NCBI GenBank assembly: GCA_017454905.1 | Contig: JAFTCB010000052.1 | Coordinates: forward strand, 1-57,728 | From: Bacteroidales bacterium | GTDB taxonomy: Bacteria > Bacteroidota > Bacteroidia > Bacteroidales > UBA932 | DNA: 57,728 nt | Direction: 5' to 3' | Shown here: in pieces, positions 1 through 57,728 of the stretch | Layout of the letters: every line of letters begins with the position of its first letter | Position numbering within the stretch: the first letter of the stretch is position 1 | The notes under the pieces: generated by a model | Database searches by the model: none | The model's input: the letters and a program-made list of their open reading frames with translations, nothing else | Told to the model about the DNA's origin: nothing | Translations under genes and position numbers: made by a program

Positions 1-1
1 C

Positions 2-748
2 GAACAGATGGAGATGCAGTTCTTCATCAAGCCGGGCACCGAGCTCGAGTGGTTCGCCAAGTGGAAGGAGAACCGCATGAAATGGCATGTCAACCTCGGC
101 ATGGGCGCGGAGAACTACCGCTTCCACGATCACGAGAAACTGGCCCACTACGCCAATGCCGCCACCGACGTGGAGTTCAACTTCCCCTTCGGCTTCAAGG
201 AACTGGAGGGCATCCACAGCCGCACCAACTTCGACCTGGGCAACCACCAGAAGTTCTCCGGCAAGAAGATCGAGTACTTCGATCCCGAGGAAGGCGCCGC
301 ATACACTCCGTATGTCATCGAGACCTCCATCGGCGTGGACCGCATGGTCCTGGCCGTGCTCTCGCACTCCCTGCACGAGGAGAAACTGGACAACGGCGAG
401 ACCCGCGTCGTGATGAGCATTCCCGCTCCCCTCGCACCGGTCAAGGCCGCGGTCCTGCCGCTCGTCAAGAAGGACGGTCTGCCCGAACTCGCCCAGGAGG
501 TCATGGACCTGCTGAAATACGATTTCAACTGCCAGTACGAAGAGAAAGACAGCATCGGCAAGCGCTATCGCCGTCAGGATGCCATCGGCACGCCGTATTG
601 CATCACTGTCGATCACGAATCGCTCAATGACCGCTGCGTCACCGTGCGCGACCGCGACACGATGGAGCAGCAGCGCGTCCCCATCGACGAACTCCGCGCC
701 CTGATTGACAAGAAAGTCAATCTCAACAACCTCCTGCGTAATCTTTAA
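2..748 (+). CDS. glyS: Glycyl-tRNA synthetase, class II single-chain (5'-truncated by window edge)
   Basis: Charges tRNA-Gly with glycine in the cytoplasm. The open frame enters from the left edge with no start, so only the C-terminal part (about 248 residues) is visible. It holds the end of the class II catalytic core, including a segment reading ETSIGVDRMVLAVL, which is the motif 3 region with its ATP-binding arginine. The anticodon-binding domain follows (roughly the last 110 residues, from APLAPVKAAVLPL). This is the single-polypeptide eukaryote/archaeal-like GlyRS used by Bacteroidetes, not the alpha2beta2 GlyQ/GlyS form. The stop codon overlaps the next start (TAATG), suggesting translational coupling. 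Identification is secure; the true start lies outside the window. Confidence 0.95.
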   Translation, partial: EQMEMQFFIKPGTELEWFAKWKENRMKWHVNLGMGAENYRFHDHEKLAHYANAATDVEFNFPFGFKELEGIHSRTNFDLGNHQKFSGKKIEYFDPEEGAAYTPYVIETSIGVDRMVLAVLSHSLHEEKLDNGETRVVMSIPAPLAPVKAAVLPLVKKDGLPELAQEVMDLLKYDFNCQYEEKDSIGKRYRRQDAIGTPYCITVDHESLNDRCVTVRDRDTMEQQRVPIDELRALIDKKVNLNNLLRNL

Positions 749-1764
749 TGGCGCAGACTTTCACGGACCTGGGCCGGATCGAGGCGATCCGGCAGCTGTT
801 CGAAGGGACGGGATTCCGCCCCTTCGAAGAGCCGCTTTGGTTCGAAGCGAAGCCGCAGGAATGCATCACGACGGCCTCCGCCCTCCTGCTGGAAGGGCTG
901 GATTTCGATCTGGTCTATTTCCCGCTGCGGCACCTGGGCCGCAAGGCGGTGCTCCGCGCGACCGGCGAACTGTATGCCGTGCTGGCGCGTCCCGAGACGC
1001 TGTCCGTGCAGCTGGGGATTTCCGCGAAGCTGGATTTCCCGCAGGTACAGGAACTTTGGAGCGGGGTGGTCGCCGCGGCGAAGGAATTCGGCTATAAGCG
1101 CCTCAGCCTGGACCTGCAGCCGTCCCGCAACGGGCTGACGGTCTCCCTGAGCGCGACCGGTCGTCACAGCGCCGCCGTCTCCGCTTCCCGCCCGAAGGCG
1201 GAATCCAAGGACCTGGTCTGCGTGTCCGGGGCCCTGGGAGCGGCTTTCCTGGGCCTGCAGGTGCTCGAGCGGGAGCGGCTTAAGTTCGACCAGGGAGCGA
1301 CGGACCAGAAGATCCTGGAGCAGTATAAAATGCTTGTCGGCGCCTATCTGCGCCCCGAAATGACGCCGCAGCTGCCGGAACAGTTCGGACAGTCCGGGAT
1401 CACCCCGTCGTTCGGCTACTTCGTGAACCGGGGGCTGGCAGACGCCCTGCTGCGCCTACGGCGCGACAGCGGCTTCGGCGTGAAAGTCTATGCCGACAAG
1501 ATCCCCTTTGAGGGCGGCAGTTTCGCCGTCGGCAAGGAGATGGACCTGGATCCCGTTTCCGCCGCGATGAACGGCGGCGAGGACTGTCAGTTGCTGTTCG
1601 TCATCCCGATTGCGCAGTTCGACCGTTTCCGGAAGGACTTCCAGGCATTCGATATCGTGGGGCATCTCGCGCGTCCGGAAGTCGGTGCCGTGCTGGTCTC
1701 GCCCGACGGGCTGGAGCATCCCGTCTCCGCGCCGGGCTGGTCCGCGGCCGGGCCGGAAGCATAA
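748..1764 (+). CDS. Degenerate ThiL/PurM-superfamily (AIR synthase-related) protein
   Basis: The 338-residue product has the outline of thiamine-monophosphate kinase. A segment FDLVYFPLRHLGRKAV sits where ThiL has its HFDL..PLKHLGYKAV region, and an NGGEDCQLLF motif at about residue 275 matches the ThiL C-terminal substrate loop. The metal/ATP-binding parts are eroded. The N-terminal GDDAA motif is absent, the usual TD before the dimer strand reads TA, and the central GGDTT-type motif is replaced by SLDLQPSRNG. It is therefore probably not an active kinase, though a structural or regulatory role is possible. The start overlaps the glyS stop by one base, so the two are co-transcribed. Superfamily assignment is fairly sure; function is unknown. 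Confidence 0.6.
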   Translation: MAQTFTDLGRIEAIRQLFEGTGFRPFEEPLWFEAKPQECITTASALLLEGLDFDLVYFPLRHLGRKAVLRATGELYAVLARPETLSVQLGISAKLDFPQVQELWSGVVAAAKEFGYKRLSLDLQPSRNGLTVSLSATGRHSAAVSASRPKAESKDLVCVSGALGAAFLGLQVLERERLKFDQGATDQKILEQYKMLVGAYLRPEMTPQLPEQFGQSGITPSFGYFVNRGLADALLRLRRDSGFGVKVYADKIPFEGGSFAVGKEMDLDPVSAAMNGGEDCQLLFVIPIAQFDRFRKDFQAFDIVGHLARPEVGAVLVSPDGLEHPVSAPGWSAAGPEA

Positions 1765-1781
1765 AGATCCGACGGAAAAAG

Positions 1782-1822
1782 AACCGGGGACCGCATCGCG
1801 CGGCCCCCGGTTTCCGGTTTTA
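1782..1822. terminator. Bidirectional hairpin terminator between convergent genes
   Basis: A 12-bp stem with one mismatch pairs 1782-1793 (AACCGGGGACCG) with 1801-1812 (CGGCCCCCGGTT). It is followed on the plus strand by a weak T-rich tail (TTCCGGTTTT). It lies between the convergent ThiL-like and GH43 genes. Confidence 0.55.
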
Positions 1823-1835
1823 GTACAGTTTATGT

Positions 1836-2834
1836 TTATTCGTCGAGGCCTTCGATCGTCTCGATCGTACCGTCCTCGCGATAAGTCAGTTCGCAGACCT
1901 TGAGGCTGCGCAGGCGGTTGATGCCCTTGGAAGGGACGCTGTCGTGGTGGAACAGCCACCATTTGCCGCCGAATTCGACGATGGAATGGTGCGTGGTCCA
2001 GCCGCAGACCGGCGTGAGGATGACGCCCTTGTAGGTGAAAGGCCCGTAAGGGTTGTCGCCAATGGCGTAGCAGAGCTTGTGGGTGTCGCCGGTGGAGTAG
2101 CTGAAGTAGTATTTTCCCTTGTATTTGTGCATCCAGCTGGCCTCGAAGAAGCGGCGCTCGTTGTCCTCCACGGGGATGGGCTTGCCGTTCTCGTCCAGCA
2201 GGACGACGGGCTTGGGATCTTCGGCGAACTGGAGCATGTCCTTGCTGAGTTTCACGACGCGGCCCGGGATGGCGGGCTGGCCGTCGGCGGGATACGAAGT
2301 GCCGCAGTCCTTGGCGAGGTTGTCCTCGTAGCGCTGGAGCTGTCCGCCCCAGATGCCGCCGAAGTACATGTAGTACTCGTCGTCCGCATCGTCGTGCAGG
2401 ACGGCCATATCGATCGAATAGCTGCCGCGGATCGGGTCGGGCATGGCCTTGAACGGGCCTGCAGGTCCGTCGGAGACGGCTACGCCGCAGCGGAAGATGT
2501 CGGTCTTGTCCTTGGCCGGGAAATACATGTAATAGCGCCCGTCGCGCCCCTTTACGACGTCGCAGTCCCACAGCTGGCGGCGCGCCCAGGGGACGTCCTT
2601 AATGTCGAGCACATTGCCCCAGTCCTTGACGGGGGAAGTCAGCGGGTCGCTTCCTTCGATGGAGAGGACGTGGTAGTCCTTCATGTCGTATTCGCTGCCG
2701 AAATCATCGTCCGGTGCGGCGGATTCCCAGTCATGGGAAGGATAGATGTAAATCTTGCCGTCAAACACGTGCACGGACGGGTCGGCCATATAGTCCTCCG
2801 GGAAGAGGTAGCGTTTCTGGACTTTCTTTGCCAT
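1836..2834 (-). CDS. Glycoside hydrolase family 43, cytoplasmic (beta-xylosidase / arabinofuranosidase type)
   Basis: Five-bladed propeller glycosidase of 332 residues acting on xylosides or arabinosides. The three acidic residues expected of GH43 are visible: D18 in ADPSV (general base), D142 in SIDMAVL (pKa modulator) and E231 in FFEASW (general acid). There is no signal peptide, so it should act in the cytoplasm on oligosaccharides brought in by the GPH symporter encoded 8 bp upstream in the same operon. The locus, with two alpha-glucuronidases and SusC/D, points to xylan-derived xylo-oligosaccharides. GH43 also covers arabinofuranosidases, and the exact specificity cannot be read from sequence alone. 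Family assignment is confident. Confidence 0.88.
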   Translation of the reverse strand: MAKKVQKRYLFPEDYMADPSVHVFDGKIYIYPSHDWESAAPDDDFGSEYDMKDYHVLSIEGSDPLTSPVKDWGNVLDIKDVPWARRQLWDCDVVKGRDGRYYMYFPAKDKTDIFRCGVAVSDGPAGPFKAMPDPIRGSYSIDMAVLHDDADDEYYMYFGGIWGGQLQRYEDNLAKDCGTSYPADGQPAIPGRVVKLSKDMLQFAEDPKPVVLLDENGKPIPVEDNERRFFEASWMHKYKGKYYFSYSTGDTHKLCYAIGDNPYGPFTYKGVILTPVCGWTTHHSIVEFGGKWWLFHHDSVPSKGINRLRSLKVCELTYREDGTIETIEGLDE

Positions 2835-2842
2835 ATCGGTTA

Positions 2843-4276
2843 TTATGCTTTGAGGTTTCTTTCTTCGATTGCGTGGTTGATTTCATCCATCTTCTCGTCG
2901 CTGAGTTCATACTTGCTGATGATGAACATCGCGAGGACCAGCAGGACGGCCGGGATCACGCAGACCAGCCAGAGGATGCCCTGCTCGGCGAGCGGGGTCT
3001 GCTGGGCGGCGTCGGCGTTGAAGCCGACCCAGGCGAGCACGAGGCCCGGAACGACGCCGCCCAGCGCCATGCCGGCCTTGAAGAAGATGCCCGTGAGGGC
3101 GTTGACGATGCCGGCGATGCGTTTGCCGGTGGTGTATTCGCCGTAGGCGATGACCTCCGGGACCAGGGCCCACATGTAGCCGGTGGCGGTGATGATGCCC
3201 GTGCTCTTGACGAACTGGGCGATGCACAGCAGGACGAAATTGCTCTTGGTCGCGGGGATGGACACGAAGGTGTACATCAGCGCCATGCCGAGGATGGCGA
3301 CGCCCAGGAAGAGGTAGAACATGCCTTTCTTGCCGATCTTGCGCTTGATGGCGGGGACCAGCGGCATGAAGATGAAGGCGGGGATGGTGCCGAGCCACAT
3401 GAACAGCGTGGTCAGCAGCGGCGTAGCGCCGACGTTGTAGGTCATGAAGTAGGAATCCGCCGCATTGCCGACGCTCATCATGGCGAATGCGGTGATGAAG
3501 AAGAAGGCCAGCACGCGCAGGGGCTTGTTGCGGAGGAATTCCATCCACAGGTCGCTCACCTTGACGTTGGCGGCTTCTTTCTGGTCCATCACGACCCGCT
3601 CCTTGCACTGCGAGAAGCAGAAGAACAGCAGGGCCAGGCCGGCCAGCGCGAAAATGGTCATCGTGATGAACCAGGCCGGAGCGGCTTCCGGCGTGTTGTA
3701 CACGGCCACTTCCTTCCCCGTCGCCGGATCCAGCACCTTCGGGGCGAAGATGGCGATGATGATCGGCAGGGACTTGACGCACAGGGCGCCCAGGTTGGCC
3801 ATGAACATGCGCGTGGAGGTCAGGATGGTGATCTCGTTGGTGTCCCGCGTCAGCGAGGCGTTCAGGGCGCCGTAAGGGACGTTGACGAGGGTGTAGCACA
3901 TCGACATGCCGACATAGGTGATGTAAGCGTAGAGGAGCGAGCCGCTGAAGCCGTTCCAGAAGCAGAGGATGGCCAGGCCGACGAGCGGAATACCGCCCAG
4001 GACCAGCCAGGAGCGGTATTTGCCCCATTTCGGGTTGCCCTTGTCCACGATGGTTCCCACGATGGGATCCCACAGGACGTCGACAAGGCGGACGATCAGG
4101 AACATCAGGGCCGCCGCACCGGGCTTCAGCCCGAAGACGTTGGTGTAGAAGAAGAGCAGCCAGATGCTGATGGTCTGGTAGATGAGGTTCTGCGCCATGT
4201 CGCCGGCGCCGAACCCGATACGTTGCATCCAGGATAATTTGTAGAAGCCTTTGGCTTCCGTTGCAGATGTTGCCAT
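2843..4276 (-). CDS. GPH-family sugar:cation symporter (MFS fold)
   Basis: Inner-membrane importer of 477 residues with about 12 hydrophobic segments. The N-terminus (SWMQRIGFGAGDMAQN) and the loop DPIVGTIVDKGNPKWGKYR, just after the second transmembrane helix, are hallmarks of the glycoside-pentoside-hexuronide family (XynT, MelB, GusB relatives). In this locus it most likely carries xylo-oligosaccharides or (methyl)glucuronic-acid products from periplasm to cytoplasm, coupled to H+ or Na+. It is the first gene of a two-gene operon with GH43, 8 bp downstream. A TAAATTTG box 34 bp before the start provides its promoter. The substrate is inferred from neighbours. Confidence 0.9.
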   Translation of the reverse strand: MATSATEAKGFYKLSWMQRIGFGAGDMAQNLIYQTISIWLLFFYTNVFGLKPGAAALMFLIVRLVDVLWDPIVGTIVDKGNPKWGKYRSWLVLGGIPLVGLAILCFWNGFSGSLLYAYITYVGMSMCYTLVNVPYGALNASLTRDTNEITILTSTRMFMANLGALCVKSLPIIIAIFAPKVLDPATGKEVAVYNTPEAAPAWFITMTIFALAGLALLFFCFSQCKERVVMDQKEAANVKVSDLWMEFLRNKPLRVLAFFFITAFAMMSVGNAADSYFMTYNVGATPLLTTLFMWLGTIPAFIFMPLVPAIKRKIGKKGMFYLFLGVAILGMALMYTFVSIPATKSNFVLLCIAQFVKSTGIITATGYMWALVPEVIAYGEYTTGKRIAGIVNALTGIFFKAGMALGGVVPGLVLAWVGFNADAAQQTPLAEQGILWLVCVIPAVLLVLAMFIISKYELSDEKMDEINHAIEERNLKA

Positions 4277-4309
4277 GGGTTATGTTTTATCGTTATTCTC
4301 TCAGGTTAA

Positions 4310-4317
4310 CAAATTTA
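4310..4317 (-). promoter_or_regulatory. Bacteroidetes -7 box of the symporter-GH43 operon
   Basis: TAAATTTG on the minus strand matches the TAnnTTTG consensus and sits 33 nt before the ATG at 4276. No clear TTTG -33 element is seen, which fits an activator-dependent promoter. Confidence 0.6.
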
Positions 4318-4344
4318 CTCCTTATCAGGCTGCCCTCCTGCCGG

Positions 4345-4374
4345 GAATGATTCAAAAAATGGCAAGAATCATTC
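4345..4374. repeat. Inverted repeat at the 3' end of the GH115 gene
   Basis: A perfect 9-bp inverted repeat, GAATGATTC at 4345-4353 and GAATCATTC at 4366-4374, overlaps the GH115 stop codon. There is no T-run, so it is either a weak 3'-end stabilising hairpin or a regulator site upstream of the symporter promoter. Confidence 0.4.
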
Positions 4375-6909
4375 AGCGGACGCGCGGACCGCCGGAGATT
4401 CTTCTCCGAAAAGGAAGCGCGGAGTGTATCCTCCGTAGTCGACGACGACCTTCTCAAAGACGATTCCCGGGTCCAGCGGGCGCAGTTCCAACTGCACCCG
4501 GCCGCCGGTCGCCGGAAACTCGGAAACCGTTTCCACGACGCGCCGGGCGACGGTCGGATAATAGACGGAATAGATGTTCTGCGGGTCCTCGTTGAGCCGG
4601 GCGTTGAAGTGCTGGGTCTGCTTCGCGTCGCCCAGGACGACTTCATAGCGGTGTCCGGTGTTGTTGAAGGCCAGGGTGGACTTGGTGATGACGTGCACCT
4701 TGACGGAGGACGTGCCGGCCGGCAGTTCGATGCGGTAGCGGAGCGCCGCCCCTTCCGCGGGCTCCGTGTAGGGCATCAGGGCCACGCCGCTGAGCGTCCG
4801 TCCCATATACGGGATGACGGTCCAGCGGGTGTCTCCGGCGGGCTGTGCGGTGCTGAAATGCTCCGCTTCGATGGCGGTGAAGCCGCGCGGATCCGCGGCG
4901 AAACGGAACCCGCCGGGCGCCACGGCGCCGATGCGCTTCACCTCGGGCATCCGGTCGGCGGGGAAATTGTCGTTCCAGGAGAAATAGCCGATGTGCTTCT
5001 GCGTCATCATCCCGTCCCATTTTCCGCCGGACATCTCCTTGTTGTACTGCTCCATCAGGAAGGCGTCGCGCTTAAAGCATTGCTCCACCCGGTCCGCCCA
5101 GCGGTCCGCGGCCGGGTCCCCTTTGGAGAACAGGTCGTGGTTCATCGCCTGCGCGTAATACATTTCGTACAGGTTGGAAAGCGCCTGCACCGGGAAGAGG
5201 ACCAGCTGCCGGTAGGCGTCCCGCGCTTCGGGCGCAATAGAGAGGAACTGCCGCAGGGCTTCCGCCTCCAGCCGGGCGAAATCGTCGCTGACGCGCCGGA
5301 ATTCGCCGGAGGCGAGGTCGTAGGTGGTGCGGTCCATCATTTCGGCCGTCGTGCGGCCGCTGTATTTGCTGTACAGGTTCAGGATGCGGGCGGCTTCGTC
5401 TGCCTGCTCCTCTCCGAAAGCGCGGGCGCAGAAGGCGCGGGTATGGTCCAGGAGGTTCTCCGCCGTGAAGGCTTCCGGGGTGCGGGCCATGGCGAGGAAG
5501 AGGTCGATGGGATACTCCATCGGCTTGAGGTCGCCGACATTGAGCACCCAGAGTTTCTCCACACCGTAGGCGTAGGTCAGCTGCAACTGCTCCCACATGT
5601 TCTGGATGGGGGTCACGTTGAGCCACTTGGAATTGCGCGGGGCGCCCACGTAGTCCACATGGTAATAGATGCCCCAGCCGCCCTTGCGCGAGCGTTCCGC
5701 GGCGGTGGGCAGCTTGCGGACGTCGCCCCAGTTGTCGTCGCTGAGCAGGATGGTCACGTCGTCGGGGACGCGCAGCCCGAGGTCATAGTACTGCTGCACC
5801 TCCTTGTAGAGGGCCCAGACCTGGGGGCGCTCCTCGGCCGGCCGCCCGGTCTCGCGCCGGATGATCTTGCGCTGATTGGCGATGATGCTCTCCAGCAGCT
5901 TGATGTACTCCGCTTCGTGGCCTTCCTTGCCCAGGGCGGCATCGCCGTCTCCGCGCATGCCGATGGTGATCAGGTCCCCGGTCCCGGCGGCCCGCCGCAC
6001 GCCTTCGGCGAAGAAGCGGTCGAGGACCTTGCGGTTGCGCTGGTAGTCCCAGGGGCCTTCCGCGCCGTTCTTTCGCACCCACTCCTGGTGGTTGCGCGCC
6101 ATGGGCTCATGATGCGAGGTGCCCATGATGATGCCCATCTCGTCGGCGGTGCGGCTGTTCTGAGGGTCGTCCGCATAGAACGCCCAGCCCCACATCGCCG
6201 GCCACATGAAATTGGCACGCAGGCGCAGCAACAATTCGAAAACGCGCGCGTAGAAACGGTGGTCGCCGTAGTCGGTGCCGTAGGTGTTCTTGACCCAGGA
6301 GGTCAGGCAAGGGGCCTCGTCGTTCAGGAAGATGCCCCGGTAGCGGACCGCCGGCTGCGGGGCGGTGTACGTCCCCGCGGCGAGCGAGAGGTTCTCCTGA
6401 TGCCGTACGGGCACGTCCGCCCAGTCGTACCAGGGCGAGACGCCGATCTGCTCGGAGATCTCGTAAAGGCCGTAGATGGTGCCGCGCATGTCTGCGCCCA
6501 CGATGACCAGGGCGTCATCATAGCCCGGCACCAGCCGGCCCAGGGTGGAAATGAAATAACTCTCATATTGTCCTTGCAGGACGGAGAGGTCGATGATACC
6601 TTCCGCGGCGAGTTTGCGGATCAGCGGACTGTCCGGCGATCCGGCCAGGATGGCGCGGGAGCCCGCCTCCGGGGCGGACGTCCCGCATACGCGCGCGAAA
6701 TCGGCGCGCAGCGTCGCTGCGGCAATCTGGATACCCCGGGCATCCGAAGGGTCCGTGACCACGGCGGCGGGAAGCCCGTCCGCGATCAGCGGGAAGGCGC
6801 CCGGTGTCTGCCGGGGCTCCGTGATGCCGGGAAAGTCAATGGCAGCTGCAGGAAGGGAAAGCAACAATGCGGCCAGCAGGCCGGGGAGAAAAAGAAGGTG
6901 GTCCATCAT
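4369..6909 (-). CDS. Glycoside hydrolase family 115 alpha-glucuronidase, secreted
   Basis: Removes (4-O-methyl)-glucuronic acid from internal or terminal xylose residues of glucuronoxylan. The 846-residue product shows long stretches typical of GH115: SPWYDWADVPVR, YRGIFLNDEAP, ANFMWPAMWGWAF, GTSHHEPMARN, and LSDDNWGDVRKLP. A C-terminal beta-sandwich contains GPH-unrelated but GH115-typical sequence such as GFTAIEAEHF. The chosen start gives a good type I signal peptide (MMDHLLFLPGLLAALLLSLP). The longer open frame from 6984 begins upstream of the TACTTTTG promoter box, so it is unlikely to be translated. The enzyme is periplasmic or outer-membrane associated. It complements the GH67 enzyme in the same locus, which favours terminal substitutions. 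Confidence 0.92.
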   Translation of the reverse strand: MMDHLLFLPGLLAALLLSLPAAAIDFPGITEPRQTPGAFPLIADGLPAAVVTDPSDARGIQIAAATLRADFARVCGTSAPEAGSRAILAGSPDSPLIRKLAAEGIIDLSVLQGQYESYFISTLGRLVPGYDDALVIVGADMRGTIYGLYEISEQIGVSPWYDWADVPVRHQENLSLAAGTYTAPQPAVRYRGIFLNDEAPCLTSWVKNTYGTDYGDHRFYARVFELLLRLRANFMWPAMWGWAFYADDPQNSRTADEMGIIMGTSHHEPMARNHQEWVRKNGAEGPWDYQRNRKVLDRFFAEGVRRAAGTGDLITIGMRGDGDAALGKEGHEAEYIKLLESIIANQRKIIRRETGRPAEERPQVWALYKEVQQYYDLGLRVPDDVTILLSDDNWGDVRKLPTAAERSRKGGWGIYYHVDYVGAPRNSKWLNVTPIQNMWEQLQLTYAYGVEKLWVLNVGDLKPMEYPIDLFLAMARTPEAFTAENLLDHTRAFCARAFGEEQADEAARILNLYSKYSGRTTAEMMDRTTYDLASGEFRRVSDDFARLEAEALRQFLSIAPEARDAYRQLVLFPVQALSNLYEMYYAQAMNHDLFSKGDPAADRWADRVEQCFKRDAFLMEQYNKEMSGGKWDGMMTQKHIGYFSWNDNFPADRMPEVKRIGAVAPGGFRFAADPRGFTAIEAEHFSTAQPAGDTRWTVIPYMGRTLSGVALMPYTEPAEGAALRYRIELPAGTSSVKVHVITKSTLAFNNTGHRYEVVLGDAKQTQHFNARLNEDPQNIYSVYYPTVARRVVETVSEFPATGGRVQLELRPLDPGIVFEKVVVDYGGYTPRFLFGEESPAVRASAE

Positions 6910-6938
6910 AAACGGGGCGGGTTTTGGTACTTGCTGCA

Positions 6939-6946
6939 CAAAAGTA
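6939..6946 (-). promoter_or_regulatory. -7 box of the GH115 gene
   Basis: TACTTTTG on the minus strand matches TAnnTTTG, 29 nt before the ATG at 6909. It is embedded in the sequence AAGTAACAATTACC (6942-6955), which resembles the GTTACAAA elements in the HTCS-SusC intergenic region. Confidence 0.6.
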
Positions 6947-7018
6947 ACAATTACCCTTTCGCGTTTGTTCCATTTTAGGACCAAACATTTTCAAATATGT
7001 AACAAGCGGCCCCAGGCG

Positions 7019-10000
7019 CTATTCAAACAGCTTTCTGAGGTTCTCGTCGTCGGGATGGTCCTTGAAACGGGCTACGAATTCGCGCGGCGTCATCCCGTAG
7101 AAGTCCCGGAACGAACTGGAGAAATAGGAATGGGACGCGAAGCCCACGCGGTAGGCGACTTCGGAGACGTTGACCTTGTTGTTGGCGAGCAGGAAGGCCG
7201 CCTGTTTCATCCGGAAAGATTTGATCAGGACGCTCGGCGGGACATTGCCGTTCTCCTTGAGCTTGCGGTTGAGGTGCACCCGGCTGATGCCGACGTCCAT
7301 GCACAGCGCCGAGACGTCGAAATCCGGGTCTTCCAGATGGGTCTGGATGCTCTCCACGATGCGCCGCATGAGTTTCTCGTCCGCTGAGCCCATCTTGATG
7401 CCGGAATAGTCGTACTCCATGGCCGCACCGAATTTCCCGCGGACCGTCTCCCGGGCCGAAATGACCTGGGCGAGGCTGCTGAGCAGCAGTTCGACGGAGA
7501 TTGGTTTGGAGAGGAACTTGTCGGCGCCGCTGTCGCTCGCCTCCTGCTCCTCCTGTTCGCCGTTCTGCCCCGTCAGGATGACGACGGGGATGTGGTTGGT
7601 GGCCGGATTCTGGCGGATTTTGGCGCAGAGTTCGCTTCCGCTCATGCCCGGCATCACCAGGTCGGTGAGGACGGCATCGGGGATGCCCGTGGTGATGAGC
7701 GGCCAGGCGGCTTCCCCGTCAGCGCAGGCCGTCACATTGTACGTAGCGCGCAGCAGGCTGCGGAGGTATTCCCGGGTCTCCGGGTCGTCTTCGACCAGCA
7801 AGATGGATTTCCGGGTCCGGACGGTCTTGTCCTCCCCCGATGCCTCCTGGGCGAAGGTCTCGTCCTCGTGGCTGTCCGGGCGGAGTTCGGTCCCTTTCAC
7901 ATACAGGTCCTTATAGCGGGTGGTCGCGGAGAGTTCTCCGGGCGTCAGATGCGCCTTGCCGGCGGGGACCAGTACCCGGAAGACGACCCCGTCCTCGCGG
8001 TTCTCGGCGCTGATCCGGCCATGGTGCAGCCCGACCAGCATCTTGGTCAGGTTGAGGCCGACGCCGGAGCCGGTGTTGGCGTCATACGGGTGAACCTGCA
8101 CGAAGCGCTCGAAGATGCGGGAGATGTACTCCTCCTCGATCCGGCTGCCGGAGTTGAAGATGTCCACTTCCACGAACTCCCGGATGCCCGGGTCGAGCTG
8201 GCCCGTGTTGGGGACGGGCGCGGAGACCGACAGGTGGATGTTCCCCCCTTCCGGCGTATGCTTGAAGGCGTTGGACAGGATGTTGTAGACGATCTTGTCG
8301 AAGTTGCCCTGGTCCACCCAGAGTTCTTCTTCTTCGTGGGCGGTGGTGAGAGAGAAGCGGATGTCCTTGGTCTGGGCGAGATTGCGGAAGGACTGCATGA
8401 TGTCCTTGATGAAGAAGACGATGTCCGTCTTGCGGAAGTGCATCGGCATCTGTCCGGCGTCGATCTTGCGGATATCCATCAACTGGTCCACCAGGCGGTT
8501 GATGCGCAGGCAGTTGCGGTACATCAGGTTGTAGGTGTCCTTTTGCGCGGGGTCCTGCTCTTTTTCGCGGAGCGTGCGCAGCGGCCCCATGACCAGGGTG
8601 AGCGGGGTGCGGATCTCGTGCGTGAGGTTGGTGAACAGGCCGAGGCGCAGTTCTTTCAGTTCCGCGTCCTGCTTCTGCTCTTCGCGCCGGCGGCGTTGCT
8701 GCCAGGTATTGTGGAGCAGCATGCCGAGGGCGGCGAGCAGGACGAGATAGAGGACATAGGCGCCGCCTTTGCGGTACCAGGGGGCCTCCACCCGGACGGC
8801 GACCGCGTGCTGCGAGAAGTCCTCCGGTGTGCCTTCGAAATAGGCTTTGACCTCCAGGGTGTAGCGGCCCGGGGGGACGTTGGTGTAGGTGGCCGTCCGC
8901 AAGTCCGCCGGGACCTTTTTCCAGTCGCTGTCGAAGCCCTGCAGGCGGTAGGCGTAGACAATCCGGCGGGGGTTGGTGTATTCCGGCACGGAGAATCCGA
9001 CGGAGAAGAGGTCCACCTTGTTGGGAATGTCGATGCGGGTGGCTTCCGAGATGTGCTTGTCGATGAGGTTGACGCTGCCCGGCGTGGGGTCATAGGCGAT
9101 CTCCCGGTCCAGCAGCGTCAGGCGCGAAAGCGAGACCTGCGGCACCTTGTGCGTCCCGCTGTCGACGAGCAGCGGGGAGAAGACGGTGACGCCCGACGTG
9201 CCGCCGAAATACAATTTTCCGGAGGGGGACTTGAATGCGGCGCCGGAGCGGAATTCGTTGCCTTGCAGGCCGTCGGACGCGTGGTAGCTGGTGATGGCGC
9301 CGGTGCCCGCGGAGATCCGCGAGAGGCCGTTGGCCGTGGAGCACCAGACCTCGCCGGACGCAGTGCAGAGGATGTCCCGGATGATGTTGTCCGCGAGGCC
9401 GTCCTTCTCCGTGTACTGCGCGGCCAGGCGTCCGTCTCCGCCTACGTTGAGCATCCCCTCTTCCGTGCCGAACCAGAGGCTGCCGTCCGCTCCGCTGCTG
9501 ATGGCGTAGATGCGCACCGGCGTCTCGTCGGGACGGATGCGGAAGGTCCGCAACTGGCGCTCCTCTGGATCGAAGCATCTGGGGCCGTTGTAGGTGCCGA
9601 CCCAGAGCCGTCCGTCCGCGTCGATGTGCAGGGCGCTGATCCAGCGGCTGTCTTCGTTGACGACCTGTCCTGCGAAAGCCCGGCTGCCGGCATCCACGAG
9701 CGCCAGTCCGGCGCCATAGGTGCCGACATACAGGCAGTCGCGCGCTTCGTCGTACGCGAGGGCGCGGATGCGTTCGGTCCCGAGCCGTCCGTTGTCCTGG
9801 AATTTGTGGACGGTGCCCGCCGGGTCCAGGTAGAAGAGCCCGTCCAGATAGGTGCCGATCCAGAGCGTGCCGTGTTTGTCGCCCCGGACGGCCATGACCG
9901 CGTTGTTGGTCAGGGCGGAGTTCTCCTTGGAATAATGCCGCGGCGGCTTGCGGCCCTCCTGGCAGAAGACCCCGGCGCCGTCCGTTCCCACCCAGAGGCG

Positions 10001-11149
10001 CTCTCCGTCCTCATAGACCGACATAATGCAGGCGCTGTTGGCACCGGGGATGCCCCGGCTGTCGAACCCCAGATAGCTGAAGCCGAACATCGACTTCGGA
10101 GCGACCAGGACCCCGCGCTGGTACAGACCCATCCACAGGTTTCCCTGCCTGTCCTCGAAGAGGGTGCTGACCTTCCAGTTGTCCGAAGGCTGGCGCAGGG
10201 CGGGCAGCAGCGTGGGACGGAGGGCTTCGGTCTGCAGGTCAAGTTCCAGCAGGCCGCCGTCCTCCTCTCCCATCAGGAACGTCCGGCCCTCCTCCTGGCC
10301 GGCGCGCGGGTTGAAAAGGACGGAACTGACGACGGTCGTGCCGGCGCGTGTGTCCCGGACCCGCCGGATCATCCGGCTGCCGGCTTCATAGCGCAGCAGG
10401 CCATGGCTGCCGCTTGCAAGGAGCAGGTCGTGCGATACCGGATCTTCCGCGATCCCGGTGAGCCGGATGCGTCCGGTCTCCGGCGCGAGATCCGCACTCC
10501 AGACGATGTCCTCCGCCGGCTCCAGCGTATCTACATCCAGGATGGCGAGCGGCGCGTTGCCTTCCGGGATGATCCAGAGGTGTCTGGCGGCATCCACGAA
10601 CACCTGCGACACATATTCGGAAGGAAGGGAGCGGTAGAGTTTTTCCCGCTTCTGGTCGAGCAGCGTGCGGGTCTGCGGATCGATGACATAGATCCCGTTG
10701 CCGCCGGTGCAGACGAACAGGAGGCTGCCCCGGACCCGGTCCGGCACCTCCAGGATGCAGCCGACATATTGATTGGATTCGGCATTGCGAGCGTCCTGCA
10801 GGTCAAAAGGGATGAAGCGGTTGTAGTCCGACTCGAAAACGGCCAGTCCCGCGGCCGTCCCGACCCATTTGGTCCCGTGGCTGTCCTCCAGGAAATCGTG
10901 GACCGAGTCGCTGGGCAGGGAATTCCCGTTTTCCCGGTCGTGGTGGAAGGTCTCGAAGCCGACACCGTCGAAGCGGGACAATCCGCCCTCGGAGCAGATC
11001 CACAGATATCCCTGCGCGTCCTGCGCGATGCGGTTGATCTGGGTGTTGACCAGACCGTTTTCCGGTGTATAGAGACGGGCGGCCTGCCCGGCTGCGGGCG
11101 GCAGGGCGCCCAGCAGGAAAAAGAGCAGCGAAAAGAGCCGTGTTTTCAT
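7019..11149 (-). CDS. Hybrid two-component system regulator (HTCS) of the xylan locus
   Basis: Single-chain sensor and transcription activator of 1376 residues. In order: a signal peptide (MKTRLFSLLFFLLGALPPAAG); two periplasmic beta-propellers of Reg_prop repeats (about 25-690, recurring G..LWIGT-type blades); a Y_Y_Y domain (about 705-780); one TM helix (about 795-815); a HisKA domain with phospho-acceptor H844 in THEIRTP; a HATPase with N956/N960 and GSGVGLNL; a receiver domain with D1163 in TDLVMPG; and a C-terminal AraC-type HTH (about 1275-1375). All key residues are present. It should bind an oligosaccharide in the periplasm and activate the divergent SusC/D operon. The start is set by the signal peptide and a TAATTTTG box 18 nt upstream. 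The gene lies between the GH115 and susC homologues, as expected for a PUL regulator. Confidence 0.95.
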   Translation of the reverse strand: MKTRLFSLLFFLLGALPPAAGQAARLYTPENGLVNTQINRIAQDAQGYLWICSEGGLSRFDGVGFETFHHDRENGNSLPSDSVHDFLEDSHGTKWVGTAAGLAVFESDYNRFIPFDLQDARNAESNQYVGCILEVPDRVRGSLLFVCTGGNGIYVIDPQTRTLLDQKREKLYRSLPSEYVSQVFVDAARHLWIIPEGNAPLAILDVDTLEPAEDIVWSADLAPETGRIRLTGIAEDPVSHDLLLASGSHGLLRYEAGSRMIRRVRDTRAGTTVVSSVLFNPRAGQEEGRTFLMGEEDGGLLELDLQTEALRPTLLPALRQPSDNWKVSTLFEDRQGNLWMGLYQRGVLVAPKSMFGFSYLGFDSRGIPGANSACIMSVYEDGERLWVGTDGAGVFCQEGRKPPRHYSKENSALTNNAVMAVRGDKHGTLWIGTYLDGLFYLDPAGTVHKFQDNGRLGTERIRALAYDEARDCLYVGTYGAGLALVDAGSRAFAGQVVNEDSRWISALHIDADGRLWVGTYNGPRCFDPEERQLRTFRIRPDETPVRIYAISSGADGSLWFGTEEGMLNVGGDGRLAAQYTEKDGLADNIIRDILCTASGEVWCSTANGLSRISAGTGAITSYHASDGLQGNEFRSGAAFKSPSGKLYFGGTSGVTVFSPLLVDSGTHKVPQVSLSRLTLLDREIAYDPTPGSVNLIDKHISEATRIDIPNKVDLFSVGFSVPEYTNPRRIVYAYRLQGFDSDWKKVPADLRTATYTNVPPGRYTLEVKAYFEGTPEDFSQHAVAVRVEAPWYRKGGAYVLYLVLLAALGMLLHNTWQQRRRREEQKQDAELKELRLGLFTNLTHEIRTPLTLVMGPLRTLREKEQDPAQKDTYNLMYRNCLRINRLVDQLMDIRKIDAGQMPMHFRKTDIVFFIKDIMQSFRNLAQTKDIRFSLTTAHEEEELWVDQGNFDKIVYNILSNAFKHTPEGGNIHLSVSAPVPNTGQLDPGIREFVEVDIFNSGSRIEEEYISRIFERFVQVHPYDANTGSGVGLNLTKMLVGLHHGRISAENREDGVVFRVLVPAGKAHLTPGELSATTRYKDLYVKGTELRPDSHEDETFAQEASGEDKTVRTRKSILLVEDDPETREYLRSLLRATYNVTACADGEAAWPLITTGIPDAVLTDLVMPGMSGSELCAKIRQNPATNHIPVVILTGQNGEQEEQEASDSGADKFLSKPISVELLLSSLAQVISARETVRGKFGAAMEYDYSGIKMGSADEKLMRRIVESIQTHLEDPDFDVSALCMDVGISRVHLNRKLKENGNVPPSVLIKSFRMKQAAFLLANNKVNVSEVAYRVGFASHSYFSSSFRDFYGMTPREFVARFKDHPDDENLRKLFE

Positions 11150-11167
11150 TTCTAAATTCGTTTGGTA

Positions 11168-11175
11168 CAAAATTA
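11168..11175 (-). promoter_or_regulatory. -7 box of the HTCS gene
   Basis: TAATTTTG on the minus strand, 18 nt before the ATG at 11149, matches TAnnTTTG. Confidence 0.55.
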
Positions 11176-11202
11176 CAAAATCCATCGAGCCAAAAAACAC
11201 CA

Positions 11203-11230
11203 TGTTACAAAAGTTACAAATTCTGTAACA
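11203..11230. promoter_or_regulatory. Candidate HTCS operator: TGTTACA inverted repeat
   Basis: A perfect inverted repeat, TGTTACA (11203-11209) and TGTAACA (11224-11230), encloses a further GTTACAAA element. Another ATTACAAA lies at 11172-11179. It sits about 30 bp upstream of the SusC -7 box, where an activator would bind. A related AAGTAACAATTACC occurs at the GH115 promoter (6942-6955) and TGTAACA at 6999-7005. Assignment to the HTCS is inference from position and recurrence. Confidence 0.45.
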
Positions 11231-11260
11231 CGGCTGGCTCTTTCCTCCTGCCGAATCCTC

Positions 11261-11268
11261 TATTTTTG
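11261..11268 (+). promoter_or_regulatory. -7 box of the susC-susD operon
   Basis: TATTTTTG matches TAnnTTTG. The ATG of the SusC gene is 54 nt downstream, giving a leader of about 45-50 nt. No good -33 box is present, fitting HTCS-dependent activation. Confidence 0.6.
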
Positions 11269-11322
11269 CATCGAAACGCCACAAAATCAACGAGAAAGTT
11301 CAACCCACAATTCATTTTCACT

Positions 11323-14300
11323 ATGCGATTAAACCTTAAAAAAGTGCTCGCAGCTGCGGCCCTCGGACTGGCGGTCCCGTTCTTTGCCCTCGCGCAGAAC
11401 ATCACCGTCAGCGGCACGGTCACGGACCAGAGCGGAGAGACTGTCATCGGTGCAGCCGTGATGGTCTTGAACACCACGGTCGGCGCCGTTACCGGTGTCG
11501 ACGGGACCTATTCCCTCCAGGTCAGCCCCTCTGCCACCCTCGAAGTCCAGTGCATGGGATATACGACCCAGCGCGTGCCCGTGCAGGGACGCTCGCACAT
11601 TGACATCGTCCTCAGCGATGACGCCCAGGCGCTGGACGCCATCGTGGTCATCGGTTACGGTTCCGCCCGCAAGACAGATGTGACCGGCTCCATCGCCTCG
11701 ATGGGCGGCGAGAGCCTGCGCGAGGTCGCTGCCGGCGACTTCACCCGCTCGCTCAACGGCCGCGTGGCCGGTGTGCAGATGTCCCAGACCTCATCCCGTC
11801 CGGGCGCCAGCATGGAAATCCGCATCCGCGGCGACCGTTCCCTGTCCGCCTCCAACGATCCGCTCATCGTGCTGGACGGCGTGCCCTTCATGGGTTCGCT
11901 CTCCGACATCGCCACGGGCGATATCAAGAGCATGGACATCCTCAAGGATGCCTCCTCGACGGCCATCTACGGCTCCCGCGGCGCCAACGGCGTCATCCTG
12001 ATCACCACCTACAAAGGCGTGTCCGGACAGGCCCCGAAGGTGAGTTTCAACAACTACATCGGCTTCAAGAAAGCCATCAAATACCCGATGATGCATGGCG
12101 CCGATTATGTCAAGATGCGCAACCTCGCCGGCAAATTCACCACGAAAACCGGCTATGAGGACGAAAGCCTCGATACCGACTGGCAGGACCTCTTCTACCG
12201 CACGGGCGTGGTGCGCAACCACGAACTCAGCGTCGTGGGCGGCACGATGAAGGGCAGCTACCGCTTCGGCGTAGCATACTATAAAGATGAAGCCGTCGTC
12301 CCGACACAGGACTATGACCGCATCTCCCTGAGCGGCAGCCTGGACCAGAACATCACCGACTGGCTCAAAATCGGCTTCTCCACCAACACCAACTACAACA
12401 CCTCCCACGGCAACCAGCTCGGCCTCTACGGCATCCTGCAGCTGACTCCGATCCTGAATCCCAAAGCCGCCGACGGCAGCTACCTGGTCCGTTCCAGCAT
12501 GCCGCTCGACGACGTCTGGATCCCGACCCGCCGCAACATTGAAGAGCACGCCGACCGCTGGGTCAACGAGAATTCCGGATTCGGCTCCTACAATACCGCC
12601 TATGTCGAGTTGAAAGCTCCCTGGATCGAAGGCCTTTCCTTCAAGGAGACCGTCGGCGCCAACTTCCGCACCAACAAGAGCGGCAGCTTCACCGGCCGGG
12701 GCGTGAACAGTTTCAATGTTGCCAACCCCAACAGCGCCTCCATCAGCCAGAACGACACCAAGAACTGGACGGTCGAGAGCCTGCTGACCTACGACCGCAC
12801 CTTTGCGGACAAGCACCACCTCAACGCCGTCGCGATGTTCTCCGCCGAGCAGACCACCTACACCCAGCACGGCCTGTCCGCCCGCAACATCCCCAACGAG
12901 CAGTTCCTCTACTACAACCTGGGCCAGTCCCTGGCCGAGGACATCACCGTGAGCCCCAACGCCGCCAACTACTGGCAGGCCGGCCTGATCTCCTATATGG
13001 GCCGCATCATGTACTCCTATGCCGACAAGTACATGATCTCCGCGGCCGTGCGCTCCGATGCGTCTTCGCGCTTGGCAAAAGGCCATCAGTGGCACACCTA
13101 TCCGGCCGTCTCCCTGGGCTGGAACATCCACAACGAACCCTTCATGGAGAACGCCCGCGGCTGGCTCGACGAACTCAAGCTGCGCGCCGGCTACGGCGAG
13201 ACCTCCAACCAGGCCATCAACCCCTACCAGACCCTGGGATCCCTGGGCACCCGGCCCTACAACTTCGGCGACACCTACGCCACGGGCTACTACGTGTCCA
13301 CGCTGCCCAACTCCGACCTCGGCTGGGAATACTCCAACACCTGGAACTTCGGTCTTGACTTCGGCCTCTTCTCCGGCCGCCTGAGCGGTACCCTCGAATA
13401 CTACATGCAGAGCACTCACGACATCCTGCTGGGACTCAACCTTCCTTCCACCGCCGGCGTGGGCAGCTACACCGCCAACATCGGCAGCACGCAGAACCGC
13501 GGTATCGAATTCTCCCTCAACGGCACGATCATCGACAGCGGCGACTGGCGCTGGGATGCCGGCATCAACATCTACGCCAACCGCAACAAACTGGTCTCCC
13601 TCGCCTCCGGCCAGACCGAGGACCGCGGCAACCGCTGGTTCGTCGGGATGCCGATCAACTGCCTCTATGACTACGAATACGACGGCCTCTGGCAGAAGGG
13701 CGAGGAAACGCTGATGAACATCCTCGAGCCGGGCGCCCAGCCGGGCGACATCAAGGTCAAATACCACGGCGAATACGACGAAGCCGGCATGCCCAAACGT
13801 GCCATCGACACCAACGACCAGGTGCCCATCAATGCCGATCCGAAGTTCCTCGGCGGCTTCAACACCCGCCTGCAGTACCGCAATTGGGACCTCACCGTCC
13901 TCGGAAACTTCCAGGCCGGCGGCATCCTGATCTCCACCCTGCACGGCAACAGCGGCTACCTCAACATGCTCTCCGGCCGCCGCGGCCAGATCGTCGTGGA
14001 CTACTGGACCGAGAGCAACACCGGAGCCCACTACCCGCGTCCGGGCGGACTCCAGAGCAACGACAACCCGAAATACGGCTCCACCCTGGCCTACTTCGAC
14101 GGCTCCTTCCTGAAGATCGGCACGATCACCCTCGGCTACAACTTCGAGAAACTGCCCGCCCTCAAGCGCGCCGGCATCGACAGACTCCGCATCTACGCCA
14201 CGGCCCAGAATCCGTTCGTGCTCTTCTCCCAGTTCCACCGCGAGAGCGGCCTCGATCCCGAGCCCAACGCCCGGGGTAACGACGGCAGCTTCCAGGCTAC

Positions 14301-14388
14301 CGCAGGGTATCTCTACCGCCAGAAGGTGGTCGGTACCAACACGCCGAACACCCGCAACTACCTCTTCGGAATCAATATCACCTTCTAA
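11323..14388 (+). CDS. SusC/RagA-family TonB-dependent oligosaccharide transporter
   Basis: Outer-membrane importer of 1021 residues that works with the SusD-like lipoprotein encoded 12 bp downstream. It has a type I signal peptide ending near residue 24 (FFALAQ). A carboxypeptidase-regulatory-like domain follows (about 25-105, VSGTVTDQSGETVIGAAVMV), then the SusC signature (VVIGYGSARKTDVTGS), a plug domain (about 110-215, with SLNGRVAGVQM and IRGDRSLSASNDPLIVLDG) and a long beta-barrel. The C-terminus ends in an aromatic strand (NYLFGINITF). Length fits the family. The ATG was chosen for its signal peptide and position after the TATTTTTG box; longer in-frame extensions run through the promoter. 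In this locus the probable cargo is glucuronoxylo-oligosaccharide (inference). Confidence 0.95.
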   Translation: MRLNLKKVLAAAALGLAVPFFALAQNITVSGTVTDQSGETVIGAAVMVLNTTVGAVTGVDGTYSLQVSPSATLEVQCMGYTTQRVPVQGRSHIDIVLSDDAQALDAIVVIGYGSARKTDVTGSIASMGGESLREVAAGDFTRSLNGRVAGVQMSQTSSRPGASMEIRIRGDRSLSASNDPLIVLDGVPFMGSLSDIATGDIKSMDILKDASSTAIYGSRGANGVILITTYKGVSGQAPKVSFNNYIGFKKAIKYPMMHGADYVKMRNLAGKFTTKTGYEDESLDTDWQDLFYRTGVVRNHELSVVGGTMKGSYRFGVAYYKDEAVVPTQDYDRISLSGSLDQNITDWLKIGFSTNTNYNTSHGNQLGLYGILQLTPILNPKAADGSYLVRSSMPLDDVWIPTRRNIEEHADRWVNENSGFGSYNTAYVELKAPWIEGLSFKETVGANFRTNKSGSFTGRGVNSFNVANPNSASISQNDTKNWTVESLLTYDRTFADKHHLNAVAMFSAEQTTYTQHGLSARNIPNEQFLYYNLGQSLAEDITVSPNAANYWQAGLISYMGRIMYSYADKYMISAAVRSDASSRLAKGHQWHTYPAVSLGWNIHNEPFMENARGWLDELKLRAGYGETSNQAINPYQTLGSLGTRPYNFGDTYATGYYVSTLPNSDLGWEYSNTWNFGLDFGLFSGRLSGTLEYYMQSTHDILLGLNLPSTAGVGSYTANIGSTQNRGIEFSLNGTIIDSGDWRWDAGINIYANRNKLVSLASGQTEDRGNRWFVGMPINCLYDYEYDGLWQKGEETLMNILEPGAQPGDIKVKYHGEYDEAGMPKRAIDTNDQVPINADPKFLGGFNTRLQYRNWDLTVLGNFQAGGILISTLHGNSGYLNMLSGRRGQIVVDYWTESNTGAHYPRPGGLQSNDNPKYGSTLAYFDGSFLKIGTITLGYNFEKLPALKRAGIDRLRIYATAQNPFVLFSQFHRESGLDPEPNARGNDGSFQATAGYLYRQKVVGTNTPNTRNYLFGINITF

Positions 14389-14400
14389 TCAGACACGGAT

Positions 14401-16335
14401 ATGAAAAAGCTGACATATATCATCGCCGCGCTCGCTGCCGCCGCTACCCTCGCGGCCTCCTGCACCAAGGTGCTCGACGAGCAGCCCCGCACCTTCTTCG
14501 AGCCGGGCTTCTTCCAGACGGAAGCCGGCGTGGAAGGCGGCCTGACCGCCCTGTATGCCTCGCTCCGTTACTTCTACGGCCAGGCCTACTACTACAACAT
14601 CAACACCACCGGCACCGACGAGGCCACCTACGGCCAGTCCGCCGACGGCAACTTCAAGGATGCCGACCTGTCCGGCGTCGGATCGCTCAACGCATCCTCC
14701 TCGCGCAGCGACGTACTCTGGAACGGCGTATATTCCTACATCAACACCGCCAGCGGCATCATCGAGAACGCAGAATCCGTCGGCCTGTCCGACGCGCTGA
14801 TCGCCGAAGCGAAATTCTTCCGCGCCTGGTACTACTTCCAGCTGGTGCAGACCTTCGGCGGCGTGCCCCTCGACCTGGGTTCCGGCGAACTGGCCTTCAA
14901 CAGCTCCCCGGTCCGCGTCTCGGTGCGCAACACCGTCCCCGAGGTCTACAAGGCCGTGTTCGAGGACCTGACAGCCGCCGTGAACGGCCTGCCGGACAAT
15001 CCGCGCGTAGTCGGCGGCGTGACCAAGACCGTGGCCCGGCTCGTGCTGGCCAAGGCCTACCTGACCTTCGGCTGGTGGCTGGAGAACCCCAAGGGCATCC
15101 CGACCTACCCGGCCTCGGACCGCAAGGACCTCAACGGCCACGATGCGAACTGGTACTTCACGCAGGCCCTCTCCGTCTGTGAGGCGGCGATTGCCAGCCC
15201 CGGTCCCTACGGCCTCTGCAACACGTTCCGGGAGGTCAACCTCGCCCAGAACGACCGCAACAAGGAAATCCTTCTCTGGGCAGACCACACCGAGAAGAGC
15301 GAACAGTACAACGGCGGCAGCCTCAGTTACGGCGGAGGCGGCGCCCCGGACAACTTCTCCGGCTGGATGATGAACTGGAACCACGGTACGGTCAACATCG
15401 GCGGCGTCGGCGCCATCCAGCGCGAAGCCTGCCAGGAGATCGGCCGGCCCTGGACCCGCATGGCTCCGACCCACGAGGCCATCCAGGTCTTCACCAGCCA
15501 GGACATCACCAAGGACTCCCGCTACGAAGGCACCTTCACCACGGCCTATTACGGCAACTGGGAGAAGGCCGGCATCAAGGCCGAGAGCGTGACCGGCGCC
15601 AACGGGATGACCATCCCCAAGGGCGGCCGCGTGCTGAGCTTCGTGCCCGAAGTGCTGCCGGACATCAAATATCCTGACAAGCAGTCCAATACGGACGGAG
15701 CCAATGTCGGTGCCGGCACCGTGCCGGGCCGTGCCGACTACGTCTTCGACCTCACCGGCATCAGCCGCATCGCCTATCCGGGCCTGTGGAAACTCGGCTG
15801 CTACCGCACCGACTATGACTTTGCAACCCAGCTCGGCTCGCCGAATGCCGGCAGCACCCGCCCGTATGACATCCTGAAATTCTCCGACTTCTACCTCACC
15901 GCAGCCGAAGCCGCCTTCAAACTGGGCGACAACGCCAAAGCTCGCAGCAACCTGCTCGTCCTGCGCCGCCGCGCCGGTGTGTGGACCTGGAAAAACAGCG
16001 AGCGAGCCGCCTACGAGGCTGACTTCAGCGACGAACTCGCAAACTCCACCCCGACCACGATCACCCTGGACTACATCCTGGACGAGCGCATGCGCGAATT
16101 CTACGGAGAAGGCTTCCGCTGGTTCGACCTCGTCCGCACGCAGACCTGGAAAGAGCGCGCCGGCAGCTACACCATCAGCGGCTCCTCCTGGGGCTCCCAC
16201 AAGCCGGAGACATTCACCCGCACGATCGAGGACTACATGTATCTCCGTCCGATCCCGCAGGGCCAGCTCAACGGCATGGACATGACCGATGCCGAGAAAG
16301 CAGCCTACCAGAATCCCGGATATCCTGTCGAATAA
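14401..16335 (+). CDS. SusD/RagB-family surface glycan-binding lipoprotein
   Basis: Lid and substrate-binding partner of the SusC transporter, on the outer face of the outer membrane. The 644-residue product starts with a lipoprotein signal peptide and lipobox (LAASC, modified Cys at residue 21). The SusD helical core shows the familiar segments AEAKFFRAWYYFQLVQTFGGVPL and, near the C-terminus, TLDYILDERMREFYGEGFRWFDLVR followed by PIPQGQLNGM. All are characteristic of RagB/SusD. It is 12 bp after the SusC gene, in one operon closed by a strong hairpin terminator at 16391. No SusE/SusF-like surface glycan-binding gene follows, which is unusual for a xylan PUL. Confidence 0.95.
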   Translation: MKKLTYIIAALAAAATLAASCTKVLDEQPRTFFEPGFFQTEAGVEGGLTALYASLRYFYGQAYYYNINTTGTDEATYGQSADGNFKDADLSGVGSLNASSSRSDVLWNGVYSYINTASGIIENAESVGLSDALIAEAKFFRAWYYFQLVQTFGGVPLDLGSGELAFNSSPVRVSVRNTVPEVYKAVFEDLTAAVNGLPDNPRVVGGVTKTVARLVLAKAYLTFGWWLENPKGIPTYPASDRKDLNGHDANWYFTQALSVCEAAIASPGPYGLCNTFREVNLAQNDRNKEILLWADHTEKSEQYNGGSLSYGGGGAPDNFSGWMMNWNHGTVNIGGVGAIQREACQEIGRPWTRMAPTHEAIQVFTSQDITKDSRYEGTFTTAYYGNWEKAGIKAESVTGANGMTIPKGGRVLSFVPEVLPDIKYPDKQSNTDGANVGAGTVPGRADYVFDLTGISRIAYPGLWKLGCYRTDYDFATQLGSPNAGSTRPYDILKFSDFYLTAAEAAFKLGDNAKARSNLLVLRRRAGVWTWKNSERAAYEADFSDELANSTPTTITLDYILDERMREFYGEGFRWFDLVRTQTWKERAGSYTISGSSWGSHKPETFTRTIEDYMYLRPIPQGQLNGMDMTDAEKAAYQNPGYPVE

Positions 16336-16390
16336 ATATTAAGCATTTTGGTTATTGGTTAAACAGTAAACAATTGATTTGGTTGGAAAG

Positions 16391-16426
16391 GGACGGGCGA
16401 CCTGTGAAGGGCGCCCGTCCTGTTTT
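16391..16426 (+). terminator. Rho-independent terminator of the susC-susD operon
   Basis: A perfect 9-bp GC-rich stem, GGACGGGCG (16391-16399) with CGCCCGTCC (16412-16420), is followed by TGTTTTG. It lies between the SusD gene and the independent promoter of GH67. Confidence 0.75.
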
Positions 16427-16484
16427 GAACAGATATTGAAAGGATTTGGTACATCTTTTTCGCGCCCCGCCGCCGGAAAAAATG

Positions 16485-16492
16485 TATCTTTG
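16485..16492 (+). promoter_or_regulatory. -7 box of the GH67-esterase operon
   Basis: TATCTTTG, an exact TAnnTTTG match, lies 21 nt before the ATG at 16514. This shows that GH67 has its own promoter after the SusD terminator. Confidence 0.65.
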
Positions 16493-16513
16493 TACAAACC
16501 ACAGATTACAACT

Positions 16514-18532
16514 ATGCGGAAATCCCTCTTCCTCATCCTCTTCGCCGGAGCGGTCCTGCTCTCCGGCTGCAGCCGCCCCGTTCCCGTCCCGCAGGACGGC
16601 AGCGAACTCTGGCTCGCGGCGGCGCGCCCTTACGCCGAAGTCCTCGCCTCCGTGCGGACGCAGATCGATCCCGCCCTCCCGGCGGAAGGCTATCATATTT
16701 TCGACCGGGACGGCCAGCGCTGCATCGCCGCCGGCTCCGAAGCGGGCCTGCGCTACGGCGTCTATGCCCTCCAGCGCGCCGAAGTGCTCGGCCAGGCCGG
16801 CCCCGGCCTGGATGTGCAGGAGGCCCCGGCCTACGACCTGCGCCTGCTGAACCACTGGGACAACCTTGACGACACCGTGGAGCGCGGCTACGCCGGCGAA
16901 TCCATGTGGGAATGGACCAGCCCAGACATCCCCGAAGCCCGCATCCGCCGCTACGGCGAACTCTGCGCCTCCGTGGGCCTCAACGGCGCAGTGCTCAACA
17001 ACGTCAACTCCACCCCGCTGATCCTGGACGCGGAGCACATCGCCCGCGTGGCGAAGATCGCCGCGATCCTGCGTGAATACGGCATCAAGACCTATCTCTC
17101 CATCAAATGGACCTCCCCCATCGCCCTGAGCGGGCTGAAGAGCGGCGATCCGCTGGACCCGAAGGTCCGCAAATGGTGGAAGGACAAGGCGGCCGAGATC
17201 TACGCCGCCATCCCCGACTTCGGCGGCTTCCTGGTCAAGGCCAACTCCGAAGGCCAGGCCGGTCCGCAGGACTATGGCCGCACCCACGCGGACGGCGCCA
17301 ACATGCTCGGTGAAGCCCTCGCTCCCTACGGTGGCATCGTGATGTGGCGCGCCTTCGTCTACAGCCCCACCAGCCCCGACCGGGCCAACCAGGCCGTGGA
17401 GGAGTTCGTTCCGCTCGACGGCAAATTCGCGGACAACGTGATCGTGCAGATCAAGAACGGCCCCGTCGATTTCCAGCCGCGCGAGCCCTTCAGCCCCCTC
17501 TTCGGCCGGATGCGCAACACGCAGATGATGATGGAGTTCCAGGTCACGCAGGAGTACCTCGGCTTCTCCAACCACCTGGCCTACCTGGGCACGATGTGGG
17601 AGGAATGCCTGAAATCCGACACCTACCGCGACGGCCCCGGCACGCCCGTCTCCAAGACCATCATGGCCGTGGCCGGCGTGGCCAACACGGGACAGGACCC
17701 CAATTTCTGCGGCTACGTCTTCGCGCAGGCCAACTGGTACGCCTTCGGCCGCCTGGCCTGGGACCCGACCCTCGGCGCGGAGCAGATCGCCGGCGAATGG
17801 ATCCGCCAGACCTTCCTGCGCCCGGACGGGATGTCTGCTTCGGCCTTCGAGACCAGATTCATCAAGCCCGTGCTCGGGATCCTGATGGACTCCCGCGAAG
17901 CGGTCGTCAATTATGAGATGCCGCTGGGCCTGCACCACCTCTTCGGAGGCACGCACTACGGCCCGATGCCCTGGGACCGCACGCCGCCCCGTCCGGACTG
18001 GCAGCCCCCGTACTACCACCAGGCCGACGCCGAAGGGATTGGCTTCGACCGCACGCAGACCGGCTCGGACAACGCCCACCAGTACAACGAGCCGCTGGCC
18101 TCGACGTTCAACGACCTCGCCTCTTGCCCGGAGAATCTCATCCTGTGGTTCCACCATCTCCCCTGGGACTACAGGCTGAAGTCCGGCCGCACGATGTGGG
18201 AGGAAATCTGCCTGCACTACGACCGCGGCGTCCGGCAGGTGGAGGACTTCCAGCGGACCTGGGCAGGTCTGCAGCCCTATGTGGCGCCGGCGCTGTTCGA
18301 CGAAGTCACCACGAAGCTGGACATCCAGAAGCACGACGCGGAATGGTGGCGCGACGCCTGCGTGGGCTATTTCCAGACCCTCTCGCAGCGCCCGCTTCCG
18401 GCCGACGTCCGCCCGCTGGACACCCCGATCGACTCGCTGATCCACCGCCAGATCCGCTCCGACCGTCTGGGCATGCCGGTCCACGACGACCAGCACCGCC
18501 CCGTCATCATCCAACCCCGTTTCCGCCGTTAA
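16514..18532 (+). CDS. Glycoside hydrolase family 67 alpha-glucuronidase lipoprotein
   Basis: Hydrolyses alpha-1,2-linked (4-O-methyl)glucuronic acid from the terminal xylose of xylo-oligosaccharides. The 672-residue product has the GH67 signature LLNHWDNLDDTVERGYAG and catalytic residues E246 (NSEGQ, general acid), D319 (PVDFQP) and E347 (TQEYLG). Their spacings of 73 and 28 residues equal those of E292, D365 and E393 in the Cellvibrio japonicus enzyme GlcA67A (recalled numbering). A lipobox (LLSGC) makes it a lipoprotein, whereas many GH67 enzymes are cytoplasmic. It therefore probably acts in the periplasm before uptake by the GPH symporter. It is the first gene of an operon with the SGNH esterase. 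The start follows a perfect TATCTTTG promoter box. Confidence 0.94.
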   Translation: MRKSLFLILFAGAVLLSGCSRPVPVPQDGSELWLAAARPYAEVLASVRTQIDPALPAEGYHIFDRDGQRCIAAGSEAGLRYGVYALQRAEVLGQAGPGLDVQEAPAYDLRLLNHWDNLDDTVERGYAGESMWEWTSPDIPEARIRRYGELCASVGLNGAVLNNVNSTPLILDAEHIARVAKIAAILREYGIKTYLSIKWTSPIALSGLKSGDPLDPKVRKWWKDKAAEIYAAIPDFGGFLVKANSEGQAGPQDYGRTHADGANMLGEALAPYGGIVMWRAFVYSPTSPDRANQAVEEFVPLDGKFADNVIVQIKNGPVDFQPREPFSPLFGRMRNTQMMMEFQVTQEYLGFSNHLAYLGTMWEECLKSDTYRDGPGTPVSKTIMAVAGVANTGQDPNFCGYVFAQANWYAFGRLAWDPTLGAEQIAGEWIRQTFLRPDGMSASAFETRFIKPVLGILMDSREAVVNYEMPLGLHHLFGGTHYGPMPWDRTPPRPDWQPPYYHQADAEGIGFDRTQTGSDNAHQYNEPLASTFNDLASCPENLILWFHHLPWDYRLKSGRTMWEEICLHYDRGVRQVEDFQRTWAGLQPYVAPALFDEVTTKLDIQKHDAEWWRDACVGYFQTLSQRPLPADVRPLDTPIDSLIHRQIRSDRLGMPVHDDQHRPVIIQPRFRR

Positions 18533-18535
18533 CCC

Positions 18536-18563
18536 CGTCATTCGCCGGCTTGACCGGCGAATC
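18536..18563. repeat. REP-like palindromic element, copy 1
   Basis: CGTCATTC...GAATC element with a perfect 9-bp stem, ATTCGCCGG (18540-18548) and CCGGCGAAT (18554-18562), around the loop CTTGA. It fills most of the 40-bp gap between GH67 and the esterase gene. A second copy with the same loop and flanks but a compensated stem is inside the flavoprotein gene at 30265. Confidence 0.65.
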
Positions 18564-18572
18564 TCCCCGCCC

Positions 18573-19784
18573 ATGAAACGACTCCTCCTCCCCCTCGCCC
18601 TCGCCGCCACCTTGCTGGCCGCCTGCGCCAAAACCCCCGAATGGGTAGCCACCTGGGCTACCGCCCTGCAGGTCGCAGAACCGCACAACCTCCCGCCGGA
18701 GCCCGGCCTCGCCGGCAACTCCTTCCGCCAGATCGTCCAGGTGTCGATCGGCGGCACGCAGGTGCGCCTGCACCTGTCCAACATTTTCAACGAGACGCCC
18801 ACCGAGATCCTCGGCGTCGAGATTGCCCGCGCCGCATCGGCGGGAGCCAGTCCGGACATCGTGCCCGGCTCCGGCGTGACGCTGACCTTCGGCGGCAGTC
18901 CCTCCGTCACGATGGCCCCCGGCGCCGAAGCCGTCTCCGATCCGGTTGATTTCCCGCTGGAAGCCCGCGAGAACCTGGCCATCACGATCCATTACGGCCA
19001 GGTCGCCCCGATGCCGCTGACCAGCCATCCCGGCTCCCGGACGACCTCCTACATCGCCCTGGGGCACACGCAGGACTTCTCCGCGCCAGCGGCGAAAACC
19101 GACCACTGGTACACCATCAGCGCCATCGATGTCAAGCCCCGGCAGCCATCGGCGGCCATCGCCGTGCTCGGCGACTCCATCACCGACGGCCGCGGCACGA
19201 CGACCAACGGCCAGGACCGCTGGACCGACCAGCTCTCCCGCGCGCTGCTGCAGGACCGCCGTGCCCGCAACCTCGCGGTGCTGAACTTCGGCCTGGGCGG
19301 CAACTGCATCCTGCGCGGCGGCCTCGGCCCCACGGGACAGAGCCGCTATGAGCGTGACCTGTTCGGCCCCAGCGGGGTGAAATACATCATCCTGTTCGAA
19401 GGGACCAACGACCTGGGCGGCTCCCGGGACGGAGCCCGGACCGCCGAAGAGATCGAAGCCGTCTGGACACAGATCGTGCAGGAAGCCCATGCCCGCGGCA
19501 TCCAGGTCATCGGCGCCACGGTCACGCCCGCCAAGGGCAGTTTCTATGACCGCGACGGGACCGGCGAGCACGAAAAAGGCCGCCGGCTGCTCAACGCCTG
19601 GATCCGCGAAAGCGGCGTCTTCGACGGCGTGATTGACTTCGCGGCAATGGTCGCGGGGCCGCAGGACCCCGACCAGCTCGACCCGGCCTACCTCTTCGAG
19701 AACGACTGGCTCCACCTCAACGCCCAGGGCTATGAGGTGATGGGGCGCGGCATCGACCGCAGCCTGTTTACATCTCGACGCTGA
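18573..19784 (+). CDS. SGNH/GDSL-family esterase lipoprotein (probable carbohydrate deacetylase)
   Basis: Serine esterase of 403 residues, probably removing acetyl groups from xylan oligosaccharides (inference from the locus). It has a lipoprotein signal peptide (LLAAC). A roughly 180-residue N-terminal beta-rich region precedes the SGNH hydrolase core. There, block I is GDSITDG with nucleophile S202, block III is GTNDL, and block V is DWLH with D378 and H381 as the rest of the triad. The N-terminal sandwich plus GDSL layout resembles secreted GDSL proteins annotated as XynE-like or rhamnogalacturonan-acetylesterase-like. It follows GH67 by 40 bp, with a palindromic repeat in the gap. Its 3' end overlaps the convergent peptidase-like gene by 17 bp. 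Confidence 0.82.
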   Translation: MKRLLLPLALAATLLAACAKTPEWVATWATALQVAEPHNLPPEPGLAGNSFRQIVQVSIGGTQVRLHLSNIFNETPTEILGVEIARAASAGASPDIVPGSGVTLTFGGSPSVTMAPGAEAVSDPVDFPLEARENLAITIHYGQVAPMPLTSHPGSRTTSYIALGHTQDFSAPAAKTDHWYTISAIDVKPRQPSAAIAVLGDSITDGRGTTTNGQDRWTDQLSRALLQDRRARNLAVLNFGLGGNCILRGGLGPTGQSRYERDLFGPSGVKYIILFEGTNDLGGSRDGARTAEEIEAVWTQIVQEAHARGIQVIGATVTPAKGSFYDRDGTGEHEKGRRLLNAWIRESGVFDGVIDFAAMVAGPQDPDQLDPAYLFENDWLHLNAQGYEVMGRGIDRSLFTSRR

Positions 19785-22713
19785 AAATCAGTGAGAAACT
19801 GTGCCGCTCCACGGGGAGCCCCTTTCCGGCGAAAGCCGCGTAAGAGGCTCCTCCGTTGTAGTTGTACGACACGCCGACGCGCGTCACATACGGGATCCAC
19901 AGCAGATTGCCCAGCACCACGGCCAGGTCAGCCCCGGCGCTGAACAGATTGCCGGCCTCTTTGGCAGAAGAGAATGCCGTGAAGTCCCCGTGCACGGCCA
20001 GCTCGAAATTGCGCAGATACGCCACCGGTCCCAGGATGGCCCGGTCCACGGGCAGCAGCGGCATCTTGTAGTCCAGCGACAGGCAGTGCTGCGAAGCATA
20101 CCCTGCCAGGGCCCGGGCGACGGACGCGGAGTACCCGCGCGGCGCCGCATTGGCAAAGGTCTCGCTGAACATCCCGCCATCGAAGCGATGCGCATACATC
20201 CAGCTCCAGCGCAGCCCGTGCGTCTCATGCAGGCCGGGCAGATAGCCGTACAGATAGGTGAAGCCGCCCGGCGCGATCAGCCCCGGTTTCCAGCGGAAAC
20301 TGTAGCCGACCTCGGCTCCGATGCCCAGCCGGGGATACACCCGTGAAGGGGGCGTGCGCTGCATCGCATAGCCCCGCAGGGTGAAGGTGGTGCGGTGCAT
20401 CGGGGCGCCGTCCTCGAAGAGGTCGTTGTTGAAGATCAGCGTGGCCGTCGGCACGATCCCGCGCAGCCAGCCGCCCGAGGAGAAATTCCAGGGGATATAG
20501 GTCCGCAGGCTCCCGGACACGGACGGGACCGGCGCCGAACCGACGGGATTGCCCCGGGGCGTGCTCTTCAGCGTGACGGAGTGCTTCTCTTCGTCTTTTT
20601 CGACCGTGTACATCAGGGCATCCCGGTCGTTGAAGTCCACTTTCGCCTCGATCACCGGGTAGAGTCCCGTGTAGGTCAGCGTGGCATGGGCGGAATGCCG
20701 CCACGAGCCCTCCCGGAAGCCCGCGTGATAGCCCAGGAAGCCGTACCCGCTGCCCAGGTCGTTCTGCCAGAAGGCCGTAGCGCCCAGGCCGGCATTCTGC
20801 GTGAGCGTCTCCATTGAGAGATTGTCCACCGAGTCGAACGCGAAATACAGCGGCAGCCAGGAATGGAAGCGGAACAGATGCGCCAATTTCCCGTAGGGTT
20901 GGGGATCGCTGACCGCGACGGGTGCCTCCAGGTCCAGGGCCTGCGGCTCCCCGGCCGCCAGTTCCTCCGCGAAGGGATAGCGCGGCAGTTTCGTGAAATC
21001 GGCCTCCTGCGGCCGCAGATCGGCCAGGGCGGTCTTGCGGACCAGGCGGCCCTCCGGCTGCAGGGCGGCGTAGAACAGCGTGTCCCGCAGGATTTCGAAA
21101 TCCGAAGCGCCGAAGCGCGTGTCCGTGAGCCGCTGCGGGGCGGAGCCGTCCGCCGGCACGAGGCGGTAGAGTTCATTCACCCCCGTCAGGTCGCAGGTGA
21201 AATACAGCGCGGGCCCTTCGGACCAGAACTGCTTGATCTTGACGCGGGCGGGTGGAAGGACCTCCCGGAAGCCGTCCACGCGGTACAGGCCGAACCCCTC
21301 CTCCGTGATGGCGCTGGCATAGACCTCTCCGCCCAGCCAGGCGGTTTCGACCACCTGCATGCCGGAAGGAGCCTTCCATTGGCGCTTCATGCTCCCGTCT
21401 TCGGCGCTCAGGACAACCACGCGGCTGGTACCGTCTTCGGGATACTCCGTCACGGAGAGCAGGGGCGCATCCGGGTTGGAAGCCGGATGGAAATAGCGCG
21501 TTTTCCGCGTCAGGAACGCGGTACTCTTGCCGTCGGAAGCGCGGATCACCGACCAGGAACGCATCGGCCAGCGGACGTCGCGCACAAGTTCGGACCAGAA
21601 AAACCGCCCGGCGGGGGCATTGTACTGCGGCCGGGAGGTGGAGGCGCCCAGCAGGACGAGCGGCGTTTCCGCCCCGTCCGGGGCGATCCGGACCAGTTGC
21701 GCGGGGCGCGTGATGCCGCTGCGCTGGGCATACAGGTCCTCCCCGACATGCTCCAGTCCGGTATATTCCGCGAAGCGGGCGGGAACGGGGCTGACGGCCG
21801 CCGAGGGGATGAAGGGAGCGCGGGCCGCCTCGTCGGCCGCCCACTGCTCCTGCAGGGCGGACGAGACTTCCGCGAAAGCGTCGTTGAAGGATTTGCCGGT
21901 GGCTTCCCGGACGGTCTTGTCCAGGTTGAGGAAGGCCACGCCGCCATGGTCGCGGATGCGCTGGTAGTAGCGCGCCGTCAGGTCCGGCACGCCGTAGTGC
22001 GCCCGGATGCCCCCGATGGCGAGGTAGCCGGCGCGGTAATAGTCCGGGGTGTACCAGCGCTGGGAGCCGTAGCGCCAGCGCCAATAATCGCGCATATCCC
22101 CTGCGGCGAAGCTCACGCGGTAGTATTCCAGGAAATCCGCCGTCCGGCCCCGTCCGGCGCGTGTCAAGGCCGTCTCGGCGACCACGGCATCCCCTTCGAA
22201 AAAGGCGGGGCCGCTGTACACGGCCGCCAGGCCTCCCGGCACGAGCTGCCCGCCCAGCCAATTCAGCCAGCGGAAGGGCGGCTGGGCGCCGAACTGCATC
22301 TGGGCGACATGGCGCGACTCATGGACGGCGAGCTGCAGCCGCCAGGGCGTCGGCTCCGGAGCAAAGGGATCCGGGACGGTCAGCAGCTCCAGGCGGCGCG
22401 GCGTCCAGGTCACCTGCCCGTTGGAATGGGACGTGACCGCATGCAGGACCACCGGCATCTTGCTGCCGTAGGCCGCATTCGGCCGCATGCCGATGCTCTG
22501 CCCCACGGGACCCGCCACCTGCTCCAGCGTGACGGCATAGCTGCGCGCGAGCGAATCCAGCCCGCGGGGATACACCACGCGGTAGGTGGGCGTCTCGATG
22601 CTGTTCCACCGCAGCCCGCCGGGATCCTCCCCCATCGTATAGAACTGGGCGGCCGCCGGCAGCGCCGCGATCAGCAACCCCGCAATCAGCGATATGACTT
22701 TCGCGCGTCGCAT
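19768..22713 (-). CDS. Outer-membrane beta-barrel protein with zinc-peptidase-like N-terminus and propeller
   Basis: Large envelope protein of 981 residues with three parts. After a signal peptide (LLIAALPAAAQ), residues about 30-290 carry a gluzincin-type motif H131-E-S-R-H135 and a likely third ligand E173 in FFEGDAV, as in peptidase MA-like proteins. Residues about 300-600 form TolB-like propeller repeats. The last roughly 350 residues are alternating strands ending in an aromatic terminal strand (SLIFSVEM), typical of an outer-membrane barrel. It may be a surface or periplasmic protease tethered to its own barrel, or an assembly factor; the substrate is unknown. The TACTTTTG promoter box lies only 5 nt before the ATG. 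The gene stands alone on the minus strand. Confidence 0.72.
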   Translation of the reverse strand: MRRAKVISLIAGLLIAALPAAAQFYTMGEDPGGLRWNSIETPTYRVVYPRGLDSLARSYAVTLEQVAGPVGQSIGMRPNAAYGSKMPVVLHAVTSHSNGQVTWTPRRLELLTVPDPFAPEPTPWRLQLAVHESRHVAQMQFGAQPPFRWLNWLGGQLVPGGLAAVYSGPAFFEGDAVVAETALTRAGRGRTADFLEYYRVSFAAGDMRDYWRWRYGSQRWYTPDYYRAGYLAIGGIRAHYGVPDLTARYYQRIRDHGGVAFLNLDKTVREATGKSFNDAFAEVSSALQEQWAADEAARAPFIPSAAVSPVPARFAEYTGLEHVGEDLYAQRSGITRPAQLVRIAPDGAETPLVLLGASTSRPQYNAPAGRFFWSELVRDVRWPMRSWSVIRASDGKSTAFLTRKTRYFHPASNPDAPLLSVTEYPEDGTSRVVVLSAEDGSMKRQWKAPSGMQVVETAWLGGEVYASAITEEGFGLYRVDGFREVLPPARVKIKQFWSEGPALYFTCDLTGVNELYRLVPADGSAPQRLTDTRFGASDFEILRDTLFYAALQPEGRLVRKTALADLRPQEADFTKLPRYPFAEELAAGEPQALDLEAPVAVSDPQPYGKLAHLFRFHSWLPLYFAFDSVDNLSMETLTQNAGLGATAFWQNDLGSGYGFLGYHAGFREGSWRHSAHATLTYTGLYPVIEAKVDFNDRDALMYTVEKDEEKHSVTLKSTPRGNPVGSAPVPSVSGSLRTYIPWNFSSGGWLRGIVPTATLIFNNDLFEDGAPMHRTTFTLRGYAMQRTPPSRVYPRLGIGAEVGYSFRWKPGLIAPGGFTYLYGYLPGLHETHGLRWSWMYAHRFDGGMFSETFANAAPRGYSASVARALAGYASQHCLSLDYKMPLLPVDRAILGPVAYLRNFELAVHGDFTAFSSAKEAGNLFSAGADLAVVLGNLLWIPYVTRVGVSYNYNGGASYAAFAGKGLPVERHSFSLIFSVEM

Positions 22714-22718
22714 GAATG

Positions 22719-22726
22719 CAAAAGTA
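22719..22726 (-). promoter_or_regulatory. -7 box of the peptidase/barrel gene, almost touching the ATG
   Basis: TACTTTTG on the minus strand ends 5 nt before the ATG at 22713. Transcription from it would start at or within a few bases of the start codon. Confidence 0.55.
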
Positions 22727-22750
22727 AGCAGTTTTTCTCTCTTTTTGCGT

Positions 22751-22758
22751 TATCTTTA
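22751..22758 (+). promoter_or_regulatory. Probable -7 box of the 22775 lipoprotein gene
   Basis: TATCTTTA matches 7 of the 8 positions in TAnnTTTG (final A for G), 16 nt before the ATG at 22775. Confidence 0.45.
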
Positions 22759-22774
22759 CAGAGAAATCCTTTGC

Positions 22775-23320
22775 ATGATGAAAAAGATCCTGTTTCTGCT
22801 GCTGTCCCTGTCGGTCCTGCTGTCTTGCGATAAGTTGTCCTCGCCCGCCAACGGAATCTATCTCAACGGAGAGCGGGTGTCCGACCTGGCGGACGGCCTT
22901 GCTTACGGCTTCGGCAGCTCATTCGACTACCTCAGCGACAAGGACTGCATACATTTTTACGTTTACGCCGGGATAGCCGGTTCCGGCCGGAATATCTGGG
23001 ATTCGAAGGATCTGATATTATACATCCGGCCTTACCATTCCGATGTCTATCCCTGGGAGGAGGTCGGTCAAACCCTGATGATCTACCGGAGCGAATACAA
23101 CGAAATAGACCGGAAAGGCATTTACGCGCTGCCCTCCAATGAAGTGCTGGAAGAGCTGACGCTGGTCCGCTGCCCCACCGGCCTGCTGGATGTCCGGGAG
23201 AAAAAAGGGACCACGACGGGAACGGCGCACATCGACATCTCCTTTGTCCTGTCCAACGGCGACGAATACCAGATCCTCTACCGGGGCCCGGTCGATACCA
23301 ACCACGCGGTGTTGTATTAG
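22775..23320 (+). CDS. Small lipoprotein of unknown function
   Basis: The 181-residue product begins with a clear lipoprotein signal peptide (MMKKILFLLLSLSVLLSC, modified Cys at residue 18). The mature part of about 163 residues has mixed strand character and one further cysteine, and I recognise no known family. The start is one of two adjacent ATGs (22775, 22778) after a near-consensus TATCTTTA box at 22751. The longer open frame from 22694 would run through that promoter. It is followed after 40 bp by the DUF5106-like lipoprotein gene, possibly in the same transcript. Real-gene status rests on the lipobox, promoter and codon pattern. Confidence 0.7.
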   Translation: MMKKILFLLLSLSVLLSCDKLSSPANGIYLNGERVSDLADGLAYGFGSSFDYLSDKDCIHFYVYAGIAGSGRNIWDSKDLILYIRPYHSDVYPWEEVGQTLMIYRSEYNEIDRKGIYALPSNEVLEELTLVRCPTGLLDVREKKGTTTGTAHIDISFVLSNGDEYQILYRGPVDTNHAVLY

Positions 23321-23344
23321 AATTGGATTTCCAGCTTTTTTCAC

Positions 23345-23352
23345 TACCTTTA
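23345..23352 (+). promoter_or_regulatory. Probable -7 box before the thioredoxin-fold lipoprotein gene
   Basis: TACCTTTA (one mismatch to TAnnTTTG) ends 8 nt before the ATG at 23361, so the mRNA would be nearly leaderless. Confidence 0.4.
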
Positions 23353-23360
23353 ATGTTTGG

Positions 23361-24347
23361 ATGCAAACGAAGGTAGTCATATCCATGTTGATGCTGCTTG
23401 CGGCGCTCGCGCTGCCGGGCTGCCGCCAGGGCGGCGCCGGGCGGGTGGAGACGCCGGAGCGCACGCTGCGCACCTTCGCCTACCCTGAGATCCCGGCGGT
23501 CTACACGGACCCCGAAGAGCGGCGCGACTACCTGCTGGACCATTTCTGGGACAAGTTCTTCGAAGGCGACGGCCCCTGCGACACGGGCGCCGTGTTGGGT
23601 GTGTCGCACGCCGAGGTGGAGAAGCAGGTGGCGACTTTCGCCGAAGTGCTGATGCAGCTCCCCCTGCCCGAAGCGCAGCAGAAGATGCGGCATTTCTTCT
23701 CCCAGGTGGAGCGCAAGCAGGCCGCCGACACGGCCTCGCACGTTTTCCTGCTGATGGAAGAGATCGTCTCGCGCTACCTCTACGACCCCAATTCCCCGGT
23801 GCGCAACGAAGACCTCTACCTCCCCTATGTGGAAGGACTCGCTGCCTCGCCTTTCACGCGGGAAGCCGCCCGTCCCGGTTACGAATATGTCCGGGACATG
23901 TGCGCGCTCACCCCGGTCGGCTCCGTGGCCCCGGACTTCCGCTTCCGGGACGCCCGCGGCCGCACACACCATCTGCATGAAGTCAAGGCGGGGACGACCC
24001 TGCTCTTCTTCAGCAACCCCGGCTGCTACGCCTGCCAGGAGATTATCAACACCCTGCTGGGCATCCCCGGCTTCGACCAGGCGATCGGCAGCGGTGCCCT
24101 CGCGGTCGTCAATGTCTACATCGACGAAGAGATCGACAAATGGCGCGAATACGAGCCCAACTACCCGCGCAACTGGCTCTGCGGCTACGATCCCGACGGG
24201 CTCGTCCGCTCCGACCGGCTCTACTGCATCCGCGCCATCCCCTCGCTCTGGCTGCTGGACCGCGACAAGCGCGTGCTGATGAAGGACGCTCCCGCCGAGC
24301 GCGTCGTCTCCTGGCTCCAGAACTCGCAAAATCTGCAAAATCAATAA
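23361..24347 (+). CDS. DUF5106-like / thioredoxin-fold lipoprotein
   Basis: Envelope thiol-disulfide protein of 328 residues. A lipobox (ALPGC) is followed by an alpha-helical N-terminal region (about 30-200, with YLLDHFWDKFF) that resembles DUF5106. A TlpA/AhpC-like thioredoxin domain then spans about 210-325. The CxxC active site is visible in SNPGCYACQEI, the cis-proline loop in IRAIPSLWLLD, and the domain entry in GSVAPDFRFRDARG. Such proteins are common in Bacteroidetes and are thought to reduce periplasmic thiols, though their substrates are unproven. galM begins 4 bp downstream, so it is probably co-transcribed with galM, thyA and folA. Confidence 0.78.
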   Translation: MQTKVVISMLMLLAALALPGCRQGGAGRVETPERTLRTFAYPEIPAVYTDPEERRDYLLDHFWDKFFEGDGPCDTGAVLGVSHAEVEKQVATFAEVLMQLPLPEAQQKMRHFFSQVERKQAADTASHVFLLMEEIVSRYLYDPNSPVRNEDLYLPYVEGLAASPFTREAARPGYEYVRDMCALTPVGSVAPDFRFRDARGRTHHLHEVKAGTTLLFFSNPGCYACQEIINTLLGIPGFDQAIGSGALAVVNVYIDEEIDKWREYEPNYPRNWLCGYDPDGLVRSDRLYCIRAIPSLWLLDRDKRVLMKDAPAERVVSWLQNSQNLQNQ

Positions 24348-24351
24348 TCCT

Positions 24352-25398
24352 ATGGCAATCAACAGAAAACTCTGGGGCAGGACCCCCGATGGCAAGGCCA
24401 TCTACAAGTACATCCTGACGAATGCGAGCGGCGCCTCTGCCGTCGTAAGCAACCTCGGCGCCGCCATCGTGGCGGTCAACGTGCCCGACCGCGACGGCAA
24501 GCTCGCCGACGTGATCCTCGGCTACGGCAAGGCGGACAGCTACTTCGGCGACGGTCCCTGCGCGGGCAAGGTCCCCGGCCGCTTCGCCAACCGCATCGCG
24601 AAGGGCAAGTTCACCCTCGACGGCAAGGAGTACACGCTCCCGGTCAACAACGGCCCCAACCACCTGCACGGCGGCCCCGAAGGCTTCCAGAACCAGGTCT
24701 GGGAATCCCGCAAGCGCAAGGGCGGGGTGGAGTTCAAATATGTCTCCGCCGACGGCGAAATGGGTTATCCCGGCAACCTCGTGGTCGTGGCCCGCTATGA
24801 GTGGAGCGAGGAGAACGAGCTCCGGCTCACCTTCAGCGCCAAGTCCGACGCCAAGACCGTCGTGAACCTCACGAACCACGCCTACTTCAACCTCAACGGC
24901 CACGGTTCCGCCCTGCAGCACTTCCTCAAGCTGAACTGCTCGGAGTACCTGCCGACCGACGACACGCTCATCCCGCTGGGAGAGCCCGAACCCGTCGCCG
25001 GCACCCCGATGGACTTCCTGAACGCCAAGACCCTCGGCCGCGACATCCGCAAGGACTTCCCCGCCCTGAACTACGGCAAGGGCTACGACGCCTGCTGGGT
25101 GATCGACGGCTACACCCCCGGCCAGCTCCAGGAGGCCGCCGAACTCTGGTCCAACCGCTCCGGCCGCACGCTCAAGGTCTTCACGACCCAGCCGGGCATC
25201 CAGGTCTACACGGGCAACTGGCTGAACGGCTGCCCCCAGGGCAAGCGCGGCCGCATCTACCACGACTATGACGCCGTGGCCCTCGAGTGCCAGCATTTCC
25301 CGGACAGCCCCAACCGTCCTGCCTACCCGTCCACGGTCCTGAAGCCGGGCAAGACCTTCCACGAAGCCATCATTTTCGCCTTCGGCGTCAAAAAGTAA
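24352..25398 (+). CDS. galM: Aldose 1-epimerase (galactose mutarotase)
   Basis: Interconverts alpha and beta anomers of aldoses such as galactose, glucose and possibly xylose. The 348-residue product is full length. Family motifs include [12 protein letters not shown], the substrate loop [10 protein letters not shown], the catalytic acid histidine in [10 protein letters not shown], and the catalytic base glutamate in [12 protein letters not shown]. There is no signal peptide, so it is cytoplasmic. The start follows the thioredoxin-like gene by 4 bp, and the stop overlaps the thyA start by one base (TAATG), so it belongs to a tightly packed transcript. Identification is secure. Confidence 0.94.
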
Positions 25399-26192
25399 TG
25401 AAGCAGTACCTCGACCTTCTGCAGGAAATCATGGACCGCGGGGTGGTCAAGCACGACCGCACCGGCGTCGGGACGAAGAGCATCTTCGGCCACCAGATGC
25501 GCTTCGACCTCGCTGAAGGATTCCCCCTGCTGACCACCAAAAAGGTCCACCTGAAGTCCATCATCTACGAGCTGCTCTGGTTCATCGCCGGCGACACGAA
25601 TGTCAAATACCTCCAGGACCACAAGGTCACCATCTGGGACGAGTGGGCCGACGAGAACGGCGACCTGGGCCCCGTCTACGGGCACCAGTGGCGCAGCTGG
25701 CCCGCTCCCGACGGACGCTCGATCGACCAGCTCGCGCAGGTGATCGAGACCATCCGCCGCAACCCGGACTCCCGCCGCATGATCGTCAGCGCGTGGAACC
25801 CCGGCGAGGTGGACCGGATGGCCCTGCCGCCCTGCCACTGCCTGTTCCAGTTCTACGTGGCGGACGGACGGCTCTCCTGCCAGCTCTACCAGCGGAGCGC
25901 GGACACTTTCCTCGGCGTCCCGTTCAACATCGCTTCCTATGCCCTGCTGACCATGATGATCGCCCAGAGCTGCGGCCTGCAGCCGGGCGAATTCATCCAC
26001 ACCACGGGCGACACGCACATCTACCTCAACCATTTCGACCAGGTGCGCGAGCAACTGTCCCGCATGCCGCGGCCCCTGCCGGTGATGAGACTCAATCCGG
26101 AGGTTAAAAGCGTATTTGACTTCAAGTACGAGGACTTCACCCTGGAGGGCTACGACCCCTGGCCGGCCATCAAAGCCCCGGTGGCGGTATGA
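25398..26192 (+). CDS. thyA: Thymidylate synthase
   Basis: Converts dUMP to dTMP using 5,10-methylene-tetrahydrofolate, producing dihydrofolate. The 264-residue product has the same length as the E. coli enzyme. Diagnostic segments include [13 protein letters not shown], the catalytic cysteine region [13 protein letters not shown], the dUMP-binding [20 protein letters not shown], and the C-terminal IKAPVAV ending. The ATG at 25398 is set by overlap with the galM stop. The gene's own TGA overlaps the folA ATG (ATGA), so the enzyme is coupled to the reductase that recycles its product. Confidence 0.97.
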
Positions 26193-26677
26193 TGGAGAAG
26201 AATCTCATCGTAGCGGTGGCCGACAACGGCGCCATCGGCCGGGGCGGGACGATGCCCTGGCACCTCCGCTCGGACCTGCAGTATTTCAAGCGGGTCACGA
26301 TGGGCTGTCCCGTGATCATGGGACGGACGACTTTCGAGTCCATCGGACGTCCGCTGCCGGGCCGCCGCAACATCGTGCTCACGCGCAGGCAGACCCCCAT
26401 GGAAGGGGTCACCTGCGTGGCCACGATGGAGGACGCCTATGCGGCCGCGGAGCCGGCGCCGCGCTGCTTCGTGATCGGCGGCGCGTCGGTGTACAAGGAG
26501 GTCATCGACACCATGGACCGCCTGTTTATCACGCACATCCACACGACAATTCCGGACGCGGATGCTTATTTTCCGGAAATAAATTCCGATATTTGGGCGG
26601 TTGAGGCCCGGTCCGGGGTCCTGAAGGACGCCGGAAGCGGTCTCGAATTCGAGTTCGTGACCTACATCAGGAAGTAG
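26189..26677 (+). CDS. folA: Dihydrofolate reductase
   Basis: NADPH-dependent reduction of dihydrofolate to tetrahydrofolate. The 162-residue product has the normal bacterial length. Motifs are the N-terminal [11 protein letters not shown]; the active-site loop [15 protein letters not shown] with acid D29; [22 protein letters not shown] (two parts of the cofactor site); and [12 protein letters not shown]. It overlaps thyA by 4 bases, a classic translational coupling. A second ATG three bases downstream (26192) is an alternative start. A strong GC palindrome follows the stop. Confidence 0.96.
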
Positions 26678-26681
26678 GAAA

Positions 26682-26702
26682 TCCGCCGGCCTGGCCGGCG
26701 GA
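26682..26702. repeat. GC-rich palindrome after folA (possible terminator or REP relative)
   Basis: Perfect 10-bp inverted repeat, TCCGCCGGCC (26682-26691) and GGCCGGCGGA (26693-26702), with a single-base centre. No T-run follows. Its core CGCCGG...CCGGCG resembles the palindromic element at 18536. Confidence 0.5.
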
Positions 26703-26724
26703 CAACAACGGCAGTTAGTAGCGT

Positions 26725-28092
26725 ATGACGACGAAACGTGAAAAATTCGGCGGCCGCATGGCCGTCATCCTGGCGATGGCGGGATCCGCCATCGGGCTGG
26801 GCAATATCTGGCGTTTTCCCTATATGGTCGGCGAGCACGGCGGCGCTGCGTTCGTCATCGTCTATGTCGTTGCCACCCTGCTGATTTCGCTGCCCGTTTT
26901 CCTCGCCGAGGTCATGATCGGCCGGCGGAGCCACACCAATTCCCGGGACGCCTTCGCCCGCCTGTCGCGCCAGCACCCCTTCTGGAAGTGGGCCGGCTAC
27001 CTGACCATCCTTATCCCCACCCTGATTGCCTGCTACTACAGCGTCATCGGCGGCTGGTCGGTGGAGTATTTCCTCAAATCCTGCAGCCTGTCCTTCGTAC
27101 GGATGTCGCCGGAGGAGGCCAGCGGCTTCTTCGGGCCGTTCGCCGCTTCCCCCTGGACGCCGGTCATCATGCACCTGATCTTCCTGGGCATCACCGTGGC
27201 GGTGGTCGCCGGGGGCGTCAAGTCCGGCATCGAGAAGTTCAGCAAGATCTCGCTGCCGGTGCTCTTCGTGCTGATCCTCATGATCCTGACCTACTCCGTC
27301 AGCCTGCCCGGTGCCGGCGAAGGGGTCCGCTACCTGCTGCACCCGGACTGGAACGAACTGACGCCGCGCACCTTTGCCTATGCGATGGGGCAGAGTTTCT
27401 ATTCGCTCTCGCTGGGCATGGGCGCCATCATCACCTACGGCTCCTATGTCAGCAAGAAGGAGAACATCCTGACGACGAGTGCGGGCACGGCGGTGTCCGA
27501 CCTGCTTTTCGCCATCCTGGCGGGCTTCGCCATCATGCCTGCGGTGTTCGCCGCGGGGATCGAGCCGGGCGCCGGTCCGGGCCTGATTTTCCAGAGCATC
27601 CCCTATGTGTTCGCCAAGATGGGCGCCGGGATGCCGGTGCTGAGCGCCGCCGTGTCCATCCTCTTTTTCCTGGCCATCATCGTGGCGGCGATGACCTCCT
27701 GCATCTCGCTGGTAGAGGTGGGCGTGTCGTTCCTGATGGAGCGCTCCAGGATGTCCCGCGGCCGGGCGTGCCTGATCCTGTTCCTGCTGTGCGGCGGACT
27801 GGGCGTGCTGTGCTCCTTGTCTTTCGGTCCGCTGGCGGACGCGAAAGTGGCCGGGATGACCATTTTCGACCTGTTCGACTGGACCTGCTCCAACATCCTG
27901 TTGCTGTTGATGGCCCTGCTGGCCGTGGTCTTCGTCGGCTGGATCCTGCCGCGGCGGGTGGTGCATGACGAATTCACCAACGGCGGGCGCCTCGCCTTCA
28001 ACGAGCGCCTCTTCCCTGCGGTCTATTTCCTGATCAAGTGGGTGGCGCCGATCGCGGTCGTGGTCATTTTCTTCACCAATTTCATCCTGTAG
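26725..28092 (+). CDS. Neurotransmitter:sodium symporter (NSS) family transporter, copy 1
   Basis: Sodium-coupled amino-acid (or related solute) importer with the LeuT fold. The 455-residue product is all-helical with about 11 membrane segments, as in many bacterial NSS proteins. The TM1 signature GSAIGLGNIWRFPYM carries the sodium and substrate sites, and GMGAIITYGSYVSKKENI is the TM6-TM7 region. It is followed after 3 bp by a paralogue, so the two genes form a tandem duplication and are co-transcribed. The substrate is unknown. The ATG is preceded by 47 bp containing the folA-distal palindrome, with no clear promoter box. Confidence 0.92.
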   Translation: MTTKREKFGGRMAVILAMAGSAIGLGNIWRFPYMVGEHGGAAFVIVYVVATLLISLPVFLAEVMIGRRSHTNSRDAFARLSRQHPFWKWAGYLTILIPTLIACYYSVIGGWSVEYFLKSCSLSFVRMSPEEASGFFGPFAASPWTPVIMHLIFLGITVAVVAGGVKSGIEKFSKISLPVLFVLILMILTYSVSLPGAGEGVRYLLHPDWNELTPRTFAYAMGQSFYSLSLGMGAIITYGSYVSKKENILTTSAGTAVSDLLFAILAGFAIMPAVFAAGIEPGAGPGLIFQSIPYVFAKMGAGMPVLSAAVSILFFLAIIVAAMTSCISLVEVGVSFLMERSRMSRGRACLILFLLCGGLGVLCSLSFGPLADAKVAGMTIFDLFDWTCSNILLLLMALLAVVFVGWILPRRVVHDEFTNGGRLAFNERLFPAVYFLIKWVAPIAVVVIFFTNFIL

Positions 28093-28095
28093 GCG

Positions 28096-29460
28096 ATGGC
28101 GGCGCGGAGAGAGCATTTCGGCGGACGGTCTGCCGCGATCCTGGCCCTGGCGGGTTCGGCCATCGGGCTGGGCAACATCTGGCGCTTCCCCTATATGGTG
28201 GGCCAGACGGGCGGAGCGGCGTTCATCATCATCTACCTGGCGTCCTGCCTGCTGCTCTCGCTGCCGATTTTCCTGGCGGAAGCCATCATCGGACACCGCA
28301 CGCATGCCGGGACCTTCGGGGCGATGGAGCGGCTCGCGCCCGGCATGAAATGGAAATGGCTGGGCCTGCTGACCGTCCTCTCGCCGCTGGTCATCCTGTC
28401 CTACTACAGCGTGGTGGGCGGCTGGTCGATCGGCTACCTGTGGCAGTCGCTGACGGCGGGCTTCCATCTCGATGAGATCGGGGCGGTCTCTTCCGCATTC
28501 GGGCGCTTCGTCGCCGAGCCGTGGGTGCCGCTGCTCTTCCACACCCTCTTCCTGGGGGGCTGTGCCTGGATCGTGTCCGCCGGCGTGAAGTCGGGCATCG
28601 AGCGCTTCAACAAGATCACGATGCCGCTGCTCTTCCTGCTGATCGTCATGATCATGGTCTATTCGCTGACCCTGCCGGGGGCGCGGGCGGGCGTCGAATA
28701 CCTGCTCAAGCCGGATTTCAGCAAGATCACGCCGTCGGCCGTCGCCGCGGCGATGGGCCAGAGTTTCTTCTCCCTGTCGCTGGGCGTGGGGACCATCCTG
28801 ACCTACGCGTCCTATATCCGGCGGGATGAGAACATCCTGGTGACGGGTCTCGGAACGGTGGGATTCGACCTGCTGTTCGCGTTGATTGCCGGCTTCGCCA
28901 TCATGCCTGCGGTGTTCGCCGCGGGGATCGAGCCGGGCGCCGGACCCGGGCTGATCTTCGAGACGCTGCCGTACATTTTCGCCAAGATGGGTGCTTCGGC
29001 ACCCTGGCTGAGCGGCCTTGTGGCTGTCCTCTTCTTTGTCACGATCGTGTTCGCGGCGTTCACTTCCGCGATCTCGATGTATGAAGTAGGGGTCGCCTAC
29101 CTGGTGGAGCAGCGGGGGCTGTCGCGGCACAAAGCCACGGTCCTGATCTTCCTGGGGTGTTGGATCCTGGGGGCGCTCTGCTCGCTCTCCTTCGGACCGT
29201 TGTCCGGGACGCACATTTTCGGCCTGACGATCTTCAACTTCTGCGACAGGCTGACCTCCAACTTCCTGATGACCTTCGGCGGGCTCCTGTTCGTGATCTT
29301 CGTGGGCTGGAAGATGGACAAAACCGCCGTGCGCGACGAATTCACCTGCGGCGGCACCGCCCGCTTCAACACCGCCGTCTTCGGCGCCTTCTGGTTCTTG
29401 CTGCGCTACCTCGCCCCCCTCGCCATCCTCATCATCTTCATCACCAACTTCCTGGCATAG
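28096..29460 (+). CDS. Neurotransmitter:sodium symporter (NSS) family transporter, copy 2
   Basis: Paralogue of the preceding transporter, 454 residues, with the same TM1 signature (GSAIGLGNIWRFPYM) and the same FAIMPAVFAAGIEPGAGPGLIF stretch in two parts. Overall similarity is clear along the whole length, but most codons differ. A 53-nt block is identical (27523-27575 and 28891-28943). Substrate residues in TM3 and TM8 regions differ between the copies, so specificities may have diverged. The 3' end overlaps the convergent flavoprotein gene by 20 bp. Confidence 0.92.
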   Translation: MAARREHFGGRSAAILALAGSAIGLGNIWRFPYMVGQTGGAAFIIIYLASCLLLSLPIFLAEAIIGHRTHAGTFGAMERLAPGMKWKWLGLLTVLSPLVILSYYSVVGGWSIGYLWQSLTAGFHLDEIGAVSSAFGRFVAEPWVPLLFHTLFLGGCAWIVSAGVKSGIERFNKITMPLLFLLIVMIMVYSLTLPGARAGVEYLLKPDFSKITPSAVAAAMGQSFFSLSLGVGTILTYASYIRRDENILVTGLGTVGFDLLFALIAGFAIMPAVFAAGIEPGAGPGLIFETLPYIFAKMGASAPWLSGLVAVLFFVTIVFAAFTSAISMYEVGVAYLVEQRGLSRHKATVLIFLGCWILGALCSLSFGPLSGTHIFGLTIFNFCDRLTSNFLMTFGGLLFVIFVGWKMDKTAVRDEFTCGGTARFNTAVFGAFWFLLRYLAPLAILIIFITNFLA

Positions 29461-30760
29461 ACCCAAGGCCCCGGGATGAATACGCGGCCGTGCCTCCTGT
29501 CGAGCCTGAGAGGGAGGCGGCGACGACCGCGGCGGTGGACCAGGCGGCCTGGAGGTTAAAGCCTCCCGTGACAGCATCCACGTCCAGCGCCTCCCCGGCG
29601 AAGAAGAGCCCGGGGAAAAGTTTGGATTCCAAGGTGTTGATATTGACCCCGGAGAGCGCCACGCCGCCACAGGTCACGAATTCCTCTTTGAAGCGGGCGC
29701 GGCCGGCAACCGGATAGGCGTCGGCCGTCAAGGTTGCGGCCAGCCGGGCAGCGCCCTTGCTGCCGAGTTCCGCCCAGCGCAGGTCCTCCCGGAGCGCGGA
29801 GCGCCCCAGCAGATGTTGCCACAACCGGGCCGTAATCCCTTCCGGCGGTGTGCTGGCGGCCATTTTACGCGGATTCGCCGCGGCCTGGGCGGAGATCCAT
29901 TTCCGGACCTCCGGTTCGGCAGCATCCAGCCAGTTGATGAGCAGAGAGCCGCTATAGCCGTTTTCCGCCAGGTGGCGGGCGGCGTAAGAACTCAGGCGCA
30001 GCGTTGCGGGCCCGCTTACGCCCCAGTCGGTCAGCAGCAGGGTGCCGCGTGCGCGGAAATTCGTTCCTGCGAGGGACAGCGCCGCCTGTTCCACCACGGT
30101 CCCCATCAAGGCGCGCAGGCCCGCATCCGGAATCTTCAGGGTGAAAAGCGACGGCACGCAGGGCGTCACTTCGACACCTTCCGGCAGGAGTTGCTGCAGT
30201 TTCTGCTGCGAACAGCCGCCTACGCAGACGACGACCTTATCGAAGTCCTCCCCGTCCCCCTTTCCGTCATTCCCGGCTTGACCGGGAATCCCCACCCGGA
30301 AGCCGCCCTCCGCCAGCGCCTCGATCCGTTCCACCGGGGCACGCAGGCACACCTGCACCCCCGTTTCGCGCAGCCCGCGCTCCAGCGTCCGGACAATCTG
30401 CATCGCGTCCTGGCTCACCGGGAAGACACACTGGTCCTCCTGCGTGGTAAGCCGCACACCCTCCGCCTCCCACCAGCGCTGTGTATCGGCGGGGCTGAGC
30501 ACCCGCAGCGCCCGGCGCATCAACTGCTCCCCGCGTGGATACACCTCGGCCAGACGCATTTTCCCGGGTTCCTGCCCGGTCAGCGCTACGTCACGGAAAC
30601 TGTTGGTGAGATTGCACCGGCCACCGCCCGTGACGGCCACCTTGGCAAGCAGCTTCGGTCCCGCCTCGAAAAGCGTCACCTCCGCGTCCGGCTGCCGGCG
30701 CTTCAAGCCGACGGCGCAAAAGCACCCGGCAGCCCCGCCTCCGATAACCGCCACTTTCAT
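29441..30760 (-). CDS. HI0933/BaiN-family NAD(P)/FAD-dependent flavoprotein
   Basis: Cytoplasmic flavoprotein of 439 residues, family HI0933 (YhiN, BaiN relatives). The N-terminal Rossmann FAD site is VAVIGGGAAGCFCAVGLKRR, followed by the family mark VTGGGRCNLTN. The C-terminal FAD segment is LFFAGEALDVDAVTGGFNLQAAWSTA. The biochemical role of most members is unproven. Residues near 157-166 read GIPGQAGNDG, which is the translation of a palindromic repeat (30265-30290) apparently inserted in frame in a surface loop. The start (ATG at 30760) overlaps the stop of the upstream PTPS-like gene by 4 bases, making it the last gene of the queD-folE operon. The C-terminus overlaps the NSS gene. Confidence 0.9.
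   Translation of the reverse strand: MKVAVIGGGAAGCFCAVGLKRRQPDAEVTLFEAGPKLLAKVAVTGGGRCNLTNSFRDVALTGQEPGKMRLAEVYPRGEQLMRRALRVLSPADTQRWWEAEGVRLTTQEDQCVFPVSQDAMQIVRTLERGLRETGVQVCLRAPVERIEALAEGGFRVGIPGQAGNDGKGDGEDFDKVVVCVGGCSQQKLQQLLPEGVEVTPCVPSLFTLKIPDAGLRALMGTVVEQAALSLAGTNFRARGTLLLTDWGVSGPATLRLSSYAARHLAENGYSGSLLINWLDAAEPEVRKWISAQAAANPRKMAASTPPEGITARLWQHLLGRSALREDLRWAELGSKGAARLAATLTADAYPVAGRARFKEEFVTCGGVALSGVNINTLESKLFPGLFFAGEALDVDAVTGGFNLQAAWSTAAVVAASLSGSTGGTAAYSSRGLGSMPGSW
30265..30290. repeat. REP-like palindromic element, copy 2, inside a coding sequence
   Basis: CGTCATTC...GAATC element with a perfect 8-bp stem, ATTCCCGG (30269-30276) and CCGGGAAT (30282-30289), and loop CTTGA. Flanks and loop equal those of the copy at 18536, and the stem differs by paired changes. 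It is translated as part of the flavoprotein. Confidence 0.7.
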
Positions 30761-31086
30761 CGTTCGTAGGAGGCCTCGTTTCCGGGGGATTCTTCTACCT
30801 CGACTTTGTAGCATTGCGGGATCTGTTCGCAGATCCAGCGGGCGAGCTGCTCAGTGGTGGGGTTGAAGGGGAGGACTTCGTTGAGGTCCCGGTGGTCGAG
30901 CGCGCCGCAGATGCGCCGCTCGATCTCACAGAAATCCACCACCATCCCGTCGGCGTCCAGCTCTTCGGATGCACAGTACACGGTGATCTTCCAGTTGTGC
31001 CCGTGGTCCGGCTCCGTCTGCGTGCCGCCGGCGAAAGAGATGTGGTGGCTGGCGGACACCACCATCGTCTTCTTGACCTTAAACAT
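30757..31086 (-). CDS. PTPS-III-like pterin synthase paralogue (candidate FolB bypass)
   Basis: The 109-residue product is a T-fold protein of the 6-pyruvoyl-tetrahydropterin synthase/QueD family. The zinc histidines H14, H28 and H30 (SASHH, DHGHN) are kept. Aligned without gaps to the QueD encoded two genes upstream, the catalytic Cys24 is Thr here and residue 25 is Glu, giving the motif TEPDHGH. PTPS-III enzymes are described as having a glutamate replacing or accompanying the cysteine, and as cleaving dihydroneopterin triphosphate to 6-hydroxymethyl-dihydropterin, bypassing FolB in folate synthesis. Direct adjacency to folE (8-bp overlap), whose product is that substrate, supports this. 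The ATG at 31086 is chosen by homology; the open frame extends to 31131. Confidence 0.75.
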   Translation of the reverse strand: MFKVKKTMVVSASHHISFAGGTQTEPDHGHNWKITVYCASEELDADGMVVDFCEIERRICGALDHRDLNEVLPFNPTTEQLARWICEQIPQCYKVEVEESPGNEASYER

Positions 31087-31669
31087 GGAACTTGTCGATG
31101 TAGGAAAGGAACTCATTGCGCGTCTGCGCATTGGTACGGAACGAACCGGTGAGGTAGGTGGAGGTCATCACCCCGCTCTTGCGCACCCCGCGGCTCTCCT
31201 TGCACATGTGCCGGCCACGCATCATCAGCGCCATCCCGCGCGGCGGATTCTCCGTCCCGAGCGCCTCGGTCAGCATCTCCACCACATCGTGCACCAGCCG
31301 CTCCTGGACCTGCAGCCTCGCGGCACAATAATCCACGACGCGGCCGATCTTCGAAAGCCCCAGGATCCGGCCCTTGGGATTGGGCAGATAGGCGAACCAG
31401 TAGTCGCCGAAGAAAGTCCGGCAGTGGTGCTCGCACACGGAGTAGAAAGGACCCGTGTCCACGACCATGTCGTCGTAGATGATGCCGTCCTGCCCGTTGG
31501 GGAAGGTGGTCACGACCGGCGCTTGCGCCGGGTCGTAGCCGCGGAACATCTCGCGGAACATCCGGACCATCCGGTCCGGGGTGTCCAGCAAGCCCGTGCG
31601 GGAAGGGTCTTCGCCGATGAACTCGAGCAGTTCGCGGATATGCTGCCTGGCCTGTTCTTCTGTGATCAT
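31079..31669 (-). CDS. folE: GTP cyclohydrolase I
   Basis: Zinc enzyme converting GTP to 7,8-dihydroneopterin triphosphate, the shared precursor of folate and queuosine. The 196-residue product shows zinc ligands C79 and H82 (SVCEHHCRTF) and C156 (HMCKESRG). It also has the signature GLSKIGRVVDYCAARLQVQERL in the core and the usual C-terminal loop. The start ATG at 31669 overlaps the queD stop (ATGA); a longer frame continues upstream only as a shadow of queD. It sits between two PTPS-family genes that can each use its product, one for queuosine and one probably for folate. Confidence 0.96.
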   Translation of the reverse strand: MITEEQARQHIRELLEFIGEDPSRTGLLDTPDRMVRMFREMFRGYDPAQAPVVTTFPNGQDGIIYDDMVVDTGPFYSVCEHHCRTFFGDYWFAYLPNPKGRILGLSKIGRVVDYCAARLQVQERLVHDVVEMLTEALGTENPPRGMALMMRGRHMCKESRGVRKSGVMTSTYLTGSFRTNAQTRNEFLSYIDKFHV

Positions 31670-31995
31670 ACTTCGTAGGTTGCGGTGTTGTCTTCCGTCT
31701 CCTTGACGATGACCTTGTAGCAGCAGGGGATCTGTTCGCAGATCCAGCGCGCGAGGTTCTCCGCCGTGGGATTGAACGGCAGGACCTCGTTGAGGTTGCG
31801 GTGGTCCAGGCGGTCGGTCACGCGCTCCTTGATGGTCTTGAAATCCACCACCATCCCGTTCGCGTCGAGCTCCGGGGCCTTGCAGAAGACCTCGATCTCG
31901 TAGTTGTGCCCGTGGGGCCGGGCGCACTTCGTGGGATAATCCACCTCGAGCCGGTGGCTCGCGGCGATCCGGATCTTTTTGGAGACGTAATACAT
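31666..31995 (-). CDS. queD: 6-carboxy-tetrahydropterin synthase (QueD)
   Basis: Second step of queuosine/7-deazaguanine synthesis, turning dihydroneopterin triphosphate into 6-carboxy-tetrahydropterin. The 109-residue product carries the CxxxHGH motif (C24 in KCARPHGHN), zinc-binding H14, H28 and H30, and the substrate-binding DHRNLNEV with catalytic Asp-His. It is the first gene of a four-gene overlapping operon. A TATCTTTG promoter box ends 7 nt before the ATG, so the transcript should have almost no leader. A PTPS annotation is possible, but the cysteine motif and bacterial context favour QueD. Confidence 0.9.
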   Translation of the reverse strand: MYYVSKKIRIAASHRLEVDYPTKCARPHGHNYEIEVFCKAPELDANGMVVDFKTIKERVTDRLDHRNLNEVLPFNPTAENLARWICEQIPCCYKVIVKETEDNTATYEV

Positions 31996-32002
31996 ATCTC
32001 CG

Positions 32003-32010
32003 CAAAGATA
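32003..32010 (-). promoter_or_regulatory. -7 box of the queD-folE operon
   Basis: TATCTTTG on the minus strand, an exact consensus match, lies 7 nt before the queD ATG and 8 bp past the stop of the upstream barrel gene. Confidence 0.6.
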
Positions 32011-32017
32011 CGAATAA

Positions 32018-34930
32018 TTACATCATGTTGAACATGGCGTTCTGGACCCGGGCGTTCTTGGCGGGGTTCATCTTGCCGAAGTTCCACTTCACGGAGAACA
32101 TCGCGTAGCGGCCCATCACGAGGTAGATGCTGTCTTCGACATACTCCGCACTGACCGAGCGCTGCTGGGAGCGCTGCTGGTTGAGCAGGTCGGAGATCCC
32201 GAGACTCAGCGTGAAGGCCTTGATGTTCTTGCTGACGGAGATGTTCCACATGCAATAGGGATCGTTGAATCCGTCTGTGTATCCCTTGAAATGGTAGTAG
32301 TACAGATCTGACTTGAACTCCCAGCCGTGCAGGGTCTCATAGAGCAGGTCCAGATAATGGGAGAATTGCCAGTAATCCGTGTTGGCCGAGGGATCCAGGC
32401 TGTAGCGGCTGCGCGTATTGGCAGCGCGGGAACTGAGTTCGACGGAGAAACGGTCCAGCCGGTAGCCGAGGTGCAGGGAGCCGCTGAGATTGGACTGCGT
32501 GGTGCGGCTCTCCGCGAATCCGCTCTGCCCGCTGTAGAAGCGGCTGCCGGAAGCGTCGCCCCAGAAGTCCGCCATGAAGGCGTTGTAGTCGAAGGTCAGC
32601 AGGTCCATGCCGGCACGCCGGGCTGTGGCCTGGTAGCCGGTGCCCGTGGCAAAGTTCCCGTTGAGGGTGGCTCCCAGGGTGATCCGTTTCTTCGCGCCGA
32701 CCGGCTGGCGCCAGGTGAGGTAGCCGCGCCAGGTGCTGGACGGCCGCCGGGTGTTGACGGGCACGGAATAGCGGATGCCGTCCGCGTCGAACCAGGAGGC
32801 GCTCTGGATGCCGCGCTGGGTCATCGACCAGTCGAGGTCGATGCTGATGTAGGAGAGGGTCTTCCGGTTGTTGTAGCTCCAGTCGATGTAGGCCGAGTGG
32901 CTGTAGGTGGGGCGGAGCCAGACGTTGCCGGTGGAGATCTGGAGGGGGTTGGAGATGTCCAGCACCGGCAGGATCCGGGCTCCGGACACCTGGTTGGAGT
33001 TGCCCTGGTAGGAGGCATAGATGCTGTGGCCGTTCTTGCCGTTGAAGCGGACGGACACATACGGCGACCAGTCGTGCATCCACTCGCCGATACCGCTCTC
33101 GGTGTCGCGTCCCAGCGAGCGGGAGCGGACTTCGTTGCGCGTCTGGTCGTGCTGCAGGCCGAAGAAGACCTGGTTGTTCTCCTTGCGCCACTGCATCTGG
33201 AGCCGTTCGCGGAGCAGGAGGTAGTCGCTCCGCGAAGTGGAGGAGTAGTAGTCGTTGGCGGAGCCGTCGGCGTTGAAGGCCGCCTTGCCGCTGCTGCGCT
33301 GCTGCCACATCGGGGAGAACTGCGCGGATACGCCCCAGTATTTCCCGACGGGCTCGATGTAGCTCAGCGTGCTGGAGACCATCCGGCCGCCGCCGGCGTT
33401 GTCGTAGTGCAGGTTGCGCGGGGTGACGGCCGTCCCGTACCAGGTCCGGGAATCTTCGCGGCTGCTGCCCTGGCTCTGCTGGAAGTTGTAGTTGAAGGTG
33501 AGGGTCATGTTGCGCCGTTCCCTGCCCATGTCCTTGATGCCGCCGGAGATGCGGCCGTTCGTCCGCCAGCTGCGCGAATCGGCGGAGGTGGCGGCGTCGG
33601 TGCCGTTGATTTCCGTGCCCGCGGCGTCCGTGGTGGCGGAGCTGTTGTGCGAGGTGGAGCTGCCGCCGCTGAACGTGAACGAAGGCGTGAAGACGAAGTT
33701 GTATTTCCGGGTGTCCTTCTTCTCCAGCTCGAAGTTGACGCCGGCCCGGTGGGTGCGGCTGGTCCCCTCCGTGAGGCCGTCCGTGAACAGCGGGTCCTCG
33801 CCCACCAGCGCCGACTGGCGTGCGGTGCGCTGGCCGGAGACCCGGTCGGTGAAGTTGTAGCTGACGCTGGCAGTGGTCTCCATCCCCTTGATGCGGTCGG
33901 AGTTGAGGTTGGCGCCGGCCATCGCCGACGTGCTCAGGCCGCCGAACAGCGAGGAAATGTCCAGGTCTTCGAGGTCGTCCGCGTTGCGTCCGACCAGGAT
34001 GACGGAACCGCTTCCCGGCTCGGCCGCGTTCTGTCCGTTGGCGAGCAGGGTCAGCTGGTCGGTCTCGTTGTAGCCGCTCAGCAGCACGTTGCCTCCCCAG
34101 AGGGCGTGGCGGTCGTCGCTGAGCCCGCCCTCGTCGCGCCCCTGGCGGTAGCCGCCGGCGAGCTTGGCGTTGCCGAACCAGCCCTGCTTGTATTCTTCCT
34201 TGAGCTGCAGGTCCATCACCTTCTCGCGGCTGTCCTGCGCGGCGATGCCGGAGAAGGCGGCGTCCTTCTTCTCCTGATCGACCACCTTGATCTTGTCCAC
34301 GATCTTGGCCGGGAGGTTCTTCAGTGCCGCCGTGGGGTCGTTGAAGAAGAAGGTCTTGCCGCCCACGGTGATCTTGTCCACGGCCTCGCCGTTCACCTTG
34401 ACCGTGCCGTCGTCGCCGACTTCCATGCCCGGCATCTTCTTGATCAAGTCCTCCAGCATGGCGTTGTCGCCCACATGGAAGGCCGCCGCGTTGTAGATGA
34501 GCGTGTCCTGCCGGACCTCGATGGCGTTGCCCACGGTGGTGATGGTCGCGGCGTCGATGATCTCCGGATTCTCCTCCAGCTTGATCACGCCCAGGTTCTC
34601 TTCGTAATTGCGGAAGGTGTAGTCCTTGGCGAAGGGCGTGTAGCCGATCATCTCTACGTTGAGCCGGTAGCGGCCCACGGGCACGTCGGGGATCTCCACG
34701 GCGCCCTTCTGGTCGGACAGGGCGAAATGGGTGATGGTCGTGTCGCCCTGGCGGTTGAGATAGACCGTGGCGAAGGACAGCGGCTCCGCGCTCTTCGCAT
34801 CCTGCAGGGACAGCTTGACGCGGATGTTGCGGTTGTTCTCAAACAGGTTGTAGTCCATCACCACGACCTGGGCATGGAGCGAAGCGGCGCCCAGCACGGC
34901 CGCCAGCAGGAGCAGGGTAAGCTTTTTCAT
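32018..34930 (-). CDS. TonB-dependent-receptor-like outer-membrane beta-barrel protein
   Basis: Outer-membrane protein of 970 residues with a type I signal peptide (LGAASLHAQ). It has a carboxypeptidase-regulatory-like domain (about 35-115, VKLSLQDAKSAEPLSFATVYL) and a plug-like region (about 130-235, with MLEDLIKKMPGMEVGDDG and KTFFFNDPTAALKNLP). A large barrel of the OMP_b-brl type follows. There is no SusD partner. It is the last gene of the ECF-sigma operon and overlaps the DUF4252-like gene by 4 bases, so it may be a surface receptor or export pore of that signalling system (inference). Substrate unknown. Confidence 0.82.
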   Translation of the reverse strand: MKKLTLLLLAAVLGAASLHAQVVVMDYNLFENNRNIRVKLSLQDAKSAEPLSFATVYLNRQGDTTITHFALSDQKGAVEIPDVPVGRYRLNVEMIGYTPFAKDYTFRNYEENLGVIKLEENPEIIDAATITTVGNAIEVRQDTLIYNAAAFHVGDNAMLEDLIKKMPGMEVGDDGTVKVNGEAVDKITVGGKTFFFNDPTAALKNLPAKIVDKIKVVDQEKKDAAFSGIAAQDSREKVMDLQLKEEYKQGWFGNAKLAGGYRQGRDEGGLSDDRHALWGGNVLLSGYNETDQLTLLANGQNAAEPGSGSVILVGRNADDLEDLDISSLFGGLSTSAMAGANLNSDRIKGMETTASVSYNFTDRVSGQRTARQSALVGEDPLFTDGLTEGTSRTHRAGVNFELEKKDTRKYNFVFTPSFTFSGGSSTSHNSSATTDAAGTEINGTDAATSADSRSWRTNGRISGGIKDMGRERRNMTLTFNYNFQQSQGSSREDSRTWYGTAVTPRNLHYDNAGGGRMVSSTLSYIEPVGKYWGVSAQFSPMWQQRSSGKAAFNADGSANDYYSSTSRSDYLLLRERLQMQWRKENNQVFFGLQHDQTRNEVRSRSLGRDTESGIGEWMHDWSPYVSVRFNGKNGHSIYASYQGNSNQVSGARILPVLDISNPLQISTGNVWLRPTYSHSAYIDWSYNNRKTLSYISIDLDWSMTQRGIQSASWFDADGIRYSVPVNTRRPSSTWRGYLTWRQPVGAKKRITLGATLNGNFATGTGYQATARRAGMDLLTFDYNAFMADFWGDASGSRFYSGQSGFAESRTTQSNLSGSLHLGYRLDRFSVELSSRAANTRSRYSLDPSANTDYWQFSHYLDLLYETLHGWEFKSDLYYYHFKGYTDGFNDPYCMWNISVSKNIKAFTLSLGISDLLNQQRSQQRSVSAEYVEDSIYLVMGRYAMFSVKWNFGKMNPAKNARVQNAMFNMM

Positions 34931-35646
34931 CGGGTGATCTCCTTCATCATGTTTTCAAATTTGTCCCGCGGCATCGTCCCCTCCAGGCAGATGAATCGCC
35001 CGTAGTCGAAGGAGTCGTCCAGCTCCACCAGCACGAAGCCGGTGACCTTGTCCGCGTCCGCCACCATATACAGGCGGGTGTATTGCCCGTCTTTACGCAT
35101 ATCCATCAGGGTCGTGTAGTGCTCCTTGTCCAGGAAGTCCCGGATGTCCTTCCGGAGCCCGTCGGACGTGGTGTTGCGGCAGTAGCGGACTTCCGGCTCC
35201 TTGGAGCGGGTGCGCGGGAAATCCAGTAGATACAGGCCCTTGAACTCCCGGATGACGGAGGAGAGATCGACGCTCTTGCCCCGGACGCTGATCCTGGGCA
35301 GGGTGCCGACCATCTCGTAGAGGTCGGGGGAGATATAGACGGATTTGATGTCGGTCATGTCGTTCCAGCGGTTATAGACATAGTTCCCGTCTTCCTGGCC
35401 CTTCCGGTCCCGGGGCACCTGCATAAAGACGTTGTTCTCGTAATAGTAGTGCGAGCCATCTTCCACCATCAGATGGCCGTCGCGGTCCATGCTGAAAGGG
35501 ACGCGCGTCCTGCCGTTCAGGTAGGCTTTCAGCTTCGTCCGGACCGGGGCGGGGATGCTTTCCCATTCCTGGGGGGTCAGGGGGTCCTGACTGAAGGCGG
35601 GCAGGGCCAGGAGAAGGCAGCAGAGTGCCATCAGAATGCGTTTCAT
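34927..35646 (-). CDS. DUF4252-like secreted protein in an ECF sigma operon
   Basis: The 239-residue product has a type I signal peptide (LLLALPAFSQ) and a mature domain with alternating strands and helices. The part from about residue 100 (KSVYISPDLYEMVG, then MDMRKDGQYTRLYMVADADKVTGFVLVE) resembles DUF4252. Those proteins are commonly encoded beside ECF sigma factors in Bacteroidetes and have no established activity. The N-terminal 90 residues contain a DGHLMVEDGSHYYYEN-type segment I cannot place. It starts 12 bp after the small membrane protein gene and overlaps the barrel gene by 4 bases. The family call is moderate. Confidence 0.65.
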   Translation of the reverse strand: MKRILMALCCLLLALPAFSQDPLTPQEWESIPAPVRTKLKAYLNGRTRVPFSMDRDGHLMVEDGSHYYYENNVFMQVPRDRKGQEDGNYVYNRWNDMTDIKSVYISPDLYEMVGTLPRISVRGKSVDLSSVIREFKGLYLLDFPRTRSKEPEVRYCRNTTSDGLRKDIRDFLDKEHYTTLMDMRKDGQYTRLYMVADADKVTGFVLVELDDSFDYGRFICLEGTMPRDKFENMMKEITR

Positions 35647-35658
35647 GGGGATAAGGGG

Positions 35659-36036
35659 TTACTGGTTTGAAAAGGTCTTGTAGCCGTTTGTGGCGGCTTC
35701 GCCGAACGCGTCGAAAGCGCGCTCCAGCGCGGCATAGGCCAGGACGGCCTCTTCGGGTGCGTCGGGCGGAAGGCTCCGGGGCCGGTTGACCTGGAGCAGG
35801 ATGGCCAGCGAGGCCAGGGCGACGGCGGGCACGGCCCCCCACAGCCAGCGGAGTCTGCGTCCCTCCGGCCGGGGGCCTTCCGGCAGCGCCTCCGCCCCGC
35901 CCTGCGCAAGCGCAGCGGCGCAGACGGTCTCTTCCAGCCGGGCGGCCAGGCTGTCCGGGACGGGAATCTGCGGATCCTGCGCGAGGCGGCGCAGGTCCTC
36001 TTCGGAAAGCTGTTGAATATCTTTCAGTTGCATCAT
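35659..36036 (-). CDS. Small single-pass membrane protein, probable anti-sigma factor
   Basis: The 125-residue product has an N-terminal cytoplasmic region of about 60 residues (QLSEEDLRRLAQDPQIPVPD...). One TM helix lies near 66-85 (LWGAVPAVALASLAILLQV), and a short periplasmic tail follows. It overlaps the sigma factor gene by 4 bases, so it is translated with it. Size, topology and position are those of a short anti-sigma factor, but no zinc-finger (HxxxCxxC) motif is seen. The assignment is from context. A second ATG three bases on is an equal start candidate. Confidence 0.65.
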   Translation of the reverse strand: MMQLKDIQQLSEEDLRRLAQDPQIPVPDSLAARLEETVCAAALAQGGAEALPEGPRPEGRRLRWLWGAVPAVALASLAILLQVNRPRSLPPDAPEEAVLAYAALERAFDAFGEAATNGYKTFSNQ

Positions 36037-36500
36037 ATCTGTCTTTTGAGTTTGTCCTTGATCCGGTGGAAAGCCACGCGCAGGGCCCGGGGAGACTGCC
36101 CGGTCCGGCGGGCGATTTCTTCGTAGGAGAGCCCTTCCGCCAGGCGGAAGCGCAGCAGCTGCCGTTCCCGTCCGGAGAGGCGGTGGACTGCCTGCAGGGC
36201 CCGGTCGAAATGCTCCGGCCGCTCCGGCGGGGGCGGTTCCGGCAGGTCGTCGGGGACGGCCTCCGGCCGTGTCCCGCCCCGGACGCGAAGCCTGTCGATG
36301 CACAGGTTGCGCAGCAGGGTGAGGCTCCACGCCGCCGGGCTTCGCACGCCTTCCAGGCTGTCCCGTCCGATCCATAGCTTGATGAACAGATCCTGGACGG
36401 CATCCTCCGCCTCCGCCTGCGAACCCAACAGGCGGAAGGCCACGCGGTACAGGCCGTCAGCGAGCGGGAGGTACAGCTGTGAGAATTCTTCAGGATTCAT
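36033..36500 (-). CDS. ECF-type RNA polymerase sigma factor
   Basis: Sigma-70 family factor of 155 residues with only regions 2 and 4. Region 2 spans about 8-75 (LYRVAFRLLGSQAEAEDAVQDLFIKLW, the core-binding and -10 recognition helices). Region 4 spans about 100-152 (RERQLLRFRLAEGLSYEEIARRTG, then SPRALRVAFHRIKDKL, the HTH for the -35 element). It heads an overlapping operon with a one-TM protein, a DUF4252-like protein and an outer-membrane barrel. A near-consensus TAACATTG lies at 36534-36527, 26 nt upstream. It is probably held inactive by the next gene's product. Confidence 0.93.
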   Translation of the reverse strand: MNPEEFSQLYLPLADGLYRVAFRLLGSQAEAEDAVQDLFIKLWIGRDSLEGVRSPAAWSLTLLRNLCIDRLRVRGGTRPEAVPDDLPEPPPPERPEHFDRALQAVHRLSGRERQLLRFRLAEGLSYEEIARRTGQSPRALRVAFHRIKDKLKRQI

Positions 36501-36541
36501 TCAATCTCAAGACGGGAGCCATCCCGCAATGTTAGCAGGAA

Positions 36542-39172
36542 TCATCTGTTTTTTTTCACGCCCCGCACCGCCTCCGCTTCGAGCGGGTCGTCCGGCCAGG
36601 CGTGGCGGGGATAGCGGCGGCGCAGTTCCTTGCGCACTTCGAAGTAGGTCCCGCTCCAGAAGCTCCGCAGGTCGGAGGTGAGCTGGACAGGCTTGTAGCC
36701 CGGCGAGAGCAGCTCCATCAGCACGGGCCGGCGGCCGTCATCCACGCGCGGGGTGTCCACGAGCCCGAAGCACTCCTGCAGGCGCACGCGCAGCACGGGT
36801 GCCTCGGCGCCCTGGCGGTACTCCAGGCGAATGCGGCTGCCGGTGGGCACGGCGATGTGCGTGGGCGCAAGGCGCTCCACCGCCTGCTGCTGCGCATAGT
36901 CGAGCAGGGTCCACAGGGCCGTGCAGAGGTCGATTTTCTTGAGTTGGGTGGCGTTGGTGGCGTTGCCGATGAAGGGCGGGAGCCATTGCGGGGCCGTTTT
37001 CAGCACGGCTTCTGTGGAGAGGTCGGGCAGGCCGAGCTCGGGGTGCCAGGCGGCCACGGAGGCCACCCTGCGCTGCAGGTTCCCGACTTCGTCGTTGAAG
37101 TCCAGCATCGCCGTTCCTTCCTTCTGCGCCGCCTCGCAGATGACGCGCGTCAGCGGCTCCCGGACGCCTTCCGAGAGCGGCCGGGCGTCCACCAGCAGGC
37201 CGCCGATGCGCCGTTCGCGCTGCGCCACGGCCGCGCCCGCCTTGCTGTCCCAGGCCACGTGGTCGCGGGTCCGGATCAGTTCCGGCAGGTCTTCCGGATC
37301 CACGGGCGCGGCCAGGAAGATGCGTCCCACGCCGCCCGGACGCAGCCCGACGCCGGCGACGGCCAGCCATTCGCAGGCGGCCAGCGCATCGCCCGGGTCC
37401 ACTGCCGCCAGCTCGCCCGTCGCGAGCTGGAAACGCCCGGGGCCGTCGCTCCGCGCCTTGGCCACGCGCTCGGGGTAGGCCTGCGCGAGCAGCCGCCCGA
37501 CGGCGTAGGGGTCCGCGGCTGCACCGGGCTCCTGCCGGGGGCTCTGGGGGTCGTTTCCGCCCCTGGCGGAGGCCGGGTCGGTCGCAGATCCGGAATGCCG
37601 GGCGGCGAGCTGCCGGTATTGCTCCGCCATTTGCCGGATCCGCGCCCAGCGGCCGCCGCCCCGGTGCAGGGCCTCCAGCCGCGTGGTCAAGGAAGCGTCG
37701 CCCTCTACCGCGGCCAGCGGATCACGTTCTTCCAGCAGGGCTGCGATCTCGGCCGCCAGCTGACTTTTTAGCAGCATCTGCGCGATGCGCGGATGGCAGG
37801 GCAGGGCGACGAGCCGGCGGCCATGCGGGGTAATGCGTCCTTCCGTATCCACGGCGCCGAGCAGTTCCAGCAGCGAACGCGCCTGGGCGACATGCGCTGC
37901 CGGCGGCGGTGTCAGCCAGGCGAGCCTTTCGATCCGGCTCTCGCCCCATGCTGCGGCATCCAGCACCGTCCCGGCCAGGTCGGCCTCCAGGATCTCGGGG
38001 ACACGCGTTGCAGCCATCCGGGCCTCGGTTGCGAGGCTCCAGAGCCGGTAACACACCCCCGGGGCCACCCGTCCCGCCCGGCCGCTCCGCTGGTCGGCCA
38101 TGTCGCGGCTGATGCGCACGGTCTCCAGCCGGCTCAGGGCATTCTGCGGATCGAAGACCAGCCTCCGGCAAAAGCCGCCGTCCACCACCACACGCACCCC
38201 TTCGATGGTCAGGGATGTCTCGGCGATGGGCGTAGCCAGCACGACCTTGCGCTGCCCGGCCGGACTCGGCGCGATGGCCGCCCGCTGCTGCTCCGGAGGC
38301 AGCATGCCGTACAAGGGATAAAGGGAAATCCGCCCGGAAGCGCCCTTCCCGTCTCTTTCCGACTCAAGCGGTGCCGCGGCAAGCCCTTCCAGCAGCTCCG
38401 CGCAGCGCCGGATCTCCGCCTCGCCGGGCAGGAACGCGAGGACATCCCCGTCGTGCTCCCGCAGCGCGACCCGCACCCAATGCGCGACGCGTTCCGCCAC
38501 GTCGTGCTCCGAAGCCTCCTCTGGCGTATGCCTGACCTCGACCGGGAACATCCGCCCGGCGCACTCGATGAGCGGGGCCTGCAGTGCCCGGCAAAGGGCG
38601 TCGGTATCGATGGTGGCGGACATCAGCAGGATGCGCAGGTCCGGGCGCAGGATCTGCTGCGCTTCGCGCGTGAGCGCCAGAGCCACATCGCTCTGCAGGC
38701 TCCGCTCGTGAAATTCATCAAAAATGACGGTGCTGACGCCTTCCAGCGCAGGATCGTCCACCAACATCCGGGTGAGGATGCCCTCGGTGAGCACCTCGAT
38801 CCGCGTCGCCGCGCTCACGCGGCTCTCGAAACGGATACGATATCCCACGGTCCGTCCCACCGGTTCCCCCAGCAGCGCGGCCATCCGCTCCGCGATCTGC
38901 CGCGCCGCCAGCCTCCGCGGCTCCAGGAGCAAAACCTTGTGATTTTGCTCCTGGAACTGTAGTTCAGCGGGGGATGGTTCCCCCGCGACCCCCTCGGTCG
39001 CTTCGCTCCGAAGTATCCGGGCTCCGGTACGAGATTCTAATACCGTCAGCGGCAGGATCGTCGACTTACCCGCCCCCGGCGGCGCCGTCACCACCAGACA
39101 CGGAGACTCCGCCAGCGCCCGGTTCACGGCGTCGGCGATCTCCAGTATAGGCAAATCGGGAAACGGTCTCAT
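36542..39172 (-). CDS. hrpB: ATP-dependent helicase HrpB
   Basis: DEAH-box superfamily 2 helicase, 876 residues. Walker A is APPGAGKST and motif II is DEFH within IFDEFHERSLQSD, the normal HrpB variant. Motif III is SATID. Motifs V and VI read VLATPIAETSLTIEGVRVVV and QRSGRAGRVAPG. A helicase-associated HA2 region and the C-terminal HrpB domain follow. The biological role in bacteria is poorly defined (RNA processing in some). The start at 39172 is fixed by homology of the N-terminus. A TATCTTTG box ends only 6 nt before it, so the mRNA should be nearly leaderless. Monocistronic. Confidence 0.94.
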   Translation of the reverse strand: MRPFPDLPILEIADAVNRALAESPCLVVTAPPGAGKSTILPLTVLESRTGARILRSEATEGVAGEPSPAELQFQEQNHKVLLLEPRRLAARQIAERMAALLGEPVGRTVGYRIRFESRVSAATRIEVLTEGILTRMLVDDPALEGVSTVIFDEFHERSLQSDVALALTREAQQILRPDLRILLMSATIDTDALCRALQAPLIECAGRMFPVEVRHTPEEASEHDVAERVAHWVRVALREHDGDVLAFLPGEAEIRRCAELLEGLAAAPLESERDGKGASGRISLYPLYGMLPPEQQRAAIAPSPAGQRKVVLATPIAETSLTIEGVRVVVDGGFCRRLVFDPQNALSRLETVRISRDMADQRSGRAGRVAPGVCYRLWSLATEARMAATRVPEILEADLAGTVLDAAAWGESRIERLAWLTPPPAAHVAQARSLLELLGAVDTEGRITPHGRRLVALPCHPRIAQMLLKSQLAAEIAALLEERDPLAAVEGDASLTTRLEALHRGGGRWARIRQMAEQYRQLAARHSGSATDPASARGGNDPQSPRQEPGAAADPYAVGRLLAQAYPERVAKARSDGPGRFQLATGELAAVDPGDALAACEWLAVAGVGLRPGGVGRIFLAAPVDPEDLPELIRTRDHVAWDSKAGAAVAQRERRIGGLLVDARPLSEGVREPLTRVICEAAQKEGTAMLDFNDEVGNLQRRVASVAAWHPELGLPDLSTEAVLKTAPQWLPPFIGNATNATQLKKIDLCTALWTLLDYAQQQAVERLAPTHIAVPTGSRIRLEYRQGAEAPVLRVRLQECFGLVDTPRVDDGRRPVLMELLSPGYKPVQLTSDLRSFWSGTYFEVRKELRRRYPRHAWPDDPLEAEAVRGVKKNR

Positions 39173-39178
39173 CGACTG

Positions 39179-39186
39179 CAAAGATA
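39179..39186 (-). promoter_or_regulatory. -7 box of hrpB, almost touching the ATG
   Basis: TATCTTTG on the minus strand, exact consensus, ends 6 nt before the ATG at 39172. Confidence 0.6.
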
Positions 39187-39314
39187 GCAAAAACCCGCCG
39201 CACTCCTCCGCCCGGCCGACCCTCCCATAGCAGCAACCCATTTTCGAGGGGGTAGCGTCGTTTCACCCAAAAAAGAGAGCAGCGGATGACGTGACAAGCA
39301 AGTTGTTGAATATC

Positions 39315-39361
39315 AATAAAAACCGAAATCTCGGGTGTCTTTTTTGGGTACCCGAGATTTC
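39315..39361 (-). terminator. Rho-independent terminator of the carboxylesterase gene
   Basis: A perfect 12-bp inverted repeat, 39325-39336 with 39350-39361 (GAAATCTCGGGT / ACCCGAGATTTC), is followed on the minus strand by GGTTTTTATT. The surrounding 39187-39413 is AT-richer and shows no open frame worth calling. Confidence 0.7.
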
Positions 39362-39413
39362 ACAATTCATTAAGAATTAATTATTTGCGTGTCACGCAAA
39401 GGCGGGCCCGCGA

Positions 39414-39493
39414 CTCTTCACAGCAACCACTCTTCACAGCAACCACTCTTCACAGCAACCACCCTTCACAGCACTCACCCTTCGCGGCCGCCA
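39414..39493. repeat. 16-bp tandem repeat, five units
   Basis: Three exact copies of CTCTTCACAGCAACCA (39414, 39430, 39446) are followed by two decayed copies (39462, 39478). They end 5 bp short of the carboxylesterase stop codon and lie in its 3' untranslated region. Confidence 0.85.
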
Positions 39494-39497
39494 CCCC

Positions 39498-40991
39498 TTA
39501 TGGTCTGCGGAACTCCGGACGCGGGGCGACGAGCGGCTCGCCCATCGCAGAGGCATCCTCTTCGACCTCATCCAGCTTGAAGACCATGAACTCCGGCTTC
39601 GCAGCGGTATAAGGCGTCCATTCGCCGCCGTCCGGTCCGTTCGGATTGCCGTACTTCGCGAAATTCGACCACGCGGTCAGCATCCGCTCCGAGAGATCCC
39701 AGTCGCCCGGGGTCCAGGGCCGCCAGCAATGCTCCAGCGACTTGAACACATACCACAGGTCGGAAGAATGGAAAGCCCCCTGCAGCACGTTCGGCCGGCC
39801 GTCGGTCGGCAGCGGACGGGCGAACTGATACGCATACGCGCGGCCGCCCATCTGCTCGCGGTTGAGGCAGAAATCGCGGATCTGATCCCCCATGTTGCCC
39901 GCATCATTCAGCGTATAGCCGATCATATACGGGACCTGGGCCAAGGTGCCGTCGAGGCAGGCCTCGTCGAACGACTCGTTCAGCACATAGCCGTCGATAT
40001 ACGGGGAGATTGGAGAAGCGGACAGCACGCTGCGCTTGCCGGTCACGGCGGTGTAGATGTTGCCGAGGGCGAAAATCGTCTCCGTCGAGGCCCGGCGCAG
40101 GGACTGCAGGTCCTTCATGTTGGCCCAGTCGGTCACGGCCTGGATGGACTGCTCCGCCTCCGCGAGCGTGGTCATCTTCTGGGCGGGCATCACCGGCCCG
40201 CCGGGGAACATCGGCTTCGCGGGCTTCGAAGGATCCACCAGCCCGCTGCCGCTCATGATCACGGCCTTGTTGAACAGGCCCTTGGTCAGCGGCGAAGCGC
40301 TCAGGAACTTGACGCTGCGCGATCCGGCGCTCTGCCCGAAAATCATCACATTGTCAGGATCGCCGCCGAACTGGGCGATATTGCGCTTGACCCACTGCAG
40401 GACGGCGATCTGGTCGAGCGTGCCCCAGTTGCCCGTGGCATGCTCGGGATCCTCCGCCGAGAGGGCGGGATGGGCGAAGAAGCCGAATGGCCCCACGCGG
40501 TAGTTGAACGACACGAGCACGACATCCTTGCCGGCCCACTCCTTGCCGTCGAACTCCGGCTCGCTGCCCCAGCCCTCGCGCAGGCCGCCGCCGAAGATCC
40601 ACACGGCCACCGGCAGTTTCTTGTCCACCTGCCCGGGCGCCTTGGTCCAGACATTCAGATAGAGGCAATCCTCGCTGTACGGAGCCTCGTCACCATAGCC
40701 CCACTCGGTGGTGTAGCCGCCGGGATAATGGGCGGCCTGGAAAGCCGGATGGCCGAATTTGTCGCAGACGCGCACCCCTTCCCAGGGCACGACGGGCTGC
40801 GGGGCACGCCAGCGGTTCTCCCCGATGGGCGGTGCGGCATACGGGATGCCGCGGAAAACGGTGACGCCCGGCAGCTCGGCCGGGACACCCTGGACAAGAC
40901 CTCCCTCGATGGAGAGGACGGGACTATCGGGCGCCTTGGCCGTACAGGCCGCCAGCGCCAGCGCACAGAAAAGGAAGAGATGTTTTTTCAT
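39498..40991 (-). CDS. Type-B carboxylesterase lipoprotein
   Basis: Alpha/beta-hydrolase of the carboxylesterase type B family, 497 residues, anchored as a lipoprotein (ALAAC). Family marks are VFRGIPYAAPPIGENRW, the SEDCLYLNVW block, an oxyanion-hole region that reads IFGGGLREG, and the nucleophile elbow FGQSAGS with S221 (the usual FGESAGG with Q for E). The C-terminal catalytic histidine is in GAFHSSDLWYVF. Substrates could be feruloyl, acetyl or other carbohydrate esters, since many Bacteroidetes homologues sit near glycan loci; no glycan genes are adjacent here. It has its own terminator, and a near-consensus TAACTTGC lies 19 nt upstream of the start. Confidence 0.9.
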   Translation of the reverse strand: MKKHLFLFCALALAACTAKAPDSPVLSIEGGLVQGVPAELPGVTVFRGIPYAAPPIGENRWRAPQPVVPWEGVRVCDKFGHPAFQAAHYPGGYTTEWGYGDEAPYSEDCLYLNVWTKAPGQVDKKLPVAVWIFGGGLREGWGSEPEFDGKEWAGKDVVLVSFNYRVGPFGFFAHPALSAEDPEHATGNWGTLDQIAVLQWVKRNIAQFGGDPDNVMIFGQSAGSRSVKFLSASPLTKGLFNKAVIMSGSGLVDPSKPAKPMFPGGPVMPAQKMTTLAEAEQSIQAVTDWANMKDLQSLRRASTETIFALGNIYTAVTGKRSVLSASPISPYIDGYVLNESFDEACLDGTLAQVPYMIGYTLNDAGNMGDQIRDFCLNREQMGGRAYAYQFARPLPTDGRPNVLQGAFHSSDLWYVFKSLEHCWRPWTPGDWDLSERMLTAWSNFAKYGNPNGPDGGEWTPYTAAKPEFMVFKLDEVEEDASAMGEPLVAPRPEFRRP

Positions 40992-41075
40992 ACAATACGG
41001 ATTGGCTGATGCAAGTTAGCCACAGAATCCCGCCCGCGCAAGAGCCCCTGCGCGCGATGGTCAATAATTGCAAGA

Positions 41076-41109
41076 TTTTGACGGAAACCGGGAAAAATGC
41101 GTATCTTGC
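41076..41109 (+). promoter_or_regulatory. Promoter of the zinc metalloprotease gene
   Basis: TTTTG at 41076-41080 and TATCTTGC at 41102-41109 are separated by 21 nt. This resembles the -33/-7 pair of the Bacteroidetes consensus with one mismatch in the -7 box. The ATG at 41136 is 26 nt downstream. Confidence 0.5.
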
Positions 41110-41135
41110 ACATCGTATTACCCAAATTCAAGGTT

Positions 41136-43574
41136 ATGACGCAGAAATTCGCATTTATCGCGGTCATCCTGCTGGGCGCCACCATGCTCGCAGGTGCCCA
41201 GGGCCGCAAGCCCGCCCCCGCCGACACCCCTTCCGACAACAAAGAAAAACCCGTCGAAGTCTCCATGGCCTCCGGCCTGATGGGCGTCGGCCAGCATGAG
41301 AACGACTGGTACCTCGAGGTCCCCGACAGCCTGCTCGGCCGCCGGATGCTCGCGGTCACCCGCTTCGTGAGCAACACCACCGGCGCCGGCACCTACGGCG
41401 GCGAAGAGGTGGGCGAAGCGATGATCTATTGGGAAAAAGCCCCCAACGGCAACCTCCTGCTGCGCGCCGACGTGATCGACATCCAGGCGGACGCCGACCA
41501 GGTCATCAGCAAAGCCGTCAAGGTCAGCTCCGAAAACCCGATCGTGGCCTCCTTCAAGCCCGAAAAAGGCGGCACCGCCGGCACGACCCGCATCAAGGCC
41601 AACAGCCTCTTCGAGGGCGACACGCAGATATTCTCCCTGGACGCCCGCACCAAGCGCCAGTACAACCTGGGCGGCCTCAAGGGCGACGCCTCCTTCCTGA
41701 ACAGCATCCGCACCTACCCGATCAACACCGAGGTGACGGTCACCAAGACCTACAACTACAACGCTCCCACCGGCATGCCGGGCCAGGGCGGTCCCCAGCA
41801 GGCCACCCGCAACCTGCCCGCCGGCCGCGAAGCCGGCACCGTGACGGTGGTGCTCAACACCTCCATCCTCCTGCTCCCGGAGACCCCGATGCAGCAGCGC
41901 TGGTTCGACCCGCGCGTGGGCTATTTCGCCGGCGGCTACAGCGAGTTCTCCGACGACCAGCAGGGCGTCAAGGACATCCGCTTCATCACCCGCTGGCGCC
42001 TGGAAGCCCGGCCGGAGGATGTCGAGCGCCAGAAGCGCGGCGAACTTGTGGAGCCCGTCAAGCCCATCGTCTACTACATCGACCCGGCTACGCCGAAACA
42101 GTGGCGCAAATACCTCATCGCCGGCGTCAACGACTGGCAGGCGGCCTTCGAGCAGGCCGGCTGGAAGAACGCCATCCACGCCGAGGAATGGCCGGAGGAC
42201 AACCCGGACATGAGCCTCGAGGACGCCCGTTTCTCCGTGATCCGCTACCTCGCTTCCCCGATCGCAAACGCCTACGGCCCTAACGTGCATGACCCGCGCT
42301 CCGGCGAGATCCTCGAGAGCCACATCGGCTGGTACCACAATGTGATGACCCTCGTGCACGACTGGTACCAGGTCCAGGCCGGCGCCGTGGACGAGCGTGC
42401 CCGCAAGATCAAATACGACGACGAACTGATGGGCGACCTCATCCGCTTCGTCTCTTCCCACGAAGTTGGCCACACCCTGGGCCTGCGCCACAACATGGGC
42501 TCCAGCTCCCAGACCCCGGTCGAGAAACTCCGCGACAAGGAGTGGGTCGAAGCCCATGGCCACACCGTCTCCATCATGGACTACGCCCGCTTCAACTACG
42601 TCGCCCAGCCCGAGGACGGTATCGGCAAGGCCGGCCTCTACCCGCGCATCAATGACTACGACAAATGGGCCATCGAATACGGCTACAAGCCCACCTACTT
42701 CAAAACTGCCAAGGAAGACCACCTCTACTGGAACAAGATCATCATCGAACGCCTCGCACAGAACCCGCGCCTGTGGTTCGGCGGCGAAGGCCGCGACGGT
42801 GACCCGCGCGCGCTGACCGAGGACCTGGGCGACGACGCTGTCGCCGCCAGCAACTACGGCATCCGCAACCTCAAGCGCACCATCACGGAGATCCCGGCCT
42901 GGAACGCCGAAGAAGCCGACATGTTCACCACCGTCAGCCGGATGTACGAAGCCCTCGTCGGGCAGTACAACCGCTACCTGGGCCACGTCTCCGCCAACAT
43001 CGGCGGCCGCTTTATCACCAACCACAGCATCGAGCAGCCGGACCTCACCAAATACGCCCCCGTGCCGAAGAAGCGCCAGAAGGCGGCGTTGGACTTCCTG
43101 AACGAGAACCTCTTCAAAAAGCCCTCCTGGCTGGTGGAGGTCCCCTACATCTGGGACATCACCGACACCCCCGACAACTACCTCTACAACCTTGTCAACA
43201 ACGTGGTGAGCGCCTCCAACCTGCTCAGCATCCAGAAGCTCAACCGCCTGCAGCAGTTCGCCGAATATGACGCCTCCAGCTACAAGCCCGAAGAGTACCT
43301 CTCTGACCTCGAAGGGATGATTTTCACCGAACTCGGCAAGGGCGGCAAGGTGGACAGCTACCGCCGCTACCTGCAGCGCCGCTACGTCACGGCGGCCCTG
43401 TCCGTGATCGGCAGCGACGCAGCGCGCACCGCCGACGGACGCAACCTGCTGGCCGGCCAGCTGGCGGACATCCAGAAGCGCGCCGCCAAGGCGAAATTCT
43501 CCGACGCGGCCACGCAGGCCCACTGGCAGACCCTCGCCCGCCAGATCGAGACCGCGCTCAAAGAGCTGAAATAA
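41136..43574 (+). CDS. Secreted zinc-dependent metalloprotease, DUF5117/DUF5118 type
   Basis: Metalloprotease of 812 residues with a signal peptide (MTQKFAFIAVILLGATMLAG). The N-terminal region (about 25-320) fits DUF5118/DUF5117 (LLGRRMLAVTRFVSNTTG; YWEKAPNG). The zinc site is H442-E-V-G-H446 in HEVGHTLGLRHN, the long HExxHxxGxxH form of metzincin-like enzymes. The met-turn candidate is VSIMDYARFNY. The C-terminal roughly 250 residues are helical and family-typical. It probably degrades proteins or peptides in the periplasm or outside; the natural substrate is unknown. The ATG at 41136 lies after the promoter, while an ATG at 41097 is upstream of the -7 box. A strong bidirectional terminator follows. 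Confidence 0.88.
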   Translation: MTQKFAFIAVILLGATMLAGAQGRKPAPADTPSDNKEKPVEVSMASGLMGVGQHENDWYLEVPDSLLGRRMLAVTRFVSNTTGAGTYGGEEVGEAMIYWEKAPNGNLLLRADVIDIQADADQVISKAVKVSSENPIVASFKPEKGGTAGTTRIKANSLFEGDTQIFSLDARTKRQYNLGGLKGDASFLNSIRTYPINTEVTVTKTYNYNAPTGMPGQGGPQQATRNLPAGREAGTVTVVLNTSILLLPETPMQQRWFDPRVGYFAGGYSEFSDDQQGVKDIRFITRWRLEARPEDVERQKRGELVEPVKPIVYYIDPATPKQWRKYLIAGVNDWQAAFEQAGWKNAIHAEEWPEDNPDMSLEDARFSVIRYLASPIANAYGPNVHDPRSGEILESHIGWYHNVMTLVHDWYQVQAGAVDERARKIKYDDELMGDLIRFVSSHEVGHTLGLRHNMGSSSQTPVEKLRDKEWVEAHGHTVSIMDYARFNYVAQPEDGIGKAGLYPRINDYDKWAIEYGYKPTYFKTAKEDHLYWNKIIIERLAQNPRLWFGGEGRDGDPRALTEDLGDDAVAASNYGIRNLKRTITEIPAWNAEEADMFTTVSRMYEALVGQYNRYLGHVSANIGGRFITNHSIEQPDLTKYAPVPKKRQKAALDFLNENLFKKPSWLVEVPYIWDITDTPDNYLYNLVNNVVSASNLLSIQKLNRLQQFAEYDASSYKPEEYLSDLEGMIFTELGKGGKVDSYRRYLQRRYVTAALSVIGSDAARTADGRNLLAGQLADIQKRAAKAKFSDAATQAHWQTLARQIETALKELK

Positions 43575-43590
43575 GCTCTCCCTGACGGGA

Positions 43591-43628
43591 AAAGCGGGCT
43601 GCCGTACATGCACGGCAGCCCGCTTTTC
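43591..43628. terminator. Strong bidirectional terminator
   Basis: A perfect 16-bp stem, AAAAGCGGGCTGCCGT (43591-43606) with its complement (43613-43628) and loop ACATGC, has A/T ends giving T-runs on both strands. It closes the metalloprotease gene and the convergent AraC-type gene, whose stop codon begins at its right edge. Confidence 0.9.
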
Positions 43629-44581
43629 TATGCGTCCGGCGCTGTTTGTTTCCGCTCCCGGCGGTACTCCGACGGGGATATCCCGGTATGCAGGCGGAAG
43701 AATTTGTTGAAGGAGCTCGAATTCGGGAAATTCAGTTTGTAGACGATTTCCTTGATGGTCTCATCCGAATAGCGCAGCAGGTTTTGGGCTTCCAGGACCA
43801 CATAGGCGTCGATCCATTCCGGACCGCTGCGGCCGGAGGCCTCCTTGACGATGCGGGAAAGGTATTTGGGCGTCAGGCTCATCTTGTTGGCGTAGAAGCT
43901 CATGCTGTGCTGCTCGTTGTGGTACTCCGTGACGAGTTGCATGAAGCGGTCGAAGATCTGGTTGGCGCGGGAGGTGTTCTCCTCCCGAAGGGCGGCTCGG
44001 TGCTGCAACTGTTCCGTCCAGACATCCTCCGTCATATAGCTCAGCGAAGAAAGCAACCCGCGGATGATCTCCTGCTTGTTGCGGTGGTTGGATGCCAGGA
44101 TCTGTCTGGCGAGCCGGAAATAGGATTCCGCCAGCGTCAGCTGCTCATCGCTGAGCGTGATGCAGGGCGTCTCCAGAAGGCGCACGCTCTCCTGGAACAC
44201 GCGGTTGAAATCCAGATGCAGGCCGGATAGAAACTGCTTGGAGAAGAAGATGAAGACAAGGTCGATCTCCTTCAGGCTCTCCTCCAGCGGAGAAGAGAGC
44301 TTGATGATGTTGCCCGGCACGGAGACGAGCAGGGAATGCTCGCTGACTTCGTAAGAGGAAAGGTTGAAATCGATCTGGAAACGGCCTTTCTTCAAGAAGA
44401 ACAGAATATAGCCGTCGAAGCGGACCGGGTACCGGAGCAGTTCCAGCAGCCGGCTGTCCTGGATGGCGCGAATGCCCGTCGTCTCGCCGAGGATGAAATC
44501 ATTGCCGAGCACGGACTCGTCCGCGAAAGAAGAGAGCTTCAGGATGTCCTGGATTCCGATGTTTTGGAGAGCTTGTTGCAT
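43628..44581 (-). CDS. AraC-family transcriptional regulator
   Basis: The 317-residue DNA-binding regulator has an N-terminal cupin-like sensing domain (about 20-140, FDGYILFFLKKGRFQIDFNL) and a helical linker. The C-terminal AraC double HTH (about 215-308) contains MSFYANKMSLTPKYLSRIVKE and, in the second HTH, IKEIVYKLNFPNSSSFNKFFRLHTGISPSEYR in successive segments. It is divergent from the TolC-HlyD-ABC-2 operon and is the natural candidate for its regulator, perhaps responding to an effluxed compound. The ATG at 44581 is placed 24 nt after an exact TATCTTTG box; the longer frame from 44629 would start upstream of that promoter. Confidence 0.9.
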   Translation of the reverse strand: MQQALQNIGIQDILKLSSFADESVLGNDFILGETTGIRAIQDSRLLELLRYPVRFDGYILFFLKKGRFQIDFNLSSYEVSEHSLLVSVPGNIIKLSSPLEESLKEIDLVFIFFSKQFLSGLHLDFNRVFQESVRLLETPCITLSDEQLTLAESYFRLARQILASNHRNKQEIIRGLLSSLSYMTEDVWTEQLQHRAALREENTSRANQIFDRFMQLVTEYHNEQHSMSFYANKMSLTPKYLSRIVKEASGRSGPEWIDAYVVLEAQNLLRYSDETIKEIVYKLNFPNSSSFNKFFRLHTGISPSEYRRERKQTAPDA

Positions 44582-44605
44582 TTTAGTAGATGTTCTGTCG
44601 GGGGA

Positions 44606-44613
44606 CAAAGATA
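44606..44613 (-). promoter_or_regulatory. -7 box of the AraC-family gene
   Basis: TATCTTTG on the minus strand, exact consensus, 24 nt before the ATG at 44581. Confidence 0.6.
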
Positions 44614-44710
44614 CACCAAATCGCGACAATAATTGTATTTACGCCTAATTATTCGACCAAAATACAATTAAAGGGTGCATTTAGACATTTTTACTGCCTG
44701 TTTTTGGTCC

Positions 44711-44718
44711 TACCTTTG
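44711..44718 (+). promoter_or_regulatory. -7 box of the efflux operon
   Basis: TACCTTTG, exact TAnnTTTG match, upstream of the TolC-family gene. Start candidates lie 13 nt (44732) or 43 nt (44762) downstream. It shares the 130-bp divergent region with the AraC promoter. Confidence 0.6.
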
Positions 44719-44761
44719 CAGCCGCAAAGAAATGAAGAAAACTGAAAAAATGTCGCATGCT

Positions 44762-46348
44762 ATGAAGAAGACATTCTATTGTGCCGCGTTGCTGCTGGCC
44801 GCCGTGCAGATCCCGCTGACGGCCCAGACCGTCCTGACGCTCGAAGAGTGCCGGGACCGCGCCGTCCGTTCCTCCCAGGCGCTGGACCAGGCGCGCATTG
44901 CTGTCGAGATGGCAGACTATGACAAGAAAATCGCGCTGGCCAACTATTTCCCGAACATCAGCGCCACGGGTACTTATATGTATAACAGCCGCAACCTCTC
45001 GCTGATCAGCGACAGCCGTTCGGAGGCGTTGCAGACCATCGGCGACCGGACCCAGGCCATCCTGGACCAGGCTTACGCCGATGCGACCGCGCAGATCGGG
45101 CAGAGCGCGCAGGCGATGCGCTCCCAGCTCGAAGAGACCATCAAGAACGACCCGCTCCTGATGCTCGAATATGCGCTCAGCCCGATGTGGAAGACCGTCT
45201 TCGGAATGCTGGACGAAGCCGACCTGAGCCAGTTGAAGGCGCCGCAGATCGCAGGACCGGTCAATGCCATCGGCAAGGAAATCGACGACGCCCTGCATCT
45301 CGACAACCACAACCTCTACGCCGCTGCCGTGACGCTTCAGCAACCTGTCTTCGTGGGCGGCAAGATCGTCTATTCCAATCAGATGGCGCAACTGGCCCGC
45401 GAGCTGGAATCGGCCCGTTACGACCAGGCCTACGCCGATGTGATCGTGGATGTTGACGAAGCCTACTGGCAGATCGTCTCCATCGCCGCGAAGAAGAAAC
45501 TCGCCGATGCCTACGCCGACCTCCTGCATACGCTGGAGGCGGATGTGCAGAAATCCGTGACGGCCGGTGTGATGACCGAATCGGACGCCCTGCAGATCCG
45601 CGTCAAGGTCAATGAAGCGGAGATGCTCCGCACCAAGGCGGACAACGGCCTGACGCTTTCGAAGATGTTGCTCTGCAAGCGTATCGGCCTGCCGCTCGAC
45701 AGCCCGGTCACGCTCGCAGACGAACAGATCGACCTCATCCCCCAGCCGGTCGCGGGCGGCACCAAGAGCCTGGACCGCGTCTTCGAGGACCGTCCCGAGA
45801 CGCGCAGCCTCGAACTGGCCTCCCGGATCTATGACCGCAAGGCCAAGATCGCCCGGTCCGACATGATGCCGAAGGTGGTGCTGACGGCGGGCTACCTGAT
45901 CAGCAATCCGAACCTCTACAACGGATTCAGCAACAGTTGGAACGGCGGCTCTTTCAGCGCCGGCGTCCTGGTCAGCGTGCCGATTTTCCACGGGATGGAG
46001 AGCGCCAACAAATACCGCAAGGCCCGTGCGGAGGTGAGTCTCTACGAAAGCAAACTGCAGGATGCCCGCGAACTGATCACCCTCCAGGTGAGCCAGCAGC
46101 GCAAACTGCTCGGAGAGTCCCGGGCCCAACTGGAGACGGCTTCGTCCCATCTGGCTGCCGCCGAAGAGAACCTGCGTGCCGCGACGGTGGGCTTCGAGGC
46201 CGGTGTGATCACGATGGACACCGCCCTGGCCGCCCAGACCGCCTGGCTCCAGGCGCACTCCGAGTGCATTGATGCCGGCACCCAGCTGCAGCTCGCCGCC
46301 ACCCGCCTCCAGCGGGCCGAAGGAAACTATCTCTCCAAACAAAACTAA
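44762..46348 (+). CDS. TolC-family outer-membrane efflux protein
   Basis: Outer-membrane channel of a tripartite exporter, 528 residues from the chosen start. It has a signal peptide (MKKTFYCAALLLAAVQIPLTAQ), then the OEP fold with long heptad-rich helices (LTLEECRDRAVRSSQALDQA at the start; AAEENLRAATVGFEAGVITMDT near the end), repeated twice as in TolC. The ATG at 44732 would add ten residues (MKKTEKMSHA) and is also possible. It is followed 12 bp later by the HlyD gene and then by two ABC-2 permease genes, forming one export operon driven by the TACCTTTG box. Type I secretion or drug efflux are both possible. Confidence 0.9.
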   Translation: MKKTFYCAALLLAAVQIPLTAQTVLTLEECRDRAVRSSQALDQARIAVEMADYDKKIALANYFPNISATGTYMYNSRNLSLISDSRSEALQTIGDRTQAILDQAYADATAQIGQSAQAMRSQLEETIKNDPLLMLEYALSPMWKTVFGMLDEADLSQLKAPQIAGPVNAIGKEIDDALHLDNHNLYAAAVTLQQPVFVGGKIVYSNQMAQLARELESARYDQAYADVIVDVDEAYWQIVSIAAKKKLADAYADLLHTLEADVQKSVTAGVMTESDALQIRVKVNEAEMLRTKADNGLTLSKMLLCKRIGLPLDSPVTLADEQIDLIPQPVAGGTKSLDRVFEDRPETRSLELASRIYDRKAKIARSDMMPKVVLTAGYLISNPNLYNGFSNSWNGGSFSAGVLVSVPIFHGMESANKYRKARAEVSLYESKLQDARELITLQVSQQRKLLGESRAQLETASSHLAAAEENLRAATVGFEAGVITMDTALAAQTAWLQAHSECIDAGTQLQLAATRLQRAEGNYLSKQN

Positions 46349-46360
46349 ACCTCCAAGACC

Positions 46361-47347
46361 ATGGTCAAAAGAACATACAACCTTCTGATCGGCGTCGCAG
46401 CGCTGATCGCCATCCTGCTCATCGTCTCACTCGTCGGTTTCGTGGTCTCCCGGCCGCAGCCCGTCATCATCCAGGGCGAAGCCGAAGCCACCGAATACCG
46501 CATTTCCGGCAAGGTGCCGGGCCGCATCGAAGCCTTCTACGCCGACGAAGGCCAGCTCGTCCACAAGGGCGACACCCTGGTGCTGATCGACTCGCCGGAG
46601 ATCCGCTCCAAGATCCTCGAAGCGCAGGCCGCCAAGGCGGCGGCCGTGGCCCAGAAAGACAAGGCGATGCACGGCGCCCGGCAGGAGCAGATCGTCGGAG
46701 CCTACGAGCTCTGGCAGAAAGCCCGGGTCGGCGAGGAAGTGATGCGCAAATCCTACGAGCGCATCTGCACCCTGCACGAGCAGAAAGTCGTCTCCGACCA
46801 GAAATTCGACGAAGTCGAAGCGCAGTACCGCGCCGCCGTCGCCACGACCAAGGCGGCCCGTTCCCAGTACGCGATGGCCGTGAACGGAGCCCGGCAGGAG
46901 GATAAAGATGCCGCCGTGGCCCTGGTGGAGCGCGCCGACGCCGCCGTCCAGCTGGTCAACGCCTACAAAGAAGAAATCAAGCTCGTCTCGCCCGCCGACG
47001 GCATCGTCAGCGACCGTTATCCCAAGGTCGGCGAGCTTGTGGGGCAGGGGTCCCCGATCATGACCGTCCAGGACCTGTCGGATATGTGGTTCACCTTCAA
47101 CATCCGCGAAGACCGGCTGCACAGCATGCAGAACGGGATGCACATCACCCTGTCCATCCCGGCGCTGGACGGACGCGAGGTCGGGGCCACCGTCTATTAC
47201 ATCGCCGCCCGCGAGTCCTACGCCACCTGGAAGGCCACCCGCGAGATCGGTGAGTTCGATACGCGCACATTCGAAGTGCGGGCCCGCCCGGACTATACCG
47301 TAGAAGGGCTCCGTCCCGGCATGAGCGCCATCCTGATCCAGCGATAA
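46361..47347 (+). CDS. HlyD-family periplasmic adaptor (membrane fusion protein)
   Basis: Links the inner-membrane transporter to the TolC channel. The 328-residue product has an N-terminal TM helix (LLIGVAALIAILLIVSLVGFVVS), a biotinyl-lipoyl-like half (GKVPGRIEAFYADEGQLVHKGD) and a roughly 130-residue coiled-coil hairpin. The second lipoyl half (LVSPADGIVSDRYPKVGELV) and a beta-barrel end follow. The coiled coil contains two related GARQE segments (HGARQEQ and NGARQED) on its two arms. It is placed between the TolC gene (12 bp) and the first permease (2 bp). Family assignment is secure; the cargo is unknown. Confidence 0.93.
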   Translation: MVKRTYNLLIGVAALIAILLIVSLVGFVVSRPQPVIIQGEAEATEYRISGKVPGRIEAFYADEGQLVHKGDTLVLIDSPEIRSKILEAQAAKAAAVAQKDKAMHGARQEQIVGAYELWQKARVGEEVMRKSYERICTLHEQKVVSDQKFDEVEAQYRAAVATTKAARSQYAMAVNGARQEDKDAAVALVERADAAVQLVNAYKEEIKLVSPADGIVSDRYPKVGELVGQGSPIMTVQDLSDMWFTFNIREDRLHSMQNGMHITLSIPALDGREVGATVYYIAARESYATWKATREIGEFDTRTFEVRARPDYTVEGLRPGMSAILIQR

Positions 47348-47349
47348 CG

Positions 47350-48510
47350 ATGAAAGAAATCTATCAAGTCCTGCGACGCGAGATCCGCATCTTCCGCCAG
47401 CGCCCGTTGTACATCCTGGCCTCGGTGGGTGTGATGATTTTCAACGCGGTGTTCTACCTGACGTTCATGCAGGACGGGCTCCCGCACGACCTGCCGGTCG
47501 GGATCGTGGACTGCGACCGCAGCTCCACCTCCCGGTCCTTCTGCCAGCAGCTTGACGCCACCCAGCTCGGCAAGGTCCTCTACTACGACGACCTGCACGC
47601 GGCGCGGCTGGATCTGCAGCGGGGGAAACTGACGGCCTGCATCGTGATTCCCGAAGAATTCAACGCGGATATCCAGGCCAGCCGCCAGCCGCACATCGGC
47701 TACTACGTCAACTCACTGTACTTCGTGGGCGGCGCCCTGTCCTACTCCAACATCCTGACGATGGTCAACCTGACCAACGGAGCGGTGCAGCGGCAGGTCC
47801 TGCGTGCCCGGGGCGTGAATGAGCGGGAAATCCTCGCGCGCATCCAGCCCATCGTGCTGGATGCCCACCAGATCGGCAACACGACCACCAGCTACGGGGT
47901 CTATCTCAACAGCGTGATCCTGCCGGGCGTGCTGGAGATGATCGTGATCCTGATCACCGTGTACGCCATCGGCTCCGAACTGAAATACGGCACCTCGCGC
48001 CACCTGATGCAGACGGCAGGCGGGTCCATCGTCAAGGCCCTGACCGGCAAGATGGCGATCTACACCCTGATTTTCACCGTGCTGGGCATCACCCTGGAGC
48101 TGCTGCTCTACCATTGGCTGCATTACCCGATCAAGGGCTCGATCTGGTGGATGTTCCTGGATATCCTGCTGCTGGTCGCCGCGGCGCAGGCCGCCGGCAT
48201 GTTCATCATCGGACTGTTCCCCAACCTGCGGCTCGCCGTCAGCGTGAGCGCCATCTACAGCGTGCTGGGCTTCTCGCTGGCGGGCTTCACCCTGCCGGCC
48301 GAGGCGATGATGCCGGTCCTGCAGGGCTTCCCGGCCATCTTCCCGCTCCGCCACTACTACCTCTTCTATGTGCAGGAAGCCATCTTTGGCAGCGGCTTCG
48401 CCGGCTGGTGGCAACAGGTGGTCTGCCTGCTGCTCTTCCTGGGCCTGCCGCCCATCGTGATGCGGCGCCTGGAAGATGCCTATATCAATGAAAGATATGA
48501 AAGAGACTAA
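47350..48510 (+). CDS. ABC-2 type transporter permease, first
   Basis: Inner-membrane permease of 386 residues with one N-terminal TM helix (about 20-40), a large periplasmic domain (about 45-170) and five C-terminal TM segments. This is the ABC2_membrane_3 layout seen in YbhR/YhhJ-type exporters. The motif ELKYGTSRHLMQTAGG in the cytoplasmic loop resembles the coupling-helix region (E.. GT...L). The next permease gene overlaps it by 23 bp. No ATP-binding subunit gene occurs in the operon, so an ATPase must come from elsewhere if it is a standard ABC exporter. Confidence 0.88.
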   Translation: MKEIYQVLRREIRIFRQRPLYILASVGVMIFNAVFYLTFMQDGLPHDLPVGIVDCDRSSTSRSFCQQLDATQLGKVLYYDDLHAARLDLQRGKLTACIVIPEEFNADIQASRQPHIGYYVNSLYFVGGALSYSNILTMVNLTNGAVQRQVLRARGVNEREILARIQPIVLDAHQIGNTTTSYGVYLNSVILPGVLEMIVILITVYAIGSELKYGTSRHLMQTAGGSIVKALTGKMAIYTLIFTVLGITLELLLYHWLHYPIKGSIWWMFLDILLLVAAAQAAGMFIIGLFPNLRLAVSVSAIYSVLGFSLAGFTLPAEAMMPVLQGFPAIFPLRHYYLFYVQEAIFGSGFAGWWQQVVCLLLFLGLPPIVMRRLEDAYINERYERD

Positions 48511-49714
48511 AACCTACGCCGGCCAGTGGCTGAATGACTGGTACGGCATCTTCATACACGAGCTCCGGCACATCTTCTCCGATGCCGGCGCGATGGTTGT
48601 CTTCTTCGTGGGCGGGCTGCTCTACCCGGTGCTCTACAACCTGATTTACTACAACGGCTCCGTGGATGAGATGCCCGTGGCCGTCGTGGATCTCTCCGAC
48701 GGAGCCTACAGCCGCCGTTTCGTCCGGGCACTGGACGCCACGCGGGAGTGCGAGGTCTACTGCGGCTGCGTCTCGATGGCCGAGGCGGAGCGGCTGCTGC
48801 AGGAGCGCAAGGTCCATGGCATCGTCTATATCCCGCATGAGTTCGACGCCAGCCTGGCACGGATGGAGCAGGGACACATTTCCACCTACTGCGACATGTC
48901 TTCGTTCCTGTATTACAAGAACCTCCGTACCGCCTCGAGCCTGGTGATGCTGGACGAGATGCACAAGATCCAGGTGGAGCATTACGCCGCGGCGGGATTC
49001 GATGCGCAGAGCGCTTATGAACTGGTGCAGCCGGTGCTCTCCGATGAAAACGTTCCCTACAACAAGCCGTTCTCCTATACGATTTTCTTCATTTCCGCCG
49101 CGCTGATGCTCGTCATCCAGCAGACAATGTTCTACGGGTCCGCGATGCTGGCAGGCACGATGCGAGAGCGCAACCGCAGCTACTCCTCGCTGCCCGCGCG
49201 CCTGCAGGGCCCCGGGATGGGACGGGTCGTACTGGGGCGCGGAGCGGCCTATATGGCCGTCTATCTGGTGGTCGGCACCATCGTGACGCTGCTGATCCCG
49301 CATTTGTTCCGCCTGCCGCAGCGGGCGGACTGGCAGGAGGTCATGGTCCTGCTGCTGTTCTTCATCGCGGACTGTATCTTCTTCAGTTTCACCTGGGGAG
49401 CGCTCATCACGCGGCGGGAGACGGTCTTCGTCCTCTTCCTGTCCATCTCGCCGATCTGTCTGTTCCTGACCGGATTCTCCTGGCCCGAGACAGCCATTCC
49501 TCCCTTCTGGAAGGCATTCTCCTACATCTTCCCGTCCACCTTCGGCTGCCGTGCATTCATCAATCTCAACACGGCCGGCGGCACCCTCCAGACCATCGCC
49601 CCGGAGATCCGTGCGCTGACGGTCCAGACCGTAGTCTATTATCTGCTGGCTTCCCTGCTTGCCCGCATCGAGAGCCGCTACGGCGAGCGCATCAAGGCGC
49701 TGGGACTGCTGTAG
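48488..49714 (+). CDS. ABC-2 type transporter permease, second
   Basis: Partner permease of 408 residues with the same topology as the preceding one: an N-terminal TM (AMVVFFVGGLLYPVLYN), a periplasmic domain, and about five C-terminal TM segments (IFFISAALMLVIQQTMFYGS onward). The two probably form a heterodimer. The ATG at 48488 overlaps the previous gene by 23 bp; an ATG at 48497 is an alternative. It ends 6 bp from the convergent WG-repeat gene. Confidence 0.87.
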   Translation: MKDMKETKTYAGQWLNDWYGIFIHELRHIFSDAGAMVVFFVGGLLYPVLYNLIYYNGSVDEMPVAVVDLSDGAYSRRFVRALDATRECEVYCGCVSMAEAERLLQERKVHGIVYIPHEFDASLARMEQGHISTYCDMSSFLYYKNLRTASSLVMLDEMHKIQVEHYAAAGFDAQSAYELVQPVLSDENVPYNKPFSYTIFFISAALMLVIQQTMFYGSAMLAGTMRERNRSYSSLPARLQGPGMGRVVLGRGAAYMAVYLVVGTIVTLLIPHLFRLPQRADWQEVMVLLLFFIADCIFFSFTWGALITRRETVFVLFLSISPICLFLTGFSWPETAIPPFWKAFSYIFPSTFGCRAFINLNTAGGTLQTIAPEIRALTVQTVVYYLLASLLARIESRYGERIKALGLL

Positions 49715-49720
49715 TGCGGG

Positions 49721-51640
49721 CTACAGCCGCCCGGAGTGGTGGCTCTGGATCCGTTCGCCGAAGCGCGGCCGCGTGGCGTCCTCGAAGGCCGAGAGCGTGC
49801 GCGGCAGGCGCTGGGCACCGGGCAGCTTGACGGTGCGGACCACCTCGCCGCGGGCATCTTCCCGCCAGGTGCGGGTGCCGGGACGCCGGCCTTCCGGCCG
49901 CAATTCCACCTCCGGTGCGATCAGGGCGATCCCCAGCCGCTCGAAGACGATGAGCCCGTCCTGCACATAGTCGGCATACGGCGCCACGGCCAGGGTACGC
50001 AGCCAGGTCCCGTCCTCCTCATAGAGCGAGAGCACGATCCGGTAGGAGGCGTCCGTGCCGTGGACATCATCCGCGAGGCCGTCGGAGGAGAATGTGGCCT
50101 TCTCCAGGCCGAGCCGCACCGAGCGGGCATTGTCCGGACCCCACCAGATCGCCTCCTCGCCGCTCATGCTGAAGGACGGATCCGAGAAGCGGTCGTCGAA
50201 GCGGCAGACCAGTTGGTCGTAGAGCTCCACTTCCACACCCTCGGAGCGCGTGCGCACGGAGCAGTTGACCACCTCGCCCATGTGGAACGGACGGCGGAAC
50301 AGCGGCGAGACCATCGCCTCGCGGGCCATGCGCGCCTGGCTCAGGGGGATCTCCGGCGGCAGGTAGGAAGTCACGCCCACATTGTCCCCTTCGATGATCT
50401 CCACCCGCCTGGCGGCGAAATTCCGTACATTACGGAGCTGCTCCACTTCGGCGGAGCGCAGGCCCAGCCCGCTGTAGATATCATCATGCTGCAATTCGCG
50501 GTAGCCCGTTAGGGTGATGGAGAAGGATGGGATGGACAGGGCGTTGAGGTCGGCCATCAGGAGCCAGCGCTCCCCGTCCTCCGCGCGGTAGACCACGCCC
50601 TCGCTGCACTCGGCCTCCAGCCAGCCCCAGCGGGAGGCCTCCCCCACCAGTGAGCCGTCCGGCTCATAGAGCAGGGCCTTCAGCGTATAGCGCTGTCCGC
50701 TGGCGGGATCCTCCATCGTCCCGTGCTCCTCATCGACGAAGGGCTCCAGGCGCAGGAAACGATTGCTGAAACCCCAGTCCACCCGCAGGTTGCGGCAATA
50801 GCCGGTGCGCGGCGAGCGCATCTCCAGGAACCAGGCCTGGTTGCGGTGCAGGCGTACGCCGATGGCGCCGCTGTGCCAGGCGGCCGCGCGGACCGGATCG
50901 TCCATCGGATCGTAGGGGATCACGGCGCCGGGGTGGTGGAACGACTCGCCGCGACGCAGGGCGGCGTCCCAGGTGGTCTGGGTGAAGTCCGTGCCGAGCG
51001 TCCGGAAGCCGCCCCCATGGCGCGTCGCGGCGAGGAATCCGAACGGCAGCAGCGTCTCACCCGCGTCGCTGACCACGCCCGTTAGGCCGGTCAGCGCGGA
51101 CTTGGCGATGCCGGTGCCGCCGCTGAAACTCGGAGAAGAAAGGAATAGCGGCGCGTAAAGCTCTCTTCCCTGCATATCGTAAACGCCCCAGAGCAGCTCG
51201 CCGGCCAGTTCGCCTTCGCGCGCCTCGCGTTCGGCGGTGATATAGCCCCCGTTCCGGGGGATATTGACGGCCCGGCAGTCCACCGGGAGGATGATCCGCC
51301 CGGTCTGGTCGGCCACGCCGCGCCACTTCACGCGGCCCTCCTTGACCATCAGTTCGCAGAGGCCGTTCTTGTCGAACTTGCCGATATCGTCATACTCCGG
51401 CTGCAGGACCCAGTCACCGGAGGCGTCGATCAAGCCCTTGCGGCCGTCCAGTTCCACTTCAGCGAAGCCGTCCGAGAAGCGCTTGGCGCTGTCGAAGCGG
51501 GGCTCGATCACCCAGCTCTTGTCCTTGGCCTGATAGCCGTACTTGCGGGTCTGCCTGTCACGGGCGGGCTTGAGATCCTGGGCCGACGCGGCCAGCGTGA
51601 GCGCCGCCAGGAAGCACGAGATAACCACTTTCAGTTTCAT
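49721..51640 (-). CDS. Secreted WG-repeat protein with a long uncharacterised C-terminal region
   Basis: The 639-residue product has a signal peptide (FLAALTLAASAQ). Residues about 30-190 hold WG (KWG-like) beta repeats: YGYQAKDKSWVIEPRFDSAK, GRKGLIDASGDWVLQPEYDD, and WRGVADQTGRIILPVD. The remaining roughly 450 residues are rich in beta-strands and acidic residues and match no family I recognise. WG repeats form surface or periplasmic binding modules, and their ligands are mostly unknown. The ATG at 51640 follows an imperfect TATATTCG box. An open frame extends much further upstream, but only as the shadow of the divergent PAP2-VanX gene. Confidence 0.75.
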   Translation of the reverse strand: MKLKVVISCFLAALTLAASAQDLKPARDRQTRKYGYQAKDKSWVIEPRFDSAKRFSDGFAEVELDGRKGLIDASGDWVLQPEYDDIGKFDKNGLCELMVKEGRVKWRGVADQTGRIILPVDCRAVNIPRNGGYITAEREAREGELAGELLWGVYDMQGRELYAPLFLSSPSFSGGTGIAKSALTGLTGVVSDAGETLLPFGFLAATRHGGGFRTLGTDFTQTTWDAALRRGESFHHPGAVIPYDPMDDPVRAAAWHSGAIGVRLHRNQAWFLEMRSPRTGYCRNLRVDWGFSNRFLRLEPFVDEEHGTMEDPASGQRYTLKALLYEPDGSLVGEASRWGWLEAECSEGVVYRAEDGERWLLMADLNALSIPSFSITLTGYRELQHDDIYSGLGLRSAEVEQLRNVRNFAARRVEIIEGDNVGVTSYLPPEIPLSQARMAREAMVSPLFRRPFHMGEVVNCSVRTRSEGVEVELYDQLVCRFDDRFSDPSFSMSGEEAIWWGPDNARSVRLGLEKATFSSDGLADDVHGTDASYRIVLSLYEEDGTWLRTLAVAPYADYVQDGLIVFERLGIALIAPEVELRPEGRRPGTRTWREDARGEVVRTVKLPGAQRLPRTLSAFEDATRPRFGERIQSHHSGRL

Positions 51641-51666
51641 AACGCGAATATACGCAAAAACCCGGC

Positions 51667-51688
51667 ATTCCGGCCAGCTGGCCGGAAT
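51667..51688. promoter_or_regulatory. 22-bp perfect palindrome between divergent promoters
   Basis: ATTCCGGCCAG followed directly by its complement CTGGCCGGAAT. It lies immediately upstream of the TTG (-33) of the PAP2-VanX promoter and about 27 bp from the WG-gene start. It could be an operator, or a third member of the CATTC...GAATC palindromic repeat family (copies at 18536 and 30265). Confidence 0.5.
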
Positions 51689-51689
51689 C

Positions 51690-51720
51690 TTGTGCAAAAA
51701 GGCGAAAATGCCTATTTTTG
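51690..51720 (+). promoter_or_regulatory. Promoter of the PAP2-VanX gene
   Basis: TTG at 51690-51692 and an exact -7 box TATTTTTG at 51713-51720 are separated by 20 nt. The ATG at 51740 is 19 nt downstream. Confidence 0.6.
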
Positions 51721-51739
51721 TTTCCTCAAAAGCACACAG

Positions 51740-53149
51740 ATGAAAAGGATCCTTTGTTTTGCAGCCCTGCTCCTGACGGCTGCTGCCACGCTGGCGCAGA
51801 CCCCCCAGCCTTTCTTCAAAACCGAAGAACTCCCGGACCTGATCCAATGCCTTCCCGCCCCGCCCCAGAAGGGGAGTCCGGCCTTCCAATACGACCTCCA
51901 GCGCTACGCCTGGGGCAAGCAGCAGCGCAAGGACGCGCAGCGCGCCGAGCAGGTGAAGCAGGACGCTGTCTGGACCTACGAAGCCCTGCTGGGCGCTTTC
52001 GAGGAGGCCTTCGGCATGCATCTTTCCCCGGAGGACACGCCGCAGATCTGGGCCCTGATGGACCGCAGCCTGCGCACGGTGGACCAGATGCGCGTGGCGC
52101 CGAAAGCCTACTTCCACCGCATCCGCCCGTTCGAGTATTTCAAGGAGAGGACCCTGACCGGCGAGGACGACGAACTGCGCGGCGAGGGCAGCTACCCCTC
52201 CGGCCACACCATCCGCTCCTGGCTGACCGGCCTGCTGCTCGAGCAGATCAACCCGGCCGCGGCCGACGCGATCAGCGCCCGCGCCTGGACCTACGGTGAG
52301 AACCGCGTCATCGCCGGGGCGCACTGGCAGAGCGACGTGGATGCCAGCCGGGTGGCCGCCAGCATCGGTTTCTCCCGCCTGCAGACGAGCCCGGAGTTCC
52401 GGGAAATGATGGTCCGCGCCCAGGAGGAATTCTGCCGCCTGTCCATCGGCCGCGATTACTTTGTCAGCCTCACCGAGGCCGTGCCGGACGCCATCCTGGA
52501 GGTCCGCTACTTCAGCACCTACAATTTCGTGGGAACGCGCGTTGACGGCTATCAGATGCCCACGGCGTTGATGACCCGCGAGGCGGCCGACAGCTTGCGC
52601 GCCGTGAGCGACGACGTGATGCGTCTGGGCTACCGCCTCAAGATCTATGACGCCTACCGCCCGCAGGAGGCCGTGGACCACTTCGTCCGCTGGGCCGCCG
52701 ACCGCTCGGACACGGCGATGAAGGATGCCTTCTATCCGGACCTGGACAAGAGTGTGCTCTTCGAACAGGAATACATCATGGCGAAAAGCGGCCACACCCG
52801 CGGCTCCACCGTGGACCTGACGCTGTTTGACATGCGCAGCGGGAAGGAAGTGGACATGGGCGGTACCTTCGACTGGTTCGGCCCGGAGAGCCACCCGGAC
52901 TTCTGCGGCGACCCGGAGACCGGCACCTACACCGGCGACGGCAGCGCCAGCCCGGCCGGCCGCAGCATCACCCCGGAGCAGTTCGCCAACCGGATAATCC
53001 TGCGCGAAGCCATGCTCCGCCACGGATTCAAGCCGCTGGACAGCGAATGGTGGCACTTCACCCTCCGAAACGAACCCTTCCCGGACCGCTATTTCAATTT
53101 CCCGGTGACGGAAGAGTGTGATTACGATGAGTTTATCCACAAATATTGA
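51740..53149 (+). CDS. PAP2 phosphatase - D-Ala-D-Ala dipeptidase (VanX) fusion protein
   Basis: Secreted two-domain enzyme of 469 residues with a signal peptide (ALLLTAAATLAQ). Residues about 60-230 are a class A acid phosphatase/PAP2 domain with all three motifs: KAYFHRIRP (KX6RP), PSGH at 153-156, and NRVIAGAHWQSD (the SRX5HX3D motif with N for S). Residues about 245-465 are a VanX/DdpX domain with zinc ligands H352 and D359 (SGHTRGSTVD) and E436/H439 (SEWWH), at VanX spacing. One half would remove phosphate and the other cleave D-Ala-D-Ala, so a role in peptidoglycan precursor or muropeptide salvage is likely (inference). The EamA gene overlaps its 3' end by 23 bp. Confidence 0.9.
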   Translation: MKRILCFAALLLTAAATLAQTPQPFFKTEELPDLIQCLPAPPQKGSPAFQYDLQRYAWGKQQRKDAQRAEQVKQDAVWTYEALLGAFEEAFGMHLSPEDTPQIWALMDRSLRTVDQMRVAPKAYFHRIRPFEYFKERTLTGEDDELRGEGSYPSGHTIRSWLTGLLLEQINPAAADAISARAWTYGENRVIAGAHWQSDVDASRVAASIGFSRLQTSPEFREMMVRAQEEFCRLSIGRDYFVSLTEAVPDAILEVRYFSTYNFVGTRVDGYQMPTALMTREAADSLRAVSDDVMRLGYRLKIYDAYRPQEAVDHFVRWAADRSDTAMKDAFYPDLDKSVLFEQEYIMAKSGHTRGSTVDLTLFDMRSGKEVDMGGTFDWFGPESHPDFCGDPETGTYTGDGSASPAGRSITPEQFANRIILREAMLRHGFKPLDSEWWHFTLRNEPFPDRYFNFPVTEECDYDEFIHKY

Positions 53150-54029
53150 CAGGAAGCGCCTTGTCGGCTATCTGGCCGGCATCCTGGCCGGGGTATCGTA
53201 CGGGTCCAACCCGCTGTTCGGGAAGGCGCTGCTGGAGAGCGGCGTGCCCGTGATGGTCATGCTGTTTTTCCGCTACGCTCTGGCGGCGGTCTTCCTGGCC
53301 GTCTGGATGGCGCTCCGGAAGGAGTCTTTCCGGGCGGGCCGGCGGGAGATCGGCCTTCTGGTCCTGCTGGGACTTCTTTTCGCGGGAAGCAGCATGACGC
53401 TTTTCTTCTCTTATGAGTTCATCCCTTCGGGGCTGGCGACGACGCTGGTGTACCTGTATCCGGTGTTCGTGGCGCTGATCATGGTGTTCCTGCGGATCTA
53501 CCCGAGCTGGCAGACCTGGCTCTCGATCCTGGCGACCTTCGGCGGCATCCTCCTGCTTTCCACCCCTTCCGGCGACGTCCAGATCCGCCTGCCGGGCGTG
53601 ATCCTCGCCATCGGGTCGGCGCTCTGCTATTCTTTCTACTTGGTCATCGTGAACCGGAGCAAGCGCATCCGGAATGTGTCGGAGCACACGCTCACGCTGT
53701 ATTCGCTGGTCACGGGGGCCATCCTGTTCGCCACGATCCGCGCCTTACAGGGCGGCGGATTGACCGAAGGTGTCGATACGGCGGCCGATTGGGGGAACCT
53801 GGTCGGCCTGGCCATCGTGCCCACGATGGTCTCCCTGCTGGCGCTGGCGGTATCTTCCCGCTACATCGGCCCGACGAAGACGGCGGTGCTGGGCGTGTTC
53901 GAACCGCTCACGGCGATCCTGATCGGGACGCTGCTGTTCGGAGAACCCCTGACGGTCAAGATGGCCGCCGGGATCGCCATCTGCGTCGCCGCCGTCCTCT
54001 TCATGATCCTGAAGCCGTCGCACCGCTGA
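53127..54029 (+). CDS. EamA/DMT-family transporter
   Basis: Inner-membrane drug/metabolite transporter of 300 residues with ten predicted helices arranged as two EamA repeats (about 12-140 and 160-295). Segments such as AGVSYGSNPLFGKALLESG and, in the second half, PTMVSLLALAVSSRYIGPTKTAVLGVFEPLTAI (in pieces) are typical of the family. The substrate is unknown. The ATG at 53127 overlaps the PAP2-VanX gene by 23 bp, so the two are co-expressed. It might move a product of that enzyme, for example D-alanine or a muropeptide fragment (speculative). Confidence 0.88.
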   Translation: MSLSTNIDRKRLVGYLAGILAGVSYGSNPLFGKALLESGVPVMVMLFFRYALAAVFLAVWMALRKESFRAGRREIGLLVLLGLLFAGSSMTLFFSYEFIPSGLATTLVYLYPVFVALIMVFLRIYPSWQTWLSILATFGGILLLSTPSGDVQIRLPGVILAIGSALCYSFYLVIVNRSKRIRNVSEHTLTLYSLVTGAILFATIRALQGGGLTEGVDTAADWGNLVGLAIVPTMVSLLALAVSSRYIGPTKTAVLGVFEPLTAILIGTLLFGEPLTVKMAAGIAICVAAVLFMILKPSHR

Positions 54030-54103
54030 GATCCGGCCCGGGGTTGCGGGTGATCTGCCCGCAAAAAACCACTGATATCAGGGATTCAAGGCACTTGCGC
54101 AGA

Positions 54104-54135
54104 AATCGATAAAGATTATGAATGAATCGATAAAG
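54104..54135 (+). promoter_or_regulatory. Direct repeats upstream of GH95, possible regulator site
   Basis: AATCGATAAAG occurs at 54104-54114 and again at 54125-54135, a 21-bp period equal to two helical turns. The repeats are 56 bp before the GH95 start. Possible -7 boxes with one mismatch (TATAATTG at 54156, TGTATTTG at 54162) follow. Confidence 0.4.
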
Positions 54136-54190
54136 CGCATGGTAGGATAATTGGCTATAATTGTATTTGTACAAAACGAATAAACTAGCC

Positions 54191-56653
54191 ATGAAAAAGT
54201 TAATTGCATTTTTTGCATTTCTGTGCCTTGCGGTGGGGACCACCGGTGCCAAGGGCTTTCTGGAGAACCCTGGGAAGATTGATACCAGAAAGCTCGAGTA
54301 TACCATCCCGTATATTCCGGTGGAGCAGCGCGCCACCATCCTGCCGAAGCACAATATCTGCTCTATCGCCCCCGCGGAAGAATCTTCGGACTATTTCATC
54401 ACCGGCAACGGTTCCCTGCGCATCCAGGCTTCCGGCCAGCCCTATAACGATGTGATGACCTATACCCAGGAGCTGCTCTTTGCGCCGCAATGGGCGGAGA
54501 CTCCCCTGCCTCCGGACATGCGTCCCTACCTTCCCCGCATCCGCCAACTGCTGCTGGCGGGAAAGCCGGATGAGGCGAACGCCCTGGTGGACGAGGCCCA
54601 GAAAAAGGCCGGCTTCGAAAAGTACATGAATTTTGATAACAGGATCCTGTACCCTGTCGCCGGGCCGCGGAGGCACACCGCCTTCACGCTCACCTTCCGC
54701 CGGCCGGAGCAGCCCGATACCCGGGACTATCTGCGCTTCCTGGACATGCAGAACGGCATGATCACCGCCATGTGGACGGATGCGCGCGGTTCTTTCCGGA
54801 ACGAGTGCTTCTGCGCCTATGACGGGGACGTCACCGTGAACCGCTTCACTGCGCCGAAGGGACAGCTGGACCTGGACGTGGAGATGCAGCTGCCCAGATT
54901 GGTGGACAGCACCCATGAGCTGAAGATCGAGGACGGCGTGATCACGCTGGCCTGCGCGTACAATCCGGACTTCGGCCACAAGGGCTTCGCCGTGGCCATC
55001 CGCTTCCTGCCCGAAGGCGGCACCATGAAAAAGACCGAAAAAGGCATGCGCATTGCCGGCGCGGACGGCCTGATGATCGTCGCGAAGATCGTGCGGTTCG
55101 AAAGCGACTTCACCTTCGACTGCGTCAAGCCCGTCCGTGACGGACTGCTGGCCATGAAGGTCGATTTCGACCGGCTGCTCAAGGGCAACGAAAAGTACAT
55201 CGGCGAGCGGATGGACCGTTCCCGGATCCACCTGAGCTCCGACAAAGACTTGCTGCTTTCCGGTGAGGAACTGCTCCGCCGCGCCCACAGCGAGAACGAG
55301 CTGGATCCCACCCTGCTGGAGAAGCTCTATGACATGGGTCGCTTCTTCCAGATCTACGAGACGGGCAAGTTCCCTCCCCTGACGGGCCAGCACAACATCA
55401 ACACGAACCTGCAGGTCTGCGCGGGAAACAACACGGGCCTCTTCGACGAGATGGACGCGTATTTCAAGTATTACGAGACGAAGTTCGACGACTTCCGCAC
55501 CAATGCGAAGCTGCTCTACGGCGCCCGCGGCCTGCTGGCCAGCGTCCACTGCGACCCGGATTCCGGCCTGTACTACCATTTCTCCCGCACCTATCCGCAT
55601 TACGCCTGGACAGGCTGCCTGGGTTGGGTCTACAACGAGTTGTGGGGCTACTACCTCGTCACGGGAGACAAGGAATTCCTGCGGACCCGCCTGATCCCGG
55701 CCTACAAGGAAATGGCCCTGTTCTACGAGGATTACGCGTGCGACCGCGGCCCGGACGGCAAGGTCATCTTCTATCCGTCCTTCTCTCCGGAGAACCCGAC
55801 CCCGAATCCCGGCTATGAGACGGTCACCAGCAGGGACATCAATCCCACGAGGATCAACTCCGTCATGGACATCGCCATCTGCCGCGAGATCCTGATGAAC
55901 CTGATCGACGGCTGCAAGACCCTGGGCATCGAGGAGGAGAACATCCCCCACTGGGAGGCCCAGCTCGCATCCCTTCCGACCTATCTCCTGGACCTGGACG
56001 GCGGCCTCAAGGAATGGGCCTGGCCGACGATCGAGGAGAACTACAACCACCGCCACGTGTCCCACCATTATGACGTATGGCCCGGCCGTGCGGTCACGCC
56101 CGAAAAGGATCCCGCACTGACGGAAGCCATCATCATCTCCAACCGCAAGCGCGCCCAGCAGGACGACTCCGCCCATGGCATCATCCACCGTGCCTTCACG
56201 GCCATCCGCCTGAAGGATATGGAAGAAGCCGAGCAGAACCTGAGCCAGCTGCTCAACCACGGCTTCGTCCGCCGCACGCTGCAGACCAGCCACTTCCCCT
56301 ACCGGGGCGTGTTCCCGGATCTGACCGGCGCTGTCCCGGCGTTTCTGGTGGAGATGTGCGTCTTCAGCGAGCCCGGCACGGTGGAATTCCTGCCGGTGAT
56401 GCCCGCCAACCTGATGCACGGCGCCATCGACGGTGTCTGGCTGTATACCTTCGCCAAACTGAACCACATGGACTGGGACGAGAAGGGCATCCGTGCCTCC
56501 ATCACCTCCAGGCAGGCCCAGACCCTGACGCTCCGCAACCGCCGGGAAGGCTGCCGCATCCTTGTGAATGGCAAGGAACTGGCCAAGGACGGCGACCACG
56601 TCCAGTACACATTCAAGGCAGGCGAGACCGCCCAGATCGAAATCATCATCTGA
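54191..56653 (+). CDS. Glycoside hydrolase family 95 (alpha-L-fucosidase / alpha-L-galactosidase type), secreted
   Basis: Inverting glycosidase of 820 residues with a signal peptide (LIAFFAFLCLAVGTTGAKG). The N-terminal beta-sandwich spans about 30-300 and includes the helix LLLAGKPDEANALVDEA. The (alpha/alpha)6 catalytic barrel spans about 330-720, and a C-terminal beta domain follows. The asparagine pair that activates water in GH95 (N421/N423 of the Bifidobacterium enzyme AfcA) is matched by N402 and N404 in GQHNINTNLQ. The segment NYNHRHVSHHYDVWPG is the family's HRHVSHL..LYPG region. Some segments differ from well-known fucosidases (LQVCAGNNTG for LQMNYW), so specificity may be unusual. 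It stands alone, without SusC/D. Confidence 0.85.
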   Translation: MKKLIAFFAFLCLAVGTTGAKGFLENPGKIDTRKLEYTIPYIPVEQRATILPKHNICSIAPAEESSDYFITGNGSLRIQASGQPYNDVMTYTQELLFAPQWAETPLPPDMRPYLPRIRQLLLAGKPDEANALVDEAQKKAGFEKYMNFDNRILYPVAGPRRHTAFTLTFRRPEQPDTRDYLRFLDMQNGMITAMWTDARGSFRNECFCAYDGDVTVNRFTAPKGQLDLDVEMQLPRLVDSTHELKIEDGVITLACAYNPDFGHKGFAVAIRFLPEGGTMKKTEKGMRIAGADGLMIVAKIVRFESDFTFDCVKPVRDGLLAMKVDFDRLLKGNEKYIGERMDRSRIHLSSDKDLLLSGEELLRRAHSENELDPTLLEKLYDMGRFFQIYETGKFPPLTGQHNINTNLQVCAGNNTGLFDEMDAYFKYYETKFDDFRTNAKLLYGARGLLASVHCDPDSGLYYHFSRTYPHYAWTGCLGWVYNELWGYYLVTGDKEFLRTRLIPAYKEMALFYEDYACDRGPDGKVIFYPSFSPENPTPNPGYETVTSRDINPTRINSVMDIAICREILMNLIDGCKTLGIEEENIPHWEAQLASLPTYLLDLDGGLKEWAWPTIEENYNHRHVSHHYDVWPGRAVTPEKDPALTEAIIISNRKRAQQDDSAHGIIHRAFTAIRLKDMEEAEQNLSQLLNHGFVRRTLQTSHFPYRGVFPDLTGAVPAFLVEMCVFSEPGTVEFLPVMPANLMHGAIDGVWLYTFAKLNHMDWDEKGIRASITSRQAQTLTLRNRREGCRILVNGKELAKDGDHVQYTFKAGETAQIEIII

Positions 56654-56817
56654 TCAGAGATTCTCTGACTATTGAGCCTTACGCCTCCGGCCACTCCGAC
56701 TACAAGGCCATGATGCCCAACATCGACATCGTGGATTCTATCAAGGCTAGCTCGATGGCGAAGTTTGACGGGCTGATATAAAACAGCGAAAGCCTTTTTA
56801 TTTTAATAAATTATCAT
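56654..56817. other. Junction region after GH95, AT-rich from 56781, possible gene remnant
   Basis: No intact gene. From about 56660 to 56781 one frame reads through to a stop (ending MMPNIDIVDSIKASSMAKFD before a final GLI), without a start or recognisable domain. It could be the tail of a lost gene. From 56781 the sequence becomes strongly AT-rich, leading into the promoter of the next gene. Confidence 0.3.
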
Positions 56818-56825
56818 TACTTTTG
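56818..56825 (+). promoter_or_regulatory. -7 box of the AbiEi-like gene
   Basis: TACTTTTG, exact TAnnTTTG match, preceded by an AT-rich stretch (TTTTTATTTT near 56795). It overlaps the start of the inverted repeat at 56821. The ATG at 56869 is 43 nt downstream. Confidence 0.6.
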
Positions 56826-56859
56826 CTACGTTTTCATGCCGTGTGAAAATGTAGCAAAA
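56821..56859. promoter_or_regulatory. Long inverted repeat over the promoter of the AbiEi-like gene (candidate autoregulatory operator)
   Basis: TTTTGCTACGTTTTCA (56821-56836) pairs with TGAAAATGTAGCAAAA (56844-56859): 15 Watson-Crick pairs and one G-T position over a 7-nt centre (TGCCGTG). It overlaps the -7 box and the presumed transcription start. Confidence 0.6.
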
Positions 56860-56868
56860 TAGTTGAAA

Positions 56869-57728
56869 ATGAGAGTTGACATTGATGGTAATATCTTGAA
56901 TCTGGCCCCAATAGAAAAGACCAGGTTAAAGGGGCTATGGGCTGAAGCAAAGTGGACATTCGATTACTATGAATGCTCATTTGACGGAAGAGGTTTTATC
57001 GTCCCTTCTTTGAAACAGGGTAAAGAAGTCACTCCTTTACAGTTGGAACACTATTCCTATCGACTTGAATCATTTTTCTCCAAGCCGATAGTGTTTCTTC
57101 TTCCCGAGACTCCCCGTTACCAAAGGGTCCGTTACGCCGAAAGAGGGCTTTTCTATTTAATGCCGGACAAAGGGTATGCGAGACTCCCATTTTTGTACGC
57201 CGGGAAAAAGATGTCGGATAGGACCAGGGCAAAGAGGTTGACTCCTGCAGCGCAGTATCTGCTTCTTTCCCATCTTCAGCTTGAGAACCTGGACGGGAAG
57301 ACCCTCTCTGAGATCAGCTCTTCGGTCCCGCAATCCTATCTTACTGTATCTCGGGCAGTCACAGTATTGGAAGAGGTCGGGCTGGGCTATTCCGATAGAT
57401 TCGGGAAAACGAAGGTGTTCCATTTTAAGTTTGTTGGAAAGGATCTCTGGGAAAAGGCGCAACCCTATTTAGTGTCTCCGATTCTGACAGTACGTTATTA
57501 TGATGCATTCGATGGTTCTGGAATTATCGGCGGTATCAATGCGCTGGCGCATTACTCACACTTAAATCCAGAGGAGATGCAGACATTGGTCTTGGACCGG
57601 AATCTGGTTCCAGAGGATAACGGCCTTGAAGACGGAAGATATAGGATCGAGGTATGGAAGTATCCCCCCATCGGGGGTGGCCTGTGGGTGGATAGATTGT
57701 CCCTCGCCCTGTCCCTTCAAGAGAATAA
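56869..57728 (+). CDS. AbiEi-like winged-helix antitoxin/regulator (3'-truncated by window edge)
   Basis: The open frame runs from ATG 56869 to the right edge with no stop: 286 complete codons visible. The protein starts MRVDIDGNILNLAPIEKTR. Residues about 126-175 look like a winged HTH (PAAQYLLLSHLQLENLDGK, then LSEISSSVPQSYLTVSRAV). Residues about 217-233 (GIIGGINALAHYSHLN) resemble the antitoxin core of AbiEi proteins, which begins with a G..AL..YS-type helix. The last visible part (EVWKYPPIGG, WVDRLSLALSLQEN) is typical of hypothetical proteins found next to nucleotidyltransferase toxins, from memory. The gene is clearly AT-richer than the rest of the window and has a long palindrome over its promoter, both fitting a horizontally acquired toxin-antitoxin unit. 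The partner toxin would lie outside the window. Confidence 0.6.
   Translation, partial: MRVDIDGNILNLAPIEKTRLKGLWAEAKWTFDYYECSFDGRGFIVPSLKQGKEVTPLQLEHYSYRLESFFSKPIVFLLPETPRYQRVRYAERGLFYLMPDKGYARLPFLYAGKKMSDRTRAKRLTPAAQYLLLSHLQLENLDGKTLSEISSSVPQSYLTVSRAVTVLEEVGLGYSDRFGKTKVFHFKFVGKDLWEKAQPYLVSPILTVRYYDAFDGSGIIGGINALAHYSHLNPEEMQTLVLDRNLVPEDNGLEDGRYRIEVWKYPPIGGGLWVDRLSLALSLQEN

Follow-up and report, generated by a model that had tools for sequence, protein, structure and literature searches.

The gene at 31086-30757 of the window, the 57,728-nucleotide stretch of Bacteroidales DNA analysed here, very probably encodes a PTPS-III enzyme that bypasses FolB, in a cassette that would lead from GTP to the substrate of HPPK. 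PTPS-III is a subfamily of COG0720 described in passages of PMC5041015, PMC3223725 and PMC2229834 as replacing FolB in Plasmodium and diverse bacteria, and the replacement or accompaniment of its Cys by Glu has already been published (passages of PMC5041015, PMC3223725 and PMC5615194). In the proposed pathway FolE would make dihydroneopterin triphosphate from GTP. A zinc T-fold PTPS-III, in which Glu25 would do the job of the lost Cys, would then cleave it directly to 6-hydroxymethyl-7,8-dihydropterin, the substrate with which HPPK (FolK) would continue toward folate. The enzyme would in this way replace FolB, which has apparently been lost from the genomes of the clade. The whole account is drawn from genomes, from which we infer the reaction, the metal and the role of the cassette as the cell's folate route.

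Organisation and occurrence of the cassette

The cassette reads, on the minus strand, as a queD-type gene, folE and a second PTPS gene (Table 1). This agrees with the preliminary description of two PTPS-family paralogues flanking folE in overlapping order: both pass PF01242, and the overlaps measure 4 and 8 bases. The 17 genomes compared for the overlaps comprise all loci of the window's own type with both PTPS genes on the contig. The open reading frame listed for the PTPS-III-like gene has 124 aa and begins within folE; relatives share instead the start at 31086, which gives 109 aa. A foreign composition of the cassette was ruled out, since the G+C of its genes (0.60-0.62 versus 0.63 for the window) and their GC3, inside the range of five neighbouring genes, are close to the surroundings. 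A search for a riboswitch ahead of the cassette found no Rfam family at its gathering score, either in the window or in the eight cassette loci that were among 11 scanned.

Table 1. Genes, motifs and overlaps of the cassette, with positions in the window
Feature	Position	Strand	Evidence
QueD-type partner, 109 aa, CxxxHGH	31666..31995	-	TIGR03367 (NCBIfam QueD) 91.8 bits, cut-off 89.25
Partner codons 24-30, C-A-R-P-H-G-H (C24, H28, H30)	31906..31926	-	read from sequence
folE, GTP cyclohydrolase I, 196 aa	31079..31669	-	NF006826 176 bits, cut-off 162
PTPS-III-like gene, 109 aa	30757..31086	-	PF01242 80.5 bits; ExxHGH; Cys-less clade of 21
PTPS-III-like codons 24-30, T-E-P-D-H-G-H: Thr in Cys place, Glu25, predicted zinc-binding HGH	30997..31017	-	sequence; E25 in 21/21
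queD-type stop overlapping folE start, 4 bases	31666..31669	-	identical in 17 distinct own-type genomes
folE end overlapping PTPS-III start, 8 bases	31079..31086	-	identical in 17 distinct own-type genomes

Named bacterial genomes were scanned, which yielded 79 loci; 16 carry the label Bacteroidales or Bacteroidia and have 86-94% identity. Read from named contigs, 15 of these 16 close relatives have folE flanked by the two PTPS genes, and an arrangement that recurs to this extent is not due to chance. In the sixteenth (L107) the contig end cuts inside folE; this contig belongs to the same MAG as L082, and each of the two holds half of one cassette. Further Cys-less copies occur in L053 and L086 (both DEPMHGH) and in L059 (WEPLHGH); L086 is labelled 'Candidatus Cryptobacteroides avistercoris'. 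Seven of the 16 close relatives also occur in the genus draw described below, so that 18 own-type genomes and three others make 21 distinct Cys-less genomes. The carriers, represented mostly by MAGs, are few and come from gut and rumen; they seem to have exchanged a standard enzyme of folate (vitamin B9) synthesis for an altered relative of an enzyme that modifies tRNA.

Motif, fold and conservation of the Cys-less protein

The PTPS-III-like protein belongs to the Pfam PTPS family (PF01242, 80.5 bits with a cut-off of 22.4; the partner scores 105.3 bits). This is its only family match: it does not match PF02152 (FolB), and it stays below the NCBIfam QueD cut-off (73.2 versus 89.25 bits). It carries the PTPS-III motif ExxHGH as E25-P-D-H-G-H. 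The motifs given in passages of PMC5041015, CxxxHGH for QueD and ExxHGH for PTPS-III, are offset by one, and in our alignment it is Thr24 that occupies the place of Cys24, with Glu25 as the next residue. The letters T24-E25 and HGH had thus been read correctly in the preliminary description, but its placing of Glu at the position of the catalytic Cys has to be corrected. With Thr24 in the motif, the CxxxHGH with its catalytic Cys is absent and the protein is not a QueD (PTPS-I). Nor is it a PTPS-I/III hybrid with Cys and Glu in one protein, as Cys24 is replaced in all 21 Cys-less sequences (by Thr in 16, Val in two, Asp in two and Trp in one). The PTPS-II (biopterin) motif CxxxxxHGH is absent from both window copies.

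Glu25 and Pro26 are fixed in 21/21 Cys-less sequences. The same holds for His14, His28, His30, Asp64, His65 and Glu99, the predicted metal-binding His and catalytic Asp, His and Glu of the family. The AlphaFold model (mean pLDDT 95.7) has the PTPS T-fold, and its best structure matches are QueD/PTPS chains, including Plasmodium PTPS. In the latter, Glu38 standing for Cys goes with 6HMDP made from DHNTP (passages of PMC2229834), and a CExxHGH hybrid is described as able to serve both the folate and the queuosine pathway (passages of PMC5041015).

Distribution of FolB and HPPK

FolB was searched as PF02152. The check suggested in the preliminary description, a search for folB or a folB-folK fusion in the genome of the window, was carried out and gave no match in this 82% complete assembly. 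No match was found in any of the 21 Cys-less genomes either (own genome; the 19 genomes L038-L053, L059, L086 and L107; G278). In a set of 39 genomes, every one of the 17 with FolB had a Cys-keeping PTPS, and the FolB-less genomes besides the Cys-less carriers were G084, L074 and L077.

A draw of 151 genomes of the genus contained FolB in 87 and a PTPS match in 65. The PTPS types read were CExxHGH in 42 (two copies in G213), C-only in 12 and the split pair of Cys-less and QueD-type copies in nine; G257, a fragment that ends ahead of the motif, and G305, whose match is weak, were left out of the table. FolB was absent from 51/51 Glu-bearing genomes and present in 11/12 C-only genomes (Fisher p 1.9e-11, kinship not corrected for), the exception, G301, being 61% complete. 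Neither FolB nor a PTPS match was seen in 11 genomes, none of which is among the 63 good ones (completeness of at least 90%, contamination of no more than 5%). Among these 63, FolB occurs in 37 and a Glu25-bearing PTPS in 25, never together; the one genome with neither, G305, is also missing HPPK. HPPK was found in 61 of the 63, 36 with FolB and 25 with a Glu25-bearing PTPS, so that it is accompanied by exactly one of the two in 61/61. It is also present in the genome of the window and in 9/9 split-pair genomes of the draw. As judged by HPPK, then, a later folate enzyme is kept where FolB is missing, as in PTPS-III genomes.

The wider family is less tidy. In a draw of 149 genomes FolB was present in 128 and missing from five good genomes, of which G084, G001 and G015 have CExxHGH and the other two, G027 and G114, gave no match to PTPS; G042, FolB-less and Glu-less, is 71% complete. 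The PTPS search of this draw gave 115 matches in 108 genomes, and 30 loci and 17 further places were read for the motif. Outside the genus 12 genomes combine CExxHGH with FolB. CExxHGH by itself is therefore no predictor of FolB loss, and Glu can precede that loss. On the PTPS tree seven changes suffice for the FolB state and six for the Glu state, and a kinship-corrected test of FolB loss against Glu25 was not significant (one well-supported independent pair, seven on all branches); the clean FolB/Glu table hence rests on few events.

These genomes have to be weighed against an improbable alternative, namely that the Glu25 copy is no FolB substitute and has another pterin role, while a non-PF02152 aldolase (FolB2-like) or another pterin source serves folate. 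FolB2 is named as an alternative in gut reconstructions (passages of PMC6593275) and our FolB search used PF02152; moreover, the 12 genomes with CExxHGH and FolB indicate that Glu need not signal a bypass, and G027 and G114 are good genomes with neither protein. This alternative is opposed by the published PTPS-III motif and its Plasmodium precedent, by the invariance of Glu where Cys was free to vary, and by the strict one-of-two accompaniment of HPPK. The FolB bypass, already proposed in the preliminary description, is well supported by the comparison through the PTPS-III motif, the fold, the missing FolB, the presence of HPPK and the strictly kept Glu.

The QueD-type partner and the queuosine branch

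In sequence the partner is of the QueD (PTPS-I) type: it has CxxxHGH, read as CARPHGH with the C24 noted previously, and passes the QueD model. C24, His14, His28, His30, Asp64, His65 and Glu99 are kept in 21/21 partner sequences, two of which come from contigs where the third gene was not seen; residue 25 is Ala or Ser. Both genes are under purifying selection, with a median dN/dS of 0.14 for the PTPS-III-like gene and 0.13 for the partner (18 sequences each).

One product of FolE was previously supposed to feed queuosine through one flank and folate through the other. Such a division of labour, in which the Glu25 copy would serve folate and the CxxxHGH copy de novo queuosine, would fit the QueD score, the retained catalytic residues and the selective constraint of the partner, as well as the presence of TGT in 20/21 Cys-less genomes (missing from G149, a fragment in G200). 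We nevertheless consider it very improbable, and the searches for QueE and QueC lend the earlier proposal no support. QueE (TIGR04508) reached control strength in 0/21 Cys-less genomes, with a top score of 25 bits, and likewise gave at most 25 bits in G167, which has a cut cassette. Its strength was judged against controls because no searched genome reached the model cut-off of 240 bits: 9/11 controls with C-only or CExxHGH PTPS scored 145-178 bits (misses in G309 and G318), and six PTPS-less controls had none. Strong QueC matches (PF06508, E 1e-25 or better, the next matches being 5e-7 or worse) were found in 0/9 split-pair genomes tested, compared with 41/42 CExxHGH and 11/12 C-only genomes (52/54 together).

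The nine split-pair genomes do contain a weak PF06508 match (23.7-26.7 bits, cut-off 22) at positions 1-120 of ORFs of 374-555 aa. Since the same weak match is found beside the strong one in other members, e.g. G198, we take it for a different PP-loop protein, possibly TilS, to which a true QueC shows a weak match as well. The gene neighbourhoods point the same way as the missing matches. While queE adjoins most Bacteroidaceae-type, C-only and CExxHGH loci read (the exceptions being L178, L192, L207, L214 and the family's YDGKC-type loci in their 3.4-kb stretches), neither queE nor queC lies beside any cassette read.

Unlike a QueD whose genome also encodes QueE and QueC, the partner therefore stands, in these draft genomes, without a visible preQ0 pathway to feed, and its job is probably not de novo queuosine. 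TGT, which is also present in all six FolB genomes without QueC that were searched, would permit queuosine by salvage. Overall the cassette resembles a module for folate synthesis that carries an orphan QueD-type protein. Decay of the partner is unlikely because it is under constraint; its own product may have some other use.

Evolution of the two copies

The Cys-less copies form one clade (support 100/98, 12 rows) and the partners a separate one (support 98/94, 6 rows). An origin of the pair by recent duplication within the clade was rejected, as the grouping of the window's own pair in one clade gave p-AU 0.0047. Both clades show the same division, into the own type and that of L053/L086, which suggests that the cassette was inherited or transferred as a whole.

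Over residues 63-92 the window's two copies are 84% identical, compared with 39-52% elsewhere in the pair and 73% over the same residues between the own and other Cys-less copies. This likeness may stem from an old conversion, from constraint or from shared surfaces. Ongoing gene conversion in single genomes was ruled out: same-genome and different-genome identities over these residues are equal (0.84), so that conversion can be at most an old event.

Shared surfaces would be expected if both copies cooperated in folate synthesis, as a two-protein dihydroneopterin-triphosphate lyase acting as a mixed hexamer or through coupled activities, with the QueD-type copy captured from the lost queuosine pathway. 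We regard such cooperation as unlikely. Each copy appears complete by itself, known PTPS are homohexamers, and the identity of residues 63-92, high family-wide, may reflect only constraint or the old conversion. The overlaps of 4 and 8 bases, unvaried across the 17 distinct own-type genomes, the constraint on both copies and the persistence of the partner without QueE and QueC would nonetheless suit it, as would active sites formed between three adjacent PTPS monomers (passages of PMC7546909). The tight coupling, however, is not general: the three genes of L059 do not overlap and lie 4-5 bases apart, and in L053 and L086 an opposite-strand gene with ATPase_2/AAA matches (slightly under the Pfam cut-off in L086) sits between folE and the PTPS-III gene. 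If true, cooperation would make this a hetero-oligomeric PTPS, and vitamin synthesis would have captured an enzyme of tRNA modification.

Relation to known systems and significance

The PTPS-III reading of the Glu25 copy agrees with known PTPS-III in the ExxHGH motif, the PTPS fold, the conserved metal and catalytic residues, the lack of a FolB match and the position next to folE. The Bacteroidales gene differs in overlapping folE, in its link to a CxxxHGH paralogue and in belonging to genomes without QueE and QueC matches. With 163 residues in its chains, the Plasmodium form is longer, and its identity is 18-27%. Among solved structures the best sequence match is Pyrococcus horikoshii PH0634 (2dj6, 2dtt; E 2.7e-8), which also has ExxHGH but is archaeal. 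PTPS-I/III hybrids with CExxHGH, found in 42 FolB-less genomes of the same genus, have Glu at the same position; they keep Cys along with Glu, and QueC in 41/42, whereas here Cys is lost and QueE and QueC are gone. In contrast to QueD (PTPS-I), e.g. E. coli QueD (4ntk/4ntn), the PTPS-III-like protein has no catalytic Cys and stays under the QueD cut-off. Among the papers listed in the literature searches no title or abstract was found on PTPS-III in Bacteroidales or on a QueD kept without QueE and QueC, though a prior mention is possible. PTPS-III itself is a known family; the novelty lies in the cassette of these Bacteroidales, in its set of partners and in the distribution of three states inside a single genus.

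FolB is taken as the standard folate step, and gut vitamin reconstructions that seek only FolB would call these bacteria incomplete. A QueD-type protein under selection without its pathway is a puzzle. One large genus with three states, namely FolB, a CExxHGH enzyme with QueC, and the split pair without QueE and QueC, amounts to a natural experiment, from which one can reconstruct in what order the steps of replacing an essential enzyme took place.

Predicted two-job PTPS proteins within the genus

FolB, the dihydroneopterin aldolase, is absent from 42 of the 151 genus genomes while a PTPS with the hybrid CExxHGH motif is present, and all but one of these (41/42) carry QueC. CExxHGH loci of the genus include L174, L117, L185 and L218. 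Several such loci show the gene order queC-PTPS-queE, with an RNase P RNA gene just upstream in L174 and L117. We predict that the CExxHGH proteins of the genus serve both folate and queuosine synthesis.

Other gene sets were also encountered. Seven genus members that have FolB, G107 among them, contain a strong QueC and no PTPS match, and a search of the G107 genome for a match of QueE strength found none; perhaps a later intermediate is salvaged in these seven. Genome G305 (locus L205; 93% complete) contains QueE-like and QueC-like genes and a weak PTPS match only, and neither FolB nor HPPK, the next folate enzyme, was found in it, making it a possible folate auxotroph.

Genes surrounding the cassette

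The HI0933-like flavoprotein gene that follows the cassette is also close to it in relatives, including L053 and L059; in the close relatives L039 and L050 it lies on the other strand. Sepiapterin reductase shares the fold of the short-chain dehydrogenases encoded next to the Cys-less PTPS in L053 and L059.

Features in and around the cassette and the queC-PTPS-queE clusters
Feature	Sequence	Coordinates	Orientation	Position
Two adjacent transporter-like ORFs, presumably resembling sodium:neurotransmitter symporters	window	26725-29460		
HI0933-like flavoprotein gene	window	29441-30760		after cassette, 4-base overlap
Gene with ATPase_2/AAA matches	L053	4750-5892	opposite strand	between folE and PTPS-III gene
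Gene with ATPase_2/AAA matches	L086	4879-5889	opposite strand	between folE and PTPS-III gene
Short-chain dehydrogenase gene	L059	1242-2036	convergent	first past PTPS-III gene
Short-chain dehydrogenase gene	L053	6434-7228	convergent	first past PTPS-III gene
queC-PTPS-queE	L174	4424-5975		
RNase P RNA gene	L174	6031-6341		just upstream of queC-PTPS-queE
RNase P RNA gene	L117	6061-6373		just upstream of queC-PTPS-queE

Co-occurrence with FolB outside the genus

FolB and a CExxHGH protein co-occur in 12 genomes from outside the genus (loci L054-L058, L061, L063, L066, L068, L071, L085 and L087), several of which bear the titles Bacteroides or Phocaeicola. This co-occurrence possibly represents a stage that precedes the loss of FolB.
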